From NCBI RefSeq assembly GCF_009763805.1, contig NZ_CP046804.1, positions 2,976,001 to 3,040,000 of the forward strand: a stretch of DNA of 64,000 bases. The letters run 5' to 3'. Position numbers and translations under genes: made by a program. The notes below the pieces were generated by a model. It did no database searches. It was not told the DNA's origin and saw only the letters and a list, made by a program, of their open reading frames with translations. This DNA comes from Vibrio cidicii. GTDB taxonomy: Bacteria; Pseudomonadota; Gammaproteobacteria; Enterobacterales; Vibrionaceae. Of the stretch, positions 1 to 64,000 are shown piece after piece (within the stretch, counting starts at the first letter, position 1; the number at the start of each line of letters is the position of its first letter).

Positions 1-434
1 TGATTGCTGCGGTGGTGGCGCAGCAGGTGCTCACCATTCAACAATATGAATCGCAGGCCAACGCCTATCGCGCGGAGAGTGAGCGTATTTTCCGCCAGGT
101 TTTGCCTGGTAAGAACAAGATCCCGACCGTCAGTTACCTTAAACGGCAGATGGAAGACGAAGAACGTCGTTTGTCTGGGGGCGCGGGTGGTGATTCTATT
201 CTTAATTGGATGGCACTTATTCCCGACACCATTGGGAAAGTGAAGAGCTTTGAGGTGCAGAGCGTTAAATACGATGGCAATCGCGGCGAAGTGCGCATTC
301 AAGCACAGAGCAAAGACTTCCAGATTTTCGAACAAGCCCGAGTCGCTCTGAGCGAACATTTTCAGGTCGAACAAGGGCAGCTTAACCGTACCGGCGATTC
401 GGTAGTGGGCAGCTTTGTGTTGAAGCGTAAGTGA
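1..434 (+). CDS. gspL: Type II secretion protein GspL (EpsL), C-terminal part
   Basis: The 5' end lies outside the window; the frame is open from base 3. About 144 residues remain: the end of a membrane helix (IAAVVA), a coiled segment, and a ferredoxin-like periplasmic domain ending in GSFVLKRK. GspL is an inner-membrane protein that couples the cytoplasmic ATPase GspE to the pseudopilus machinery and pairs with GspM. gspM follows 7 bases after the stop and then gspN, the usual order at the end of a T2SS operon. The identification rests on this order plus the visible domain pattern; the cytoplasmic actin-like domain is not in view. Confidence 0.9.
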   Translation, partial: IAAVVAQQVLTIQQYESQANAYRAESERIFRQVLPGKNKIPTVSYLKRQMEDEERRLSGGAGGDSILNWMALIPDTIGKVKSFEVQSVKYDGNRGEVRIQAQSKDFQIFEQARVALSEHFQVEQGQLNRTGDSVVGSFVLKRK

Positions 435-441
435 GGCCAGA

Positions 442-933
442 ATGACAAATTTACGAACCATGCTGCAAACTTGGTGGAGTGGCATTAGCCCTCGCGAACA
501 GCGCCTAGTGATGGTGTGCAGTATTTTTGCCTTGTTGGGGGCAATTTATTGGGGCATTTTGCAGCCAATCGAAATGCGAGCTGAGCAGGCGCAGATGCGT
601 ATTCAGAGCGAAAAGCAACTGCTTAGCTGGGTGAAAGAGAAAGCGGACGACATCAGCCAAAAACGGGCGAGTGCAGGGGTACAGTTTTCCAATCAGCCAC
701 TCAACCAAGTGATCTCATCGTCCACTCGCCAATTCAACATTGAGCTGCAACGGGTGCAACCGCGCAATGAGATGTTGCAAGTGTGGGTGGCGCCGATGCC
801 GTTCAACCGTTTTATCGATTGGTTGACCTATTTAAAAGAGAAACAAGGCATCGAAGTGGAATTTATGGATATTGACCGCGGAAAAGAAGCGGGCGTGGTG
901 GAAATTAACCGATTGCAGTTTAAGCGAGGTTAA
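442..933 (+). CDS. gspM: Type II secretion protein GspM (EpsM)
   Basis: This 163-residue protein has a short cytoplasmic N-terminus with the SPREQR motif (about residues 16-21), one membrane helix (about 22-40), then a periplasmic coiled and ferredoxin-like domain. The motif and the length are typical of GspM, which binds GspL and helps assemble the inner-membrane platform of the secretion system. Translation probably begins at the ATG at 442, just after gspL. The stop codon lies one base before the GTG start of gspN, so the three genes are likely translationally coupled. No defects were seen. Confidence 0.93.
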   Translation: MTNLRTMLQTWWSGISPREQRLVMVCSIFALLGAIYWGILQPIEMRAEQAQMRIQSEKQLLSWVKEKADDISQKRASAGVQFSNQPLNQVISSSTRQFNIELQRVQPRNEMLQVWVAPMPFNRFIDWLTYLKEKQGIEVEFMDIDRGKEAGVVEINRLQFKRG

Positions 934-934
934 T

Positions 935-1696
935 GTGAAACGCGGTATAGTTTATAGCCTGATTTTTATTGTTTTTTTCAGCATCAGCCTGATTTCGAGT
1001 ATTCCGGCCAGTTTTGTGCTCGGCTATCTTCCGCCCGTACGTGGGCTTGCGATTGAAGGCCCATCGGGAACCATCTGGCAAGGCAGTGCGCACAAAATTT
1101 CTTGGCAAGGACAAGATCTCGGCGAAGTGAACTGGGATGTGCAGTGGATGCCGCTGCTCACGGGCAATGCGGAAGTGATGCTGCGTTTTGGTCGCGGCAG
1201 CGAGATGAATTTACGTGGTAAAGGGCGTGTTGGTTATAGCCTAAGCCGAGGCGCTTACGTAGAAAATTTGGTGGCATCGCTCCCAGCGAAATACATCGCC
1301 AGCAAAATTCCGATGCCGTTACCGATTGATGTCGAAGGGCAAGTGGAGCTGAATGTCGCCCAAGCGGTGTATCAAGCGCCTTGGTGCGCCACGGGCGCTG
1401 GCACCTTAGTGTGGAGCTCGGCCAAAGTGGGCACTCCGATTGGTGGGCTCGACTTGGGCCCAGTGATCACCGACATTCAGTGTGAAAATAGCCTACTTTT
1501 GGCCAAAGGATCGCAGCAGAGCGAGCAGGTCAGCGCCGCCTTTAGCGCGGAAGTGAGCCCTAACCGTCAGTATGTTACCTCGGCGTGGTTTAAACCGGGC
1601 GCCGCGTTTCCCGCTTCGATGAAGTCACAACTCAGCTGGTTGGGCAATCCTAATGCTCAGGGGCAGTATCAGTTTGACTACAAAGGGCGCTTCTAG
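935..1696 (+). CDS. gspN: Type II secretion protein GspN (EpsN)
   Basis: This 253-residue protein has an N-terminal membrane anchor or signal (hydrophobic residues about 5-30) and a periplasmic region with the family pattern GPSGTIWQGSA near residue 50. GspN is an accessory component found in some T2SS clusters, including those of Vibrio. The longer open frame from 872 would overlap gspM by 62 bases. I chose the GTG at 935 because a GAGG ribosome site sits just upstream and the protein then begins VKRGIVYSL. It is the last gene of the operon and is followed by a strong terminator at 1721-1751. Confidence 0.9.
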   Translation: MKRGIVYSLIFIVFFSISLISSIPASFVLGYLPPVRGLAIEGPSGTIWQGSAHKISWQGQDLGEVNWDVQWMPLLTGNAEVMLRFGRGSEMNLRGKGRVGYSLSRGAYVENLVASLPAKYIASKIPMPLPIDVEGQVELNVAQAVYQAPWCATGAGTLVWSSAKVGTPIGGLDLGPVITDIQCENSLLLAKGSQQSEQVSAAFSAEVSPNRQYVTSAWFKPGAAFPASMKSQLSWLGNPNAQGQYQFDYKGRF

Positions 1697-1720
1697 CTGC
1701 TCCAGTTGCAATACACAATG

Positions 1721-1751
1721 AAAAAGCGAGTGGACTTCCACTCGCTTTTTT
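1721..1751. terminator. Bidirectional terminator between gspN and cysQ
   Basis: The arms AAAAGCGAGTGGA and TCCACTCGCTTTT form a nearly perfect hairpin with a tiny loop, flanked by A and T runs, so it can end transcription from both directions. gspN and cysQ converge on it. Confidence 0.9.
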
Positions 1752-1774
1752 GTCTTTGTCTGATTGCTCTTGCC

Positions 1775-2603
1775 TTAGTCTTTGCCCTGCAAAATCTCAT
1801 GCCACGGCAAATCCGCATCGCCCAACACAATGAAATTTGGGTTCTCTAACGTGTCGCGTTTCGTTGTACGACAAAGGCTCAAGTTGAGTGCTGAGAATAC
1901 GCCCCCCTGCCTCTTCGACAATGCATTGCGTCGCGGCGGTGTCCCACTCTCCGGTTGGGCCTAAACGGAGGTAGCAATCGACCGCGCCTTCGGCCACCAA
2001 ACAGGCCTTAAGGGCTGCCGAACCGAGTGGCACCAGATCGTAGTTCCAAGCACTGCTCATGCGGTTGGTGATGCGATTGATGTCCTGACGACGGCTGATG
2101 GCAATCGCAATATTTTGTCCGGGCAGCTCATGTTTGTGGGTCTGAATTCTCAGGCTTTGATCCATCTGTGGGATTTTCCATGCGCCTTTGCCATGGTAAG
2201 CGTAGTAAGTTACGCCAGAGACCGGGCCATAGACGACACCCATTACGGGCCGATTGTTCTCCACTAATGCAATGATGGTGGCGAAATCGCCGCTGCGCGC
2301 GATAAATTCTTGTGTGCCATCCAGCGGGTCGACCAACCAGTAGCGATTCCACTGCGCGCGCTTTTCTAAACTGATGTCGGCAGCCTCCTCAGACAGGACG
2401 GGAATATCCGGGGTTAACTCACTGAGTTGCTTGGTGATCAGTTTGTGCGCGGCGAGATCGGCACTGGTGACCGGCGTCGCATCGTCTTTGGTGAAGGCTT
2501 CGTACTGCTTGGTTTGATAGATATCGAGGATCAGTTGTCCGGCAGAGCGGGCGATATCGATGACCTGAGGTAATAGTTGAGATAAATCTTTTGTTGTCTG
2601 CAT
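1775..2603 (-). CDS. cysQ: 3'(2'),5'-bisphosphate nucleotidase CysQ (frameshifted)
   Basis: CysQ hydrolyses PAP, the by-product of sulfate assimilation, to AMP and phosphate. It belongs to the lithium-sensitive inositol-monophosphatase fold. The metal-binding motifs are visible: SEE at 71-73, DPLDGT at 92-97, and a later WDTAA segment. The uninterrupted frame stops at 1797 with an atypical C-terminus. Removing one T from the run at 1859-1861 restores a typical tail (NERDTLENPNFIVLGDADL and on) to a stop at 1775, giving 275 residues. The likely error is GAAC read as GAAAC. nudE lies 14 bases upstream on the same strand, the usual nudE-cysQ pair. Confidence 0.9.
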
Positions 2604-2617
2604 GGGGCTTGTCCTTA

Positions 2618-3172
2618 CTACCCGGCTTGATTGAGCGCTTTGATGGCCAGTAACAATGCAGTGATGCTGCGTGATTCACAAAAATCGAGGTGATTGAGCA
2701 GCTCTTCTGCTTGTTGCAAAGGCCAACGCACCACTTCCAGAGGTTCAGGCTCATCGCCTTGCAGCGTTTCTGGATACAGATCTTGCGCAATGAACAGCGT
2801 CATTTTGCTCGAAAAATAGGACGGAGCGAGCACAACCTGTTTAAGGGGCGTTAGTTTTTTTGCGCCAAAGCCGATTTCTTCTTTTAGTTCTCTGTCCGCT
2901 GCCTGCTCTGGGCTCTCACCACTGTCTATCAGCCCTTTAGGAAAACCGAGTTCATAACGTTCTGTGCCTGCAGCGTACTCCCTTACTAATAGTAGGTCAC
3001 CCTGCTCCGTGATGGGAACCATCATGACGGCATTTCTGCCGCTTGGCTTCATGCGTTCATAAATGCGTTCTTCGCCATTGGAAAAACGCAATTGCAGAGC
3101 TTCGATGGCAAACAGTCTGGACTTGGCAACAATGTCACTCTTGAGGATTTCAGGTTCTTTCCTTCGGCTCAT
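2618..3172 (-). CDS. nudE: ADP compounds hydrolase NudE (Nudix)
   Basis: NudE is a 184-residue Nudix hydrolase of ADP-ribose, NADH and related ADP-linked compounds. The Nudix box spans about residues 80-102: G-x5-E, then RELKEEIGF, with all catalytic glutamates present. The start MSRRKEPEI matches the family. It is transcribed with cysQ. The opposing 477-base frame starting at 3172 is only a shadow. No defects were seen. Confidence 0.93.
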   Translation of the reverse strand: MSRRKEPEILKSDIVAKSRLFAIEALQLRFSNGEERIYERMKPSGRNAVMMVPITEQGDLLLVREYAAGTERYELGFPKGLIDSGESPEQAADRELKEEIGFGAKKLTPLKQVVLAPSYFSSKMTLFIAQDLYPETLQGDEPEPLEVVRWPLQQAEELLNHLDFCESRSITALLLAIKALNQAG

Positions 3173-3276
3173 TGCGTGTACTCCTTCACCGCGAGATGGT
3201 TAGCTGCGTTAAGTTAATCGGCAATATTAGGGATTTGCTGAGTCAATATAAACGAAAAGGAAAAATAATCGAAAAG

Positions 3277-3305
3277 AAAAGGCTGGCGCAATGTGCCAAC
3301 CTTTT
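3277..3305 (-). terminator. Terminator downstream of nfuA
   Basis: The hairpin arms AAAAGGCTGGC and GCCAACCTTTT differ at one position and have A/T-rich flanks. It lies just past the nfuA stop on the minus strand and could also act in the opposite direction. Confidence 0.7.
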
Positions 3306-3327
3306 TCTTTATCGCCATCTGGCGCGA

Positions 3328-3912
3328 TTAATAGTACGAGTGCTCGCCGCGATCGTGTTCTGTCGCATCGCGTACCGCGGTCAGTTCTCCGGCAAACTGT
3401 TGCAGCAGCTCTTTTTCAATGCCTTCTTTGAGCGTGACGTCCACCATAGAACAACCGTTACAACCACCGCCGAAAGAGACAATCGCCACGCCTTGATCGG
3501 TAATTTCCACCAAGTTGACATGGCCGCCATGCCCCGCCAGCTGCGGGTTCACTTGAGTTTGAATCGCATATTCAACTCGTTCAATCAACGGCGCGTCGTC
3601 AGACACTTTACGCATTTTAGCGTTTGGCGCTTTAAGCGTCAGTTGTGAGCCCATTTTGTCGCTGACGTAGTCGATCTCGGCATCTTCCAAAAAAGGCAGG
3701 CTCAACTCGTCAACGTAAGCGGAAAAACCTTGGTACGGAATTTCGGTATCGGTGCCTTCAACCGCTTCTGGTGGGCAGTATGAAACGCCACATTCCGCAT
3801 TCTGTGTGCCCGGATTGACGACGAAAATACGAATGTTGGTACCGTCAGGCTGCTGGCCTAACAAGTTAGCGAAGTGAGTTTGTGCAGCTTCAGTAATAGT
3901 AATATTTGACAC
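3328..3912 (-). CDS. nfuA: Fe-S biogenesis protein NfuA
   Basis: This 194-residue Fe/S carrier delivers 4Fe-4S clusters to target enzymes, especially under iron or oxidative stress. The N-terminal half is a degenerate A-type carrier domain. The C-terminal half is the NifU-like domain with the cluster-binding CxxC (Cys151 and Cys154 in [11 protein letters not shown]). The length is close to E. coli NfuA. The order nfuA, comF/gntX, bioH is conserved in enterobacteria and vibrios. A terminator follows. Confidence 0.96.
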
Positions 3913-4046
3913 GACTAAATACCCGAGTGAATTTGTAGGTTATTGATGCCATTCTACTCCTGATAGCGAAAGGATCTAGTCTTTTGCAGCGAAAAAACCA
4001 CCAATTTCAGCGCATGTACCGCTTGAACGATTGGTCGCGGATGGAG

Positions 4047-4745
4047 CTACTTCGGCTCAGGAGTGCGGCAGATGCAATAAATATCAATGCTTTCCACCCC
4101 GACTGCAAGCAGTAATTGGCATAATTGTCGCACTGTGCTGCCGGTCGTGACGACGTCGTCAACAATCGCCACGTGTTTGGCCTCAATTGGCCGATTTAAG
4201 CGAAAAGCGCCCGCGAGATTGCGCTGCCTCTGCTGTTTGTTGAGCCCTTGTTGTGGCGGCGTGTGAGTGGTGCGACGAAAGGCGTCGGGCAGATAGTGCT
4301 GCCCAAGGGCGTGGGCCAACTGTGCGGCGAAAAGGTCGCTCTGGTTAAAGCCACGTCGCCACTGTCGACGCCAGTGCATGGGGACAGAGAGCAGCAGTGG
4401 GGCGGGGTCTTGAATGCGCTCGGCAAGGAGCGCGGCAACGGGTTGGCAGAAACGAAATTGGCGCTGGTGTTTGATCTGATTGACATACCAAGCGGTAGGA
4501 AATTGGTAGTCGCTCAGGCAATACAAGCGTCGCCAAACGGGTGGGGTGCGCAGACATTGGCCGCATTCGGCGACGTTACTTAAGGTGGGCAAGCCACAGT
4601 GGCGACAACGAGGCGTAGGCGAAAAATAGCCAAGGCAATGGTCACACCACAGAGAGACACTGGCAGGTGAACAGGGTAAGCCGCACAGGTGACACAGCCT
4701 AGGCAGTGATCGGAGTATTTTTTCACGCAGCCAATGAGTTAACAT
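4047..4745 (-). CDS. ComF/GntX family phosphoribosyltransferase-like protein
   Basis: This 232-residue protein has an N-terminal double zinc-finger-like region (CxxC pairs within residues 18-65) and a C-terminal phosphoribosyltransferase fold with the PRPP loop IVDDVVTTGST. ComF homologues take part in DNA uptake in competent bacteria; the E. coli homologue GntX (YhgH) supports use of DNA as a nutrient. The open frame extends 102 codons upstream, but that part is antisense to bioH. I chose the ATG at 4745 (MLTHWLREK), which sits after an AAGTGA-like site and divergent to bioH. Competence is well known in Vibrio, so a DNA-uptake role is plausible but inferred. Confidence 0.9.
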   Translation of the reverse strand: MLTHWLREKILRSLPRLCHLCGLPCSPASVSLWCDHCLGYFSPTPRCRHCGLPTLSNVAECGQCLRTPPVWRRLYCLSDYQFPTAWYVNQIKHQRQFRFCQPVAALLAERIQDPAPLLLSVPMHWRRQWRRGFNQSDLFAAQLAHALGQHYLPDAFRRTTHTPPQQGLNKQQRQRNLAGAFRLNRPIEAKHVAIVDDVVTTGSTVRQLCQLLLAVGVESIDIYCICRTPEPK

Positions 4746-4834
4746 AATCACTTCGAAATATAAGCAGACCGAGCACTCAATGTAGCCAACAGGCGAGACT
4801 GAGCGGAGTGGAAAAAGTGGGAGAGTGTTTGAGC

Positions 4835-5603
4835 ATGGACACACAATTGCATTGGCAAGTGAGTGGGGAAGGGCAAGATTTGGTGTTGCTGCACGGCTGG
4901 GGAATGAACGGGGCGGTGTGGCAGCAGAGTGTGGAGCGCTTGCAAACGCATTTTCGGGTGCATGTGGTGGACTTGCCCGGTTATGGTCACAGCGCGCATC
5001 TGCCTGCCAGCAGTTTAGAAGCGATCGCCCAGTTATTGTTGCCGCGCGCACCTCGTCAAGCGATTTGGGTCGGCTGGTCGCTCGGTGGACTGGTGGCGAC
5101 GCACATGGCGCTGCATCACGCCGACTATGTTAGCAAACTGGTGACGGTCGCCAGCTCGCCCAAATTTGCCGCGGAATCTAAATGGCGTGGCATTCAGCCC
5201 AGCGTGTTGCACGCGTTTACCGAGCAGCTCAGTGAAGACTTTCACACCACCGTAGAGCGCTTCATGGCACTGCAAGCCATGGGTAGCCCTTCGGCGCGTC
5301 AGGATGTGAAAAACTTAAAGCAGGCGGTGTTGTCGCGTCCGGAGCCGAAACCCGCAAGCTTTGCTGGCTGGGTTGAAAATGTTGGCCGAAGTGGATTTGC
5401 GTGAGCACTTGCCGCATCTCAGTATGCCGATGCTACGTCTGTATGGTCGCTTGGATGGTTTAGTGCCCGTTAAGATTGCCGAGCAACTTACCGCTGCACT
5501 GCCGAGTAGCGAGCAGTTTGTTTTCAGCCAATCATCCCATGCGCCCTTTATCACTGAGCCCGAAAGCTTTTGCCATCAACTCATCAGGTTTGCGGCGAAA
5601 TAA
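4835..5603 (+). CDS. bioH: Pimeloyl-ACP methyl ester carboxylesterase BioH (frameshifted)
   Basis: BioH removes the methyl group from pimeloyl-ACP methyl ester, the step that ends the disguised fatty-acid stage of biotin synthesis. It is an alpha/beta hydrolase: the nucleophile Ser82 lies in GWSLGG, the acid in GRLDGLVPV, and the histidine in SSHAPF. The frame is broken at 5360-5362. Deleting one T restores KPASLLAGLKMLAEVDL and gives 255 residues, close to the 256 of E. coli. The start at 4835 (MDTQLHW) fits the family; an earlier in-frame ATG at 4808 is less likely. Among the 15 frameshifts this one has a CAAG to CAAAG context rather than GAAC. Confidence 0.92.
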
Positions 5604-5743
5604 AAACTAAAATTGTTTAAATATTGGTCGATAACTAAATGACCAAGGTTATTCTCACTGAAGGTTTTCCTCTCGGGAGCATGAATTGGCGCTGTTCGCA
5701 GCAATGCGCACGGCTGAGGGCGATTCTTTGAGGAGGTATCGCG

Positions 5744-6211
5744 ATGATTGTGTCACCGACCACTGTGAGTGTGCCACTGATCGCCCCATCGGTAAATGTG
5801 CAAACAGAGCAGGTTGCGCGTGACAATCGAGTGCGTGAACCCGTCGCGCCACCCGTGGCGCTGGCAAAGTCCAATGCGGAACGTAAAGTCAAAAGTGACG
5901 ATAAACGGCGACGGCAGTCGTCTTGGGATCCGACCGAGCATCCCGGCTACGAGATGGATACTGCGGATGGCATCGCGGTGTATCACGATGAAGCCAAAGA
6001 TGCGATTGATCGGCTCTTTAGTTTGATATCACTGGGCAGTTACGCAGAAGATCAGGGCAAAGGCTATGCGATTCGTTACCGTCTACCTAAGCGCGTTTTG
6101 GATGCGGCGATAAAAGAAGGCGTGATGGAAAAGCGCCGAAAGATCATCAAATACCACTATGGTCATTCGGTCGTGCCCCACACTCCTTCGGAAGTGATTG
6201 CGGTATTGTAA
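5744..6211 (+). CDS. Conserved hypothetical protein, 155 aa
   Basis: I do not recognise a characterised family. The N-terminal 70 residues are low in structure signal: Val/Pro-rich, then strongly basic (KSDDKRRRQSS). The C-terminal half looks folded, with AKDAIDRLFSLISLG followed by a basic segment. There is no signal peptide or membrane helix. A very strong ribosome site (GAGGAGG) precedes the ATG at 5744, which supports real translation. It lies alone between bioH and tex and ends in a bidirectional terminator. The 140 bases between bioH and this gene hold only its leader. Confidence 0.75.
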   Translation: MIVSPTTVSVPLIAPSVNVQTEQVARDNRVREPVAPPVALAKSNAERKVKSDDKRRRQSSWDPTEHPGYEMDTADGIAVYHDEAKDAIDRLFSLISLGSYAEDQGKGYAIRYRLPKRVLDAAIKEGVMEKRRKIIKYHYGHSVVPHTPSEVIAVL

Positions 6212-6225
6212 GCGCAATTCAATAA

Positions 6226-6256
6226 AAAACCCACAATGGGCAGCCGTTGTGGGTTT
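6226..6256. terminator. Bidirectional terminator between the 155-aa gene and tex
   Basis: The perfect arms AAAACCCACAA and TTGTGGGTTTT are separated by nine bases, with A-rich and T-rich flanks. It sits between two converging genes. Confidence 0.88.
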
Positions 6257-6289
6257 TGTTTTGCTCAAATAACTCTGTTGATTGCCGCG

Positions 6290-8611
6290 CTATTTTTTCG
6301 CTTTGGCAAAAGCAGCCGCAAATGCGCCGCCCATCGCACCACCGAGTGCATTGCTTTGTGGCTCATCACGACGTGGCGAGCGGCGCTCTTGAGCGGAGCG
6401 AGGCGCCGCGCCGCGTTGGCTGCGGTTATCTTGCCCCGGTTCATCGTTTAAGCGCATTGAAAGGGCGATGCGTTTACGTTGCACGTCCACTTCCATCACC
6501 TTGACCTTGACGATGTCGCCTGCTTTGACGACTTCACGAGGATCGGCAACAAAGCGATCAGTCAGAGCGGAAATGTGCACTAAGCCATCTTGATGCACGC
6601 CGATATCGACAAACGCGCCGAAGTTGGCCACGTTTGATACCACGCCTTCCAAAATCATCCCAACTTCCAGATCGCGCACTTCATGGATGCCTTCAGCAAA
6701 CGTGGCGGTCTTAAACTCCGGACGTGGATCGCGGCCCGGCTTATCCAGCTCTTTGATGATGTCGGTGACCGTTGGCAGACCAAAATGTTCATCAATGTAG
6801 TCGAGTGCACGCAGCCCTTTGAGGAAGGTGGAATCGCCGATCAGCGCTTTGACTTCTTTGTGATTTTTCTCGGCAATCGCTTTCACTACCGGGTAGGCTT
6901 CCGGGTGCACCGCCGAGGCATCCAGCGGGTTTTTGCCATCCATAATGCGCAAAAAGCCCGCACACTGTTCAAACGCCTTTGGCCCCAAACGAGGCACTTT
7001 CTTCAAGGTTGCACGGCTAGCAAAGCGGCCGTTTTCGTCACGAAAATCGACGATGTTCTGCGCCAATGTGGTGGAAAGCCCCGCAACGCGAGTCAGCAGG
7101 GCGGCCGAGGCGGTATTCACATCCACGCCGACCGCGTTTACGCAATCTTCCACCACCGCGTCCAGACGTTTCGCCAACATGGCTTGACTGACATCGTGCT
7201 GATATTGGCCCACGCCGATCGATTTCGGATCGATTTTCACCAGCTCCGCCAGTGGGTCTTGCAGACGACGAGCAATAGACACCGCACCGCGCAGCGAAAC
7301 GTCCATATTCGGGAACTCTTTCGCCGCCAGTTCGGATGCCGAATAAACCGACGCTCCCGCTTCGCTGACCATGATTTTCTGTACTTTGAGGTTGCCGCGT
7401 TTGATCAAATCGGCTGCGAACGCGTCGGTTTCACGTGAAGCGGTGCCGTTGCCAATCGCAATCAAATCGACATTGTGTTGCTTGATCAAGGCCGTCACGG
7501 TTTGCATTGCGCGATCGTACTGGTTTTGTGGTACGTGCGGATAGATGGTGTCGGTGGCCAGCACTTTGCCTGTAGCATCGACTACCGCTACTTTACAACC
7601 GGTGCGCAGGCCCGGGTCGAGTCCCAAGGTGGCACGTGGGCCAGCCGGAGCGGCCATCAACAGATCTTTGAGGTTGGTGGCAAATACTTCAATCGCCTCG
7701 ATTTCGGCACGCTCTTTCATCGCGCCCATCAACTCGGTTTCCATGTGCATCGAAACCTTGATGCGCCATGCCCAGCTAATGACCTGTTTACGCCAAGGGT
7801 CGGCTGGTGCACTGCTGAGTGTCACGCCGTAGTGATCGGCAATCAGCGTCTCACAGTAAGATTGACGTGCGTTCTCTTCTTGTCCCGGATCGGCGTTGAG
7901 CGTCAAGCTCAAAAAACCTTCATTGCGGCCACGCAGCATTGCCAGCGCGCGGTGTGATGGCACCTTGCTGATCAGCTCGTTGTGCTCAAAGTAGTCTTTG
8001 AACTTCTCGCCTTCTTGCTCTTTGCCCGCCACGACGCGCGAAACAATTTCCGCATTACGCGTGAGGTGCGTACGGATTTTTTCCAGCAAGTTGGCGTCTT
8101 CGGCGATGCGCTCCATGATGATCGCGCGTGCGCCATCCAGCGCGGCCTTGCTGTCTTCGACTCCTTTCTCAGCGTTAATGTAGCGCGCGGCTTCGCTTTC
8201 AGGTTCGGTCTGTGGTTGGTTCCACAGCGTATCGGCCAGCGGTTCGAGGCCCGCTTCAATCGCGATTTGCCCTTTAGTGCGGCGTTTGGGTTTGTATGGC
8301 AGGTAGAGATCTTCTAAGCGCGTTTTGCTGTCGGCGCTGAGGATCTCTTTTTCCAGTTCGGCGCTCAGTTTACCTTGCTCGGCGATTGACTTAAGAATGG
8401 TTTGGCGACGGTCGTCCAGCTCGCGTAGATAAGACAAACGGCTATCGAGGTTACGCAGCTGCGTGTCGTCCAACCCACCCGTCACCTCTTTGCGGTAGCG
8501 GGCAATAAAGGGCACTGTGTTTCCGTCATCAATTAGGGTGACGGCGGCGATGACCTGCTCCGGGCGTACATTCAGCTCCTGAGCAATCAGATTACAGATA
8601 GCTTGGCTCAT
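6290..8611 (-). CDS. tex: Tex family RNA-binding transcription accessory protein
   Basis: This 773-residue protein has the full Tex architecture: an N-terminal helical region, a YqgF-like RNase-H fold ([16 protein letters not shown]), two helix-hairpin-helix segments, and an S1 RNA-binding domain ([20 protein letters not shown]). The tail is Arg/Ser-rich and ends AFAKAKK. Tex proteins bind nucleic acid and affect transcription and virulence genes in several bacteria, but the exact role is not settled. The open frame extends upstream to 8701. I chose the ATG at 8611 ([10 protein letters not shown]), which has an AAGAGA site before it and matches the family start. It diverges from greB across 233 bases. 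Confidence 0.93.
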
Positions 8612-8844
8612 CCGTGGGATCTCTTTGTTCTTCGTTAATGTGGCTAATATGGGGATGGTAATGCGTCGATTCCACCCCGCAATGTATGAATCGGCCAGCA
8701 AGGGCGCAGTGGGGGATTAATAGCACGTTTCGCCGTGGCTTTTGAGAGCATACAGTCAATTCTTTGGCCTGCACTGGTAAAAGCGGGCAAAAGTCGTTAC
8801 TTTTCGCTCCATCTGATTCCGTTCGAACCGATAAAGGAAAGTGC

Positions 8845-9327
8845 GTGAAAACCAAAATGATTACCCGTGAGGGGTACAACAAGCTCAAAAAAGAGCTCGA
8901 TTACCTGTGGAAAGAGCAGCGCCCTGAGATCACACAGAAAGTGGCGTGGGCCGCGAGCCTTGGCGATCGCTCTGAAAACGCAGATTACACCTACAACAAA
9001 CGCTTGCTGCGCCAAATTGATCGCCGCGTGCGCTTTTTGAGCAAATTGCTACCGGAAGTGAAGATCGTCGATTACGCACCGCAACAAGAGGGCAAAGTCT
9101 TCTTCGGCGCGTGGGTGGAAATTGAAAACGAAGCGGGCGAAGTGATGAAGTTTCGCATCGTCGGCCCCGAAGAGATCTACGGCGACGCCAAAGGCTACAT
9201 TTCGATTGATTCTCCAATGGCGCGCGCGCTGCTGAAAAAACAGGTGGACGACGAAGTGCAAGTGCCGACGCCAAGCGGTATCAAAGAGTGGTTCATTAAC
9301 GCGATTGAGTACGATAAGGGAGAGTGA
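8845..9327 (+). CDS. greB: Transcription elongation factor GreB
   Basis: GreB inserts its coiled coil into the RNA polymerase secondary channel and stimulates cleavage of backtracked RNA. The 160-residue protein shows the acidic tip DRSENADY and the C-terminal GKVFFGAWVEIENE domain. The longest frame starts at 8764. I chose the GTG at 8845 because AAGGAAA lies just upstream and the product (MKTKMITREGYNKLK) aligns with E. coli GreB. In many gammaproteobacteria greB lies beside ompR; here an accessory island separates them. Confidence 0.95.
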   Translation: MKTKMITREGYNKLKKELDYLWKEQRPEITQKVAWAASLGDRSENADYTYNKRLLRQIDRRVRFLSKLLPEVKIVDYAPQQEGKVFFGAWVEIENEAGEVMKFRIVGPEEIYGDAKGYISIDSPMARALLKKQVDDEVQVPTPSGIKEWFINAIEYDKGE

Positions 9328-9372
9328 GGAAACTCTCCGTTGGTCTTTCTTTATCTTAACAAGGGGTGCGCA

Positions 9373-9480
9373 ATGGTTGAGTCGACGCTAGAGGAACTTA
9401 TTTATTCTGCGGTCGCTTTTATCGTCAATCATGAAGCCCCTAAATATTCTTCTCAATTAAGAATTTACTCAGCGATATAA
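9373..9480 (+). CDS. Short ORF (35 aa) at the island edge, possibly a truncated gene
   Basis: An ATG at 9373 preceded by AAGGGG opens a 35-codon frame (MVESTLEELIYSAVAF and on) that stops at 9480, overlapping the 3' end of the araC-like gene. The peptide looks like an amphipathic protein N-terminus. With a good ribosome site but an abrupt end, it may be the 5' remnant of a gene cut when the adjacent island arrived. No function can be given. Confidence 0.35.
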   Translation: MVESTLEELIYSAVAFIVNHEAPKYSSQLRIYSAI

Positions 9481-10291
9481 AAACTGCTTGGGAGACTTTC
9501 CCACCATCGAAGTCACCATAGCGGTAAATGCGCTGTGGCTTGCATAGCCCAACTCTTGAGCAATTTGGCCGATAGGTATTTTTTGTGCGCCCAATACTAT
9601 CGCCCGTGCGAGCAAGGCTTGCTGGCGCCATTGGCTAAAAGTCATATGCAGTTCACGTTTGAACAATCTGCCAATGGTACTCTCACTTGCTCCGACTTGC
9701 TTAGCTAACTCCGCTAGGCTGGTTTGTTGCTGTGGTGCTTGTAAAAACAGTGTACATAAGTGAGACAAACGCTTTTCTGTCGGCATGGGGACACCAACGG
9801 GGAGCAATATGCTCTGTTGAATATCACGGACGATCAGATGGCATAGTGAAGCGTATGTCGCGTCGTCCCACTCATTTGGCGAGCCTTTCGCCATCGTTTC
9901 TCACCAACTCGGCCAATAGGTGGCTAACTTCAAAACATCCACACTCAGTCCATGTTTCAAGCCCACAATTGCCTGTGCTAAAGCGGTTTTGAGCGAATAA
10001 GTAAACGGAAAACAGTTTTGCTCTTTCGAGTAGTGAGGCGGAGTGCAGTTTATTGGGTGGAATCCAAACGGCATGTTGCGGTGGAACCCAGTAGCTGGCG
10101 TTAGGGGTTTTAACCAAAACGACACCCGTATCAGAAAAGACTAACTGTCCCCAAGGATGCAAATGTAATGAGACTTCTGCGCGTTGCTCTACGACTTTAG
10201 TGATTGCTCTGATTGGGTGTTGGTTACTTAGTTCCAGTTGCTGCATGGGCTCGGTTCGGAAGATTGACGTCTGCTCAATAGTTTTTGCCAT
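9469..10291 (-). CDS. AraC family transcriptional regulator (frameshifted)
   Basis: The protein has an N-terminal cupin-like sensor domain (HLHPWGQLVFSDTGVVLV, then VPPQHAVWIPPN) and a C-terminal double helix-turn-helix (SLAELAKQVGASESTIGRLF; QELGYASHSAFTAMV). This is the layout of AraC regulators that commonly control a neighbouring MFS exporter gene. Two overlapping frames cover it. Deleting one T from 9897-9899 joins them as ELVRTMAKGSPNEW and gives 273 residues from the ATG at 10291; a TTG eight codons earlier is less likely. It is transcribed away from the CDPS gene and is the probable regulator of that cluster. The inducer is unknown. Confidence 0.85.
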
Positions 10292-10340
10292 ATTTACGAA
10301 ATTCCCATATTGCAATTTGTTGCATAAATACTCTCATAAC

Positions 10341-10379
10341 ATCATGAGGTTAGATAAATATTTTTATCTAGTCCTGATG
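10341..10379. promoter_or_regulatory. Inverted repeat in the araC-like/CDPS divergent promoter
   Basis: A perfect 8-bp inverted repeat, TAGATAAA-TATT-TTTATCTA (10351-10370), is extended by imperfect outer arms (CATCATGAGG and CCTGATG). It sits 45 bases before the CDPS start and 60 before the regulator start. It is a candidate operator for the adjacent regulator or an RNA hairpin in the CDPS leader. The symmetry is seen; the function is inferred. Confidence 0.5.
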
Positions 10380-10414
10380 AAAATTTTTTTATTCAATAAT
10401 TATGTGAGCAATCT

Positions 10415-10939
10415 ATGGGCAATCTGTCGATACCGAATGACAGCCTTCATTCATCCATTCCAATCGTCCAGTCCAACTTAACTTTGGCAGGAAAAGATGG
10501 CGATTTTGTTATTCAAGGTGAAACCTCGCGCTGTGAGGCAATTATCGGACAAGGAAAACATGCCCTTATCTGTATTAGTCCGTTTAACTCTCGCTTTTCT
10601 AAAGCGTATGTAAGTTCACTCGTCCTATTTATTGCAGAGCGTTTTAGCCAAGTCGATATCTTGATGCCTTGTATTGAAGAGGCATCAAGGTTGCTGATTG
10701 CTTCAGGGATAGATGAAAAAAAGGCGTTTAAGAAAACAGAGCGCGAGCTTCGTCACATCTTTGCTGAGTTACCGTTTTTCCTCAATACCCCATCTCTACT
10801 TGGTGTTACCCGATCAACGTTTTTCTATCACCGTCCATGGCCAATTGGTCAAGGTCTTTACGGTGGAACTTATCCCATTCAAGTCGATTCGCGACAGAGC
10901 TATGCGGTGGTAACGCCTAAAACGGAACAATTTTCATAA
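10415..10939 (+). CDS. Cyclodipeptide synthase (tRNA-dependent), internally deleted
   Basis: CDPSs use two aminoacyl-tRNAs to make cyclic dipeptides. The N-terminal Rossmann core is clear: GKHALICISPFNSRFS holds the Ser nucleophile (Ser55, equivalent to AlbC Ser37) and Asn58 (AlbC Asn40). The C-terminal core is also clear: FAELPFFLNTP, then FFYHRPWP with Tyr138-His139 matching AlbC Tyr202-His203, which marks the NYH subfamily. Glu118 matches AlbC Glu182 and lies 20 residues before the Tyr, exactly as in AlbC. Between Ser55 and Glu118 there are only 63 residues against 145 in AlbC, so about 80 are missing in frame around residues 113-115, and the catalytic Tyr178 position is His114. At 174 residues against the usual 220-250 the protein is probably inactive. 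A P450 remnant and an MFS gene follow. Confidence 0.82.
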   Translation: MGNLSIPNDSLHSSIPIVQSNLTLAGKDGDFVIQGETSRCEAIIGQGKHALICISPFNSRFSKAYVSSLVLFIAERFSQVDILMPCIEEASRLLIASGIDEKKAFKKTERELRHIFAELPFFLNTPSLLGVTRSTFFYHRPWPIGQGLYGGTYPIQVDSRQSYAVVTPKTEQFS

Positions 10940-10957
10940 CAATCAGGATAACTAACA

Positions 10958-11344
10958 ATGTCAAAGCTTGCTTCACTGAGCCTTTTTAATGCTCAGTTTA
11001 CCCATGATCCCTATTCATTTTATGAACGGTTACACCAAGATGATTTGATCTATTTTGATCAGGAGAATAATAGCTACTTTATTGGAAAGTTTGAGGACGT
11101 TGAGCGTATTCTGAAGTCTCCTCAGTTTACAACTAAACCGCTGATGCCACTTGAGGTATCTGCCAACATCATCCTCGATTTGTTGCCCCAACCACGTATG
11201 GCTAACCCTTCCTCCTACTGTGAAACGGGTCTTTATACTCGAGGGCCTTCGAGTTTAGTCCTGCATTTTACACCTCATAAAGAGTGCCTTGTGCAACCTG
11301 ACTCTTCCGACATTTGCACATCAGAGGTCGAGTATGGAAAGTAG
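10958..11344 (+). pseudogene. Cytochrome P450, internally deleted remnant
   Basis: The 128-codon frame joins two ends of a bacterial P450. Residues 1-62 are a typical N-terminus (NAQFTHDPYSFYERLHQDD, then the ILKSPQFTTKP end of the B-helix region). Residues 65-128 look like the C-terminus after the haem-binding loop: LEVSANIILDLL, then ETGLYTRGPSSLVLHF, the usual final beta-sheet. The central 270 or so residues, with the I helix, ExxR and the haem-ligand Cys, are absent, so it cannot be a working oxygenase. The junction keeps frame. P450s commonly tailor cyclodipeptides made by adjacent CDPSs. The stop overlaps the MFS start by 11 bases, so translation of this frame may help express the exporter. 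Confidence 0.78.
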
Positions 11345-12735
11345 AGAAGCCTCCGTCTTTACTCGACAGCAGTCTTGGGTCATTGTCTGCTTGGTCATTG
11401 GAGCCTGCTTGCCTTTAGTCGATGCCACTATTTTAGGTGTCGCGGTGCCGAGTTTAGCGCACAGCTTTAAAGCCGATATCGCAAAGCTACAATGGGTTTC
11501 TATTCTATATACGTTAGTTGCTACCGTAACCGTGACGGTGTGTGCTTGGGCAACACGTAAATGGGGAGCTAAGCGCTTATGGCTTTGGGGCCTTGGTATC
11601 TTTACCCTAAGTTCATTGTTTGCCGGCCTCTCTTCAACGATTGAAACATTGTTGCTAAGTCGCGCCCTTCAAGGTATTGGGGCCGGCATTATTATGACGG
11701 GTATGCAGACGGTATTGGTGTATTCAGTCGGTAAGCCGCTGCTGAAAACGGCGATGGCTACAATGGCAGTACCCACTGTACTTGCCCCCATTGTAGGGCC
11801 CGTGTTGGCGGGTTATCTTCTTGAAGTAGCAAATTGGCGCTGGATCTTCTACATCAACGTACCGATAGGTTTGCTAGCGATGTGCCTCTCTCTGATCAAG
11901 ATTAAGCGTGACCCTTTACAAGAAAGTAAGGCGTTTGATGTTATTGGCTTTACCTATTTGGCCACGGCCTTGCTGCTGCTTGTTTGGTCGTTATCATCAT
12001 TGGCGCAGACGGATTACAGTAGAGATAACGCTCTGGTCATGTCGCTCGGAGCCTGTTTGCTTGGTGCTATCTTATTAGTGCGGTTTATTAAACACATGAG
12101 ACGAGAAGAAAAGGGCGCTCTGATTCGTCTTCAGCCTTTTCGTGAAACGCTCATTTCAATCGGCTATAGGGCTGTTATTTTTAGCGAGCATTGGCTTCTA
12201 TGCGGGTTTATTTGCTTTGCCGATTCTGTTCATTCAAGGCTTGTTGCAAAGTGAATGGGTAACCAGTCTGTTGATTGGTGCTCATGGTGTTGGTGCACTA
12301 GTCGCTCGCCCTTATTTGAAAGCACTGTGCGAACGTATCGGTGTTGGTAACACGGCATTGATTGCTATCCTGCTGTCGATGATAGGGACAGCCCCCATGT
12401 TGTTGCCAAGTATTGGCTCTTTACCTGTGGTGATCGCTGTGTTGATGTTTGCTCGAGGTGCGGGGATGGGACTTTTGACCTTGTTGGCAATGTCGCATGT
12501 GTATCATGATGTAGAGGCAGAGTATGTTGCAGATGCCAGTGTGTTGTCTCGGATCGCCACTTTGCTAGGTGCGTCTTTTGGGCCTGCATTGGTCGCCCTA
12601 CTTTACTCGCTGGATTCAGGCATCATATCCACTCAAGCAGTGCTTGTGGGTTTAGTGATCCTCACCTTACTCTGCATTATCCCTACTTGGTATTTGCTTA
12701 AACTCGATCGGGCACTGTACAACCGAGTGAGTTGA
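11334..12735 (+). CDS. MFS (DHA2/EmrB-QacA-like) efflux transporter (frameshifted)
   Basis: This is a multi-helix major facilitator beginning MESREASVFTRQQSWVIV, with the DHA2 signatures LPLVDATILGVAVPSL in helix 1 and GPVLAGYLLE in helix 5. Two frames overlap. Deleting one A from 12145-12147 restores PFRERSFQSAIGLLFLAS and gives 466 residues. The first frame opens earlier, at 11289; I chose the ATG at 11334 after AGAGG. Drug:H+ antiporters of this class export toxic or secreted small molecules. Its place behind the CDPS and P450, under a divergent AraC regulator, suggests export of the cyclodipeptide product or self-protection. Confidence 0.87.
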
Positions 12736-12746
12736 AGGGCATGCTT

Positions 12747-12780
12747 GCTGGAAGCGATAGCGGATTAAGTCGCTTTCAGC
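12747..12780 (+). other. Stem-loop downstream of the MFS gene
   Basis: The arms GCTGGAAGCGA and TCGCTTTCAGC have one mismatch and enclose 12 bases. No T run follows on the plus strand, so it is a weak terminator candidate at best. The rest of 12781-12985 holds the ompR leader; I saw nothing else there. Confidence 0.4.
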
Positions 12781-12985
12781 AAAGCCGCAGGAGGTTACAA
12801 CGCCGAGCTTATCAATAGTACATGCACGGAGCACGCAACGCAGTTTGAAGTGCGCTGGCAACTCGCCTAATCTTCCACTAAAAGGTAATAAACGCTAACA
12901 ATTCTTTGTGCTTAAGTGTGCGAATTGATGTTACATTTTACTCGGCCGAATTGGGTGGCGATTTTGCAGATAGGTGGACAGACAG

Positions 12986-13705
12986 ATGCAAGAAAATTAT
13001 AAAATTTTGGTGGTCGATGACGATGCTCGCTTACGGGCGCTTTTAGAGCGTTACCTTTCTGAACAAGGTTTCCAAGTGCGTAGTGTCGCCAACGGAGAGC
13101 AGATGGATCGCCTACTGACGCGCGAAAACTTCCACCTGATGGTGCTGGATCTCATGCTACCGGGCGAAGATGGCTTGTCGATTTGCCGTCGTCTGCGTAA
13201 CGCTAACAACATGCTGCCTATTTTAATGCTGACCGCCAAAGGCGACGAAGTGGATCGCATTGTCGGCCTCGAAGTGGGCGCAGATGACTATCTGCCGAAG
13301 CCGTTTAACCCGCGTGAGCTCTTGGCTCGCATCAAAGCGGTGCTGCGTCGCCAAATCATCGAGCTGCCGGGCGCACCCAGCTCGGAAGAGAAAATTGTCG
13401 AGTTCGGTGAGTTTCGCTTAAACCTTGGCACCCGAGAGATGTTTCGTGGCGATGAGCCGATGCCGCTCACTTCCGGTGAGTTTGCCGTGCTGAAATCGCT
13501 GGTGACCAATGCGCGTGAGCCAATGTCGCGCGATAAACTGATGAACATGGCGCGTGGCCGTGAGTATTCCGCGATGGAGCGTTCCATCGATGTGCAAATC
13601 TCCCGTTTACGCCGCATGTTAGAAGAAGACCCAAGCAAACCGCGTTACATTCAAACCGTGTGGGGCTTGGGTTATGTGTTTGTCCCTGATGGCAAACAGG
13701 CCTAA
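12986..13705 (+). CDS. ompR: Osmolarity response regulator OmpR
   Basis: OmpR is 239 residues long, the same as in E. coli. The receiver domain has the phospho-acceptor Asp55 in MVLDLMLPGEDG and the conserved DDYLPKPFNP. The C-terminal winged helix ends RYIQTVWGLGYVFVPDG. The start at 12986 (MQENYKILVV) matches E. coli exactly; the frame extends four codons upstream. It is the cytoplasmic partner of EnvZ and controls porin and envelope genes. envZ follows after 81 bases that contain a short hairpin. Confidence 0.97.
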   Translation: MQENYKILVVDDDARLRALLERYLSEQGFQVRSVANGEQMDRLLTRENFHLMVLDLMLPGEDGLSICRRLRNANNMLPILMLTAKGDEVDRIVGLEVGADDYLPKPFNPRELLARIKAVLRRQIIELPGAPSSEEKIVEFGEFRLNLGTREMFRGDEPMPLTSGEFAVLKSLVTNAREPMSRDKLMNMARGREYSAMERSIDVQISRLRRMLEEDPSKPRYIQTVWGLGYVFVPDGKQA

Positions 13706-13729
13706 AGCGCGACATAATTCACTCCACAG

Positions 13730-13749
13730 TCCCTGGCTTTGCCCAGGGA
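13730..13749 (+). other. Hairpin between ompR and envZ
   Basis: TCCCTGG and CCAGGGA pair around a six-base loop. The downstream bases are only mildly T-rich, so it may act as an mRNA-processing or partial-termination site that lowers envZ expression relative to ompR. That role is inferred. Confidence 0.45.
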
Positions 13750-13786
13750 TTGTCGTTTATTGACGTTTCATCTGCCGAGGCTTGTC

Positions 13787-15080
13787 ATGCGAATTCGCAG
13801 TTCCTTTACTCAATCGATCCTCATCTTTGTCACTTTGCTGCTGGCCAGCCAAGTTTTCTCCTATTACGCCGTGTTTAACTACGCTTTGTTGCCCAGTTTG
13901 CAGCAGTTCAACAAAATTCTCGCTCACGAGCTCAACTTAGTGCTGGATGACAGCGGCGATCTGCACGCCAACGAGCCGCTGCGCCGCCAAGTGCTTGAGC
14001 AGCTTGGCGTGACGGTGCACCGAGAAGATAGCGAACAGGCGAAAGAGTTTGACCATGCGATGTCGATTGAGCTGATGAGTGAAGAGATGAGCCAGGAGCT
14101 CGGTTTCGGCAACCGAAGTGCGTCTCTTGCTGGGCAGTGAAAGTTATATTTTGTGGATGAAAATCGAAGCCATGCCCGGGTCGCTGATCCGCATTCCGCT
14201 CTCGGAGCTGCAAGAGGAAGATTTCGCGCCGCTGTTTCGCAACAGCTTGATTGTGGCGCTGCTGATTGTCGCGGGTGGCTGGTTGTTTATTCGTTTGCAA
14301 AACCGCCCTTTGATTGCGCTGGAAAAAGCCGCCAAAGAGGTGGGGCGCGGGGAAATTCCGCCGCCACTGCCGGAGAAAGGGGCGACGGAAATTCGCGCGG
14401 TGACGCGGGCTTTCAACCAGATGTCTCGTGGTATTCAAGAGTTGGAAGCGGACCGCGCGCTGCTGATGGCGGGCATCAGCCACGATTTGCGCACGCCACT
14501 AACGCGTATTCGACTCGCGACGGAGATGATGTCGCCAGAAGAGAGTTATCTCGCCGAAGGGATCATCAGCGACACCGAAGAGTGCAATGAGATCATTAGC
14601 CAGTTTATGGACTACCTAAAACCAGTCAACGCGCAATCTTTCACCCAAGTCGACATCAACACCATCGCCGGCGATGTGGCCAGCGCCGAAGGGGGCTACG
14701 AGGTGGCGATTGAAACCGCTTTTCAGCCGACGGTGCGTGATGCGTTTGGCAATCCGATTGCGATTAAGCGTGCGATCAGCAACTTGGTGGTCAACGCGCT
14801 GCGCTACGGCAACGGCTGGGTGAAAGTCAGCACCGGCATGACCGCCGACAACAAGCTGGTGTGGATCTGTGTGGAAGATAACGGCCCGGGGATCGACAAA
14901 TCGCAAGTGGCGAAGTTGTTTCAACCCTTTACTCGCGGCGATACGGCGCGCGGCAGCGAGGGGACGGGGCTTGGATTGGCGATTGTTAAGCGCATCGTCA
15001 GCCAGCACCACGGCTCGGTGGTGGTCAATAACCGCAGCGAAGGCGGGCTGAAAGTGCAAATCAGTTTTCCGACGCGCTAA
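13787..15080 (+). CDS. envZ: Osmosensor histidine kinase EnvZ (frameshifted)
   Basis: EnvZ is an inner-membrane kinase/phosphatase acting on OmpR. Its order is: membrane helix about 10-35, periplasmic domain, second helix about 153-170, HAMP domain, HisKA with the phospho-acceptor His in [20 protein letters not shown] (about residue 232), and HATPase with [11 protein letters not shown] and GTGLGLAIV. The frame breaks at 14104-14106. Removing one T restores [17 protein letters not shown] and gives 430 residues. The start at 13787 ([10 protein letters not shown]) is chosen by homology; the frame opens 16 codons earlier. It forms an operon with ompR and ends at a strong terminator. Confidence 0.94.
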
Positions 15081-15101
15081 GCGAACTAGCTAGTTAACAA
15101 C

Positions 15102-15133
15102 AAAATAGGGTTGCCAATGGCAACCCTATTTTT
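15102..15133. terminator. Bidirectional terminator between envZ and the permease gene
   Basis: AAATAGGGTTGCC and GGCAACCCTATTT form a 13-bp perfect stem with a three-base loop, flanked by A and T runs. It serves two converging genes. Confidence 0.93.
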
Positions 15134-15146
15134 CACGATGATTTGG

Positions 15147-16547
15147 TTACTGCGCTTGGGTCGCGCTTTGTGCTTGCTCGCTCTCTTCGTCGCGTAATTT
15201 CTCTGGTAGCAGCAGATTGAGCACAATCGCAGTGATACCGCCCGCCGCGACGCCCGAGGAGAAAATACTCTTAATGAAGTCCGGCATAAATTGCAGGATT
15301 TCCGGTTTCTGCGCGATGCCTAAGCCCATCGAGAACGACAGCGCCATAATCAAAATCGCGCGGCGATCAAGGTCGACGCGAGAGATGATGCGCACCCCAG
15401 CCGCGGCAATGGTGCCGAACATCACAATGGTCGCGCCGCCGAGAACCGGTTCAGGGATCAACTGCACAAAGCTGGCTACGCCCGGGAACAGCCCCAGCAG
15501 CACCAACATACCGGCAATAAAATAACCCACATAACGGCTGGCTACGCCCGTCAGCAAGATCACGCCGTTGTTTTGGCTAAACGTCGAGTTGGGGAAGCTG
15601 TTAAACACCGCCGCCAGCGCCGAGTTAAGGCCATCGGCCAGTACGCCGCCTTTGATGCGCTTCATGTACACTGGGCCTTTGACTGGCTCACCAGAAACTT
15701 CCGAGGTGGCGGTGATGTCGCCGATCGCTTCCAGTGCCGTGATAAAGAAAATCAGCACCAGAGGAATGAACAGTGACCAGTCAAAACTCAGGCCAAACTG
15801 CATCGGAATGGGCAGGGCAATCAGGTCGGTTTCTGCCTGTTGATGGGTGTTGACCATGCCCATAACGTAGGCCATCAGGTAGCCGACAAACATCGCGATC
15901 ACGATCGATGCGACGCGGATGTAAGGGTTTTTCGCCCGGTTAAGCAGCACAATCAAACCGAGCACGGTGCCCGCCAGCGCCAGTTTGTCTAGGCTGCCAA
16001 AAGTGCCATCGCCCAGTGCAGCATAGCCGCCGCCCATCGACACCAACCCGACTTGGATCAGAGTTAAACCAATCAGAGTCACCACAATGCCCGAGACCAA
16101 TGGCGTGATCACGCGGCGTGCGTATTCCAACACGCGCGATAGCAAAATTTCCGCAAAGGAGGCGACCAGAATAGTGCCAAAAATTGCCGCCATCATGGTT
16201 TCCACGTTCGCCCCGCCCGCTTTCAAAGAGAGGCCAGCAGCGATGATTGGGCCAAGGAAGTTGAAGCTGGTGCCTTGTACCGAGAGCAAGCCTGAGCCAA
16301 TCGGACCAAAGGTGCGGATTTGAATAAAAGAGGAGAGGCCAGAGGCAAACAGCGACATGCTGATGATGGTGTTGGTCTGCTCAGCAGAGACGCCAAGAGC
16401 CTGACAAATAATCAGCGACGGCGTGATCACCGCGACGAACATCGCCAGTAAATGTTGCAAGGCGGCGAACAGCGTTTGTGGCAGTGGTGGACGGTCATTG
16501 AGTTGATAAACTAAATCGTGCTTAGACGTGTTGTGTGGCGTTGTCAT
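15147..16547 (-). CDS. NCS2 family xanthine/purine permease
   Basis: This 466-residue protein has about 12-14 membrane helices and the NCS2 signatures [31 protein letters not shown] and [16 protein letters not shown]. The last two resemble xanthine permeases (XanP/UapC) more than uracil permeases, so I favour proton-coupled purine uptake. I chose the ATG at 16547 (MTTPHNTSK), which has AGGAAG just before it, over the in-frame start at 16568. It lies downstream of recG on the same strand. No purine riboswitch was recognised in the 210-base leader. Confidence 0.88.
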
Positions 16548-16759
16548 CTTGCTTCCTAATTTTATCAAAAGCTTAGCGCTCGCTGAATGGGAGGCTAAGT
16601 GGAACTGATCACATGTTCTGTGATTGCTGTTACTCAGAAATCAGTTCGGTTTGGAGGTGTGTGAGATCACAAATTTTGAGCGGCATTATAGGGCGATTAT
16701 TCTAAAAAGCAATCGTTTGCCTTGGTGGTTGGCAAATACGCAGGCACGCCAAAGCACGA

Positions 16760-18842
16760 TTAGGCTTTGGCGTAAACGTCGCGCTCACCGAGCCAGCGCT
16801 CGATGATCGCGGCGGCATTTTGCGGATATTGCTGATGAATAAAGCGGGCGGCGCGTTGCACCTCTGGGATAAGTCGTTGATCGCGCACCAGATCGGCAAT
16901 TTTAAACTCGGCGAGGCCAGTTTGCTTGGTGCCAAGCAGCTCACCGGGGCCGCGAATTTCCAAGTCGCGCTGGGCAATGACAAAGCCATCGTTGCTTTCG
17001 CGCAGCACGGCAAGGCGTTTTTGCGCGGTTTTGGACAGCGGCGCGTGATACAGCAGCACGCAGTGGCTGGCGACCGAGCCTCGACCAACGCGTCCGCGCA
17101 GCTGATGCAACTGCGCCAAGCCAAGGCGCTCGGGGTTTTCAATGATCATCAGGCTAGCGTTGGGCACGTCAACGCCAACTTCAATGACCGTGGTGGCGAC
17201 CAACAGGTGCAGCTCATTGTTTTTAAAAGCGTGCATTACCGCTTGCTTGTCGGCTGGTTTCATCCGGCCATGCACCAAGCCGATTTTCACTTCGGGCAAT
17301 TTTCGTTGCAGCTCTTCGGCGGTATCGGCCGCTGCTTGCGCTTCGAGCACTTCCGATTCATCAATCAAAGTACAAACCCAATACGCCTGTTTGCCTTCCT
17401 GGAGGCAGGCATGGCGAATGCGTTCAACGATGTCGTCGCGCTTGGTGTCAGGAATTGCCACGGTTTGGATCGGTGTGCGTCCGGGCGGCAGCTCATCGAT
17501 CACCGAGGTTTCCAAATCGGCGTAAGCCGTCATGGCGAGCGTGCGCGGAATCGGGGTCGCGGTCATGATCAACTGGTGCGGATATGCCCCTTGCTTTGCG
17601 CCTTTTTCGCGCAGCTCCAAACGCTGGTGGACACCAAAACGGTGCTGCTCGTCGATGATAACTAAGGCAAGGTGATGAAACACCACTTGTTCTTGGAATA
17701 AAGCATGCGTGCCGACCACCATCTGCGCTTCACCGCTGGCAATGCGCGCCAACTCGCTTTCACGGGCTTTGCCTTTGAGCTTGCCCGCCAGCCAGCCAAC
17801 TTGGATACCCATAGCAGAGAACCAGTTGGCAAAGTTGATGGCGTGCTGCTCGGCGAGCAGTTTCGGTCGGCGCCATCAGCGCAACTTGGTAGCCGTGCTC
17901 AATAGCGCGCACGGCGGCGAGCGCGGCGACTAAGGTTTTGCCGGAGCCGACATCGCCTTGCACTAAGCGCATCATTGGGTGGTTTTTCTCTAAGTCCGTC
18001 TCAATTTCGCGCACCACCCGCGCTTGTGCCTTAGTCGGTGAAAAAGGCAGTTGCGCTAACAACTGGTTTTTGAGCCTATCGACCGGGGCGAGCGGCAGAG
18101 CGACATCTTGTTGCCCTTTACTACGCACCGCCAGCATCGAGAGATTCTGTGCCAGCAGCTCTTCCATAATGAGGCGAATTTGCGCCGGATGTTTCCCTTG
18201 GTCAAACTGCTCTAAGTCGATGGATGGCGGCGGGCGATGGATGATGTGCAGCGCTTGGCCGAGCGTCAATTGCTGATCGTACAGACCGGGTGGCAGCAGT
18301 TCGCTGACTGCGCTTTTGTCGAGCAGCGCTAGCGCTTGCTCGGTTAAATTACGTAAGGTGATTTGCCTTAAGCCATCGGTAGTGGGGTAAACGGGCGTGA
18401 GGCTCTGTTCTACATCGGGTTTTTGTGCGGGGGCGAAAAATTTGTAATCGGGATGAACAATTTCCAGCCCCATATTGCCGCGCTTTACCTCGCCATAAGC
18501 GTGCACTAACTTACCGTCACTAAAGTTGTTTTTCATCGCCGCGGTGAAGTTAAAAAAGCGCAGGGTGATGGTGCCATTGCCATCGCTGATTTTCACCGTG
18601 AGCATTTTGCGTTTGCCAAACAGGGTATCGACCTGCATTACTTTGCCTTGTACCGCCGCCCACAGCCCGGCGTGCAGTTTGACGATCGGGTAAATACGGG
18701 TGCGATCTTCATAGCGCAGCGGCAGGTGAAACAGCAGATCCTGCACCGTGCGCAAACCGACTTTCTCCAGTTTTTCCGCCACTTTCGCACCCACGCCACT
18801 GAGTGAGGTTAGTGGGATGGCAGATAACAGTTGCGCAGACAT
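16760..18842 (-). CDS. recG: ATP-dependent DNA helicase RecG (frameshifted)
   Basis: RecG is a branch-migrating helicase for stalled forks and Holliday junctions. It has an N-terminal wedge/OB domain, Walker A GDVGSGKT, Walker B DEQHRFG, motif III-like TATPIPRTLAM, and the TRG-like C-terminus. Two frames overlap. Deleting one T from 17861-17863 restores MAPTELLAEQHAINFANWF and gives 693 residues, exactly the E. coli length. It follows trmH in the gmk-rpoZ-spoT-trmH-recG order, but here an 8-bp tandem repeat fills the trmH-recG gap just upstream of its start. Confidence 0.94.
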
Positions 18843-18920
18843 AACGGCCTCAAGGCAATGATAAACATAGCGTTATGTTAACCATCTGGCTGTGTTTTTG
18901 TACAGGGAAAATATGCTTTA

Positions 18921-19060
18921 GAAACTAGGAAACTAGGAAACTAGGAAACTAGGAAACTAGGAAGCTAGGAAGCTAGGAAGCTAGGAAGCTAGGGAACTAG
19001 TAATCTAGGAACTAGAAAACTAGAAAACTAGAAAACTAGAAAACTAGAAAACTAGAAAAC
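18921..19060. repeat. 8-bp tandem repeat array (GAAACTAG family)
   Basis: There are seventeen complete units plus a partial one: five GAAACTAG, four GAAGCTAG, GGAACTAG, TAATCTAG, a 7-base GAACTAG, then five AAAACTAG and AAAAC. Every unit ends in CTAG. The blocks of identical variants indicate expansion by slippage. The array lies between recG (start 18842) and trmH (stop 19063), in the recG leader on the minus strand. Confidence 0.97.
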
Positions 19061-19062
19061 GC

Positions 19063-19749
19063 CTACTTTCTTTGCATCTCGGCCCACCACTGCTCATCGG
19101 CGACGATTTGGCCTGTATCATCAAGTGCTGGATAAGCGAGCCCTTTGCGTTTGGCGACTTTCGCCAGCACCGGATGGCCGCGTTCAAACAGGATGCGGTT
19201 GATCGTCTGTGCATCGATGCTGCTGGTCTCGCGCTGATACATTCCAGCGGCTTCGCGTTGGCGCTGCGCTTCATACAGGATGACTGCGCACGCCACCGAC
19301 ACGTTGAGCGATTGCACCATACCAACCATCGGGATGATGATGTCCTGATCGGCGAGTGCTTTGGCTTGCTCGGACACGCCGATTTTTTCGCTGCCAAGAA
19401 TAATCGCGGTTGGTTTGGTGTAGTCGATTTGGCGAAAATCCACTGCTGTTTCGGAAAGATTAGTCACCAGCACCTGCATGCCTTGCGCTTTCAGTTCGCC
19501 AACGGCGTCGGCGATGGAGTCGTGGGTATCGACTTCGATCCAGTTGCGCGCGCCTGCCGAGGTATTTTTCAGCGTTTTCATCTGTTCGGTTGGCCACACC
19601 GCGTGCACTTTGTGCAGGCCAGTGGCATCGGCCGAGCGGATAATCGCCGAGACGTTATTGGGTTTGTGTACTTCTTCAAGGCAGAGGGTGAGGTCGGTTT
19701 GGCGCGCTTTGAGCACCTGCTGGATTTTTTGGTAACGTTCTAAATTCAT
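19063..19749 (-). CDS. trmH: tRNA (guanosine-2'-O-)-methyltransferase TrmH
   Basis: TrmH is a SPOUT-family enzyme that methylates the ribose of G18 in tRNA. The 228-residue protein shows NNVSAIIRSADATG, ILGSEKIGVSEQA and the C-terminal knot motif IPMVGMVQSLNVSVACAVI. The start MNLERYQKI fits the family. It is the fourth gene of the gmk unit. Its stop codon directly abuts the tandem repeat array. No defects were seen. Confidence 0.95.
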   Translation of the reverse strand: MNLERYQKIQQVLKARQTDLTLCLEEVHKPNNVSAIIRSADATGLHKVHAVWPTEQMKTLKNTSAGARNWIEVDTHDSIADAVGELKAQGMQVLVTNLSETAVDFRQIDYTKPTAIILGSEKIGVSEQAKALADQDIIIPMVGMVQSLNVSVACAVILYEAQRQREAAGMYQRETSSIDAQTINRILFERGHPVLAKVAKRKGLAYPALDDTGQIVADEQWWAEMQRK

Positions 19750-19779
19750 GCGATAGACGATGGTTGGATAAAATAAAAA

Positions 19780-19805
19780 GCCCTTGAAACCGGGATTTCA
19801 AGGGC
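19780..19805 (-). terminator. Hairpin downstream of spoT
   Basis: GCCCTTGAAA and TTTCAAGGGC form a 10-bp perfect stem around six bases, followed on the minus strand by a T-rich tract. It may end or attenuate transcription between spoT and trmH. Confidence 0.75.
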
Positions 19806-19828
19806 CATGAGTTGAGCCGCTTTGTCGA

Positions 19829-21949
19829 TCAGTTCTTTCTTCGACGCACTCGCGAACATGAAGGCATCACGCGGATTTTCTTCATAATTCCAGCCAAGTG
19901 GACGCGATCTTTGGTGGTCAGCAACACAGTCACGGTGTACAAACGGCCATCGCGCTCTTCGGTCGAGAGGCCATGAATGTTGGAACCGGTTTTCGAGATC
20001 ACATTGGTCAGCTCGGCCAACGCGCCTTGGTGGTTTTGCATGTCCACTTTCAGCTCGGCGATGAACTCTTGATCGTAATCCTCGGACCAAGCGACCGCCA
20101 TGTACTTATCCGGCTCGCGTTGATAGCCGCGTACGTTTGGACACGTCTCGCGGTGCACCACCAAACCACGCCCCGGTGAGACATGGGCGATGATCGAATC
20201 GTCCGGGATCGGGTGACAACAGTTGGCGAAGGTCAGCAATAACCCTTCCGACCCACGGATCGGTAGCTTTTTCTTCGGCTTGCCTTCCGGCGTCGCGACT
20301 TCGGTCAGCTCTTCGGCATCCCCCAGTAGGCGGCGGGCAATCACGATGCTCATGCGCTCGCCAAGGCCAATCGCGGCCAGCAAGTCGTCGAGAGAGGCGA
20401 TTTTCAGATCGCTCAACACGTGCTCCATATTTTCCGGGCTGATGTCACTGAGTGAGTGCTCACCCAAAGCGTGATTGAGCAAGCGGCGACCTAAGGTGAT
20501 CGACTCTTCACGACGCATGGTTTTCAGCACTTGGCGAATCTTAGTACGAGCACGGGAAGTCACCACATAGTTGAGCCAAGCGGCGTTGGGTCTTGCCCCT
20601 GGCGCACTGATGATCTCGATCGTCTGGCCGTTTTTCAGCGCTTTGCTCAGCGGGTACGGATTGCGATCGACGCGTGCGCCGACGCAGGTGTTGCCGACAT
20701 CGGTGTGCACTGCGTAGGCGAAGTCCACCGCGGTAGCGCCAACCGGCAGTTCGACGATGCGACCTTTCGGCGTAAAGACGTAAATCTCATCCGGGAAAAG
20801 ATCCGATTTGACGTTTTCGATAAATTCGAAGGAGTTGCCCGCGCTTTGCTGCAGCTCAAGTAGGCTTTGCATCCAGCGCTGCGCTTTGACTTGTGCGGTG
20901 GTGCCAGTGCGATCGCCGTTGCCTTTGTAAGACCAATGCGCCGCGACCCCTTTATCCGCCATTTGATCCATGTCTTCGGTGCGGATTTGCACTTCGACGG
21001 GCACACCGTGCGGACCGACCATGGAGGTGTGTAGCGACTGATAGCCGTTGGCTTTGGGAACGGCGATGTAATCTTTCATCCGTCCCGGGCGGGGCTTGTA
21101 CAGGCTATGCACTTGGCCGAGCACGCGGTAACAGGTGTCGGCGGTGTCGACCACCACGCGAAACGCGTAGATGTCCATGATGGTGTGAAAGCGCTGCTCT
21201 TTGGTTTTCATCTTGTTGTAGATGGAGAACAGATTCTTCTCACGACCAAGCACACGTGCATTGAGCCCGACATCTTGCAGGCGGCCTTCAATCTCGCTAT
21301 GAATGCGTTGGATCATCTCTTTACGGTTGCCACGAGCCGATTTCACCACTTCTTTCAAGACGCGATAGCGGTTCGGGTACAAGGCTTCAAAACCCAGCTC
21401 TTCCAGCTCGGTTTTAATGTTGTGAATACCCAATCGGTGGGCCAGCGGGGCGTAGATTTCCAGTGTTTCCCGAGCAATACGACGTTTTTTATCTGGGCGC
21501 AGAGCGCCAAGTGTGCGCATATTGTGGGTGCGGTCAGCCAGTTTGATCAGAATGACGCGGATATCCTGCACCATGGCCAGGACCATTTTGCGAAAGTTCT
21601 CGGCTTGAGCCTCTTTGCGATCACGAAATTTAAGCTTATCCAGCTTAGAAACCCCATCCACCAGCTCGGCCACGGCTTGGCCAAATTTGGCTTCAAGATC
21701 TTCTTTGCTGACATCGCAATCTTCGATCACATCGTGCAGCAGCGCCGCTTGCAATGTTTCGAGATCCAGACGCATTTCGGCCAAAATTCGCGCCACAGCG
21801 ACGGGGTGGATGATATAAGGTTCACCGCTAGAGCGGGTTTGCCCTTCATGGGCATCTCTCGCTACCACATAAGATTGACGCAGAGCCTCAATTTGAGGCT
21901 CTGTAAGATATTCTTGGGCAACGTCTTTGAGGCTATCGAATAGATACAA
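19829..21949 (-). CDS. spoT: Bifunctional (p)ppGpp synthetase/hydrolase SpoT
   Basis: SpoT degrades, and weakly makes, the stringent-response alarmone (p)ppGpp. The 706-residue protein has an HD hydrolase domain (HPVAVARILAEM, HDVIEDCD), a synthetase domain (YRVLGQVHSLYKPRPGRMKDY), TGS (IYVFTPKGRIVELP), a zinc-finger/helical region, and a C-terminal ACT domain ending RVRRRKN. The length is near E. coli SpoT (702). It lies downstream of rpoZ in the conserved order. The long opposing frame at 21107-21943 is a shadow. Confidence 0.96.
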   Translation of the reverse strand: MYLFDSLKDVAQEYLTEPQIEALRQSYVVARDAHEGQTRSSGEPYIIHPVAVARILAEMRLDLETLQAALLHDVIEDCDVSKEDLEAKFGQAVAELVDGVSKLDKLKFRDRKEAQAENFRKMVLAMVQDIRVILIKLADRTHNMRTLGALRPDKKRRIARETLEIYAPLAHRLGIHNIKTELEELGFEALYPNRYRVLKEVVKSARGNRKEMIQRIHSEIEGRLQDVGLNARVLGREKNLFSIYNKMKTKEQRFHTIMDIYAFRVVVDTADTCYRVLGQVHSLYKPRPGRMKDYIAVPKANGYQSLHTSMVGPHGVPVEVQIRTEDMDQMADKGVAAHWSYKGNGDRTGTTAQVKAQRWMQSLLELQQSAGNSFEFIENVKSDLFPDEIYVFTPKGRIVELPVGATAVDFAYAVHTDVGNTCVGARVDRNPYPLSKALKNGQTIEIISAPGARPNAAWLNYVVTSRARTKIRQVLKTMRREESITLGRRLLNHALGEHSLSDISPENMEHVLSDLKIASLDDLLAAIGLGERMSIVIARRLLGDAEELTEVATPEGKPKKKLPIRGSEGLLLTFANCCHPIPDDSIIAHVSPGRGLVVHRETCPNVRGYQREPDKYMAVAWSEDYDQEFIAELKVDMQNHQGALAELTNVISKTGSNIHGLSTEERDGRLYTVTVLLTTKDRVHLAGIMKKIRVMPSCSRVRRRKN

Positions 21950-21988
21950 ATTATGGGCCCGGAAGGTTGTGTGTTGCTAAACGCGGAA

Positions 21989-22261
21989 TTAACGGTTGTG
22001 AGCGATGCTGCTAACTGCCGCCAATTCTGCTGCTTCTTGTTCTTGCTGTTCTTGACGCTCGCGGGCATCGAGAACTTCTTTTGTGATAAGACCTTCTTCG
22101 ATTTCGCGCAGGGCGATAACGGTGGTTTTATCATTCTCTTCCGGCACCAGTGAATCTTTACCGCCAGTTTGTATTTGACGAGCGCGGCGAGCCGCAATCA
22201 GAACTAGGTCGAAACGGTTGCCAACTTTTTCAACAGCGTCTTGAACAGTTACGCGTGCCAT
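21989..22261 (-). CDS. rpoZ: RNA polymerase omega subunit RpoZ
   Basis: The 90-residue omega subunit has the conserved start [20 protein letters not shown] and the ARRARQIQ helix that clamps the beta' C-terminus. It helps assemble the polymerase and forms part of a ppGpp site at the omega-beta' interface. It is followed by spoT, linking alarmone target and enzyme in one operon. Confidence 0.97.
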
Positions 22262-22375
22262 GAGAACTCCAGATTAGTTAACTAAATTTTGAATGACGAG
22301 AAAGTATACAAGCTCTCCGTTCCTAGTGTCCAGTTTCTACCCGTGTGGGCGCTCCTGAACACTAAGGTCGGGGAC

Positions 22376-23071
<696 letters not shown>

Positions 23072-23197
23072 CTAGCAGCGTGACCGATTGGTTACTTTTA
23101 GGCCAGAAAAATGGAGGCGAAGAGTATCACGATCCGCTATCGGTTGCCAGTTGATATTGGTGCGCCTGATTGTGCACGAAAAGCGCTCCGCCGGGAG

Positions 23198-23222
23198 AAA
23201 AAAGGGGAAGACAAGCTTCCCC
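23198..23222 (-). terminator. Terminator of the TonB-cluster operon
   Basis: GGGGAAG and CTTCCCC pair around a five-base loop, followed on the minus strand by six or more T. It lies about 70 bases beyond the TPR gene stop. The remaining 23223-23293 holds nothing I recognise. Confidence 0.85.
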
Positions 23223-23293
23223 AGACGTGCGACTGACTCACACTAAACCTCAATACTCGGCCTTCGCCGCAAGGCTTGGGCCGGGCATTCAAG

Positions 23294-24511
23294 TTATCCT
23301 TGGCTGGCCAAATAAGTGATCCAAGGGCTAACCACTTGGCGCATCTTTTCTGACTCGGCGGCACTTTTCATTGAGCGCAGCGCATTAAGCGCGTCGTTCA
23401 TCTCGAAGTAGGCCATGCCGCGCACATAATCGAGTTCCGCTTTCTGCTCCGCTTTGGCATCGGCGGCAGGTTGCTGAGTAAACTCGGTAATGCTGGCGTA
23501 CTGTTTGTTTTGCAACATCAGGCGCGCAATGCGGATCTGGCTGCTGGCCGTTGGCGCGAGCGCATACGCTTCTTGATACGCGCTGATCGCTTTCTCCAGC
23601 TCTTTCGCCTGTTGCCAGAAGCTGGCTAGGCGATCGAGGTTTTCCTGATTACGGGTGATGTTGCCCTTCTCCATCTCGCTTTGCAGCACTTTGGCGGCGC
23701 GATAAGGGATGTTTTGATAGGCGAGAAAGTTCACCAAGCGCAGGTACTCTTTCTCTTCTTCAAACAAGCCTTGTTTGTAGGCCATTTCCAACGCGGCCAA
23801 CGCATTGCGATCTTGATTCAACTCTTGGTAGGTGCCGGAGAGTTGCATCCAGTAACGCTTTTTCTGCGGATAGAGGGTGGTTAAGGTTTTGAGCACCGCC
23901 GCGACCTCGTTCAGTTGCCCCAGCTCGTGATGTGAGGCCATCAGCAGCATGTACCAAGTCTCGCTCGGGTTTTTGCTCATGCTGATCGCTTGTTTGAGCG
24001 GTGCGATGGCGTTTTTGTAGTCGTCCATCTGCACATAGGCACTGGCTAAGGTGATGTAAGCGTGTGCTTGCGGTTTTTCTTCGCTGGTTTTACCGATCTC
24101 AAACCATGTTTTCATTGTCTCGACCGATTGTGCGTACTTATCCTCGGCTAAATACAACTGGGCTAAGCTGTAGCGCACTTGCTGCGCCACGGGCACGGGC
24201 AAGGCATCAAGCTTGAGCGATGCAGCAAAATATTTCGCCGCGTTGCTGTAATCACTTTGCAGTGAGTACAAAAAGCCAGTTTGTTGCAATAGCACTGCGC
24301 GGTCGTACTGCTTGGTGGTGCCCTCTAGGGTGTCGGTGAGTTTTTCCAGTGCCGCTGGGTATTTTTCAGTGGCGATCAGCTCCTGCACTTTATTGACAAT
24401 GCGGAAGGTGCGGTCGGTCAGCTGCGGCGCTTCTTTTGCCTGAGCGGGTGCAAGCGCTGCACCCGCCACTAAGGTCACAGAAGCCAGCACACTGGTGAAG
24501 GATTTCATCAT
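23294..24511 (-). CDS. TPR-repeat protein of the TonB cluster
   Basis: This 405-residue protein has a signal peptide (MMKSFTSVLASVTLVAGAALAPAQA), so it is periplasmic. The body is a chain of tetratricopeptide-like helical repeats, for example GFLYSLQSDYSNAAKYFAAS and AYVQMDDYKNAIAPLKQA. A TPR protein is the usual last gene of the TonB2-type clusters of vibrios; its biochemical role is not established. A strong AAGGAGT site precedes the chosen ATG at 24511. The open frame begins 22 codons earlier, inside tonB, and is rejected. Confidence 0.88.
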   Translation of the reverse strand: MMKSFTSVLASVTLVAGAALAPAQAKEAPQLTDRTFRIVNKVQELIATEKYPAALEKLTDTLEGTTKQYDRAVLLQQTGFLYSLQSDYSNAAKYFAASLKLDALPVPVAQQVRYSLAQLYLAEDKYAQSVETMKTWFEIGKTSEEKPQAHAYITLASAYVQMDDYKNAIAPLKQAISMSKNPSETWYMLLMASHHELGQLNEVAAVLKTLTTLYPQKKRYWMQLSGTYQELNQDRNALAALEMAYKQGLFEEEKEYLRLVNFLAYQNIPYRAAKVLQSEMEKGNITRNQENLDRLASFWQQAKELEKAISAYQEAYALAPTASSQIRIARLMLQNKQYASITEFTQQPAADAKAEQKAELDYVRGMAYFEMNDALNALRSMKSAAESEKMRQVVSPWITYLASQG

Positions 24512-24521
24512 GGTGGACTCC

Positions 24522-25154
24522 TTAGTTAATTGAGAACTCGATCTCTTGCGCCATGCGCGAGCTGACGGCTTTGCCATCGACCATTTTCGGCGTGAAGGTC
24601 CATTTAGCGACAGTTTTACGTGCCTCTTTGCCTAAATCGAGACGGCGTGGATCTTCTTCGAGGATCTTGATGTCTTCCACTGCGCCATGTTCGTTGACGG
24701 TGAATTCCAGCAATACCTTGCCTTTTTCCAAGCCCGCTTTGGCGGCTTTACGCGGCATTTGAGGTTGGAAGGTCGCTCTGGGTACTGGGCCGCTGTTGCC
24801 CGCGATTTGCGAACCGCCCCCTTGTGAATAGTGGCCGAGAATCGAACCGCCAGTGACGTTCACTGGAAGGTCGAGTTTGGGCATATCCATCGGGATCTGT
24901 TCCATCACCGGCTTGACCGTCGACGTCACCTTCATTTCTGGCGGTGGCGGCGGGCGTTTCGGTGGTGGTGGTTTCGGCAGTTCGCGTTTTTTCTCCTGTA
25001 CTTTTTCTTCGGGTTTGACGCGAATGAAATCGACCATGCGCAGATCGTCATTCGACGCCAGCTCGTGGCGCTCTTTATTTACCAGCTTGTCCATCCCCCA
25101 GAAGAGTCCGAGGGAGACAACGAGCGCCAGTGCAATGGAGGCCAGATAACGCAT
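24522..25154 (-). CDS. tonB: TonB energy transducer
   Basis: TonB spans the periplasm and transmits proton-motive force from ExbB/ExbD to outer-membrane receptors. The 210-residue protein has an N-terminal anchor (YLASIALALVVSLGLFWGM), a proline-rich stretch (PKPPPPKRPPPPPE), and a C-terminal TonB domain with KAGLEKGKVLLEFTVNEHG and KWTFTPKMVDG. The short periplasmic spacer resembles the TonB2/TonB3 type of vibrios rather than the longer TonB1. The start at 25154 (MRYLASIAL) was chosen over a frame that opens in exbD. Confidence 0.93.
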   Translation of the reverse strand: MRYLASIALALVVSLGLFWGMDKLVNKERHELASNDDLRMVDFIRVKPEEKVQEKKRELPKPPPPKRPPPPPEMKVTSTVKPVMEQIPMDMPKLDLPVNVTGGSILGHYSQGGGSQIAGNSGPVPRATFQPQMPRKAAKAGLEKGKVLLEFTVNEHGAVEDIKILEEDPRRLDLGKEARKTVAKWTFTPKMVDGKAVSSRMAQEIEFSIN

Positions 25155-25158
25155 AGGC

Positions 25159-25566
25159 TTAATCCTTGTTGGTCGCGGCAATCGAGATGTTTGCCACACC
25201 GGCCATTCTTATCTGGTCCATCACTTTCACCACCACGCCCGCGTTGGCTTCTTCATCCGCTTGGATGACCACCGCGCCATCTGGGCTTTCGGCACGCAGA
25301 CGTTCAACGTTGGCGCGCACCGCATCGACTTCAACGCGACGTTTGTCAATCCAGACATCGCCCGCCGCGCCGACCGCGACCATGATGTTGCCTTTTTTGA
25401 CTGTTTGCGCTGAGTTGGCGCTGGGACGATTCACATCAATCCCCGCTTCTTTAACAAAGGACGTAGTAACAATAAAGAAGATCAACATGATGAAAACGAT
25501 GTCGAGCATCGGCGTCATATCGATCGCCATTTCATCGCTGTTGTCGTTGCTATAGCGTCTTTTCAT
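25159..25566 (-). CDS. exbD: Biopolymer transport protein ExbD
   Basis: The 135-residue ExbD has one membrane helix (about 17-37) carrying the essential Asp of MAIDMTPMLDIVFIMLIFFI, followed by a periplasmic domain. With ExbB it forms the proton channel that energises TonB. It starts 72 bases after the exbB stop and ends four bases before tonB. Confidence 0.95.
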   Translation of the reverse strand: MKRRYSNDNSDEMAIDMTPMLDIVFIMLIFFIVTTSFVKEAGIDVNRPSANSAQTVKKGNIMVAVGAAGDVWIDKRRVEVDAVRANVERLRAESPDGAVVIQADEEANAGVVVKVMDQIRMAGVANISIAATNKD

Positions 25567-25638
25567 GACCTATACCTCTAATTCCGTTTATGAGCACAGG
25601 TGCCATCGCGCGTTGCTCGCGGCCATGGCGACCCTGCA

Positions 25639-26166
25639 CTAGGCAATGTGTTTGAGCTTATCTTCCAGCTTTTGCGTGGTGACTTTGGCTAAGTGATCCA
25701 GACGCGTACTGAAAAACAGTCCGGATAACGACGCCACCATGCCCGCAAGGGTTGGAATGGTTGCCTTTGAGATCCCCGATGCCATAGCACGGGGGCTTCC
25801 TGTACCGACGATGGCCAAAATGTCGAAAACCTGAATCATGCCCACCACAGTGCCAAGCAGGCCAAGTAGCGGACAGAGGGCGATCAGCACTTTGATGATC
25901 GGCAGCCCTTTTTTGTTTTCGATGTCCTGTTTGGAGACAATCTCCTGACGGATCATTTTGGCGTTCCAACTTTTGTGGTCTTCGCGTCCTGACCAGATAG
26001 CGACGGCTTTTTTCATCGCCCGAGGAGCCACGGCAACGAAATAAAACCAACGCTCAAGCAGCACGACCCACAGCATGAAACTGAGGACAAAGATAGCGAC
26101 CAATACATCGCCACCCATGCCTAAAAATCGTCTGATGGAGTCTAACTCTTCAATTAACCACCACAT
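25639..26166 (-). CDS. exbB: Biopolymer transport protein ExbB (MotA/TolQ/ExbB family)
   Basis: The 175-residue protein has three membrane helices and the family signature CPLLGLLGTVVGMIQVFD, with the conserved small-residue helix STIPTLAGMVASL-like segment near 130-150. It is shorter than E. coli ExbB, as is common for the second ExbB paralogue in vibrio TtpC clusters. It lies nine bases after ttpC. Confidence 0.93.
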   Translation of the reverse strand: MWWLIEELDSIRRFLGMGGDVLVAIFVLSFMLWVVLLERWFYFVAVAPRAMKKAVAIWSGREDHKSWNAKMIRQEIVSKQDIENKKGLPIIKVLIALCPLLGLLGTVVGMIQVFDILAIVGTGSPRAMASGISKATIPTLAGMVASLSGLFFSTRLDHLAKVTTQKLEDKLKHIA

Positions 26167-26175
26167 GGCGCCTCC

Positions 26176-27538
26176 TTAGCGCTGCGCCGCGTGCAGTCTT
26201 TCCTGATAGCGTGCGATGAAGCCAGCGCTTTGCTCTTCCAGCATCTGTACCAGACGACGCCCTTTACTGTGTACCAGGGTGTAGAGGAACAGCAGTGGAA
26301 TGGCGACAACCAGACCAAGCATGGTGGTGACCAGCGCTTCGGAAATGCCACCCGCCATCAGTTTTGGATCGCCAGTACCAAACAGTGTGATGGCTTGGAA
26401 AGTGCCGATCATGCCCATGACGGTACCCAGTAGGCCAAGCAGCGGCGCGACGGAAGCGAACAGCTTGATGGAGCCGATAAAGCGTTCGATTCGTGGTGCG
26501 TTGCGCAAAATGATTTCGTCTAGCTTGGCTTCCAGATCCTCGAGGTTATCCCCTTGGTGTTCTTGGTATGCTTGGATCACTTCACCGAGCGGGTTGCCCG
26601 GGATCACCGCATCCGATTTCGCTTGGCGACGCATTTTGCCACCCAAGACCAACAGGCGCAGGTAAGAGAAGAGGGCGATGAGAGCGCCAATCAAGCCCAT
26701 GCCGAGAATCACGTAACCGACGATGCCGCCTTGATCAATGCGCTCTTGCACGGTTGGGCTTTGTACCAAAAGTGAAAGGATCACGCCGCGTGATGGGTCA
26801 ATAAACAGTGGCTCGTAGCTGGTTGAGGCTTGCTCAAAACCGGCTACCAAACCGGTGATGTTGGCACCAGGCTGACGAGAGAGCTCTTCGAATTTGCCGG
26901 TTTGCGGCACGTAGGTGACATATTTTCCATCGGCAATCGCGTTAAACTCGCCGACCAAAGTAACATCACGCACCGCTTCGTTGCCTTCGCCGTAGACCAC
27001 GGTTGCCGGGGTGGTTGAGGTTTCACCGGATATGATGATCTGTTGCAGCATAGTGTGCCAGAACGCTTCGAGCTCCTCGGTGGAAGGTAACTCTTTACTT
27101 TCAGCCAGCTTGGTCAGCAAAGCGTCGCGCGCAGGAAACTGCACCGCGTTTTGCGAGGCATTAAACAGCCCCTTGAATTCACCCGCGTATTGGCGCACCA
27201 CGCCAAACATTTCACCCAGTGTGCCTGAGCGCTGACGCAGCGTTTCGCTCAGTTCAGTGAGTTTTTTGTCGTTGTTGTCAAAAGTGACTTTGAGCTGTTC
27301 GCCCAGCGCCGTTTCGGCTTTGAGCTGCGCTTTAGCTTGCTTGAGCAACTCGGCTTGTTGGTTGCGATCGGCAAGAAAAGCTTGCTCGCGCGCTTTGTTC
27401 TCTTTCGATTCAACGATGCTTTCCGATTTCACCTCTTTGAGCAGATCGTTGAGTGATTTGGCGCTGTCAGCGTGTGCAGTTTCCTGCCATGAGTAGGCTT
27501 GCCAATAGGGCCGCGGCGACGGTTTTGAATCCTTTCAT
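26176..27538 (-). CDS. ttpC: TtpC-like MotA/TolQ/ExbB-family protein (frameshifted)
   Basis: TtpC is the fourth component of TonB2-type systems in vibrios. The C-terminal third is an ExbB-like domain (ASVAPLLGLLGTVMGMIGTF, then ISEALVTTMLGLVVAIPLLFLY). It is preceded by a long periplasmic coiled region. The ORF in frame begins inside the protein. The true start is the ATG at 27538, encoding a signal peptide (MKGFKTVAAALLASLLMAG), but the frame breaks at 27480-27482. Deleting one T gives ...MAGTAHADSAKSLNDLLKEV and 453 residues. The start codon overlaps the upstream DUF3450 stop as TAATG, suggesting coupled translation. Confidence 0.9.
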
Positions 27539-28305
27539 TATTTATTCTCCCCAGCGTAGACAGGCAGTTTGATCAGTGACGGTGGCGCCTGTTTCTTAGC
27601 AATACGGATCCCTTGCTGAACCGCAAGGCGGTAGCTTTCCGGCAGTTGTTCCCATTGGCGGGTCTGTTGGTTCCACATGCCGGTTTCAATGCCGTCTGGA
27701 GATTGGAACAAAAGCGCAGTACGGCCGATGCGTAGGAAGTCGTAAGTCACCACTTCGCCGCCGCGATCAAGGCTGGCTTTGTAAGATTCAATTGAGCGCG
27801 AGAAGCCCTCTTCTATTTGGTAGGCTTCCATCACTTTACGGAATTTTTCCGAGGTGGTGACGTCGGCGCGGTCCATTAAATCGCGCAATTCATTGATGCG
27901 CTTGCGACGCTCTTTGCTTTGGAAAGGCAGATCAAGCGTAACGAAATCGTCCAGTGCGTCGATCATCTTGAGTGTCAGAGGCACCACTTCCATCGCGGTT
28001 TGATCTATCTGGGCGATCTGTCGATTGAGTGAGTCCAGTTCGCTTTGTTGCGACTGAACCATGCGGTTGATCTGCTCGTTGTAGACTTTCATGCTGTCGA
28101 CTTGGCGCATGATGGCTTTGTACTCTGCCAGCATCGCTTCGGTGTTGTCAGCGTAGCCGTCGATTTTTTGTTGTGAGGCTTGTGCGGCTTTGTTGCTACC
28201 CGCTTGGGTGGAAATTACGCTGCCTGAGTCAGCGGCCAACGCGCTGCCACTGATGGTCAGCATCGCGGCGGTGAGTGCACTTACGCCAAATTCCTTTAAC
28301 GTCAT
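27538..28305 (-). CDS. DUF3450 periplasmic protein of the TonB cluster
   Basis: The 255-residue protein has a signal peptide (MTLKEFGVSALTAAMLTISGSALA) and an extended coiled-coil region (YKAIMRQVDSMKVYNEQINR and on), then a conserved C-terminal part with GRTALLFQSPDG. DUF3450 genes regularly lie directly before ttpC in vibrio TonB2-type clusters. The function is unknown; a structural periplasmic partner of TtpC is plausible. The start at 28305 follows an AAGGAT site. The frame opens 19 codons earlier. Confidence 0.87.
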   Translation of the reverse strand: MTLKEFGVSALTAAMLTISGSALAADSGSVISTQAGSNKAAQASQQKIDGYADNTEAMLAEYKAIMRQVDSMKVYNEQINRMVQSQQSELDSLNRQIAQIDQTAMEVVPLTLKMIDALDDFVTLDLPFQSKERRKRINELRDLMDRADVTTSEKFRKVMEAYQIEEGFSRSIESYKASLDRGGEVVTYDFLRIGRTALLFQSPDGIETGMWNQQTRQWEQLPESYRLAVQQGIRIAKKQAPPSLIKLPVYAGENK

Positions 28306-28376
28306 GGTTGCATCCTTTCGTGTTTTGTCAGTCGAAAAGGGCGCGGGAAACTCCCGCGCCAAATGGGTGAGTCCGG

Positions 28377-30980
28377 TTAGAAGTCGTAAGATGCTTCTAC
28401 GTAGACTTGACGGCCAATCGGGTCATCGTACTCATCCGCGTAGAACGGTGAAGTATCGCTCAATGGATCCTTTGGCGGTTCTTTGTCGAATAGGTTGATG
28501 ATGCCCAGTGTCACACGACCACTTTCGTTAAACTGATACGAGGTGGTCAGGTTCCAAGTGGTCATGCTCGAAATCTTGGTTTCGTAGCCCGCTTTTTTGG
28601 CAGCATCACAGCTTTCGAAGTAGTAATCGTTGGCAAAGCTTGAACACATCTTGTCACGATACTTACCAAACAGGTTGACGTTGACATCTTGATACGCCCA
28701 GCCTAGGTTCAAGGTCGCGGTGTATTCAGGCATGTATTCCATCTCGTCTTTGACTGGCTCTGAACTGCTCTCTTGGTATTCTGCTTTGAGCAGCTTGGTA
28801 ACCGAGACTTTGCTTGAGAAAGAACCCATATCATTGGTGTCGTAAGCGTAGCTGACCGATACGTCGATACCTGAACGGGTTTCAAACGCTTGGTTGACCG
28901 GGCCGTAGATTACTTTATCAATCGTGCCGTCTGGATTGCGGATCACCTGCGTACCAGGGTACTTGCTCGGGTCGTTGATCACGTCTTGATAGCTCGGCGC
29001 TTCAACCACGTCTTCCATCTTGATGTGATACCAGTCGACGGTTAGACCAAGATCGTCAACAGGCTCCCACGCCAAACCAAGGTTGATGTTGGTGCTGGTT
29101 TCTTCTTTTAGCTCGGAGTTTGGACCGTTGACCGTATCAAAGTGTTGAGTCGAACATTCTGGAATATTCTCATCTGGGCCAGTGCCGCCAACAGAAGCAC
29201 ACAGTACTGGGTCAAAACCAGAGCCAAAGCCACGCGTCTCATCACCAAACAGACGTTTTAAGTCAGGCGCGCGGAAACCTAAACCGTAGCTACCACGTAG
29301 CAGTAAGGTGTCGGTTGGACGATACGCCAGTGAGACTTTCGGCGTGAACGCACCGCCAGTGGCGGAATCATCAAAGTAGTGGTCGTAACGGCCAGCCACA
29401 GTCAGTTCTAACTCTTCTAAAATCGGGATCAGCAGCTCAGCGCCAAGACCAATTTGGTCACGTTCGCCGCCGCCAGAAGTGCCGCCAAGGCCAGAGAAGC
29501 CACCTGCGGCAGTCACAGCATCGGTTTTCTCGTTGTAGTCGGTGCGATTCCACTCGCCGTAGACGGAGAAACCGGACATGCCCGCTGGCATTTCAAACAG
29601 TTCGCCCGCGATGGAGCCATTGATCGAGTACAGTTTGGAGTACGCTTCTTTGCTTGACGTGCCAGTATACTTGGCGACGTTTTCCGCTGAGATGGTGTCC
29701 AGCAGGTCAATCTCGCCGTTTTGCACCGCTTGATCCATGGTGGTGTATACCGCTGGGTTGTCGGTGTCGACGTTTTGCTGTGAGAAGCTGGCGTACAGTT
29801 CCCAGTCGTAGGCGTCAGCAAGTAGGCCAGTCAGACCCGCCGTTACACCAAATGCGGTCGCTTCGGTATTGCTCTCACGTGGGCCAAATTCGACCAAACG
29901 ACGAGTGTATTCACCTTCGCCGCGGTTCACACCATTAACAGTGTGTGTCGCGTCCACTTCAACCGAGTAAGGGTTGGGCTCGAAGAGTGACTCGGTGGAT
30001 TTGTAGCTAAAACGCGCTTCCGCCATGGCGGTTAAGTTATCGTCGATATCTTTTTCACCGCGCAACAACAGATCAGCCTGCTTGTTTTCTGGCTTCAATG
30101 TACGGTATGCCGAGCGGTTGACGCCACAACGGCCACGAGACAGTTCCACGGCCGCATCACCGACCACTTCTTTACACGATTTGCCGATATCGGCGGGGGT
30201 CATCGTGGCAGAGCCGTCTTTCGGGTAGAAGTTAGCGCCGTAGCTCGAGTAAGCACTGAATGCCGAGCGATCGGAACCGTCGTCACCAGCCCAGCTGCGA
30301 TCTTTTTGCATCAGCATTTCGTTGCTGGCTAACTGGGCGACAAACAGAACGCGCGTGTCGTCCATGTCTTTACCCGCAACGATATCCAAACGACCATTTT
30401 GGTAGCCGCCTTCGGTGGCATCGCCGTAACGCGCTTTGACTGATACGCCGTCAAAGTCTTTCTTCATGATGAAGTTGACCACCCCACCAATCGCATCCGA
30501 ACCGTAGATCGCTGAACCTGAGTCGGTCATCACTTCGACACGTTCAATCGCCGCAATCGGGATCTGACCGATGTCTTGGAAGTTGGATACACCGTTCTCT
30601 GCCAGTGGGTACTGCGGCATACGGCGACCGTCAATCAGGATCAGTGTGCGAGAGGCACCTAAGCCACGCAGGTTGACCGACTGGGCTGCTGGGGTGAAGG
30701 AGAAGGAGTTGGTTTGCGCCAACGCGCCGCCGGTGTTTTGCGTCAAGCTGTTGAGGATATCTTGCGCGCTGTTAAATCCTTTCGCCGCAATATCCTTGCT
30801 GGTGATGACAGTGACAGGTGACGGACCTTCCATCTGCGTGGTTGAGATCCGCGAACCCGTGACTTTCATCTTCTGTAGTTGCTCAACTTGCTGCTCTTCT
30901 GCGAAAGCGAGTGGTGACAGCGAGGCTGTTCCTAAGGCAAGACTGATCGCAACCGATAAGGCTGTTGTGTTTTTGTACAT
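28377..30980 (-). CDS. TonB-dependent outer-membrane receptor
   Basis: This 867-residue receptor has a signal peptide ending LAFA, a TonB-box region (MKVTGSRI), a plug domain (SKDIAAKGFNSAQDILNSL to SGSAIYGSDAIGGVVNFI), and a beta-barrel ending YVEASYDF with the expected terminal Phe. There is no N-terminal signalling domain. It is the first gene of the TonB unit, so the energiser may serve it in particular. The substrate is unknown. The divergent peptide-type ABC transporter makes a peptide or peptide-like compound the leading guess, and I saw no haem or siderophore signature motif. Confidence 0.9.
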   Translation of the reverse strand: MYKNTTALSVAISLALGTASLSPLAFAEEQQVEQLQKMKVTGSRISTTQMEGPSPVTVITSKDIAAKGFNSAQDILNSLTQNTGGALAQTNSFSFTPAAQSVNLRGLGASRTLILIDGRRMPQYPLAENGVSNFQDIGQIPIAAIERVEVMTDSGSAIYGSDAIGGVVNFIMKKDFDGVSVKARYGDATEGGYQNGRLDIVAGKDMDDTRVLFVAQLASNEMLMQKDRSWAGDDGSDRSAFSAYSSYGANFYPKDGSATMTPADIGKSCKEVVGDAAVELSRGRCGVNRSAYRTLKPENKQADLLLRGEKDIDDNLTAMAEARFSYKSTESLFEPNPYSVEVDATHTVNGVNRGEGEYTRRLVEFGPRESNTEATAFGVTAGLTGLLADAYDWELYASFSQQNVDTDNPAVYTTMDQAVQNGEIDLLDTISAENVAKYTGTSSKEAYSKLYSINGSIAGELFEMPAGMSGFSVYGEWNRTDYNEKTDAVTAAGGFSGLGGTSGGGERDQIGLGAELLIPILEELELTVAGRYDHYFDDSATGGAFTPKVSLAYRPTDTLLLRGSYGLGFRAPDLKRLFGDETRGFGSGFDPVLCASVGGTGPDENIPECSTQHFDTVNGPNSELKEETSTNINLGLAWEPVDDLGLTVDWYHIKMEDVVEAPSYQDVINDPSKYPGTQVIRNPDGTIDKVIYGPVNQAFETRSGIDVSVSYAYDTNDMGSFSSKVSVTKLLKAEYQESSSEPVKDEMEYMPEYTATLNLGWAYQDVNVNLFGKYRDKMCSSFANDYYFESCDAAKKAGYETKISSMTTWNLTTSYQFNESGRVTLGIINLFDKEPPKDPLSDTSPFYADEYDDPIGRQVYVEASYDF

Positions 30981-31809
30981 CCTTGTTGCTCCGTTTTCAT
31001 TATTTCCTATGTTTTGTGGTCTAAAAATGACCCAATGTGACGTTAATATTTCGTTAACGTTGCGCGAAAGATATACATGATGTGGATTTTAGAAGTCAAA
31101 CCAGTGAGATTGGCGGGGTGTTGGCTGTAAAAAATATGTAAAATTTTATAAGAGAGTGTTTTTATCGAGAGGATTGTCTATAAAAATCGCACTCGATAAC
31201 GAATAATTTCAATAAAACAGTGTATTTTGTGTTTTTCTTAACCAGTAACGCCATATGTTGCTGATGATCGTTTAGTGGGTGAATTTACCTTGGAAAACGA
31301 TTGTCTGTAGAATATTACTCTGATTGCATTGGGTGGCCGCTTTGTTCAGCATAAGCTTGCGGTGAGTCGAGTGGTATCAAATTATGATACCCCTGTTGAT
31401 ACAAGAGCTCATGCTCATTTATAGTGTTTTATTGTCTGTGCTATTGGTGGTTTTTTATACTCATTTTTTGCGTTTTTATGTAGTGTTAGAGCTCTAAACT
31501 AAACAGGTTGATGTTCTGTAGTTGCTAAAAACCCAGATTTTTATTTTTTTTTACCAATAGAGACGCAGAAGGTTGAGAGTGTCGGTGGTTTGTCATGTTT
31601 TGGCGATAAACACTTGAAGCTTTTGGGATTTCGATATAAATATGGCGCTGATTATCGGGCGTCAGAGTCGAAAACCAGAGATTGAGGCTGTTTAGGATGA
31701 ACACTTCGACAGGTTTAGCGGTCTATCGTTGATTCCACGCGTCGGTGTGGATGATTTCATTGTTTTCCTTACTTGCCGATTCTGCACAGTGACATGGAGT
31801 GAGTTGTAT
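30981..31809. promoter_or_regulatory. 829-bp divergent intergenic region, TonB receptor/ABC transporter
   Basis: No gene is credible here. The region is AT-rich (about 31100-31700). It holds an inverted repeat GGTATCA-AATTA-TGATACC at 31373-31391, with another TGATAC half-site at about 31397. A CGTTAA-rich pseudo-palindrome lies near 31033-31053. These are candidate operators for the two divergent units. For the V. vulnificus tonB3 locus, control by Lrp and CRP has been reported; I did not find an unambiguous CRP site here. Confidence 0.5.
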
Positions 31810-32835
31810 ATGCTGTCGTATTTTCTACGCCGTTTGGCGTTGGTGATCCCCACCTTCCTTGGGATCACGATCCTTATCTTTGCTATCACTCGATTTGTTC
31901 CCGGTGGACCAGTTGAACGCATGTTGTCAAAAATGCAGTCGCAAGGCGATGGCGCCGCAGCGATGACCACAGCAGGCGGCAACTCGGCGCTTTCAGATGA
32001 ACAGATGGCGGAGTTGAACGCATTTTACGGCTTGGATAAACCGGTCGTGCAAGCTTACGCGGAATGGCTGAGCAAACTGGCGGTGTTCGATTTTGGCGAA
32101 TCCACCCGCTATTACGAGCCGGTGGGCGACATGATTGCCGAGCGCCTTCCGGTGTCGCTGTTTTATGGCGGCATGACCTTTTTTATCAGCTATTTCATCT
32201 CGATACCCTTGGGGTATTACAAGGCGCTTAAACACGGTTCCGTATTTGATTCCGCCTCCTCGATACTGATCTTTGTTGGCTATGCCTTGCCCGGCTATGT
32301 GGTTGGCGTGCTGTTGATTACCTTGTTCTCTTATCATTTAGAGTGGTTCCCGATGGGGGGCTTTGTCGGCGATGATTTTGACGATCTGGAAACCTTTTTC
32401 GAGCGCGCGCAGGATGTGATGTGGCATGCGGTGCTGCCGCTGATCTGTTACTTGATCGGCGATTTCGCCACCCTAACACTGACGATGAAAAACAACCTGA
32501 TGGAAAATCTCTCTTCAGACTACATCCGCACCGCAATTGCCAAAGGCTTACCATTCCAGACAGCGGTACGTAAGCACGCACTGCGCAACAGCTTGATTCC
32601 GATTGCCAGCCACTTTGGTAACTCATTGCTGTTTTTTATGACCGGTGCCTTTTTGATTGAAGTGATTTTCAACATCGACGGCATTGGCCTGTTGGGTTAT
32701 GAGTCGATCATTGAGCGCGATTACCCGGTGGTGATGGGTATAGTGGCGATCAACGCGGCGCTCTTGCTGCTTGGCAACATCATTTCTGATATCTGTGTCG
32801 CTCTGGTCGACCCACGTGTGAAATTTGGAGCCTAG
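31810..32835 (+). CDS. Peptide ABC transporter permease (YejB/DppB-like)
   Basis: This 341-residue inner-membrane permease has about six helices, a typical N-terminus (MLSYFLRRLALVIPTFLGIT), a large first periplasmic loop (as in YejB), and the EAA loop near YIRTAIAKGLPFQTAVRKHA. It forms the channel with the next gene. The frame opens at 31729. I chose the ATG at 31810 because the upstream part is not protein-like and GGAG precedes it. It is the first gene of a five-gene operon. Confidence 0.9.
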   Translation: MLSYFLRRLALVIPTFLGITILIFAITRFVPGGPVERMLSKMQSQGDGAAAMTTAGGNSALSDEQMAELNAFYGLDKPVVQAYAEWLSKLAVFDFGESTRYYEPVGDMIAERLPVSLFYGGMTFFISYFISIPLGYYKALKHGSVFDSASSILIFVGYALPGYVVGVLLITLFSYHLEWFPMGGFVGDDFDDLETFFERAQDVMWHAVLPLICYLIGDFATLTLTMKNNLMENLSSDYIRTAIAKGLPFQTAVRKHALRNSLIPIASHFGNSLLFFMTGAFLIEVIFNIDGIGLLGYESIIERDYPVVMGIVAINAALLLLGNIISDICVALVDPRVKFGA

Positions 32836-32838
32836 ACG

Positions 32839-33882
32839 ATGATCACATTGAGTCCATTAACGCAAAAGAAAATCCGCAGTTTTAAAGCCATCAAGCGGGG
32901 TTACTACTCCTTCGTGCTGCTGTCGATCATGCTGGTGTTGTCACTGTTTGCCGAGCTGTTGATTAACAGCAAAGCGCTGGTGGTGAAATATCAAGACGAG
33001 TATTTTTTCCCAGTGTTTAGCGATGTGCGCACGGGCAGTGAATTTGGCCAAGAGTCGGCCAGCGAAGCCAACTACCGTGAGCTGCAAAAGCAGTTTGCCG
33101 AGCAAGGGGGCGATAATTTCGTCCTGTTACCGCTGGTGCCTTGGAACCCGTACGAGCAGGATTTTTCTGGCGATTACCCACCCACCGCTCCGGATGCACA
33201 AAGCAAGCACTACTTGGGCACGGATGTGATTGGCCGCGACATTTTGGCGCGTCTGGTGTACGGCTTTCGCACTGCGATGGGTTTTGCCTTGCTGACGATG
33301 ATCATCTCCTACGCGATAGGCACAACCGTTGGCTGCGCTATGGGATATTGGGGCGGTAAGTTTGACCTATTTGTGCAACGCTTGATTGAAGTGTGGTCGA
33401 TGGTGCCGTTTTTGTACGTCATCATGATTTTAGTCTCTATTGTGCAGCCAACCTTTGCCCTGTTTGTCGGCATCAACGTGCTGTTTGGCTGGATGGGGAT
33501 GACTTGGTACATGCGTACCATGACCTATAAAGAGTCGGCGCGTGAGTACGTGATGGCAGCCCGTGCGCTGGGCGCCTCGACCGGACGTATTCTGTTTAAC
33601 CACATTCTGCCCAATACCATGGTGATGATCGTGACACTCGCGCCGTTCACCATTGCTGGCAACATCACCGCGCTGACGGCCCTAGATTATCTTGGGCTGG
33701 GGCTAATGCCGCCGACGCCGAGCTGGGGCGAGCTATTACAGCAGGGGAAATCGAATCTGGATGCACCTTGGATCGTCTCTTCGGTCGTGGCATCGATTGT
33801 CGCGGTGCTAGTGATGGTGACCTTCATCGGAGAAGCGATACGCGCTGCGTTCGATCCGAAGAAGTTTACCCGCTATGTCTGA
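32839..33882 (+). CDS. Peptide ABC transporter permease (YejE/DppC-like)
   Basis: The 347-residue permease has an N-terminal helix, a long periplasmic insertion with the YejE-type segment HYLGTDVIGRDILARLVYGF, and the EAA loop SAREYVMAARALGASTGRIL. It starts three bases after the first permease gene. With the substrate-binding protein and two ATPases it completes a peptide/microcin-C-type importer. Confidence 0.92.
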   Translation: MITLSPLTQKKIRSFKAIKRGYYSFVLLSIMLVLSLFAELLINSKALVVKYQDEYFFPVFSDVRTGSEFGQESASEANYRELQKQFAEQGGDNFVLLPLVPWNPYEQDFSGDYPPTAPDAQSKHYLGTDVIGRDILARLVYGFRTAMGFALLTMIISYAIGTTVGCAMGYWGGKFDLFVQRLIEVWSMVPFLYVIMILVSIVQPTFALFVGINVLFGWMGMTWYMRTMTYKESAREYVMAARALGASTGRILFNHILPNTMVMIVTLAPFTIAGNITALTALDYLGLGLMPPTPSWGELLQQGKSNLDAPWIVSSVVASIVAVLVMVTFIGEAIRAAFDPKKFTRYV

Positions 33883-33922
33883 TACCATGGGACAACGGAC
33901 TGGAATTCATAGGGATATCACA

Positions 33923-35753
33923 ATGAAAAAATCAATGTTAGCGGCCACCTTATCGTTGTTAAGTAGCGGCTTGTACGCCGCCACTTTACCTGCGGATCTC
34001 AACTGGCAGACCAACTGGAATGAGCCGCTGTTTGCTTCAAGCGAAGCGAAATTTGGTGGCACCTTGCGCACCTACATGCAAAGCTTTCCACAAACACTGC
34101 GCAGCGTCGGGCCCGATTCCAACTCTGGCCTGCGCTATTACATACTCGATGAAACGCCAGGATTGCTGGACCGTCACCCCAACACGGATGCTTGGATCCC
34201 GGCGCTGGCGAACGAATGGGCGCTGACAGGCGACAACAAAACCGTCTACTTTAAACTCAATCCCAAAGCCAAATGGTCCGACGGCAAACCAGTCACCGCC
34301 GACGATTTCGTCTTTATGCTTAAGTTTTATCGCTCCAAAGATCTGGTCGCCCCTTGGTATAACGAGTACTACACCAACGTGGTGAGCGATGTACAAAAGA
34401 TCGATGCGCACACCTTGATGGTGGTGAGTAAGCAGGAGAAAAACCCAGAAGACCTGCTTGAGACGTTAGGCGGCTTACGCCCACGTCCGGCCCATTTCTA
34501 TGCCAACCCGAGTAAAGATGAAAACGGCGACGGCATTGATGACAACTATGTGCGCAAGTACAACTTCAAAGCTGAGCCAACCACCGGCGCCTACTATCTG
34601 GACGACATCAAAAAAGGCAAAAGCGTGACTTTTGAGCACGTTGGGCAAGATTGGTGGGGGTACAGCAACCAATATTATCAACATCGCTATAATGTGGAAA
34701 AAATTCGCATTAACGTCATTCGTGACAACGACATCGCGATGAAGCATTTTGAAAAAGGTGATCTCGATTCGTTTCGCTCTAGTCTTGCCTGAATTGTGGC
34801 ACGACAAATCCAACGGCGAGCCGTACCAGAAAGGCTACATTCATAAATTCTGGGGCTACAGCCAACTGCCAGAGGGCGCAGGCGGCTTATGGATGAACGT
34901 TGCCACGCCGCTGTTGGATGATCTCAACGTGCGTCGCGGCATCAGTTACGCCACTGATTACGACGGCATGATTGAAAAAATTACGCGCGGAGACTACTCA
35001 CGTAAGCCGCACGCGTTGGGTACGGGGCACGGGAAGTACGACTTGCCAAATGCCAAAGCGCCGGAGTTTAACCCAGAAAAAGCGATTCGCTATTTTGAAG
35101 CGGCGGGTTTTGATCAAATCGGCCCAGATGGGATCCGTGTCAATCAGCAAGGTCAGCGCCTCAGTTTTGCCATTACCTACGCCTATGCACACCACACGCC
35201 GCGCATCGCTTACCTGAAAGAGCAAGCGAAAAAAGCGGGTTTGGAGTTTGAACTCAAGCTAGTGGATGGCTCTTCCGCGTTCAAATTCATGCTGGAGAAA
35301 AAACATCAACTGGCGTTTTTGGATATGAGTGCCTCAACGACACCGGCTTATTGGGAATATTTCCACTCAGTCAATGCCAATCGCCCACAAACCAATAACT
35401 TCACTAACTTCAGTACCCCAGAGCTGGACAAACTGATTATGGCCTACAAAAACGAGTTCGATATGGAGAAGAAGTATCGCTACTCGCAGCAGATCCAGCA
35501 GATTGTCGGCGATGCCAACGTGATCGTGCCCGGCTACATGGTGCCTTATATCCGCATGGGGTATTGGCGCTGGCTAAAATTCCCGATGCCAGCGATGACC
35601 AAGAAAACCGAAACTTTGTTTAGCAGCGGTGGCGCGCTCGGTTTTGGCACTTTCTGGATCGATCCACAAGTGAAAAAAGAGACGGAAAAAGCGCTCAAAT
35701 CGGGCAAAACCTTTGAACCCGTGACGATTATCGACGACACCTATAAGTTGTAA
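33923..35753 (+). CDS. Extracellular peptide-binding protein (YejA-like, frameshifted)
   Basis: This SBP family 5 periplasmic binding protein has a signal peptide (MKKSMLAATLSLLSSGLYA) and the family segments WALTGDNKTVYFKLNPKAKWSDGKPVTADDFVF-type core and DDLNVRRGISYATDYDGMI-type second lobe. Two frames overlap at 34749-34792. Deleting one T from 34772-34774 restores DLDSFALVLPELWHD and gives 609 residues, close to E. coli YejA (604). The start at 33923 follows AGGGAT. It determines the substrate of the transporter; which peptide is not evident. Confidence 0.9.
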
Positions 35754-35762
35754 GGAGTAGTC

Positions 35763-36623
35763 ATGCAGCAAGATGTGATTTTGAGCGTGCGAGATTTAGA
35801 GGTCTCGTTTACCACCGATGACGGCCCGGTTAAGGTGCTGCACGGGGTGAATTTTGATGTGCGTGCCGGGCGCACTTTGGGGCTAGTAGGCGAATCGGGC
35901 AGTGGTAAAAGCGTCACCTCGATGGCGATCATGGGCCTGCTGCCCAAGCCTTATGGCCAAGTGGTCAACGGTGAAATCCTCTATCGCGGCACTAACCTGG
36001 TTAATCTGCCTGCGCAAGAGATGTATGCGATGCGTGGTGATCGTATCTCGATCATTTTTCAAGATCCGATGACGGCGCTCAATCCGGTGCACAGCATTGG
36101 CCGGCAGATCAATGAAGTGTTGGAACTGCATCGCCCAGAGCTCGACAAACGGGCACGCAATGAATACGCCTTAGAGATGCTGAAAAAAGTGCGCATTCCG
36201 ATGCCAGAGAAGAGACTCAATGAGTACCCGCACAATCTCTCGGGCGGGATGCGTCAGCGTGTGATGATCGCTATGGCGCTGGCGTGTAAACCGGATGTGC
36301 TGATTTGTGATGAGCCGACCACGGCACTGGATGTGACAGTGCAGGCGTCGATTCTCGACTTGATGAATGAACTGCAACAAGAGACTGGCATGGCGATGAT
36401 TTTCATCACGCACGATCTCGGCGTGGTTGCCGAAGTGTGCGACGACGTGGCGGTGATGTATGGCGGCCGAATTGTGGAACAAGCGGAAATTTTCGAGCTG
36501 TTTGATAACCCGCAGCACCCATATACGGAACGTTTGATGGGGCTGATGCCAAGTTTGGACAGTGAGCCCAAGCAGATGATTGATATCAAACCGATCGATG
36601 CCAGCATGTTTGCCACCAACTAA
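35763..36623 (+). CDS. Peptide ABC transporter ATP-binding protein (DppD-like)
   Basis: The 286-residue ATPase has Walker A GESGSGKS (about 44-51), the Q loop [10 protein letters not shown], signature LSGGMRQR, Walker [13 protein letters not shown], and the switch His in ITHDLG. The C-terminal extension [17 protein letters not shown] is typical of Opp/Dpp ATPases. In E. coli the Yej system has one fused ATPase (YejF); here the two halves are separate genes, as in Dpp/Opp. Confidence 0.93.
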
Positions 36624-36634
36624 GGAAAGCAGGG

Positions 36635-37483
36635 ATGAGTAAAGAAGTTCTACGTATTGAAAACCTCAAGCAGCACTTTGTTTCCGGCAAAAAGCTGTTT
36701 AATAAAGGCTACACGGTTAAAGCGGTCGATGGCGTCTCGCTCTCGGTGTGTGAAGGCGAGACTTTGGGTTTAGTCGGTGAGTCGGGCTGCGGAAAAAGTA
36801 CCCTTGGCCGGACGATTTTAAAGCTGTATGAGCCAACCGAAGGGCAGATATTTTTTGCCGGGCGTGACATCACCAAGCTGTCGGCACGGGAGATGCGTCC
36901 GCTGCGTCGCGACATGCAGATTGTCTTTCAAGATCCGATGGAATCACTTAACCAGCGCCATACGGTCGGCATGATTTTAGAAGAGCCGTATATCATTCAC
37001 CGTATCGGCACGCCCGCTGAGCGTAAAGAGTGGGTCAAAGAGTTGCTGGTCAAAGTGGGCTTGCCAGTTGAGGCGGTTAACCGTTATCCACATGAGTTTT
37101 CTGGCGGTCAGCGTCAGCGTATCGGTATCGCGCGCGCGATTGCTCTGAAACCGAAGCTGCTGATTTGTGATGAATCGGTCTCGGCGCTCGATGTGTCTGT
37201 GCAGGCGCAGATCCTCAACTTATTGCTGCAACTGCAAAAAGAGATGAACTTGGCGATCATCTTTATCTCCCACGATCTCTCGGTGGTGAAACACGTTTCG
37301 GACAAAGTGGCGGTGATGTATTTTGGCAAAGTGGTGGAAGAGGGCAGCGCCAAAGAGGTGTACGCCAATCCACAAAACGACTACACCAAGAAACTCCTTG
37401 CTGCGATTCCCATTACCCATCCAAAATATCGCAAACGTAAGCGTCAGGCCGAACAAGCCGCCCAAGCGCAGCGCAGCGCATAA
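36635..37483 (+). CDS. Peptide ABC transporter ATP-binding protein (DppF-like)
   Basis: The 282-residue ATPase has Walker A GESGCGKS, the Q loop FQDPMESLNQ, signature FSGGQRQR, Walker B LLICDESVSALD, and SHDLSVVKHVSDKVAVMYFG. The C-terminus NPQNDYTKKLLAAIP matches the oligopeptide family. It is the last gene of the five-gene operon, with a palindromic terminator directly after its stop. It pairs with the preceding ATPase as a heterodimer. Confidence 0.93.
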   Translation: MSKEVLRIENLKQHFVSGKKLFNKGYTVKAVDGVSLSVCEGETLGLVGESGCGKSTLGRTILKLYEPTEGQIFFAGRDITKLSAREMRPLRRDMQIVFQDPMESLNQRHTVGMILEEPYIIHRIGTPAERKEWVKELLVKVGLPVEAVNRYPHEFSGGQRQRIGIARAIALKPKLLICDESVSALDVSVQAQILNLLLQLQKEMNLAIIFISHDLSVVKHVSDKVAVMYFGKVVEEGSAKEVYANPQNDYTKKLLAAIPITHPKYRKRKRQAEQAAQAQRSA

Positions 37484-37515
37484 AACAAAACAGCAGCCTA
37501 GGCTGCTGTTTTGTT
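37484..37515. terminator. Palindromic bidirectional terminator
   Basis: A perfect 16-bp inverted repeat without spacer is centred on CCTAGG. Its outer ends are AACAAAAC and GTTTTGTT. It lies between the converging ATPase and sulfatase-like genes. Confidence 0.92.
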
Positions 37516-37521
37516 ATCCAC

Positions 37522-39413
37522 TCAGTTCAGGCGAGCGCGATAATCGGTACTGTGCCCTTTGAACAATAAATATTGCGATATGCTGTTGTAATAACTCGCT
37601 TCCTCAAATAGGGCGTTGGCCCAAGGCTGATCGCAGGCAACGGTTTTTTTACTTACGGTATCTGCTCCTATTTCGAAGCACTGGGCTAGCTCCCCCGTCT
37701 CTGCGTTGATGGCAATGCCATGCTCTTTGCTCATCCAGAAAAAACCGGTGCCGAAGGCAAAACTGGCACGCCCGGCGTAGTTAGGGTCTAGCAAGCTGTG
37801 GCCGGTAAACCAAGGTGCGTAGCCGCCCAACCAATCGAGTGCGGTAGCACCGACGTCACGTTGTGAAGCGGTGATGGGCCGAGTTTGATTTGGGATAGAT
37901 TTATCCGAGGCGTACATCAAAAAAGGAATCGCGTTTTTCACAAAGCCGCCTTTTACGGTTTTGGCTGTGTGGTCGGCGAGCAAGATCACCAGCGTAGGCT
38001 TGTCGAGCTGAGCCAGTTTTTCATCAAGCTGTGGAATAAATTGGCTGAGCGCTTGATCCGCATGATGCATCACGCTACGTCGCTCATCGATTTGCGTCTC
38101 TCGACCAAACGTATAGCCATCTTGTTCAGGCAAAAATGATCCATGTGTAGTGCCCGTATTGATGGTAAGGAAAAAGGGCTGTTGAGACTGACTCAAGCGA
38201 TCGATTTGTCCAAGCGAGAAGCGATAAATATCGCCATCCATATACCCCCACTCATTATGTACGCCTTCAAACGGGTAATCGTGCTTACCGAAACGATTCC
38301 GCGAAGCCGAGCGTTTGCGCGAATGAGCCAACCTTGCCCTTAGCGCTTCCCTGTATAAACGTGGTTTGCCAGCCTTGTTGGCGCAAAATATGCGGCAAGC
38401 AGATGTATTGCGCATTTTGTAGCTGACTGGTTGAAATGATGCCGCTGGTCGGGTTGGGATACGAGCAGAACGTAGCGAACATCCCTTGTACGGTCCGATA
38501 GCCATCGGCGTAGCTTGAGAAGGTGGAGAAAGAACGTTGACGAAGGCTATCAAAAAAAGGCGTAGCATCGGCGTCACCCGCGTAGCTGTGCATGTCATAA
38601 GCAGGCCAGCTTTCTAGCAGAATGAGGATGATATTCGCCTGCTTGAGCCCATCCAGTTTTGCGGGTTGCGGTACCTCTATAGCTTGTTGCCACATGGCGA
38701 TCTGTTCAGAACTAGGATCGCGGGTGATCTTTTTGATCGCCGCACGGTCACCGTTTGATAGGTAGTAAGTAATGCTGTAGGGCGCACTCCAAGCAATAAA
38801 GGCTTGTTCACTATTGCCAATATTGTAGGCGCGCATTGGCGTTTGCGGCGCATCCCCCCAGCCGCCACGGATTAGGCTTACAGTGACCAGTATCCACAAC
38901 AGAGAGAACGCTATATTGCTATACCACCGAGTGCTGCGTTGATTGCACAATGGGAGGTATTTACAGACGATGAACAGACAAACAAGCAACCAAAGCGTAC
39001 CAATTAGCATTGTCGCCCAATAGCTTTTCAGTGCCGTGACCAGTAGTTCGCTTTCCATCCCTTGCGCGGTAAACAGTTCGAAAGTGACATGTTTGCTGGC
39101 GTCTTTCGCGTATATCGCATCCGCAAAACTGCTGCCGACAATCCAAACAATCGCTAAACAAAGTAACACGCGCAATAACGGGCGCAGATCGCGTTTAAGC
39201 GGCATCAATAGCAGACTGGTAAGAAAAATCGGTGCACTCAGCATGGCCGCAATGGTGGCGTCAAAACGGAGACCATAGAGCAAGGCTTCAAACCCTGCGC
39301 CAGAGAGGAGGGCAACAGGAAGTTGAGAGAAACGTCATTAATGCTATGCATTTACTGGTGATTGCGGCAGTAACAAGAGCCAGAAAAGAATAAAGTGTAT
39401 TGCGAATGAACAT
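37522..39413 (-). CDS. LTA synthase-family sulfatase-like membrane protein (two frameshifts)
   Basis: The N-terminal part has about five membrane helices. The C-terminal part is an alkaline-phosphatase/sulfatase fold: LLESWPAYDMHSYAGDADAT near the nucleophile site, INTGTTHGSF, and LVILLADHTAK with metal ligands. Such proteins transfer phosphoglycerol or phosphoethanolamine groups to envelope polymers; the acceptor here is unknown. Three frames cover it. Deleting one A at 38291-38293 restores FAESFGKHDYPFEG, and one at 39330-39332 restores ALMTFSQLPVALLSG, giving 629 residues from the ATG at 39413. An alternative TTG start lies 21 codons upstream. Both breaks have the GAAC context. Confidence 0.82.
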
Positions 39414-39662
39414 GAAAAATAGCGCGGGACGATGAGTTAAATGGAAAGCAGTAACTATACCGTAACCAAGACTCAAGCCGCAGTACTATCTTGGCTTTCA
39501 TTTTGGGAATCAGAGCTGGCGCAGAGATTTGTCCGTATCTTAAATCTGTGCATTCTAACCAAGGGCGCGAATTTGCCGGAAAACTCCTGCCACTGAGTTG
39601 GGAATGACGATGGCAGAAGTTTTCTGAGTCACATGTTTTAATGGGTTATCGGCGCTAAGCCA

Positions 39663-40166
39663 TCAAAGCAGGTCTAGGTGAAAAGTGGCATTGAGCTCAT
39701 AGCCATCTATTTCGCCGTCGTCGATATTGTAGCGAGTGTAACTGGCACCGATAGAGAAATAGTCGCTGATGAAGTAGTCAAAACCGACACCAAACATCGC
39801 ATCGGTACCGTCTTTGCTAGAAGTTAGGCTCAGGTACTTTGCGTCAGCATCCCATTGATGTAAGCCTGCACGTGCATAAATATCGACCATAGGTAAGGTC
39901 AGGGTTGGCTTGATGGCGACAAACTTGGTGCTGGTGTCCACGGTCGTGCCGTCGCTCTCTCCCTGACCTAAATTCATATAACCGGCTTCGACATCAAGAA
40001 AAGGCAAAATGCCGCTGCCGATGCGTACTCCATAGAGGAGGTCATTACCATAGCCCTCGCCATAATGAGCGCTGCCGCCAGTCACGCCGCCATAAAGAAT
40101 CGAGTCAGCGTTTGCAGCCATCGAAGTACTAGCCAAAAGCGTTAAAATAAAGATTTTTTGTTTCAC
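39663..40166 (-). CDS. Small outer-membrane beta-barrel protein
   Basis: This 167-residue protein has a signal peptide (MKQKIFILTLLASTSMAANA) and alternating strands with aromatic girdles (LDVEAGYMNLGQGES, VGFDYFISDYFSIGASYTRY). It resembles eight-stranded OmpA/AcfA-like barrels, though it ends in Leu rather than Phe (NATFHLDLL). The exact family is unsure and the function is unknown. It is alone on its strand, with no close operon partner. Confidence 0.78.
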   Translation of the reverse strand: MKQKIFILTLLASTSMAANADSILYGGVTGGSAHYGEGYGNDLLYGVRIGSGILPFLDVEAGYMNLGQGESDGTTVDTSTKFVAIKPTLTLPMVDIYARAGLHQWDADAKYLSLTSSKDGTDAMFGVGFDYFISDYFSIGASYTRYNIDDGEIDGYELNATFHLDLL

Positions 40167-40435
40167 GATTTACACCTCTAAGCCGTGATTGTTAGAAAGT
40201 AGAAACCAATACCACCATTGATGAATGGCTCTACGATATTGGACTTTTATATGAAAGCAGTTTTTATGCCACTTATTTTGCTTTGCATGATATAAAATCG
40301 ATGGGCATTAATGTCGAGAGAGTTGTTCACTGCTCTAGGGCGAGTTGGGATCGCGGTGGGGAAGGCTGATTCGAAAAATAGGCTTCAGCATCGGGAATGA
40401 TCTGAATTCTAGGATAGTGGTCTGTTTTTAAAGAT
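40167..40435. other. Intergenic region upstream of the beta-barrel gene
   Basis: Together with the pssA terminator this makes a 319-base gap without a gene. It holds the leader and presumably the promoter of the beta-barrel gene on the minus strand. I saw no small ORF with a ribosome site and no striking repeat. Confidence 0.4.
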
Positions 40436-40465
40436 AAAAAATGGCCTTAACAAGGTTAAGGCCAT
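40436..40465 (-). terminator. Terminator of pssA
   Basis: ATGGCCTTAAC and GTTAAGGCCAT form an 11-bp perfect stem around three bases, followed on the minus strand by a T run. It lies 20 bases past the pssA stop. Confidence 0.92.
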
Positions 40466-40485
40466 AACGGAAAGAGGAAAAAGGA

Positions 40486-41827
40486 CTAAAGGATTCTCTT
40501 CAAGACACCGTCTGCTTTGATGCGAGTGATCTTACGCACGAGTTTTTGCACCAATATCGGGTAATCTTCAAGTTTTTCTAGTTGTTTGTATGTGCAGACA
40601 AGCTGTGTATGTTGCAAGATGTTTTCCATCTCAGCGTCAAATTTATCCGTTAACTGCGCGTAATCGTCACGAATCAAGAGGCCGTTTTCTAGGTCGAGCG
40701 CCCAAGCGCGCGGATTCAAGTTATTGCCCGTTAATAGCATATAACGTTTATCCACCCAAATGCCTTTGAGATGGAAGCTATTGTCTTCATGCTTCCAGAG
40801 GCGGATCGAGAGATTTCTCGCGGCGATTTGCGCTTCAAAAGCTTTGGCGAATTTACGTAAGTTAACTTCGTATAAATAGGGCAGGCCGCCGATGGTCTTA
40901 AACTCTTTGTCTGGCGCGATATAAAAATCGTTTGCCGTTTTATCACCCACCACAATGGTCACTTTGACGCCGCGCTTGAGTGCTCGTTTGATCCCCCGCG
41001 CAATTTCTTTAGGGAAATTGAAATAAGGGGTGCAAATGAAAATTTCGTTTTGCGCCGCTTCAATGAGCTTGGCGACATTTTGGTTGAGCAAGTTACGTCG
41101 CTTGCCCAAGCCAACCAGTGGTGTGATGTAAAACTGGTCTTTTTCGGCCACTTGACTGTCAAAATGATAGCGAGCTTGAGCCAGTGAAGAGCGCAATTGA
41201 CGTATCGCCGCTTTGATCTCTTTGGTTTCAGGTTTATTGCTACAGCAAAGGTCATTGACGGCAGGGTGTGCGATCATCTGTTGCTGCACAAAGTTAACCA
41301 TGCTGTCTGCTAAGTTTTCATTTTTAATTAAATGATAGCGATCAAAACGATAGCGCTCACTATATTGCAAATAGACGTTATTGAGGCTGGCACCGCTGTA
41401 AATCACGGTATCATCAATCACGAATCCTTTGAGATGGAGCACGCCAAAGACTTCACGTCCTCGTACCGGGATGCCATACACGGGGATCTTATGTTGATAT
41501 TTTTGCGCATAAGCTTTGTAGAATGCGGCATTGCCTTCCGACTTTTCTGCGCCGATCAATCCGCGTTGGGCTCTATGCCAGTCAACACAAACATTGATAT
41601 CGAGGCCGGGGTTACGTTGCTTGGCTTCATAAAGCGCGGTGAGAATCTCTCTTCCTGCTTCATCGTCTTCTAAGTAGAGCGCAACCAGATAAATACGAGA
41701 CGTCGCTTTGGCGATTTCATCCAATAAACGGATTCTGAAGTCTTTTGCCGAGTGAAGAAACTTCCAGAGCGTCTGCATTTACAGCGACTGCCGGAAGCTG
41801 GGCAAACGGATTCCTGCTAGCCATCAT
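40486..41827 (-). CDS. pssA: CDP-diacylglycerol-serine O-phosphatidyltransferase PssA (frameshifted near N-terminus)
   Basis: PssA makes phosphatidylserine, the precursor of phosphatidylethanolamine. It is a phospholipase-D-fold enzyme with two HKD motifs: HLKGFVIDD and FHLKGIWVDKR. The open frame starts at 41778 (MQTLWKFLHSAKDFR). Upstream, another frame reads MMASRNPFAQLPAVAV. Deleting one base from the T run at 41778-41780 joins them; the Gln-Leu-Pro to Asp-Phe-Arg distance is then 22 residues, the same as in E. coli PssA. The restored length is about 446 (E. coli 451). The start could be either of two adjacent ATGs (41827 or 41824). Confidence 0.9.
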
Positions 41828-41923
41828 ATGGGGTGTATTACCTTAGTTATGTGCAGTATTGCGAGTTGGCCATTCTACCAAACATCTTAAATTCATTACC
41901 AGAAATGCAGTGGCTGTTTGCAT

Positions 41924-42355
41924 TTAATCGTCGATGAATTGCATAGGAATGAGATCTTTACCACTTTCACAGTAGCGCAGGTACTTTTGTTTCAGAGAGT
42001 TAGGCAGGACATCAAGCTCAATCGTCTTAAAACCATGCTGCGCATAAAAGGGCGGTAAATGGGGGTAAGCAAAGCAATAACAGTGACTGTTGAGAGCGTT
42101 TTCCCGGCAATAAGACAAAAGTGCGTGGCCAATTCCCTGCTGTCTGTGCGTTGGGATGACCAGCATACCAGTCAACAATAGCCACTCTTCTATCGGTTTG
42201 AAGCGGACCAGCCCGACCATTTGATGCTCTTGATAGGCAACAATCACTTGTTCGTCAGTTTTGGCTTTTGCGCTGGGGTAATAGGACTTGTAGAGCTTTT
42301 TTACCAGAGGAAGTTTGATGGGATCTAGCCGCTCGATGCGAATTGTATTTGCCAT
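41924..42355 (-). CDS. GNAT family N-acetyltransferase
   Basis: The 143-residue protein has the acetyl-CoA loop in LVIPTHRQQGIGHALLSYC (R/Q-x-x-G-x-G/A) and the C-terminal PPFYAQHGFKTIEL strand common in GNAT enzymes. The substrate is not predictable. It lies upstream of pssA on the same strand, 96 bases away, and might be co-transcribed. The ATG at 42355 (MANTIRIERL) is preferred; a GTG two codons earlier is possible. Confidence 0.85.
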   Translation of the reverse strand: MANTIRIERLDPIKLPLVKKLYKSYYPSAKAKTDEQVIVAYQEHQMVGLVRFKPIEEWLLLTGMLVIPTHRQQGIGHALLSYCRENALNSHCYCFAYPHLPPFYAQHGFKTIELDVLPNSLKQKYLRYCESGKDLIPMQFIDD

Positions 42356-42419
42356 GGTCACTGCGTCTTAGGTTGAAGTCATGTAGAATGGCGTCAGTTT
42401 AAGTTACGACGAAGAGCTC

Positions 42420-43457
42420 ATGCAAATTCAACATTCTGCTTCTTTAAAGCCTTACCACACCTTTGCCATTGAGCAGTACTGCGATTATCTGCTTGAAGTA
42501 AGCTCTCTTGATGAGTTAATTGATGTTTACTCGAATCCCGCCTTGGCTGAATTACCCAAGTTGGTGCTGGGTAAGGGCAGCAACATGCTGTTTACTCAGC
42601 CCTTTGCTGGCGTGGTGATCATTAACCGTTTGATGGGGAAAACGCTCACGCAAGATGACGACTACTACTATTTACACGTTGCTGGCGGCGAAGATTGGCC
42701 GCAGTTAGTGACATGGTGCGTGGAGCAAGGTATCGGCGGATTAGAAAATTTAGCTTTGATCCCTGGCTGTGCAGGCTCTGCGCCTATCCAGAATATTGGT
42801 GCTTATGGTGTCGAGCTCAAAGATGTCTGCGACTATGTTGATATTGTATCGCTTGAGGATTATTCACCACGCCGATTGACTGCCGATGAATGCCACTTCG
42901 GCTACCGAGATTCGATATTTAAACATCAGTGGTATGGACGCTGTGTGATTGTGGGTCTAGGGCTTAAGCTGAAAAAAAATTGGGTGGCGGTGAACAGTTA
43001 TGGCCCGCTACAGAGCATTCCTGCACATGAGCTGACGCCTCAGCGTATCTATGACACTGTCTGTCAAGTGCGTATGCAAAAGCTGCCAGATCCAGCACAG
43101 TTTGGTAATGCAGGCAGCTTTTTTAAAAACCCAGTCATTGATGCGCAGCACTTTGCTTATTTACAGAAACAGTTTCCGAACATCGTCGCCTATCCTGCGG
43201 GCGACAAAGTGAAAGTGGCTGCGGGCTGGCTGATTGAGCATTGTCAGCTCAAAGGCACGATGATTGGCGGCGCGCAGGTGCATCCCGATCAGGCGCTGGT
43301 TTTGATTAATGCTGCTGAGTGCAGCGCACAAGATGTGATTGCACTAGCTGGGCTGGTGTGTGATCGGGTCTGGGAGACGTATCAAATCGCACTGGAACAC
43401 GAAGTCCGTTTTATGGGGCGCGATGCAGAAACCACACTAGAACAGGTAAGACGATGA
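42420..43457 (+). CDS. murB: UDP-N-acetylenolpyruvoylglucosamine reductase MurB
   Basis: MurB reduces UDP-GlcNAc-enolpyruvate to UDP-MurNAc in peptidoglycan precursor synthesis, using FAD and NADPH. The 345-residue protein shows the FAD-binding segments LVLGKGSNMLF and GCAGSAPIQNIGAYGVEL, the catalytic FGYRDSIFK, and NAGSFFKNPVI. It is the type I form, like E. coli. Its stop overlaps the birA start (ATGA), the conserved murB-birA pair. Confidence 0.97.
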   Translation: MQIQHSASLKPYHTFAIEQYCDYLLEVSSLDELIDVYSNPALAELPKLVLGKGSNMLFTQPFAGVVIINRLMGKTLTQDDDYYYLHVAGGEDWPQLVTWCVEQGIGGLENLALIPGCAGSAPIQNIGAYGVELKDVCDYVDIVSLEDYSPRRLTADECHFGYRDSIFKHQWYGRCVIVGLGLKLKKNWVAVNSYGPLQSIPAHELTPQRIYDTVCQVRMQKLPDPAQFGNAGSFFKNPVIDAQHFAYLQKQFPNIVAYPAGDKVKVAAGWLIEHCQLKGTMIGGAQVHPDQALVLINAAECSAQDVIALAGLVCDRVWETYQIALEHEVRFMGRDAETTLEQVRR

Positions 43458-44422
43458 GAAAAGAACACACCGTTAAACTGCATTTACTCAGTAAACTGGC
43501 GGATGGTGACTTCCATTCTGGTGAAGCGCTCGGGCAAGAATTGGGCATGTCGCGAGCGGCCATCGCCAAGCACATCAATGGTATGCAGGAATGGGGACTG
43601 GACATTTATCGCATTCAGGGACGGGGGTACCAACTTGCCCAGTCGCTACACCTGCTTGATGAAACGCGATTACAAGCGCAGAGCATCACTCCCGTCGAAT
43701 TGATTCCGGTGATCGATTCCACCAATCAGTACTTACTTAATCGTATCGGCGAGCTTGAATCGGGCCATGTCTGTCTCGCAGAGTATCAGTCACAAGGGCG
43801 TGGGCGCAGAGGTCGTCAGTGGTTTTCGCCTTTTGGTGCCAACCTCTACATGTCTATGTATTGGAAACTGGAGGCGGGGATGGCAGCCGCCATGGGACTG
43901 AGCCTAGTTGTCGGTATTGCCGCGGTAGAAGCGTTGGAATCACTGGGTATACAAGGCGTCAAACTCAAGTGGCCAAACGATGTCTATTATCAGGATAAGA
44001 AACTGGCGGGCATTTTGGTTGAAATGTCTGGTCAAGCGGGTGGGGCGGCACATCTGGTGATCGGTATGGGGTTGAACATTCTGATGCAAGAGAGCAAAGA
44101 GAGTATCGATCAACCATGGACAGCGCTAAACCAGATTGAGAGCGCAACGCCGATAGATCGCAATCAGTTGGCTCTCGCATTGATGAATCGTTGGAAGCAA
44201 GCGCTCAAAGAGTATGAACTAAGCGGTATGCCCGGATTTGTTGAGCGTTGGAACCGCTTAGATAACTTTCGCGGTCGACAGGTCAAGTTGCTGATGGGTG
44301 CTCGAGAAGTGCATGGCGAGGTGGTTGGCATCGACAATCAGGGCGGGGTATTGCTCAGCTCGGCGAATGGAGTTCAGAGTTTCCTCGGCGGTGAGATATC
44401 TCTACGTCCAGTGGACAAGTAA
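43454..44422 (+). CDS. birA: Biotin-protein ligase/biotin operon repressor BirA
   Basis: BirA activates biotin, attaches it to carboxylase carrier protein, and in its biotinyl-AMP form represses biotin synthesis. The 322-residue protein has an N-terminal winged helix (ALGQELGMSRAAIAKHINGM), the catalytic GRGRRGRQWFSPFGANLY loop, KWPNDVYY with the key Lys, and a C-terminal SH3-like domain. The helix-turn-helix suggests it can act as repressor here too. Confidence 0.97.
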   Translation: MRKEHTVKLHLLSKLADGDFHSGEALGQELGMSRAAIAKHINGMQEWGLDIYRIQGRGYQLAQSLHLLDETRLQAQSITPVELIPVIDSTNQYLLNRIGELESGHVCLAEYQSQGRGRRGRQWFSPFGANLYMSMYWKLEAGMAAAMGLSLVVGIAAVEALESLGIQGVKLKWPNDVYYQDKKLAGILVEMSGQAGGAAHLVIGMGLNILMQESKESIDQPWTALNQIESATPIDRNQLALALMNRWKQALKEYELSGMPGFVERWNRLDNFRGRQVKLLMGAREVHGEVVGIDNQGGVLLSSANGVQSFLGGEISLRPVDK

Positions 44423-44433
44423 ATCGCAGGTTA

Positions 44434-45357
44434 CTATTTCCTCACCAGCACTTCTTCGACCGAGTGATTTGGCCCTTTGCGTAAGATTAGCTGTGCTCTT
44501 TCCTTGGTCGGTAGAATGTTTTCGCGAAGATTCAACCCGTTAATATCGAGCCAAATTTGCTGAGCTTTGGTGATGGCTTGCTGCTCAGAGAGCTGAGTGT
44601 AGTGATTAAAGTAGGAACCGGGCTCAGTGAACGCACCTTTACGGAACTTAAGAAAGCGTTCGATGTACCACTGCTCAATGATCTCGCAAGGTGCATCGAC
44701 GTAAATCGAAAAATCGAGAAAGTCAGAGACAAACACACGGTGTGGATCATGGGGATAGTCCATGCCACTTTGTAAAACGTTGAGTCCTTCAATAATCAAC
44801 ACGTCTGGACAATCAATCGTTTTTAACTCATCAGTGATGTCATAAGTGATATGCGAATAAACTGGTACCGTTAGATCGGGTTTGCCCGCCTTCACATCCG
44901 AGACGAACTGAACAAGGCGTTTCATATCATACGATTCAGGAAAGCCTTTGCGGTGCATAATACCGCGCTCATTCAGGACCTTTTTCGGGTAGAGAAACCC
45001 GTCGGTGGTGACTAATTCCACTTTCGGATGATTCTCCCAACGTGCAAGTAGTGCACGTAGCACACGGGCGGTGGTGCTCTTTCCCACTGCAACACTGCCC
45101 GCAATGCCGATCACAAATGGAGGGGCGTGCTCTTCGTTATTAAGGAATTTGTGCAGTACAGAGTTACGGCTCTGCCTTGCTTGGACATAGAGGTTAAGGA
45201 GACGAGCCAGTGGCAGGTAAACCTCAACGGCCTCCTGCATAGTCAGGTTCTCATTGATCCCCTGTAGCGCTTTTAAGTCAGCTTCAGATAGCGTCATTGG
45301 CACTGAGTTGCGTAAATCAGACCAATTTGCGCGACTGAATGACATAAATGGGCTCAT
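44434..45357 (-). CDS. coaA: Pantothenate kinase CoaA (type I)
   Basis: CoaA phosphorylates pantothenate, the first committed step of coenzyme A synthesis. The 307-residue protein shows the P-loop GSVAVGKS (87-94), [16 protein letters not shown] and the CoA-feedback region found in the E. coli enzyme, ending [10 protein letters not shown]. It converges with birA and diverges from the tRNA operon. The ATG at 45357 has an AGAAGAG site. Confidence 0.97.
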
Positions 45358-45527
45358 ACTCTTCTCGCCATGTCCATTTGAATCCTAAAAGATGATGCAA
45401 AATACATCATGAACTCGAGAATGCAAATCACAATAGTAAAACTGCTGTTTAAAAAGCGATGTTTGTATAGTTTTGCAGCAAATGGTTGCCTTTAAACAAA
45501 AAATGGCGTTTTTTTGCAAGAAAGCTA

Positions 45528-45556
45528 TTGCAAGCCAAGAAATCATTCAATAGAAT
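45528..45556 (+). promoter_or_regulatory. Sigma-70 promoter of the tRNA-tuf operon
   Basis: A -35 TTGCAA and -10 TAGAAT are separated by 17 bases, with a GC-rich discriminator (GCGCTCC) before the first tRNA. This is the arrangement of stringently controlled stable-RNA promoters. An A/T-rich tract upstream (45490-45515) may act as an UP element. Confidence 0.75.
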
Positions 45557-45569
45557 GCGCTCCACTTAT

Positions 45570-45645
<76 letters not shown>

Positions 45646-45690
45646 TTTTCTCTTGAAGAATGCTTCAGGTAAGGAAATGGACAAAAATTT

Positions 45691-45775
<85 letters not shown>

Positions 45776-45810
45776 TATTCTTAAGGAAATAGCTCTCAGA
45801 GTTACGTGTT

Positions 45811-45885
<75 letters not shown>

Positions 45886-45898
45886 CTCTAATTTGAGT

Positions 45899-45974
<76 letters not shown>

Positions 45975-46067
45975 GCACTCTTGCTTTTTCCTTTTGAGTA
46001 CTAAATTCGCCATTATTGGTTGCGTGGTCATTCAAGCCACCTAAATCCGTACCTAGAGGGACAACTC

Positions 46068-47252
46068 ATGTCTAAAGAAAAATTTGAACGTACGAAACCG
46101 CACGTAAACGTTGGTACTATCGGCCACGTTGACCACGGTAAAACAACTCTAACTGCAGCTATCTGTACTACTTTGTCAAAAGTTTACGGTGGTAAAGCAC
46201 GTGACTTCGCATCTATCGATAACGCACCAGAAGAGCGTGAGCGTGGTATCACAATCTCTACTTCTCACGTAGAGTACGACACACCAAACCGTCACTACGC
46301 ACACGTAGACTGTCCTGGACACGCTGACTATGTTAAAAACATGATCACTGGTGCTGCACAGATGGACGGTGGTATCCTAGTTGTTGCTGCAACAGATGGT
46401 CCAATGCCACAAACTCGTGAGCACATCCTACTAGGCCGTCAGGTTGGTATCCCTTACATCATCGTATTCATGAACAAATGTGACATGGTTGATGATGAAG
46501 AGCTTCTAGAGCTAGTAGAAATGGAAGTTCGTGAGCTTCTATCTGAATACGATTTCCCAGGTGATGACCTACCAGTTATCCAAGGTTCTGCACTAGGCGC
46601 ACTAAACGGCGAAGAGCAGTGGGAAGCGAAAATCGTTGAACTAGCAGAAGCGCTAGACAACTACATCCCAGAGCCAGAGCGTGCAGTAGACATGCCGTTC
46701 CTGATGCCAATCGAAGACGTATTCTCAATCCAAGGTCGTGGTACAGTAGTAACTGGCCGTATCGAGCGCGGTATTCTGAAAGTTGGTGATGAAGTAGCAA
46801 TCGTAGGTATCAAAGATACTACAACGACTACCTGTACTGGTGTTGAGATGTTCCGTAAGCTGCTAGACGAAGGTCGTGCAGGTGAGAACGTTGGTGCACT
46901 ACTACGTGGTACTAAGCGTGATGAAGTAGAACGTGGCCAAGTACTAGCGAAGCCTGGTTCAATCACTCCACACACTAAGTTCGAATCAGAAGTATACGTA
47001 CTGTCTAAAGATGAAGGTGGTCGTCACACTCCATTCTTCAAAGGCTACCGTCCACAGTTCTACTTCCGTACAACTGACGTAACTGGTGATATCTCTCTAC
47101 CAGAAGGCGTAGAAATGGTAATGCCAGGCGACAACATCCAAATGGTTGTTGAGCTAATTGCACCTATCGCAATGGACGAAGGTCTACGTTTCGCAATCCG
47201 CGAAGGTGGCCGTACTGTTGGTGCTGGTGTTGTTGCGAAAATCTTTGAATAA
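46068..47252 (+). CDS. tuf: Translation elongation factor Tu
   Basis: EF-Tu delivers aminoacyl-tRNA to the ribosome. The 394-residue protein begins [20 protein letters not shown] with the P-loop [16 protein letters not shown] (G3) and NKCDMV (G4), and ends GVVAKIFE. The open frame begins at 46020; the ATG at 46068 is chosen by family identity. Codon choice is highly biased (frequent CTA, GTA, CGT), as expected for a very highly expressed vibrio gene. Position behind thrT corresponds to tufB. Confidence 0.98.
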
Positions 47253-47271
47253 GATTTGACGAACCAGTAGT

Positions 47272-47299
47272 AAAAAGGGCATCATTTGATGCCCTTTTT
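47272..47299 (+). terminator. Terminator of tuf
   Basis: AAAAAGGGCATCA and TGATGCCCTTTTT form a 13-bp perfect stem with a two-base loop, followed by T. It separates the tRNA-tuf operon from secE-nusG. The 47300-47478 stretch holds the secE promoter region; a TATAGT-like -10 lies near 47450. Confidence 0.93.
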
Positions 47300-47478
47300 C
47301 TACGTTCAATATAATCTTTGCTGCTTTCTTAGGCAGGGTTATCTTGAGTGAAGAATTGTGATTGAGCAATGTCGCTTAGTCGTAAGAGTGCGCTGAGCTT
47401 AAATTCAGCGATATGGTGTTTGCCCTGCAACAGCGGGGCTGTTGTCGTCTATAGTAAGACTTGTGACAGGTTGGTTTT

Positions 47479-47860
47479 ATGAAAGCAAATAATGCTGAAA
47501 CTCCTGATAGCTCAAGTGCAGCGGATACGTTTAAGTGGGTAATCACTTTCGTACTGCTTGCTGCTGCTGTTGTGGGTAATTACCTGTATGGTGAAATGTC
47601 TGTAGTAGTTTCGTGCTGCAGGTGTAATCGTGTTGATTGCTGCCGCGCTTGGCGTTGCAGCAACAACGTCAAAAGGCAAAGAAGCGATCGCTTTTGCACG
47701 CGAATCCCGTATGGAAGTTCGCAAGGTGGTTTGGCCGACTCGTCAGGAAACCATGCAAACTACTTTGATCGTTTTAGCCGTAAGTATTGTAATGGCTCTG
47801 GTACTGTGGGGCATTGACGGCATTATGGTTCGTCTCATTGCTTTCGCAACCGGAGTATAG
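47479..47860 (+). CDS. secE: Preprotein translocase subunit SecE (frameshifted)
   Basis: SecE is the essential clamp subunit of the SecYEG channel. The restored protein has 126 residues and three membrane helices: [19 protein letters not shown], a second in [15 protein letters not shown], and [20 protein letters not shown]. The conserved cytoplasmic helix is [19 protein letters not shown]. The frame breaks at 47609-47611. Deleting one T gives [19 protein letters not shown]. Since SecE is essential and single copy, a real null frameshift is not credible. It is co-transcribed with nusG. Confidence 0.95.
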
Positions 47861-47873
47861 AGGGTTTAAATTC

Positions 47874-48422
47874 ATGAGTGAAGCTCCTAAAAAACGCTGG
47901 TATGTGGTTCAAGCCTTCTCTGGATTTGAAGGCCGTGTCGCCCAGTCTCTTCGTGAGCACATCAAAATGCATGGCATGGAAGAGCACTTTGGTGAAGTTC
48001 TTGTGCCGACTGAAGAAGTCGTTGAAATGCGCGCTGGTCAGCGTCGCAAATCTGAGCGCAAATTCTTCCCGGGCTACGTCCTCGTTCAGATGATTATGAA
48101 TGATGAATCATGGCACCTCGTTCGCAGTGTGCCGCGTGTCATGGGCTTCATAGGTGGCACTTCTGATCGTCCTGCTCCTATCACAGATAAAGAAGCAGAT
48201 GCGATTCTTAACCGTCTCGAGAAAGCGAGTGAAGCACCTCGTCCACGTACTATGTACGAAGTGGGAGAAGTGGTTCGCGTCAACGAAGGTCCGTTTGCGG
48301 ACTTCAATGGTACGGTTGAAGAAGTGGATTACGATAAGAGCCGCGTAAAAGTGTCTGTCTCGATCTTTGGTCGTGCAACACCCGTTGAGCTTGAATTTGG
48401 TCAAGTGGAAAAGCTTGATTAA
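47874..48422 (+). CDS. nusG: Transcription termination/antitermination protein NusG
   Basis: NusG binds RNA polymerase and links it to Rho or to ribosomal protein S10. The 182-residue protein begins [20 protein letters not shown] and has the NGN domain ([20 protein letters not shown]) and a C-terminal KOW domain ([20 protein letters not shown]). The start at 47874 follows AGAGGG, 13 bases after the secE stop. An overlapping longer frame from 47814 is rejected. Confidence 0.97.
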
Positions 48423-48448
48423 AAAAACACCTTTTTAAGGGTTGTCTG

Positions 48449-48483
48449 AGGCGCGAATTATGACTATAATTTCGCGCCTTTTT
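48449..48483 (+). terminator. Terminator/attenuator between nusG and rplK
   Basis: AGGCGCGAATTAT and ATAATTTCGCGCCT form a 13-bp stem with a one-base bulge, followed by five T. It can end the secE-nusG transcript. A rplK promoter must lie in 48484-48567. Confidence 0.85.
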
Positions 48484-48567
48484 ACTTCAAAGTGAAGTAG
48501 AGAGAATTGTTAATCACGGGGAGCTGATCGACGATCAGCGTCTGAACCCAAACATTTAGGTATTATC

Positions 48568-48996
48568 ATGGCTAAGAAAGTTGAAGCTTATATCAAGCTG
48601 CAAGTTGCTGCTGGTATGGCGAACCCAAGTCCACCAGTTGGTCCTGCACTAGGTCAACGTGGTGTTAACATCATGGAATTCTGTAAAGCGTTTAACGCGA
48701 AAACAGAATCAATGGAAAAAGGTCTTCCTGTTCCTGTTGTTATCACTGTATACAGCGACCGTTCTTTCACGTTCGTAACTAAGACTTCTCCAGCAGCAGT
48801 TCTTCTTAAGAAAGCAGCAGGTATCAAGTCTGGTTCAGGTCGTCCAAACACTGAAAAAGTGGGTACTGTAACTGACGCTCAAATCCAAGAAATTGCAGAA
48901 GCGAAAGCGGCTGACATGACTGGTGCTGACATCGAAGCGATGAAGCGTTCTATCGCAGGTACTGCTCGTTCAATGGGCCTAGTGGTAGAGGGTTAA
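48568..48996 (+). CDS. rplK: 50S ribosomal protein L11
   Basis: L11 forms the GTPase-associated stalk base and is needed for RelA activation. The 142-residue protein begins [20 protein letters not shown] with the prolines [16 protein letters not shown] of the N-terminal domain and ends SMGLVVEG. It is the first gene of rplKA. No defects were seen. Confidence 0.98.
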
Positions 48997-49000
48997 TATC

Positions 49001-49702
49001 ATGGCAAAACTAACTAAGCGCATGCGCGTAATCCGCGAAAAAGTTGATGCAACTCGTGAATACGACATCAACGAAGCTGTTGCTCTACTGAAAGAACTGG
49101 CTACTGCTAAGTTTGTTGAGTCTGTAGACGTTGCTGTTAACCTAGGCATCGACGCTCGTAAATCTGACCAAAACGTACGTGGTGCAACTGTTCTGCCACA
49201 CGGTACTGGCCGTGACATCCGCGTTGCAGTATTTGCACAAGGTGCAAACGCTGAAGCTGCTAAAGCAGCGGGCGCAGATTTGGTTGGTATGGAAGATCTT
49301 GCTGAGCAAGTGAAAAAAGGCGTAATGGACTTTGACGTAGTGGTTGCTTCTCCAGATGCAATGCGCGTTGTAGGTCAACTAGGTACTATCCTAGGTCCTC
49401 GCGGTCTAATGCCAAACCCTAAAGTTGGTACTGTAACTCCTAACGTTGCTGAAGCGGTTAAGAACGCGAAAGCAGGTCAGGTTCGTTACCGTAACGACAA
49501 AAACGGCATCATCCACTCTACTATCGGTAAAGCTGACTTCTCTGCAGAGCAGATCAAAGAGAACCTAGAAGCACTTCTAGTGGCTCTGAAGAAAGCGAAA
49601 CCATCTTCAGCGAAAGGTACTTTCCTGAAGAAAGTAAGCATCTCTACCACTATGGGTGCAGGTGTTGCTGTTGATCAGGCTAGCCTGAGCACTCAAGCAT
49701 AA
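49001..49702 (+). CDS. rplA: 50S ribosomal protein L1
   Basis: L1 forms the mobile stalk near the E site. In E. coli it represses its own rplK-rplA mRNA. The 233-residue protein begins [16 protein letters not shown] and has the RNA-binding [20 protein letters not shown] segment. It starts four bases after rplK. Confidence 0.98.
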
Positions 49703-49711
49703 TCTATTTGC

Positions 49712-49746
49712 TTAGGCGCAAAAATTATGTATAATTTTGCGCCTAA
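49712..49746 (+). terminator. Long hairpin between rplA and rplJ
   Basis: TTAGGCGCAAAAATTA and TAATTTTGCGCCTAA pair over 15 bp with a one-base bulge and a four-base loop. No T run follows, so it may be a processing site or partial attenuator rather than a strong terminator. Confidence 0.65.
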
Positions 49747-49749
49747 TAT

Positions 49750-49993
49750 TTGTGGTTGGGGCTGAAGCTTGGTTCTTTAAGTAAATTTTTACTTGGTTGA
49801 ATTAAGACCCAGTCTCCGTCCAAGACCGTAGGTGTTTGTCGTAAGATAAGCTTAATTGTCCTACGTAGATGGTGCCCGAACTGACAGAAAGCTCTATGTA
49901 AATAGTTACCTTTCTTCTGGGAAAAGCACCTCAATAGCTCTCACTGTTGTGATAATAGTGAGTGGTGTAACAACAACCAGGAGTTAATCCAAG
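49750..49993 (+). promoter_or_regulatory. rplJ leader, probable L10(L12) autoregulatory region
   Basis: In gammaproteobacteria the rplJ mRNA leader folds into an L10(L12)4-binding structure that represses translation. This 240-base leader has several pairing segments, including CTCACT...AGTGAG at 49939-49961, 20 bases before the AGGAG site. It also contains GGTGCCCGAACTGACAG near 49870. The role is inferred from position and family knowledge. Confidence 0.55.
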
Positions 49994-50482
49994 ATGGCTT
50001 TAAATCTTCAAGACAAAAAAGCAATTGTTGCTGAAGTCAACGAAGCAGCCGCTGGTGCACTTTCTGCAGTTGTAGCTGATTCTCGTGGCGTTGAAGTTGG
50101 CGCAATGACTTCTCTACGTAAACAAGCTCGTGAAGCGGGTGTTTACATGAAAGTTGTGCGTAACACACTAGCACGCCGTGCGGTTGAAGGTACTCAGTAC
50201 GAGTGTCTAACAGAGACTTTCACTGGTCCTTCTCTAATCGCGTTCTCTAACGAGCACCCAGGTGCTGCAGCGCGTCTTTTCAAAGACTTCGCTAAAGAGA
50301 ACAAAAACTTCGAGATCAAAGCTGCTGCATTTGAAGGCGCGCTAACTGACGCTGAAGTACTAGCAACACTACCAACTTACGACGAAGCAATCGCACGTCT
50401 GATGATGTGTCTGAAAGAAGCTTCTGCTGGCAAGCTGGTACGTACTATCGCTGCTGTCCGCGATCAAAAAGAAGCTGCGTAA
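49994..50482 (+). CDS. rplJ: 50S ribosomal protein L10
   Basis: L10 anchors L12 dimers to the ribosome. The 162-residue protein begins [19 protein letters not shown] and has the rRNA-binding globular domain ([16 protein letters not shown]) and a C-terminal L12-binding helix. AGGAG precedes the ATG. It is followed by rplL after 60 bases. Confidence 0.98.
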
Positions 50483-50542
50483 TTCGCATTGCTTTTTACT
50501 GGTTGCTAAATAAACTTATTGTTGACTTAAAAGAGAATTGTT

Positions 50543-50908
50543 ATGTCTATTACTAACGAGCAAATCCTAGACGCTATCGCAGAAATGTCTGTAACACAAG
50601 TTGTTGAACTGATCTCTGCAATGGAAGAAAAATTCGGTGTTACTGCTGCAGCTGCAGTTGTAGCAGGTGGCCCAGCAGCAGCAGCTGTTGAAGAGCAAAC
50701 TGAATTCAACGTAATCCTAACTTCTGCTGGCGCGAACAAAGTTGCTGTAATCAAAGCAGTACGTGGCGCAACTGGTCTAGGCCTGAAAGAAGCGAAAGCT
50801 CTAGTTGACGGCGCTCCAGCGGCTCTTAAAGAAGGCGTTGAGAAAGCTGAAGCTGAAGCTCTGAAGAAAGAGCTAGAAGAAGCTGGTGCATCTGTTGAGA
50901 TCAAGTAA
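50543..50908 (+). CDS. rplL: 50S ribosomal protein L7/L12
   Basis: The 121-residue stalk protein recruits translation factors. It has the N-terminal dimerisation helices ([20 protein letters not shown]), an Ala-rich hinge, and the factor-binding C-terminal domain ([20 protein letters not shown]). It is typically four copies per ribosome, so high translation from its AAGAGAA site is expected. Confidence 0.98.
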
Positions 50909-50940
50909 TTATTACTTAGTCTCTTAGCCTAACGGCTATT

Positions 50941-50971
50941 GGCTGGTGGTTTAATAACCACCGGCCTTTTT
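50941..50971 (+). terminator. rplL-rpoB attenuator
   Basis: GGCTGGTGGTT and AACCACCGGCC pair, with one G-T wobble, followed by five T. A partial terminator at this place is known in E. coli and reduces rpoBC transcription relative to the ribosomal genes. The rest of 50972-51158 is the rpoB leader; the RNase III site known from E. coli may lie here but I could not recognise it. Confidence 0.8.
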
Positions 50972-51158
50972 GCGCTGTAGGGTATAGGCGAATTTTCCCG
51001 CTGTTTAAGCGCCTGATATCCATGCAAAAAACATTTCATTCAATCGCAATGAAGTGTCACTACAGTAAACAGCCATTTAGTCTCTGTCCCTTACCCCCCT
51101 TAAGTAACTAGGAGCGGGCGGACAGTTTGGGTCACTTATCAGCGAGCTGAGGAACCCC

Positions 51159-54100
51159 ATGGTTTACTCTTATACCGAGAAAAAGCGCATCCGTAAGGAC
51201 TTTGGTACTCGTCCACAAGTTTTGGACATTCCATACCTGCTATCGATCCAGCTCGATTCGTTCGACAAATTTATCGAACAGGATCCTGAAGGGCAATACG
51301 GTCTTGAGGCTGCTTTCCGTTCTGTATTCCCGATTCAGAGCTACAACGGCAATTCAGAGCTGCAATACGTTAGCTACCGTCTTGGTGAGCCAGTCTTTGA
51401 TGTTAAAGAATGTCAAATTCGTGGCGTAACTTATTCAAAACCACTGCGCGTTAAATTGCGTCTGGTGATCTTCGATAAAGACGCACCTGCAGGTACTGTC
51501 AAAGACATTAAAGAACAAGAAGTCTACATGGGGGAAATTCCACTCATGACAGACAATGGTACCTTCGTAATCAACGGTACCGAGCGAGTTATCGTATCCC
51601 AGCTGCACCGAAGCCCAGGTGTGTTCTTCGACAGCGATAAGGGTAAGACTCACTCTTCAGGTAAAGTTCTCTACAACGCGCGTATTATTCCTTACCGTGG
51701 TTCATGGCTTGACTTTGAGTTCGATCCTAAGGACAACTTGTACGTACGTATCGACCGTCGTCGTAAGCTGCCTTCAACGATCATTCTTCGTGCACTAGGC
51801 AAGACCACTGCAGAGATCTTGGACATGTTCTTCGAAAAAGTGAATTTCGAAGTAAAAGATCAAACGCTGATGATGGAGCTAGTTCCAGAACGTCTGCGTG
51901 GTGAAACGGCCTCTTTTGATATCGAAGCAAACGGCAACGTTTACGTCGAAAAAGGCCGTCGTGTAACTGCTCGTCATATCCGCCAGCTCGAGAAAGATGG
52001 CGTTGATCACATCGAAGTACCTGTTGAGTACATCGTTGGTAAAGTTTCTTCAAAAGATTACATCAATGAAGCGACTGGCGAGATCATTGTTGCTGCGAAC
52101 CAAGAAATCAGCCTAGAAGCGTTGGCGAACCTGTCGCAAGCAGGTCACAAGTCGTTGCAAGTTCTGTTTACCAACGATCTTGACCATGGTCCATTCATGT
52201 CAGAAACCCTACGTATCGACAGCACGGTTGATCGTATTTCTGCACTGGTAGAAATCTACCGCATGATGCGCCCTGGTGAGCCACCAACGAAAGAAGCAGC
52301 AGAAGCGCTATTTGAAAGCTTGTTCTTCTCTGAAGAGCGTTATGACCTATCGACTGTTGGCCGTATGAAGTTCAACAGCTCTATTGGTCGTGAAGACGCG
52401 CTCGATCAAGGCACTCTTGACGAAACTGATATTGTCGAGGTGATGAAAAAGCTTATCGCTATCCGTAACGGCATCGGTGAAGTGGACGATATCGACCACC
52501 TCGGTAACCGTCGTATCCGTTCTGTTGGCGAAATGGCAGAGAACCAATTCCGTGTTGGCCTTGTTCGTGTTGAGCGTGCAGTGAAAGAACGTCTAAGCCT
52601 AGGCGATCTTGATGCGGTAATGCCACAAGACTTGATCAATGCGAAGCCTATCTCTGCGGCAGTGAAAGAGTTCTTTGGCTCTTCTCAGCTTTCTCAGTTT
52701 ATGGACCAGAACAACCCACTATCAGAAGTCACGCACAAGCGTCGTATTTCTGCCTTGGGTCCTGGCGGTCTGACTCGTGAGCGTGCTGGCTTTGAAGTTC
52801 GAGACGTACACGTAACGCACTACGGTCGTCTATGTCCTATCGAAACGCCTGAAGGTCCGAACATCGGTCTTATCAACTCGCTGTCTGCGTTTGCTCGTTG
52901 TAACGAGTACGGTTTCCTAGAAACGCCATACCGCCGTGTTATCGATGGTATCGTGACAGATGAAGTAGATTACCTATCGGCTATCGAAGAAGGCCAATTC
53001 GTTATCGCTCAGGCGAACGCCGCGCTAACGGAAGAAGGTACTTTCGCAGATGAACTGATCACCGCTCGTCAGAAAGGTGAATCGGGTCTGCACCCACGCG
53101 AACATGTTGACTACATGGACGTTGCGACTAACCAAGTGGTATCGATTGCGGCATCGCTGATCCCATTCCTGGAACACGACGATGCGAACCGTGCCCTCAT
53201 GGGTGCGAACATGCAACGTCAGGCCGTACCAACACTGAAAGCAGACAAGCCTCTAGTTGGTACTGGTATTGAGCGTAACGTAGCAGTGGACTCTGGTGTA
53301 ACAGCGGTAGCGAAACGCGGCGGTGTTATCCAGTCGGTTGATGCTTCTCGTATCGTCGTTAAGGTTAACGAAGAAGAGTTGATCCCTGGTGAAGCAGGTA
53401 TCGATATCTACAACCTAACCAAATACACGCGTTCTAACCAGAACACCTGTATCAACCAGCGTCCATGTGTGATGCCGGGTGAGCCAGTACTGCGTGGTGA
53501 TGTGCTTGCTGACGGTCCTTCAACCGACCTTGGTGAACTTGCACTTGGCCAGAACATGCGTATCGCATTCATGCCTTGGAACGGTTACAACTTCGAAGAC
53601 TCGATCTTAGTTTCTGAGCGCGTTGTTCAAGAAGACCGTTTCACGACTATCCACATTCAAGAACTGACTTGTGTGGCGCGTGATACTAAGCTGGGTTCTG
53701 AAGAGATCACAGCGGATATTCCAAACGTCGGTGAATCGGCTCTGTCTAAACTGGACGAGTCCGGTATCGTTTACATCGGTGCAGAAGTGAAGGGTGGTGA
53801 CATCCTTGTGGGTAAAGTGACGCCGAAAGGTGAAACTCAGCTCACTCCTGAAGAGAAGCTACTACGTGCTATCTTCGGTGAAAAAGCATCTGATGTTAAA
53901 GATACGTCACTGCGTGTACCAAACTCAGTTTCAGGTACCATCATTGATGTTCAAGTCTTCACTCGCGATGGCGTAGAGAAAGACAAGCGTGCGCTTGAAA
54001 TTGAACACATGCAGCTAAAAGAAGCGAAGAAAGACCTAACAGAAGAGTTCCAAATTCTGGAAGGCGGTCTTCTAAACCGTGTGAAAGCATTGCTTCTTTC

Positions 54101-55187
54101 TGGCGGTTACTCTGAAGCGAAACTTGACGGTACTGAGCGTAAGAAGTGGCTAGAGCTGACTCTTGAAGATGACGCACTGCAAACTCAGCTTGAGCAACTT
54201 GCAGAGCAGTACGACGAGCTGAAAGCAGACTTCGACAAGAAGTTTGAAACCAAGCGTCGTAAGATCACTCAAGGTGATGATCTAGCACCTGGCGTTCTGA
54301 AGATCGTGAAAGTTTACCTAGCGGTGAAACGTCGTATCCAGCCTGGTGATAAGATGGCGGGTCGTCACGGTAACAAGGGTGTAATCTCGAAGATCAACCC
54401 TGTTGAAGACATGCCATACGATGAAAACGGCCAGCCGGTTGATATCGTACTGAACCCACTGGGTGTACCTTCACGTATGAACATCGGTCAGATCCTAGAA
54501 GTTCACTTAGGTCTGGCTGCAAAAGGTATCGGCGACAAGATCAACCAGATGGTCAAAGAGCAGCAAGAATTGGCGAAATTCCGTGAATTCCTGCAAAAAG
54601 TTTACAGCCTAGGCGAAACTCGCCAGAAAGTAGACATTGCATCTCTGTCTGATGATGAAGTTCGTACTCTGGTTCACAACCTACGTGGCGGTCTACCGAT
54701 CGCGACTCCGGTCTTTGATGGTGCGTCTGAGAAGTCAATTAAAGAGCTTCTAAAACTGGCGGATCTCCCTGAGTCTGGTCAGCTTACACTGTTCGATGGT
54801 CGTACTGGTGATGCCTTTGAGCGCCCGGTTACGGTCGGCTACATGTACATGCTGAAACTGAACCACTTGGTTGATGACAAAATGCACGCTCGTTCAACGG
54901 GTTCGTACAGCCTAGTAACTCAGCAGCCACTTGGTGGTAAAGCTCAGTTCGGTGGTCAGCGTTTCGGTGAGATGGAAGTATGGGCACTGGAAGCATACGG
55001 TGCAGCTTACACGCTACAAGAAATGCTTACCGTTAAGTCGGACGACGTGAACGGCCGTACTAAGATGTATAAGAACATCGTAGATGGTAACCACGCGATG
55101 GAACCTGGCATGCCAGAATCGTTCAACGTACTGTTGAAAGAGATCCGCTCGCTGGGTATCAACATCGAGCTAGAAGACGAAGAGTAA
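51159..55187 (+). CDS. rpoB: RNA polymerase beta subunit
   Basis: The 1342-residue beta subunit has the same length as E. coli RpoB. The rifampicin-binding region is wild-type in form: [20 protein letters not shown] followed by [14 protein letters not shown]. Further conserved parts include the active-site [13 protein letters not shown] and the C-terminal anchor with [23 protein letters not shown]. It begins [16 protein letters not shown] at the ATG at 51159, after GAGG. No frameshift was seen across 4 kb. Confidence 0.98.
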
Positions 55188-55260
55188 TCCTTCCGGGTTA
55201 TTTGGTAGAAAGTAGTCTGTCGAGAGGCAGGCTACTTTTAACTCCTTACAGGAGCTGATT

Positions 55261-59464
<4,204 letters not shown>

Positions 59465-59477
59465 TCGTTGAGAAATC

Positions 59478-59504
59478 AAAAAGGCACCTTCGGGTGCCTT
59501 TTTT
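59478..59504 (+). terminator. Terminator of the rplJL-rpoBC operon
   Basis: AAAGGCACC and GGTGCCTTT pair around a stable TTCG tetraloop, followed by six T. Confidence 0.95.
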
Positions 59505-59549
59505 GTTGCCGCTTTTACCGTTAAATCAATCGTTTTTCGTTGCCTTAAT

Positions 59550-60045
59550 TCAAGCCCCTGGCGGAACTGATAGGCTGTCGGCGATCAACTGGATGAGTTG
59601 ATCTTCCACTTCAAAACGCATTTCCAGTATTTCACCTAAGCGAGAGAGATCTTTGTCAAAACGCTCAAGTGTGTCGTCTTCATCAACACTGGCGTATTGA
59701 TCGGTAAAGTTGAGCAGTGGATCGGTGGTCAGGACGATGCGAGCATAAGTGTCATGGATCTCTTGCGTGATTTCAAAGCCGGTGGCACGCCACTTGTTCA
59801 TCACCATGTCGTAGACTTTAAAGTGACCTTCAGAGATGTAATCCACCAGTGCTTGGCAGAAATGCTGCAGTTTCGTCGGGAGTTGGGAGTTCGAGTACAT
59901 TTGTTTTGTTGATACAAGGCTGCAAAGCCGCAAGCTTGCAATACTCTACAATCAGCGATTGTCTGGTCTCTAACCAGTGATCAATCACGTCACTGGAGCC
60001 GCCCCATTGTTCTTGCGTTTGTTTGAATTTTTTTAGCATGACCAT
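59550..60045 (-). CDS. rsd: Sigma-70 anti-sigma factor Rsd (frameshifted)
   Basis: Rsd binds region 4 of sigma-70 and reduces its activity in stationary phase. The all-helical protein begins MVMLKKFKQTQEQWGGSS and contains VIDHWLETRQSLIVEYCKLA and the FCQALVDYISEGHFKVYDMV segment. Two frames overlap. Deleting one T from 59871-59873 restores ELPTPDELQHFCQALVDY and gives 164 residues (E. coli 158). It diverges from nudC across 194 bases, the same arrangement as E. coli. Confidence 0.92.
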
Positions 60046-60239
60046 GCCCTCATGATCTGATCACCGAACCTGTGATCTTTTTCCTTTGCCTAGTAAAGCC
60101 ACAATCTTCATAGCAATCTCGAAGATGCAACCTATTGTCCTTACTAGAATTTATATCCAGATGTCAATGTGATAACAAACTCTGGTATGAATTTAGATTG
60201 CCAGTAAAATGAACGAACTGCAAGCAGTGAGGATCGAGA

Positions 60240-61026
60240 ATGTTATCTGACATCGACAATAAACAGAACCGGGTATGCTACTGGTGTGTGGTTTCGGGCA
60301 GCGAAGTTTGGCTGATGGATGGGGCTCTACCTTTGGGTTTAGCTAGCCAGTTTTCGCTCGACAGTGATAAGGCAATAAAAGTAGGAAGGTATCAAGGACA
60401 TGACGTCATGTGGCTCAATGAAGCTGAACTTGAGCGGAGTTTGCCGATGATCTCACTGCGTGAATGCCTTCACTTCGACGAAACCTTGTTTCTGCTAATA
60501 GGTAAAGCTGTGCAATACGGCCACATGACGCAAACTCTCCGCTTTTGTCCGCAGTGTGGCGGGCGTACCCATCTCAATCACAATCAGTTGGCGATGCAAT
60601 GTGCCGATTGTCGTACTTTGCACTATCCACGCATTTTTCCCTGCATTATCGTTGCGGTGCGCAAGCAACAGGAGATTTTGCTGGCACAACATCCAAGACA
60701 TCGCAATGGTATGTACACAGTGATTGCTGGTTTCCTTGAAGTGGGGGAAACCTTAGAGCAGTGTGTGGCGCGAGAAGTAAAAGAAGAGACCGGAATTGAT
60801 GTGACTAATATTCGCTACTTTGGTAGCCAGCCTTGGGCATTTCCTTCAAGTATGATGATGGCTTTTCTCGCCGATTATGCTGGAGGTGAGATAAAACCGG
60901 ACTATTCCGAAACTCAGTGATGCGCAGTGGTTTGGACTAGACACTATGCCTGAGGTCGCGCCTGTGGGCACGATTGCTAGAGCGTTAATCGAACAAACAC
61001 TGTTCGATATAGCCGCTGACATTTGA
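60240..61026 (+). CDS. nudC: NAD+ diphosphatase/RNA deNADding enzyme NudC (frameshifted)
   Basis: NudC cleaves NAD(H) and removes NAD caps from RNA. The protein has a zinc ribbon ([13 protein letters not shown]) and a Nudix box [20 protein letters not shown] followed by TGI, then the NudC-specific [14 protein letters not shown] motif. The frame stops early at 60920. Deleting one A from 60910-60912 restores [19 protein letters not shown] to a stop at 61026, giving 261 residues (E. coli 257). Confidence 0.94.
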
Positions 61027-61444
61027 TGGCTGAAAATATCAGTCTTTGTGAAAGGTGTTGCGTCAACATTGGCTGATGTTGCTTCGGCGAGCATGCAGAT
61101 GGGGTGCAAAAAAACACCTATTCAAAGGCGGTCCAGTGGCGGCCTACTTACCACTTATGCTAAGTGTGTAATGGTTTAATTTCTTGAAATTAAATAAAAA
61201 AAACCCTCCGAGAGGGAGGGGGTAAGTAAGATGTCGTTATGAGATGCCAAGCACTGAGTGCTCGGTTTATAATTGTAGTTTTCGCTAGCGAACAAATTTT
61301 TAACACTGTTACTGGTTGGGTGCAAACTAAGCATTGATTTAAACGTTAATAACTTGATCTAGGACGCAAAGCATGCCGCTTTTTCTCTCAAATCAGTGAT
61401 AGAATGTCGCCCTTATAAGAAAGCCTAACAACTGGAAAGACGGA
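61027..61444. other. 418-bp intergenic region, nudC to hemE
   Basis: It holds the candidate minus-strand small RNA (61190-61265) and the hemE leader. The plus-strand hemE promoter may use the TAGAAT at 61401-61406. I saw no nudC terminator on the plus strand: the GC hairpin at 61204-61220 has its T run only on the minus strand. Confidence 0.5.
61190..61265 (-). ncRNA. Candidate small RNA upstream of hemE, minus strand
   Basis: On the minus strand there is a promoter-like pair TTGTTC (61290-61295) and TATAAA (61266-61271) with an 18-base spacer. It is followed at once by a stem CCGAGCAC-TCA-GTGCTTGG (61247-61265), a C-rich unpaired stretch (ACTTACCCCC), and a hairpin CCCTCC/GGAGGG with eight T (61196-61222). 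That is a complete 70-75 base transcription unit with no protein frame. The C-rich segment could pair with Shine-Dalgarno sequences. I do not recognise a known sRNA family. Confidence 0.6.
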
Positions 61445-62512
61445 ATGACTGAATTAAAAAATGACCGCTATCTACGTGCTTTGCTCAAGCAGCCAGTGGA
61501 TTGCACCCCAGTATGGATGATGCGTCAGGCTGGTCGCTATTTACCTGAGTATCGCGCGACTCGTGCTCAAGCTGGCGATTTTATGTCTTTATGCCGCAAC
61601 GCTGAGTTGGCCTCAGAAGTGACACTCCAGCCGCTGCGCCGTTTTCCTCTTGATGCGGCCATTCTTTTCTCGGACATTTTGACTATTCCAGATGCTATGG
61701 GGCTGGGTTTGCGTTTCTCGGCGGGCGAAGGCCCGGTATTCGATAGGCCGATCACCTGCAAAGCGGACGTGGATAAGATAGGTCTGCCCGATCCAGAAGG
61801 CGAACTGCAATATGTCATGAATGCCGTGCGTCAAATTCGCAAAGATCTGCAAGGCGAAGTGCCGTTGATCGGTTTCTCAGGCAGCCCGTGGACACTGGCA
61901 ACCTACATGGTTGAAGGGGGCAGCTCGAAAGCCTTCACTAAGATCAAAAAGATGATGTACGCCGAGCCGCAAACGCTGCACCTGCTGCTCGATAAACTCG
62001 CTGATAGCGTTATCGAGTACCTCAACGCGCAGATCAAAGCTGGCGCGCAATCGGTGATGGTGTTTGACACTTGGGGGGGCGTGTTGACTCCGCGTGACTA
62101 CAACCAATTCTCGCTGCAGTACATGCATAAAATCGTTGATGGGCTGATGCGTGAAAATGATGGTCGCCGAGTGCCGGTCACCCTGTTCACCAAGAACGGT
62201 GGCATGTGGCTGGAGCAAATAGCCGCAACAGGTTGTGACGCTGTGGGTCTTGATTGGACCATCAACATTGCCGATGCTAAAGCGCGCGTGGGAGATAAAG
62301 TGGCCTTGCAAGGTAACATGGACCCCTCCATGTTGTATGCGCCGCATGAGCGTATCCGTGAAGAAGTGGCGACCATTCTTGAAGGATTTGGCCAAGGTGG
62401 AACCGGGCACGTGTTTAACTTGGGGCACGGCATTCATCTCGATGTTCCACCAGAAAACGCGGGCGTGTTTGTTGAAGCGGTACATGAGCTTTCTAAGCCA
62501 TACCACCAATAA
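61445..62512 (+). CDS. hemE: Uroporphyrinogen decarboxylase HemE
   Basis: HemE converts uroporphyrinogen III to coproporphyrinogen III in haem synthesis. The 355-residue protein shows the signature [16 protein letters not shown] (about 22-37), [12 protein letters not shown] with the catalytic Asp, [13 protein letters not shown], and [17 protein letters not shown]. The ATG at 61445 follows GGAAAGACG. It is downstream of nudC as in E. coli. Confidence 0.97.
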
Positions 62513-62534
62513 AAAGCACTCTCTGTTAGTGATT

Positions 62535-62560
62535 AAAAACCAGCTTCGGCTGGTTTTTTT
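62535..62560 (+). terminator. Terminator of hemE
   Basis: AAAACCAGC and GCTGGTTTT pair around a TTCG loop, followed by a run of seven T. Confidence 0.94.
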
Positions 62561-62632
62561 ATGCTCAGTGATTGGGCTTGCGAGGGTTTAGGGTTTGCCA
62601 TGAGCCTAACGCTCTGCAACCAGACGTTTGTA

Positions 62633-63205
62633 TCACAGCAGCAGGTGTACACGCTGGCGAATATAGGCCACGGTTTGCTCTTCAAACCAAGGATTATTAC
62701 GCAGCCACAGGGTGTTTCTTGGGGATGGATGCGGCAGCGGCAGATAGGTGGGCAGCCAGTCTTGCCAGCGTTGAACCGTTTCTGTCAGTGTTTTGGGTTT
62801 GTCAGTTAAATAGTAGTTTTGTGCGTACTGGCCAATCAGTAGCGTCAGTTCAATATTGGGTAAGTGCTTGAGCAGCGCCTCATGCCATAGGGGCGCGCAT
62901 TCTTTGCGAGGAGGAAGATCGCCCGATTGCCCACGGCCTGGGTAGCAAAACCCCATCGGCACAATGGCCACCTGTTTGGGGTCATAAAAGGTGGTTTTGT
63001 CGAGGTCGAGCCACTCTCTTAAACGATTGCCGCTGGCATCGTTCCAAGGTATGGAGGTTTGATGCACTTTGGTCCCGGGCGCCTGTCCAATGATCAAAAT
63101 CTTCGCCTCTGAGTGAGCTTGAACCACAGGGTTAGCACCTAGCGGCAAAGCGGAGGCACACACTTGGCAGGCTCGGATCTGCCTTAGCAGGGTGTCGAGA
63201 GCCAC
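62633..63205 (-). CDS. Uracil-DNA glycosylase superfamily protein
   Basis: The 190-residue protein has motif 1 IGQAPGTKVHQTSIPWNDAS (about 39-58) and motif 3 HPSPRNTLW, the catalytic and DNA-intercalating loops of the UDG fold. An N-terminal CxxC (13-16) is common in the Fe-S or related subgroups, but the other two Cys of a 4Fe-4S site are not evident. DNA-repair activity is plausible but unproven. It starts three bases after the upstream dehydrogenase stop, so the two form an operon. The frame starts MALDTLLRQIRAC. Confidence 0.85.
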   Translation of the reverse strand: MALDTLLRQIRACQVCASALPLGANPVVQAHSEAKILIIGQAPGTKVHQTSIPWNDASGNRLREWLDLDKTTFYDPKQVAIVPMGFCYPGRGQSGDLPPRKECAPLWHEALLKHLPNIELTLLIGQYAQNYYLTDKPKTLTETVQRWQDWLPTYLPLPHPSPRNTLWLRNNPWFEEQTVAYIRQRVHLLL

Positions 63206-63208
63206 AGC

Positions 63209-64000
63209 TTAATAGCCCTTGGCGAAGCTGACTTGGTAATTGAGTGGGTAGCCCTCAATCCAGCGTTGGTAATTCTCGGCAAAAATCTCTACCACTTGTT
63301 CTGCAAAGCTCAAGGCAGCAATGTGTGGTGTGATGGTGATTTGTTTTAACCCCCAAAATGGATGATCGCTTGGCAGCGGCTCTTGCTCAAACACATCCAA
63401 GAAGGCGTGCTCAACCCAACGATTCTTGAGTGCCAGCAGCAGTGCCGCATTATCCAATACATCACCACGGCCAACGTTAAACAGCAAGACTTGGCGGCAG
63501 TGGCTCAAACTGGCTTGGTTGAGTAACTGTTTTGTCTGCTCGGTGCTGGGAAGGGTGTTGACGACGATGTCTGCTTGCGTCAATGCTGCGGCTAATTCAT
63601 TGATGTGATAGGTTTGATGAAAATGGCTGCCCGTCGGTGGAATGCCCGTGCGGTTTATACCCATGGTGTGCAGCCCCATCGCGGAGCAGACGTGTGCAAG
63701 ATGGTTACCAATGCTGCCCGTACCCAAAATGACCACCCGTTTGCCTTGCAAAGAGGTGTAGAGGTGCGGTTGCCATTGGCGTTGCTGCTGTTGTTGCGCG
63801 TAGAGCGGCAAGTGGCGCCAGTGAGCAATGCTATAACCCAGCACATATTCCGCGATCAGCGGGCCAAAAATGCCACGCACATTAGTAAGCGTGTAGTCAC
63901 GACGCAGGCCAGATGGCATCAGTGCGTTGACTCCAGCATAGGTCGATTGCAGCCATTGCAGTTTAGGGAATTGATCGAGCTTATCGGCGATTTTCGGCGG
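63209..64000 (-). CDS. D-isomer 2-hydroxyacid dehydrogenase, C-terminal part
   Basis: This NAD-dependent dehydrogenase runs off the window at 64000, with 263 residues visible. It has the dinucleotide loop LGTGSIGNHLAHVC, the substrate/cofactor segment NVGRGDVLDNAALL, and the catalytic Glu and His in the C-terminal DVFEQEPLPSDHPFW and TPHIAALS. It resembles glyoxylate/hydroxypyruvate reductase A or phosphoglycerate dehydrogenase-like proteins. An ATG at 63919 is internal, since coding similarity (KLQWLQSTYAGVNALMPSG) continues upstream. It is co-transcribed with the UDG-family gene. Confidence 0.88.
   Translation of the reverse strand, partial: PPKIADKLDQFPKLQWLQSTYAGVNALMPSGLRRDYTLTNVRGIFGPLIAEYVLGYSIAHWRHLPLYAQQQQQRQWQPHLYTSLQGKRVVILGTGSIGNHLAHVCSAMGLHTMGINRTGIPPTGSHFHQTYHINELAAALTQADIVVNTLPSTEQTKQLLNQASLSHCRQVLLFNVGRGDVLDNAALLLALKNRWVEHAFLDVFEQEPLPSDHPFWGLKQITITPHIAALSFAEQVVEIFAENYQRWIEGYPLNYQVSFAKGY

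Follow-up and report, generated by a model that had tools for sequence, protein, structure and literature searches.

The region between greB and ompR in Vibrio cidicii is very probably the decayed remnant of a horizontally acquired gene cluster of the pulcherriminic acid type. The window, which here means the whole analysed stretch of 64,000 nucleotides (positions 2976001-3040000 of one contig, in a genome of 4.75 Mb and two contigs), holds side by side the remnants of a cyclodipeptide synthase (CDPS), a CDPS-associated P450, an MFS exporter and an AraC-type regulator, in the same order as in the intact locus of Marinomonas ostreistagni (L042). Since all four genes are damaged, the cluster probably survives as a genetic fossil rather than as a functioning new pathway; it is a degraded cluster of an already known kind, probably acquired by horizontal transfer.

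Layout of the island and identity of its genes

A sequence-only reading of this DNA had named a CDPS, a P450-derived frame, an MFS transporter with an overlapping start and a divergent AraC regulator between greB and ompR, and all of these parts were recovered where it had placed them (Table 1). The MFS start at 11334 overlaps the end of the P450 frame. That reading was silent on the damage: none of the four genes is intact.

Table 1. Features of the greB-ompR region (positions of the window)
Feature	Position	Strand	Evidence
greB, left flank, intact frame	8857..9327	+	ORF; tblastn against 14 relatives' loci
AraC-type regulator, C-terminal (DNA-binding) part of split gene	9469..9894	-	HTH_18 6.7e-19; 54% identity to C half of L042 regulator
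AraC-type regulator, N-terminal part, other frame	9872..10291	-	43% identity to N half of L042 regulator; AraC_binding 0.002, below cut-off
Divergent promoter region	10292..10414	.	Contains the 20-bp palindrome 10351-10370
CDPS remnant, 174 aa, without 87 internal residues relative to P0002	10415..10939	+	Profile matches and alignment
CDPS-associated P450 remnant, 128 aa, without 296 residues relative to P0051, including the haem Cys	10958..11344	+	TIGR04538 and P0051 alignment
DHA2-like MFS transporter, N-terminal part of split gene	11334..12254	+	Pfam MFS_1; TIGR00711
MFS transporter, C-terminal part, other frame	12142..12735	+	Pfam MFS_1 1.5e-10; 98% identity to P0026 residues 271-466
ompR, right flank, intact frame (ORF listed from 12974)	12986..13705	+	ORF; 87-95% identity to ompR in 14 relatives' loci

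The assignment of 10415-10939 to the CDPS family was borne out by HMM search, with matches above the cut-off to both Pfam CDPS (E 5.8e-44) and TIGR04539 (1.5e-39). The frame also matched the solved YvmC (3.5e-23), and none of 14 control genomes gave a Pfam CDPS match. In the window, the Pfam match is split in two (profile positions 1-83, then 165-220 of 220). Compared with the full-length P0002 (261 aa), the window protein has lost 87 internal residues (261 bp); outside this gap the two agree in 105 of the first 114 residues and in 58 of the last 59, with 94% identity over 173 columns. The trio Asn40, Tyr202 and His203 (AlbC numbering), whose residue identity we take to be that of the NYH subfamily, is present as N, Y and H. 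The column of AlbC Tyr178, presumably the catalytic Tyr of CDPSs, holds His. The substrate pockets are incomplete, with four of seven P2 positions and one of eight P1 positions missing. The P1 and P2 positions were taken from PMC5816076, which also names the trio. A Cys stands in the column of AlbC Gly35, a Gly that is invariant in the 14 rows of alignment A2, and among the rows of alignment A1 the window alone has Cys for Gly at position 53. The sister protein P0001, which differs from the window CDPS by two residues and has the same 87-residue deletion, keeps the Gly. An AlphaFold2 model of the 174-aa protein, built with 15 rows, was of low confidence (mean pLDDT 69.3, pTM 0.61).

The P450 frame gave no Pfam match at E 1. 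Against TIGR04538 it scored 93.6 bits (1.1e-26), far below the model cut-off of 500 as expected of a fragment, and it matched in two pieces (1-57, then 354-394 of 395) with no whole-profile match. Because these pieces fall below the cut-off, and weak TIGR04538 matches also occur in 7 of 14 control genomes (above cut-off in none), the P450 assignment is based on P0051, a V. cidicii P450 of 424 aa. This protein itself passes the cut-off (564.7 vs 500 bits), and its identity to the window is 100% over residues 1-63 and 98.5% over 359-424. By length (128 vs 424 aa), 296 residues (888 bp) are missing from the window P450, including EETLR (270) and the haem Cys (351; both in P0051 numbering).

No single open frame was found for the MFS transporter, which is distributed over two overlapping frames. 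The first is above the cut-off of Pfam MFS_1 and below that of TIGR00711 (4.3e-52). Relative to the full-length P0026 (466 aa), the first and second frames are 92% and 98% identical, and a second alignment gave 97% and 94% with one internal stop in the second. The Marinomonas regulator is one continuous frame, and the two AraC frames correspond to its N and C halves.

In the promoter region between regulator and CDPS, a perfect 20-bp palindrome (8-bp arms, 4-bp spacer) was observed, and it is a possible operator. A conserved operator was rejected, as the counterpart region of L042, the one locus compared, is without this palindrome.

Intact relatives and the probable product

Relatives were sought by scanning genome contigs with alignment A2, which yielded 33 loci; the contig scan with the truncated window CDPS as query found no relative. 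The window pieces were compared with the 33 loci by tblastn (E 1e-4), and since the queries are remnants, misses in these loci are weak evidence. CDPS and P450 were found together in 22 of the 33 loci (L039-L060) and the window-type MFS in six (L042, L044, L046, L049, L059 and L060). Both regulator halves were matched in two loci (L042 and L049), and a weak half in L039.

In M. ostreistagni (L042), an AraC-type regulator is divergent from CDPS-P450-MFS, and order and orientation equal those of the window. However, all four of its frames are continuous whereas those of the window are broken, and its flanks in the stretch seen are other than greB-ompR; identity to the window is 54-58% for the CDPS pieces and 41-45% for the MFS pieces. 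According to PMC11135676, the yvmC-cypX/pchR-yvmA locus of Bacillus subtilis likewise contains a CDPS (the synthase YvmC), a CDPS-associated P450 (the oxidase CypX), an MFS exporter (YvmA) and a divergent regulator pair with the MarR-type PchR. The window CDPS and P450 pieces matched Bacillus loci by tblastn, but the window MFS had no match there at E 1e-4. In B. subtilis the MarR-type regulator is paired with the exporter, whereas the window has an AraC-type regulator, an MFS gene behind the P450 and broken genes throughout. The AraC in place of a MarR regulator and the MFS unlike that of the Bacillus loci count against the pulcherriminic-type match. Seven Photorhabdus loci (L039-L041, L043-L045 and L047) have a CDPS of the same kind adjoining a P450, but the window-type MFS occurs in one of them (L044) and the regulator only as the weak half in L039. 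In Photorhabdus thracensis (L047) the CDPS match consists of two pieces (5504-5740 and 8283-8456) about 2.5 kb apart, and for this reason the CDPS gene seems to be disrupted there too.

Near-identical to the window remnants are the full-length Vibrio-like proteins P0002 (CDPS), P0051 (V. cidicii P450) and P0026 (MFS), which are known as proteins with unplaced loci. Close protein relatives with Vibrio names are P0051, P0027 (V. mediterranei) and P0007 (V. cholerae). A tree of 28 rows groups the window CDPS first with P0002, next with P0003 and after that with P0005, in starred sets that lie within a 17-row gammaproteobacterial and unnamed set (support 80/94, not starred), apart from Bacillus and Paenibacillus.

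As its enzymes group with YvmC/CypX-type proteins, we infer that the window cluster is of the pulcherriminic acid type. This draws on the pocket of P0002, on the database names of relatives and on PMC5767969 and PMC11135676. The P0002 pocket equals that of YvmC at six of eight P1 and five of seven P2 positions, and the same counts were obtained with Photorhabdus laumondii P0010 (P1 6/8, P2 5/7); with AlbC, three of eight and two of seven positions are equal. The database name of P0003 is cyclo(L-leucyl-L-leucyl) synthase and that of P0048 is pulcherriminic acid synthase; for each the longest contig has 8016 bases, and the two probably lie on one contig. The pathway is described for Bacillus, Staphylococcus, Corynebacterium and Photorhabdus in PMC5767969, where the P. 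luminescens CDPS is given as forming a leucine cyclodipeptide precursor, with a pulcherriminic acid oxygenase also there. With such names among the relatives and the pathway already described, the proposal of an undescribed system finds no support. Among the listings and abstract openings covered by our literature search, which included few subscription papers, none reported such a cluster in Vibrio.

It is unlikely, in our estimate, that the intact ancestor made a cyclodipeptide product other than pulcherriminic acid. The product is known by inference only, P0002 differs from YvmC at two of eight P1 and two of seven P2 positions, and cyclo(Pro-Met) is the main product of an NYH CDPS from Vibrio sagamiensis (PMC5816076); against this stand the family of the P450 partner (with P0051 above the TIGR04538 cut-off), the match of the P0002 pocket to YvmC and the Photorhabdus precedent (PMC5767969). 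For the preferred pulcherriminic acid type, in an intact form such as that of M. ostreistagni, two leucines carried by Leu-tRNA would be condensed to cyclo(Leu-Leu) by a YvmC-type CDPS. Oxidation of this dipeptide by a CypX-type P450 would then yield pulcherriminic acid, which chelates ferric iron; its export would fall to the MFS protein, and control of the operon to the AraC-type protein. In the window, internal deletions have removed the catalytic cores of both enzymes, and the genes for transporter and regulator are split, so that no product is expected.

Loss of function and order of decay

A profile search of the window genome found neither a second CDPS nor a second P450 of this kind. 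With four genes broken and no such second copies, a working new cyclodipeptide pathway was rejected. The proposal of a regulated diketopiperazine pathway inserted between housekeeping genes is thus kept for the insertion and for the CDPS-P450-MFS-AraC cluster and given up for the working pathway.

Sequencing or assembly errors that make an intact cluster look broken are highly improbable. Read errors can imitate frame changes, and two of the four breaks are of that type, but losses of 261 and 888 bp are atypical of such errors, and the CDPS junction recurs in P0001 and P0004, whose sequences differ from that of the window. The deletion in the CDPS is common to the window, P0001 and P0004. P0004 leaves the CDPS frame before the deletion, and its last 64 residues correspond to the window's alternative frame. 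P0007 departs from the frame near that point as well and then runs into sequence absent from the window; judged from its sequence, it is probably without the CDPS deletion. The only run of at least six A in 10415-12735 lies at 10716-10722, about where P0004 and P0007 leave the frame, and may be a slippage site or a source of read errors.

The sister transporter P0025 ends at 279 aa, and because its tail is unlike the window's, it seems to have been broken separately. P0001 and P0025 are probably from the same genomes, since contig number (7) and longest contig (61955) agree. As the CDPS deletion is common to the sisters while the transporter ends differ, the comparison suggests a stepwise loss with synthesis first.

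Several findings count against decay: the frames stay open despite the truncations, neither enzyme deletion shifts the frame (without selection, a chance of 1 in 9), and the 174-aa form is seen again in P0001. They would favour a remnant that keeps a role, in which the cores were lost and the short proteins, transporter or regulator were selected for a time, for instance because they helped to export a neighbour's product or to tolerate it; with the CDPS deletion common and the transporter ends of the window and P0025 different, the transporter may indeed have outlived synthesis. We nevertheless consider such a role improbable, because the window MFS and AraC genes are now split, P0004 with the deletion leaves the frame ahead of it, and the window has the singular Cys for Gly. 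On the last two grounds, a conserved and selected short CDPS is also disfavoured. For the decayed cluster, a more speculative and rather doubtful extension is that Vibrio populations carry full-length, core-deleted and frameshifted alleles as a public-good loss series. In such a series synthesis would have gone ahead of export and control, the order to be expected where non-producers benefit from the iron chelator of producers or simply tolerate it.

Distribution in the genus and insertion site

The genus set comprised 227 genomes, one per species, with the window genome included. Any CDPS was found in eight of them, the window's included, and this kind of P450 together with the MFS in the window genome only, in agreement with the earlier statement that CDPS clusters are uncommon in vibrios. 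A P0051-like P450 at E 1e-20 was found in 4 of 227 genomes, the three matches outside the window genome having 25% identity and not being counted as of this kind; the MFS at E 1e-60 was found in the window genome alone. Among 329 genomes of the family, two have an A2-type CDPS: the window's and, weakly, G214, whose distant CDPS is of unsure placement in the tree because of its very long branch. That other vibrios carry parts of the cluster is shown by the V. cidicii P450 P0051 and by the CDPS fragment P0007, labelled V. cholerae.

The search for greB-ompR covered 31 genomes, the window's own included, and 14 loci from others were compared. The greB and ompR matches are 111-228 bp apart in ten of these (L029-L038), while the gap is about 3.7 kb in the window, and GC is 45.9% for 9469-12735 vs 50.4% for the whole window. 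Given the short gap in most loci, the long gap in the window and the lower GC, the data fit an insertion of the cluster at greB-ompR by horizontal transfer. The same locus without a CDPS, which the sequence-only reading had listed as evidence against its proposal, was seen in the 14 loci; this supports the island as an insertion and does not unmake the identity of the CDPS.

The island edges showed neither a mobility gene nor a repeat, repeats having been sought on the right of the island. A repeat there was rejected, as window 12735-12985 matches only itself in the genome. A plasmid copy was also rejected: 308 of 72,556 plasmid records match 8700-13800, none over 80% of the stretch, and the best 20 of the 308 fall in ompR or greB parts.

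The remaining four of the 14 loci (L025-L028) have other cargo between greB and ompR or inside greB. By eye, the cargo of about 6.0 kb in L025 (G195) contains Entner-Doudoroff/gluconate-type genes, and that of about 7.5 kb in L028 (G199) two chemoreceptor-like genes among others, both between greB and ompR. In L026 (G061) and L027 (G119), greB, which is intact in the window, is interrupted in both loci at one position, near base 126 of the query, by inserts of about 16.3 and 13.9 kb, respectively, each with a further near-complete greB copy. Proteins encoded in the L027 insert are one of the Phage_integrase family, one of 1385 aa with INT_rpt/Integrase_2 and a third of 207 aa, a set that resembles gamma-Mobile-Trio islands. 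Within L029-L038, greB has the direction of ompR in L030, L031 and L033 and points away from ompR in the other seven, which implies that greB was inverted or moved within the genus.

Conclusion

In conclusion, the greB-ompR island of V. cidicii adds little as a new enzyme system. Through the full-length relatives together with the fossil, it extends towards vibrios a pathway of iron sequestration for which Bacillus and yeasts have been the main known sources. In addition, it offers a small natural loss series, in which producer and non-producer alleles could be compared.
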